NCBI GenBank assembly: GCA_029560455.1
Contig: JAKQKW010000018.1
Location: 1-6,817 of the forward strand
Origin: Candidatus Rifleibacteriota bacterium
GTDB lineage: Bacteria; Riflebacteria; Ozemobacteria; Ozemobacterales; Ozemobacteraceae
Direction: 5' to 3'
DNA: 6,817 nt
This document shows, piece by piece, positions 1 through 6,817 of this stretch (within the stretch, counting starts at the first letter, position 1; each line of letters opens with the position of its first letter). A program made the position numbers and the translations under genes. The notes under the pieces are model-generated. The model saw only the letters and a list, made by a program, of their open reading frames with translations. It was not told where the DNA came from and made no database searches.

Positions 1-1
1 G

Positions 2-577
2 GCTGACATAAATGCGACCAACAACGCCGGGCACACCGCCGTAGTTCATGCCCGCCTGCAGGGCGACAAAGAACGTCTGACCTTCTTGAAACGTACCGGC
101 CGTTTTGGTACCACGCCGCGCAAATTTTACCTGCGCGGCCGCGAAACCAGCATTTTCAAGGCGGTCAAAGATGGTGCGCTCGAAGACATCAGAGAAATAC
201 TTGCCAAGGACCCCAAACAGCTTGAATTTCGCGAGAAAAACCTTTCTGAAAAACCTCTGCACACAGCCGCAGCCACCGGAAACCCCGAAACGGTCAAGCT
301 GCTTGTCGAACTCGGCGCCAACATAAATTGCACCAATGAATTCATGCGCACTCCGATGCATTATGCCGCAGCCGCCGGTCACCTCGACGTGATCAAAATC
401 CTGCATGGCGCCGGCGCCAATCTTCAGGCAGTCGACTTTCGCGGCTCGACACCGCTGCATGACGCCGCCGCCGCAAAGCACCGCAAGGTCTATATCTATC
501 TTCTCGAACTTGATGCCAGCGACACGACCCGTGACAACGCCGGAAAAACTCCCGCCGAACTTTTCAACGAACCCTGA
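2..577 (+). CDS. Ankyrin-repeat protein, 5'-truncated by the window edge
   Basis: The reading frame is open from the first complete codon to the TGA at 575-577, giving 191 visible residues, so the gene begins upstream of the window. A TTG at 86 could be read as a start but lies inside a repeat and is unlikely to be one. Ankyrin repeats are visible in order: one ending ADIN...GHTAVVHA near residues 1-30, a break of about 15 basic and aromatic residues (GRFGTTPRKFYLRGR), then repeats starting near ETSIFKAVKDGA, KPLHTAAATGNPETVKLL, TPMHYAAAAGHLDVIKIL and TPLHDAAAAKHRKVYIYL, and a C-terminal cap AGKTPAELF. The TPLHxAAxxGH and GANIN signatures are textbook ankyrin. Such repeats bind protein partners; no enzymatic domain, signal peptide or membrane segment is visible in this part. 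The partner and cellular location cannot be judged. It precedes the Hsp70 operon but is separated by about 100 bases with a promoter, so it is probably a separate transcription unit. Confidence 0.9.
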   Translation, partial: ADINATNNAGHTAVVHARLQGDKERLTFLKRTGRFGTTPRKFYLRGRETSIFKAVKDGALEDIREILAKDPKQLEFREKNLSEKPLHTAAATGNPETVKLLVELGANINCTNEFMRTPMHYAAAAGHLDVIKILHGAGANLQAVDFRGSTPLHDAAAAKHRKVYIYLLELDASDTTRDNAGKTPAELFNEP

Positions 578-603
578 CAATCTGCCCGCAAATTTATATA
601 GCA

Positions 604-633
604 ATGGCAGAAGGGCAAAAAATCTAGTATAAT
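604..633 (+). promoter_or_regulatory. Predicted sigma-70-type promoter of the DUF2760-Hsp70 operon
   Basis: A perfect TATAAT sits at 628-633. An 18-base spacer separates it from ATGGCA at 604-609, which matches TTGACA at four of six positions. The surrounding DNA is locally AT-rich in contrast to the flanking genes. Transcription would start near 640, giving a leader of about 38 bases before the ATG at 678, where GAGGT at 668-672 serves as ribosome binding site with five bases of spacing. I see no CIRCE element and no sigma-32-like heat-shock promoter here, so classic heat-shock control is not indicated. Confidence 0.6.
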
Positions 634-642
634 TCGGCTTTG

Positions 643-662
643 AAGTAATACCTTTAATACTT
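643..662. promoter_or_regulatory. Imperfect palindrome over the predicted transcription start
   Basis: AAGTAATA (643-650) and TAATACTT (655-662) form an inverted repeat matching at seven of eight positions around a four-base centre. It begins about ten bases after the TATAAT box, covering roughly +3 to +22 of the predicted transcript. That placement suits a repressor operator, or a weak AT-rich hairpin in the leader. Short AT-rich inverted repeats also arise by chance, so this is tentative. Confidence 0.25.
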
Positions 663-677
663 GTTGTGAGGTTCTGA

Positions 678-1856
678 ATGAAGAAAGCTGCAGCTTTTCT
701 GACTTTGATAGCTCTGCTCGCCCTGAGCGGGGGCACCGTTTATCTGCACCAGCGCGAAGCTTCCCCTAATTTCAAAGATCTGCAACCGGCGATCGATAAT
801 CTCAAGGCACTGGTTCCAGAAACCATGCAGATGCCTGCCCTTGCCGGTCTCGGTGTTTTTATTTTTCTGGTTCTGATTCTCTCTCTCGCGGTTCTTTTCG
901 AGCGCCGGCAACCGGCCATTGCAGACACCGTCGCAGCGCCACCGGTTATCCAGCCCGACCCAAAGCAGCTTGAAGAAATTAAGCAACTGCAGAGCCGCCT
1001 CGCCGAAAGCGAAACGGCCACAGCGCTTTTTAAGCGCCAGATAACTGATCTGACCGATGAAAATTCAGGGCTTAAAACCAGAGTCGAAGCTTTAGCCGCC
1101 AGCGCGGTAGACAGCAAAGAACTCGAAGCCGCAAATCAGCGCGTCAAAGACCTTGAAGCCGGGCTGAAAAATGCCGAATCGGCAAAAACTCAAGCTGAAG
1201 CCAATCTGCAGAAAATCAACAGCGAACTGCTTGCCGCCACTGACGAAGCAAAGCGTATCAAGGCCGAGGCTGCGGTTCTCAGCAGCAAAATCGAAAGTTT
1301 CGAAAACGACATGAAGACGACCAAAAAAGAGGCTGACCGGGCTACAGCACAGCTTAAAAATGCTCAGACCGATCTGACCAGAAAAACTGAAGAGGTTGCC
1401 GAATGTCGCAAACAGATCGAGGCGCTTACCGCCGATCTCAAATCTGCTCAGGCAAATCTCAAGGGCGGCAGAGAAGCGATTCCGCCAGCGGCCTACCAGA
1501 TTCTTTACCTTTTCCAGAAAGAAGGCCGCCTCATCGACCTGCTCAGCGAAGATATCTCAGGCCTCGATGACGAAACACTCGGCGGCGCTATCAGGCCAAT
1601 TCACGAAGGCTGTCGCAGACTTCTCGAAGACCGCCTGATTCTCGAACGCGTTCTCAACGAAGAAGAAGGTTCTGTCGTCACCCTCGACGAAGTCGACCCC
1701 GAAGCGGTCAAGCTTTCGGGTCGAGTGCCCGCAGCCGGCCCATACAAGGGCGAACTGATACACCGTGGCTGGCGCCTCAAGGAATGCAACCTGCCGGAAC
1801 TGGTCGACGGCTGGAAAGGCAACGTCATCGCCCCGGCCGAAATCGAAATCAGCTGA
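678..1856 (+). CDS. Membrane-anchored coiled-coil protein with C-terminal DUF2760 domain
   Basis: This 392-residue protein starts with MKKAAAF and a hydrophobic stretch (about residues 4-22), then a loop of about 30 residues and a second hydrophobic helix (about 54-74, GLGVFIFLVLILSLAVLF) followed by ERR. The charges suggest both ends lie in the cytoplasm with a short outward loop; cleavage of the first helix as a signal peptide is the alternative. Residues about 96-261 are rich in Glu, Lys, Ala, Gln and Leu with heptad-like spacing and form a long coiled coil. Residues about 266-392 match DUF2760 as I know it: AAYQILYLFQKEGRLIDLL, then RPIHEGCRRLL, EGSVVTL, LIHRGWR and the closing APAEIEI. 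DUF2760 proteins are uncharacterised and often sit beside unusual Hsp70 genes. There is no J-domain HPD motif. The start is fixed by GAGGT at 668-672. The protein heads a three-gene operon, and I infer that it tethers or regulates the two following Hsp70s at the membrane. Confidence 0.9.
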   Translation: MKKAAAFLTLIALLALSGGTVYLHQREASPNFKDLQPAIDNLKALVPETMQMPALAGLGVFIFLVLILSLAVLFERRQPAIADTVAAPPVIQPDPKQLEEIKQLQSRLAESETATALFKRQITDLTDENSGLKTRVEALAASAVDSKELEAANQRVKDLEAGLKNAESAKTQAEANLQKINSELLAATDEAKRIKAEAAVLSSKIESFENDMKTTKKEADRATAQLKNAQTDLTRKTEEVAECRKQIEALTADLKSAQANLKGGREAIPPAAYQILYLFQKEGRLIDLLSEDISGLDDETLGGAIRPIHEGCRRLLEDRLILERVLNEEEGSVVTLDEVDPEAVKLSGRVPAAGPYKGELIHRGWRLKECNLPELVDGWKGNVIAPAEIEIS

Positions 1857-1860
1857 GGAG
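1856..1860 (+). promoter_or_regulatory. Ribosome binding site that fixes the start of the first Hsp70
   Basis: AGGAG at 1856-1860 overlaps the last base of the TGA stop (1854-1856) of the DUF2760 gene and lies nine bases before the ATG at 1870. It shows that translation of the Hsp70 begins at 1870 and not at an in-frame ATG at 1765, which would add 35 non-homologous residues encoded inside the upstream gene. Confidence 0.85.
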
Positions 1861-1869
1861 AACAGAATT

Positions 1870-3663
1870 ATGGCAAAAGCTAAATACATCGTCGGCATCG
1901 ACCTCGGAACCACCAATATTGTTCTCAGCTACGCTCCACTTGCGGCCGTTGACGGCGAAGAACCGGTTCAGATCAGCCTGCTGCCGATCGTTCAGGAACT
2001 GGCCAAAGGTGCTGTCGAAAAGCTTGAAGTGCTGCCCTCTTTCATCTTCGAAAGACTTAAAGAAAAGCCGGTTCTCACCTGGGAAGACGATTCACAGTAT
2101 ATCGTCGGCGATTATGCCCGCGAGCGTGGCGCTGAAGTGCCTGACCGTCTGATTTCATCAGCAAAATCATGGCTGTGCAACCCGCGCATCGACCGCACTC
2201 AGCCAGTTCTGCCCTGGAACTCGCCCGAAGAAAATGCGAAGATTTCACCGCTCGCCGCCATGGCCATATTTTTGCGCCACGTCAGGCATGCCTGGGCTGA
2301 AGAATTCGCCAAAGAAAAGCTTGAAGACCAGAAGGTAGTCGTAACGATTCCGGCGTCATTCGACGCCGCCGCCCGCGATCTGATCGTCGAAGCAGCCCGT
2401 ATGGCCGGCCTGCCGACCATCACTCTGCTCGAAGAACCTCAGGCCGCTTTTTATTCCTGGATTTCACAGAGCGATAAACCCTGGCGGCAGCAGGTTAAAA
2501 AAGGTGACGTGGTTCTTGTCGTCGACGTTGGCGGCGGTACCAGCGACTTCAGCCTTATCGAAATCAGCGAAGCCGGCGGCGATCTGTCGCTCGAACGCGT
2601 CGCTGTAGGTAACCACATTCTGCTCGGCGGCGACAATATGGATCTCACCCTCGCTTACGTTGCCCGCCGCAAACTTGAAGAAAGCAACAAAAAAATCAGC
2701 CAGTGGCAGACGGTTCAACTCAGCCACCAGTGCCGCAAAGCCAAAGAAACTCTGCTGTCTGACCCGTCAAAAGATTCGGTGCCGATCGTTATTTCGGGCC
2801 GCGGCAGCAGCGTAATCGGCGGTTCAATGAAAACGACGATCGAACGCAGTGATATCGAGCAGACGCTTGTTGACGGCTTTTTCCCGGTCTGCGACATGAA
2901 TGACGACCCGGTCGAAGATACTTCCGGCGGCGTGAGAGAAATCAGTCTGATGTACGCCGCCGACCCCGCAATTACCCGGCATCTGGCCAGATTTTTGCGC
3001 AGCCAGAATTCTACTGACCGACAGTATGGTTTTCCGAAGGCAATTCTTTTCAACGGTGGCGTTTTCCGGTCAGAAATTTTCAGAAACCGGCTGATCGAGG
3101 TCATCAACAAATGGCTTGAAGCCGCCGGAAAAGAAAGCATAAGAGTTCTCGAAGGCATCGAACTGTCGCAGGCAGTTGCCCGCGGCGCCGCCTATTACGG
3201 TATCGCCCGTGAAGGCAAAGGAATCAGAATCAGGGGCGGCGTTTCACAGGCCTACTACCTCGGCATCGAGTCTTCGCTGCCGGCGGTTCCGGGCTTCAAG
3301 CCACCGCTCAAAGCTCTCTGTGTCGCAAAACAGGGCACCGAAGAAGGAACTGTTTCCGATGTTCCCGGCCGCACTTTTGGCCTGGTAATCGGCAAAACTG
3401 CCGAATTCAAGTTCTTCAAATCGAACTGCCGCCGTGAAGACGAGTTTGCCCAGATGGTCGACGAAATCGACGAAACCTTTGAAGACACAAGTTCTCTGCA
3501 GGTCGAACTGCCGGCTTACGAAGGCATGAAAGCCGGCGACCTCGTCGACGTCGGGTTGCAGGTTGCCGTCACCGAAATCGGCACCCTTGAGGTTTACTGC
3601 CTGGCGAAACGTGGCGATCATCGCTGGAAGCTTGAATTCAACGTCAGAGACGCAATGAAGTAA
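1870..3663 (+). CDS. Hsp70-family ATPase without helical lid (first of a tandem pair)
   Basis: This 597-residue protein belongs to the Hsp70/actin-fold ATPases. The start MAKAKYIVGIDLGTTN places the phosphate-1 loop at residues 7-16, as in DnaK. Further motifs are SAKSWLCNPR (Lys99, equivalent to DnaK K70), VTIPASFDAAARD (158-170), EEPQAAFY (188-195; Glu189 equivalent to DnaK E171), VDVGGGTSDFS (218-228; Asp219, Thr224 and Asp226), GGDNMD (253-258), TLVDGFFP, ILFNGGVFRS (392-401; Arg400 at the adenine-clamp position) and ARGAAYYG (437-444). All ATPase residues are therefore intact. A beta-rich segment of about 135 residues (YYLGIES to the C-terminus) resembles a reduced substrate-binding domain. 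The DnaK linker (DVLLLD) is missing, with IRIRGGVSQ in its place, and the protein ends where the helical lid would begin. It is not DnaK itself, nor an obvious HscA, HscC or YegD. It acts in the cytosol, probably with its neighbours; client unknown. Confidence 0.95.
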   Translation: MAKAKYIVGIDLGTTNIVLSYAPLAAVDGEEPVQISLLPIVQELAKGAVEKLEVLPSFIFERLKEKPVLTWEDDSQYIVGDYARERGAEVPDRLISSAKSWLCNPRIDRTQPVLPWNSPEENAKISPLAAMAIFLRHVRHAWAEEFAKEKLEDQKVVVTIPASFDAAARDLIVEAARMAGLPTITLLEEPQAAFYSWISQSDKPWRQQVKKGDVVLVVDVGGGTSDFSLIEISEAGGDLSLERVAVGNHILLGGDNMDLTLAYVARRKLEESNKKISQWQTVQLSHQCRKAKETLLSDPSKDSVPIVISGRGSSVIGGSMKTTIERSDIEQTLVDGFFPVCDMNDDPVEDTSGGVREISLMYAADPAITRHLARFLRSQNSTDRQYGFPKAILFNGGVFRSEIFRNRLIEVINKWLEAAGKESIRVLEGIELSQAVARGAAYYGIAREGKGIRIRGGVSQAYYLGIESSLPAVPGFKPPLKALCVAKQGTEEGTVSDVPGRTFGLVIGKTAEFKFFKSNCRREDEFAQMVDEIDETFEDTSSLQVELPAYEGMKAGDLVDVGLQVAVTEIGTLEVYCLAKRGDHRWKLEFNVRDAMK

Positions 3664-3665
3664 TG
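3661..3665 (+). promoter_or_regulatory. TAATG stop-start overlap between the two Hsp70 genes
   Basis: The TAA stop of the first Hsp70 (3661-3663) shares its final A with the ATG of the second (3663-3665). Upstream there is only a weak purine run (AGAGA at 3646-3650, 12 bases before the ATG), so the second gene probably relies on translational coupling, with ribosomes re-initiating after finishing the first. This would keep the two products in a linked ratio. Confidence 0.8.
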
Positions 3666-6425
3666 AGCAGAGCCAACGCAGCTGATTCTCGCTTTATCAT
3701 CGGCATCGACCTCGGAACCACCCAGTGCGCCCTTTCTTATGTCGATCTTGAAGACAAGAATCTCAAGGTTCGTAATCTCGAAATCACGCAGCTGGTAAGT
3801 GGCGGTATGGTCGAGAACCTGCCAACTCTGCCTTCGGTGATCTATCTCAGCGAAGAAGGGCGTGAGGTCAACCGCCCGGCCTGGATGACCCAGGAAAGCT
3901 TTATCATCGGCGCCTATGCAAAAGAGCTTGGCTTCGAAATACCCGGGCGCTTCGTGCACAGCAGCAAATCATGGCTGTGCCACCCGCGTGCCGAACGGCA
4001 GGCGCCAATTCTGCCGTGGCAGAGCGAAATTGCCGAGCAGAAAATTTCGCCGGTGCAGGCCGCCACCGAATATCTCAAATACATGATCCATCTCTGGGAT
4101 GCCACCATCGGCGCCCAGAATGAATCTTTCGCCTTTCTGCGCCAGAAGGTCATTGTCACGGTGCCGGCTTCCTTTGACCCATCAGCACGCAACCTGACGC
4201 TTGAAGCCATCGAACGGGCCGGTATCAAAGCCGTTTCTCTGATCGAAGAACCACAGGCCGCCTTCTATGATTATCTGCAGCGTAACCCCAAAACCATGGT
4301 CGCCGAGCTTAAGGGTGTCGATACGATTCTCGTCATCGATATCGGCGGCGGCACCACTGACTTCAGCCTGATCAGAATCAACTGGTCGACAGACAAAGAC
4401 TACCCCGAATTTTCGCGACTGGCAGTTGGCCCGCATCTGCTGATCGGCGGCGACAACCTGGATCTGGCGCTGGCACGCAAAGTCGAAGCCGAATTCAAAC
4501 ACCGCGGCCGCAAACTGGCCGGCAAGCAATGGCTCTCGCTGCTCACCCAGAGCCATACAGTCAAAGAGCAGGTATTGTCTGATGAGGTTTCCGGCACGGT
4601 TAATTTCAGTCTGGCCGGCTCAGGCAGCAAAGTGCTTGCTGGTGCTGCAAAAATTGGCCTCAACAGCGAAGAAATCAAAAAAACGCTTGTTGACGGCTTT
4701 TTTCCGCTCGTCGAAGCTGATGAAATGCCTGACGAAGACAACACCCTCGGGCTTTCTGAAGCGGGCCTGCCCTTTACCCGCGATGCGGCAGTAACCCGCC
4801 ACCTGGCAGCCTTTCTGCGCGAAAATGATGTCAGGCCCGATGCCATACTCTTCAACGGCGGCACGATGAAAGCTGACTGCCTGCGTAACCGCCTGTTTGA
4901 AGTGCTGACATTGTGGCGTGGCGCTGAACCCAAGATTCTCGAAAACCCGCACCCGACGCTCGCCGTTGCTGCAGGTGCTGCCTACTACGGTCTTGTGACC
5001 CTCGGCCTCGGGCAGCGCATTCAGAGTGGCAACCCGGTCTCTGTTTATCTCGGCATCGGCACCGCAAAATCATCGACGAACTCGCGACACGTGCCAGAAC
5101 AGCTGATGTGCATTCTGCCAAAGGGTTCTGAGGCCGAAAAAGATTACCACATGGCTGGCAAAACACTCGGCATAGACCTCAGCCGCGACTCGGCCTTTTA
5201 TCTTTTCTACACGCCGGCACCGCCAAAAGCAGAAGAAAGCGGCCGCCTGATCAAGTTCAACTCAAAACGTTACCTGCCGCTGCCGCCCTGTATTCTCAAG
5301 GCCCGCACCAGCAAAGGCGAAAAACAGGTCGAAATCAGGGTCAGACTGCGTGAAACCGGCTATCTGCAGATGTTCTGCGAAGAAATCGACGGCAGTTTTT
5401 CACAGGAACTGCGCTTCGATCTCGGCGAAAGCGAAAAAGCCGGCAAGGGCGCAGCTGAAGCCCCGGCAAAGCGGCGTGTACCGCTCACCAGCACGCAGCT
5501 GAAAAAGATCGACCAGCTGCTCGACCAGGCTTTTGCCGGCAAAATCGAGTTCAATGCTGTATTCAAAGAACTTGAAGGCATTATTGGTTCGCCACGCACC
5601 AACTGGGATGCAGAAATGCTGCGCCAGCTCTTCGACCTGTTCATCGAGCACGAAAAAGAATTCAGAAAAAGCCAGAGTTCGCTGGTGATCTGGTTCAGAT
5701 TGCTCGGGTTTTGTCTGCGGCCCGGTTTCGGAGTCGCGGGCGACGTCGACCGTGTCGACCGCGTCTGGAAAATGATCGATGATCAGTATGACTTCAGCAA
5801 CGCCGAATTCTGGTCAGACTGGTGGATAATGTGGAAACGCATCGCGCCCGGCCTGTCGCTCGAACGCCAGGAAGCGCTCAAAAACCGCCTTGAACCGGTT
5901 CTGTTTCAGACAAAACGCCGCGAAAAGCGTGACCGAGAGATCGGCCAGCATGAGCGCAACCAGCTCTGGCGACTGCTTGGGCATCTTGAACGGCTTTCGG
6001 TTGCCGAAAAAGAACGCATCGGCTGGTGGATCATCAAGGCACCGCCAAGTTACGGCGTCGACGCAGTCGCACTTTCGGCTCTGGCCCGCCTCGGAGCACG
6101 AGAACTTGCCTATGCCCCTGATACGGCGATGGTTTCGCAGTCGGTTGCCAATGCCTGGGCAGAACAGCTGCTGAAAAAGGCAATTCCAGGCAATTCATAT
6201 CTCGACACCGCCCTGCGCGAAATCGGCCGAAAAACCGGCGACCGGCTGGTTCAGATAGATGATCTGCTGCGCAAAAATATTCTCGAGGTTTTTAAAAAGA
6301 AGTTGCGCAAAAAAGCCTTTATTCAGCCACTGCTGAAAGCCGCACGTCTTGAAGAAAAAGAACTCACCGAAATTGTCGGCGAAGCACTGCCATCGGGCTT
6401 CGTCTGGGTCAAAGACAGCGTCTGA
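3663..6425 (+). CDS. Hsp70-family ATPase with C-terminal DUF3731-like helical domain
   Basis: This 920-residue protein is a paralogue of the preceding one plus about 310 extra residues. Its ATPase half has FIIGIDLGTTQ (phosphate 1, to residue 21), SSKSWLCHPR (Lys102), VTVPASFD (165-172), IEEPQAAFYDY (Glu196), IDIGGGTTDFS (Asp226, Thr231, Asp233), GGDNLD (262-267), TLVDGFFP, ILFNGGTMK (395-403) and AAGAAYYG (436-443). The adenine-clamp Arg of DnaK's GGxxR is Lys403 here. A beta-rich segment (about 461-588, starting VYLGIGT) follows without the DnaK-type linker. After an Ala/Lys/Glu-rich hinge (about 589-606), residues 607-920 are mainly helical and Trp-rich. The stretch LGFCLRPGFG, then RVWKMI, then EFWSDWWIMWKRIAPGL matches the DUF3731 family found C-terminal to Hsp70 domains; its function is unknown. 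The domain sits where an Hsp70 lid would be. Start choice follows the TAATG overlap. It is likely co-produced with the lidless partner and may form a pair with it. Confidence 0.93.
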   Translation: MSRANAADSRFIIGIDLGTTQCALSYVDLEDKNLKVRNLEITQLVSGGMVENLPTLPSVIYLSEEGREVNRPAWMTQESFIIGAYAKELGFEIPGRFVHSSKSWLCHPRAERQAPILPWQSEIAEQKISPVQAATEYLKYMIHLWDATIGAQNESFAFLRQKVIVTVPASFDPSARNLTLEAIERAGIKAVSLIEEPQAAFYDYLQRNPKTMVAELKGVDTILVIDIGGGTTDFSLIRINWSTDKDYPEFSRLAVGPHLLIGGDNLDLALARKVEAEFKHRGRKLAGKQWLSLLTQSHTVKEQVLSDEVSGTVNFSLAGSGSKVLAGAAKIGLNSEEIKKTLVDGFFPLVEADEMPDEDNTLGLSEAGLPFTRDAAVTRHLAAFLRENDVRPDAILFNGGTMKADCLRNRLFEVLTLWRGAEPKILENPHPTLAVAAGAAYYGLVTLGLGQRIQSGNPVSVYLGIGTAKSSTNSRHVPEQLMCILPKGSEAEKDYHMAGKTLGIDLSRDSAFYLFYTPAPPKAEESGRLIKFNSKRYLPLPPCILKARTSKGEKQVEIRVRLRETGYLQMFCEEIDGSFSQELRFDLGESEKAGKGAAEAPAKRRVPLTSTQLKKIDQLLDQAFAGKIEFNAVFKELEGIIGSPRTNWDAEMLRQLFDLFIEHEKEFRKSQSSLVIWFRLLGFCLRPGFGVAGDVDRVDRVWKMIDDQYDFSNAEFWSDWWIMWKRIAPGLSLERQEALKNRLEPVLFQTKRREKRDREIGQHERNQLWRLLGHLERLSVAEKERIGWWIIKAPPSYGVDAVALSALARLGARELAYAPDTAMVSQSVANAWAEQLLKKAIPGNSYLDTALREIGRKTGDRLVQIDDLLRKNILEVFKKKLRKKAFIQPLLKAARLEEKELTEIVGEALPSGFVWVKDSV

Positions 6426-6478
6426 CAATTATCGCGGCCATCGAGCCCCCTGCAAGGTTGTTGGGTCTGCCGAAGCTG

Positions 6479-6494
6479 CTGAAGAACGCTTCAG
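6479..6494. terminator. Possible weak terminator hairpin between convergent genes
   Basis: CTGAAG (6479-6484) and CTTCAG (6489-6494) form a perfect six-base stem with an AACG loop. A competing stem uses AACGC/GCGTT around the same centre (6485-6499), followed by a short T run. The hairpin overlaps the stop codon of the convergent cyclase gene and lies 54 bases after the operon's stop. No long U tract follows in either direction, so termination here would be weak or Rho-assisted. The rest of the 65-base gap 6426-6490 shows no gene or other signal I can support. Confidence 0.3.
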
Positions 6495-6817
6495 GCGTTT
6501 TCGCTCTTGAGTTTTATCAGCTCGAAAATTTTGACTGCCTGCTGTTTGCCACGGATTTCGGTGAACGGCATTTCCTCGGCCTCAACAAGGTGACTGACAA
6601 GGTTATGGGTAGCGCCAGAAAAGATGATTTTTGAATGGCGACCTTTCTTTGAAGCGCTCTCAAGGCGAGAAGCGAGATTGACTTCGTCGCCGATGACCGT
6701 CAGGTCTTTGCGGCGGGAACTGCCGACATCGCCAAGCAGAACGGTACCTGTGCTGATACCGATACCGATGTTGATATTGAAAAGGCCAAGACTGGTACGA
6801 TTCTGATTCAGCTTTTT
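6491..6817 (-). CDS. Class III adenylate/guanylate cyclase, C-terminal part (cut by window edge)
   Basis: Reading the - strand from 6817 gives 108 residues ending at TGA (6493-6491). The frame is open at the window edge, so the N-terminal part lies outside. The segment GIGISTGTVLLGDVGSSRR followed by DLTVIGDEVNLASRLESAS is the signature second half of a class III nucleotide cyclase domain, which makes cAMP or cGMP from ATP or GTP. The transition-state pair is present: Asn in EVNLA (6677-6679) and Arg in ASRLE (6665-6667). At the position of the base-recognising Asp of class IIIa enzymes there is Thr (DLTVIGD), as is known for class IIIb cyclases, so adenylate cyclase activity is favoured. The tail FTEIRGKQQAVKIFELIK is the usual end of bacterial cyclase domains that finish the protein. 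Sensor domains cannot be seen. It is convergent with the Hsp70 operon, so co-transcription is excluded. Confidence 0.92.
   Translation of the reverse strand, partial: KKLNQNRTSLGLFNINIGIGISTGTVLLGDVGSSRRKDLTVIGDEVNLASRLESASKKGRHSKIIFSGATHNLVSHLVEAEEMPFTEIRGKQQAVKIFELIKLKSENA

Follow-up and report, generated by a model that had tools for sequence, protein, structure and literature searches.

The 6,817-nucleotide stretch of Candidatus Rifleibacteriota DNA analysed here (the window) carries three adjoining genes, encoding a DUF2760 protein and two Hsp70s, and raises the question of whether their products constitute a chaperone machine separate from DnaK and HscA (Table 1). DUF2760 and DUF3731, the domain that ends the longer Hsp70, are named in no paper of the literature library searched. 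The compact arrangement described in the initial annotation agreed with the coordinates, with 13 bases separating g1 from g2 (1857-1869) and base 3663 being common to the g2 stop and the g3 start. The ATG at 1870 was taken as the g2 start; the longer GTG start given by the ORF tool (1765) falls within g1 and is unsupported by close homologues, nearly all of which are about 597 aa. The single promoter previously placed ahead of the three genes could not be upheld, as scanning the window returned two promoter-like sites vs 2.3 expected from shuffling. Gene spacing is what suggests that g1, g2 and g3 may be co-transcribed.

Table 1. Features of the three-gene locus, in window coordinates.
Feature	Position	Strand	Length	Basis
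g1, DUF2760 protein	678..1856	+	392 aa	ORF list, Pfam, structure model
g2, short Hsp70 (NBD and SBD-beta equivalent, without lid)	1870..3663	+	597 aa	
g3, Hsp70 (NBD and SBD-beta) with C-terminal DUF3731 helical domain at 676-913	3663..6425	+	920 aa	
Promoter-like site ATGGCA-18-TATAAT	604..633	+		Promoter scan; chance level not exceeded

Pfam analysis matched PF00012 in both g2 (E 1.3e-21) and g3 (E 9.2e-16), and both proteins possess the features that define the Hsp70 superfamily, namely an actin-like NBD with the catalytic K, E, D, T and D positions followed by an SBD-beta. Family alignments showed that D16, K102, E196, D226, T231 and D233 of g3 (80 rows) and D11, K99, E189, D219, T224 and D226 of g2 (44 rows) are invariant, the catalytic sites having been compared with those of DnaK by alignment. 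Together with 35.7% identity between the two proteins (g2 2-597 aligned to g3 7-592), this bears out the earlier description of paralogous Hsp70s with intact ATPase residues. The helical lid (SBD-alpha) of the DnaK type is absent from both. The g2 C-terminus corresponds to g3 residue 592, past the SBD-beta, and the term lidless is therefore accurate for g2; the g3 model consists of a DnaK NBD and SBD-beta with DUF3731 (PF12531, E 1.5e-57, 195.8 bits vs a Pfam gathering threshold of 25) in the lid's place. Structure-search alignments of g3 span residues 8-588, short of DUF3731, and a Pfam scan of the DUF3731 region alone returned PF12531 as its sole match. Scores against NCBIfam models were far below the curated cut-offs for HscA (84 bits vs 709 for g2, 73 vs 620 for g3) and DnaK (70 bits for g2 and 54 for g3 vs 648).

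The description of g1 as a coiled-coil membrane protein of the DUF2760 family was likewise sustained by a PF10816 match at residues 271-390 (E 1.1e-36, 125.8 bits vs a gathering threshold of 25), by hydrophobic segments at 3-24 and 48-78 and by a modelled long coiled coil at 95-261 (helices 95-141 and 146-261). Transmembrane or hydrophobic segments, one to three each, were found in 30 of 54 DUF2760 proteins; 16 of the 24 without a transmembrane segment have an amphipathic N-terminal helix, with a score reached by at most 10 of 200 shuffles taken as the mark, and the other eight also fall short of that mark. The partner protein g1 probably sits at the membrane. Pfam scans of the full g1 protein and of its DUF2760 domain gave no DnaJ match in the search for a J-domain. 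The look of the C-terminal pattern, along with the coiled coil, prompted the idea that DUF2760 might be a GrpE-like exchange factor, for which the comparisons gave no support. Comparison of DUF2760 with GrpE by hhalign gave E 0.12 (reversed control E 0.32), and the GrpE profile had no significant match among 121 DUF2760 proteins (best E 0.58). The g1 fold search was dominated by the coiled coil, so that the absence of GrpE from its matches is uninformative. These searches recognised neither a fold nor a relative for the DUF2760 domain, and a role for it as a regulator of the NBDs is therefore a guess.

A survey of 308 genomes from three phyla identified both DUFs in 53 genomes, one only in 6 and neither in 249. 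The g1-g2-g3 order is intact at 51 of the 80 g3 loci surveyed, these being the nearest of at least 544 and not a random sample. Harmless, tractable laboratory strains are among the carriers of the operon, namely Cupriavidus necator and Methylotuvimicrobium buryatense 5G. In the remaining 29 genomes g2 was found in 26 and DUF2760 in 26, at times far apart, and in the three lacking DUF2760 the g2 gene runs off the contig start. The two Hsp70s therefore occur together in 77 of 80 genomes (the 51 loci plus 26 further genomes), and g1 and g3 without g2 were found in three Desulfobacterales genomes. Co-occurrence thus prevails over the separate distribution that would have counted against the initial annotation, since the families form one module that is kept even when scattered. 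Thus g1, g2 and g3 are passed on together, through linkage or, when scattered, through retention.

Phylogenetic analysis included 16 of the 80 loci together with the window, and 13 of 22 control Hsp70s, 10 of these 13 possessing the LLLD linker. In this tree a single branch (100/100) unites g2 with g3 away from the 13 other Hsp70s, and g2 forms one branch (99/100) across eight phyla. With respect to a single g3 clade, the tree needs two changes and the AU test does not reject one clade (p = 0.136), so that g2 may have arisen either within g3 or beside it. The split between g2 and g3 is an old duplication. The retention of a diverged pair in nearly all genomes could be interpreted as an arrangement similar to Hsp110-Hsp70, with the two proteins opposed and one of them serving its partner as nucleotide exchange factor. 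Over 38 loci the distances within g2 and g3 correlate at 0.955, against at most 0.262 in permutations, which would fit such an arrangement, although common descent alone would be expected to yield the same value. We consider this arrangement very improbable, given that g3 persists in three genomes without any g2. Yeast Hsp110 (Sse1) and Ssz1, which are also paired or atypical Hsp70s, appeared below DnaK in the g3 fold search, a likeness at the level of the superfamily.

J-domain contacts of DnaK involve the D-V-LLLD linker and R167, as described in a 2021 review (PMC8215388). A search for the D[VI]LLLD pattern found it in 0 of 55 g2 and 0 of 81 g3 sequences (the latter set including one g2, from locus L025), in comparison to 10 of 22 other Hsp70s from eight of these genomes. 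Plain LLLD occurs anywhere in 3/55 g2 and 12/81 g3 sequences, four of the g3 having it shortly after the linker, and in 15/22 controls; its absence from the other seven controls indicates that linker loss is not unique to the module. The N of the R-I-I-N-E-P motif, the N170 equivalent, is replaced by E in all aligned rows (80/80 g3, 44/44 g2). The absence of D-V-LLLD and this uniform N to E replacement make ordinary J-domain coupling of g2 and g3 doubtful. Arginine at the R167 position is retained in 13/80 g3 and 3/44 g2 rows of the alignments (22/76 and 0/48, respectively, by a pattern search that missed 5 g3 and 7 g2), so that the loss of J-domain contacts is not clean.

It is this arginine, along with the intact ATPase residues and the presence of GrpE in 22 of 22 genomes tested, that would be explained if g2 and g3 were specialised accessory Hsp70s using the DnaJ-type J-proteins and GrpE of the cell, with DUF2760 as a client or adaptor. 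The missing linker, the glutamate and the long branch that g2 and g3 occupy on their own argue against such accessory chaperones, and ORFs flanking the 80 loci contained no J-domain motif, albeit with a pattern that detects only 5 of 10 dnaK control loci. Overall, we regard the accessory role as unlikely.

No additional gene recurred at a fixed position among the 25 largest clusters of flanking ORFs, and the largest of these (16, 11 and 8 loci) were found at varied positions and on varied strands. This outcome bears on the possibility that the set is regulatory, in which the ATPases would bind one signalling or export membrane protein and steer biofilm formation, polysaccharide or stationary phase in a manner similar to StkA. 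Published work reports that the promoter of Vibrio cholerae VC1375 is activated by HapR in vivo and in vitro (PMC10328515) and that VC1374, of VC1373-1375, is among in-biofilm-repressed hits (PMC9201469). Annotation and gene order in other Vibrio suggest that VC1375 would be the DUF2760 protein. All of this support consists of expression data, however, and no fixed neighbour indicates one pathway, making a regulatory role rather improbable.

StkA of Myxococcus xanthus (540 aa), with SCP2-like and PhaE-like partners, resembles the module as an Hsp70 outside heat shock encoded in a three-gene locus, and it affects a cell-surface trait (StkA-StkB-StkC; PMC4319316). The partners in the module are instead DUF2760 and a second Hsp70, and on the partner genes given in that paper StkA was ruled out as a module member. 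By its length alone, MXAN_5323 (925 aa, cd10170; PMC8265645) is a possible g3; its deletion is described there as lowering sporulation and oxidative resistance, likewise for three other non-DnaK hsp70 genes. An anti-phage defence system was also considered and rejected, as PADLOC matched g1 through its coiled coil, and g2 and g3 through short PDC-M61B hits in the ATPase region. No g3 was found in 50,697 phage records, and 11 of 72,556 plasmid records matched, each 0.1-3.5 Mb in size, one of which (Thiodictyon) carries g2 only.

The 2021 review counts three types of bacterial Hsp70, DnaK, HscA and HscC, and describes membrane-bound J-protein partners, DjlB and DjlC, for E. coli HscC (PMC8215388). 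The pairing of a specialised Hsp70 with a membrane-bound partner is probably shared with the module; the J-domains of DjlB and DjlC are not, none being detectable by Pfam in DUF2760. In comparison to all three types, g2 and g3 lack the helical lid and the D-V-LLLD linker, have E for N in NEP and are two paralogues retained with DUF2760 on a 100/100 branch of their own, in a tree that contained no named HscC.

In summary, our analysis somewhat favours the three genes as one dedicated Hsp70 machine, apart from DnaK and HscA, that DUF2760 would tether and control; the complex, its J-independence and its client are what we infer here. DUF2760 would be an obligate co-factor of both Hsp70s, its N-terminus and coiled coil tethering them to the inner surface of the cytoplasmic membrane, and its C-terminal domain may bind the NBDs and govern the ATP cycle, doing the work for which other Hsp70s use a J-protein or a nucleotide exchange factor. 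The chief client-holding ATPase would be g3, with DUF3731 acting in the lid's stead, and g2 an auxiliary ATPase lost by some Desulfobacterales. A broader proposal, which we put forward tentatively, is that of a J-protein-free class of bacterial Hsp70, where lidless and DUF3731-lidded ATPases from one ancient duplication have their cycle run by a membrane-associated DUF2760. The module represents an old, separate Hsp70 branch beside the three counted types, here in eight phyla, in which an ATPase pair is retained, the standard linker and lid are lacking and the dedicated partner is not a J-protein. If DUF2760 truly runs the ATPase cycle, it would provide a route to driving an Hsp70 without a J-domain.

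The gene layout of the window agreed with that of the initial annotation, with three plus-strand genes identified by Pfam as encoding a DUF2760 (PF10816) protein (g1), a short lidless Hsp70 (g2) and an Hsp70 with a C-terminal DUF3731 (PF12531) domain (g3), where g1 and g2 are separated by a 13-base gap and g2 and g3 overlap by one base. The single promoter previously proposed could not be upheld, as the candidate site was no better than chance, and the operon is therefore called by gene spacing only. The source is a Candidatus Rifleibacterium-like bacterium, judging by the six closest g3 proteins, which were 88–98% identical to that of the window; two of these carry the name Candidatus Riflebacteria or Rifleibacterium. 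A record titled Candidatus Methylomirabilis (L001) carried a g3 73% identical to the window's within a Riflebacteria-like set and is probably a mis-binned contig.

Features of the window
Feature	Position	Strand	Basis
Ankyrin-repeat gene, upstream of g1	2-577		ORF, Pfam
Promoter-like site	604-633		no better than chance
g1, DUF2760	678-1856	+	ORF, Pfam
g2, Hsp70	1870-3663	+	ORF, Pfam
g3, Hsp70 + DUF3731	3663-6425	+	ORF, Pfam
Adenylate/guanylate cyclase-domain gene, C-terminal part, convergent with operon	6491-6817	-	ORF, Pfam

Species genomes scanned with a g3 alignment gave at least 593 stretches, at least 544 of them with a relative, and the best 80 loci among these formed the locus set. The order g1-g2-g3 on one strand was found at 51 of these 80 loci (45 by script among 65 with sufficient upstream DNA, and 6 by gene list among 15 short ones). 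Of the others among the 65, 16 had only g3, 2 had g2-g3 and 2 had g1-g3.

All 29 genomes behind incomplete loci were searched for missing partners. Both g2 and g3 were present in every genome of one group of 26, with exactly two matches in 24; G223 gave three because its g2 is interrupted by a stop, and G022 because it has two partial g2 sequences at contig ends; these sequences overlap in the query, so perhaps there are two copies. DUF2760 was found in 23 of the 26, and in the others (G210, G225, G229) g2 begins no more than 106 bases from a contig end. Planctomycete genomes G005, G211, G215, G224 and G231 kept all three genes on separate contigs or far apart, with no g2 within 9 kb upstream of g3 or 1.5 kb of g1. 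The one clear exception to the three-gene set, all from the order Desulfobacterales, was G232-G234 (loci L014, L033, L065), where g1 is directly followed by g3 and whole-genome search found no g2.

DUF2760 and DUF3731 also occurred together in independent genome samples. DUF3731, DUF2760 and both were found in 31, 29 and 28 of 39 genomes from the phylum of Riflebacteria genome G001, in 11, 12 and 11 of 150 from that of Vibrio, and in 14, 15 and 14 of 119 from that of Zavarzinella. Where both were present, they shared a contig and a strand in a stretch of at most about 8 kb in 10 of 11 genomes of Vibrio's phylum, and of at most about 6 kb in 7 of 14 of Zavarzinella's. Pooled, 53 of 308 genomes had both, 6 had one and 249 had neither; both were absent from all 14 control genomes.

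A tree of 47 Hsp70 ATPase domains (17 g2, 17 g3 and 13 further Hsp70s from these genomes, picked from 22) placed g2 and g3 on a single branch (support 100/100; stem 3.36 changes per column) and g2 on its own branch (99/100); a single g3 clade was neither demonstrated nor rejected (AU p 0.136). Some groups, Pseudomonadota and Planctomycetota with Lentisphaerota, recur in both subtrees, which makes the duplication appear older than the spread across the eight phyla sampled. Pairwise distances of the three genes correlated at 0.90–0.96 over 38 loci (permutation maximum 0.29), as expected of genes travelling or descending together.

The three-gene set is co-inherited, and both g2 and g3 have intact ATPases and have lost the linker and lid. 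The initial interpretation is partly supported: the module is real and old, and g1 is likely membrane-associated in most lineages, but that the three products form a complex and that it sits at the membrane is inferred. The products would act as one machine, which g1 may tether and control. ORFs flanking the 80 loci showed no J-domain motif by a pattern that caught only 5 of 10 control dnaK loci.

No paper on DUF2760 or DUF3731, singly or jointly, was found in the literature searched, which mostly excludes subscription journals; neither Pfam accession was matched there, only 'DnaK-related protein', in five papers, PMC4943939 among them. A review that speaks of three prokaryotic Hsp70 types has no words starting 'DUF' (PMC8215388). 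Physiology clues come from V. cholerae papers only, where VC1373, VC1374 and VC1375 would correspond to g3, g2 and g1, judging from annotation and gene order in other Vibrio. HapR is reported to activate the promoter of VC1375 both in vivo and in vitro (PMC10328515), a table lists VC1374 (operon VC1373-1375) among in-biofilm-repressed genes (PMC9201469), and two transcriptome tables include VC1373 and VC1374 (PMC5816637; PMC5636140).

Annotation on two plasmids reads 'DUF2760 domain-containing protein', 'Hsp70 family protein' and 'hsp70 family protein'. Thiodictyon plasmid pTs485 (L156, 5321-7839) has DUF2760 and a short Hsp70 amid anti-phage, VapC-toxin and TIR genes, and no g3 on the plasmid; Bradyrhizobium plasmid pCB82_1 (L155) has the full set, followed about 1 kb on by groES-groEL. 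A DUF2760 protein (P0191; 43% identical) from a data set of the protist Anaeramoba ignava likely originates from a bacterial symbiont or contaminant. G001 (L106, L108) has a normal grpE and two weak GrpE matches in long frames (717 and 522 aa). In the planctomycete G007 (L142, L148, L150-L153), eight matches to Hsp70 reach E <= 1e-40, and some of them lie in frames 670–1000 aa long; five have D for R before the NEP motif and six have no LLLD.

The module would be a variant Hsp70 machine, and the Desulfobacterales g1-g3 pair is a natural two-gene version that could reveal the contribution of g2.
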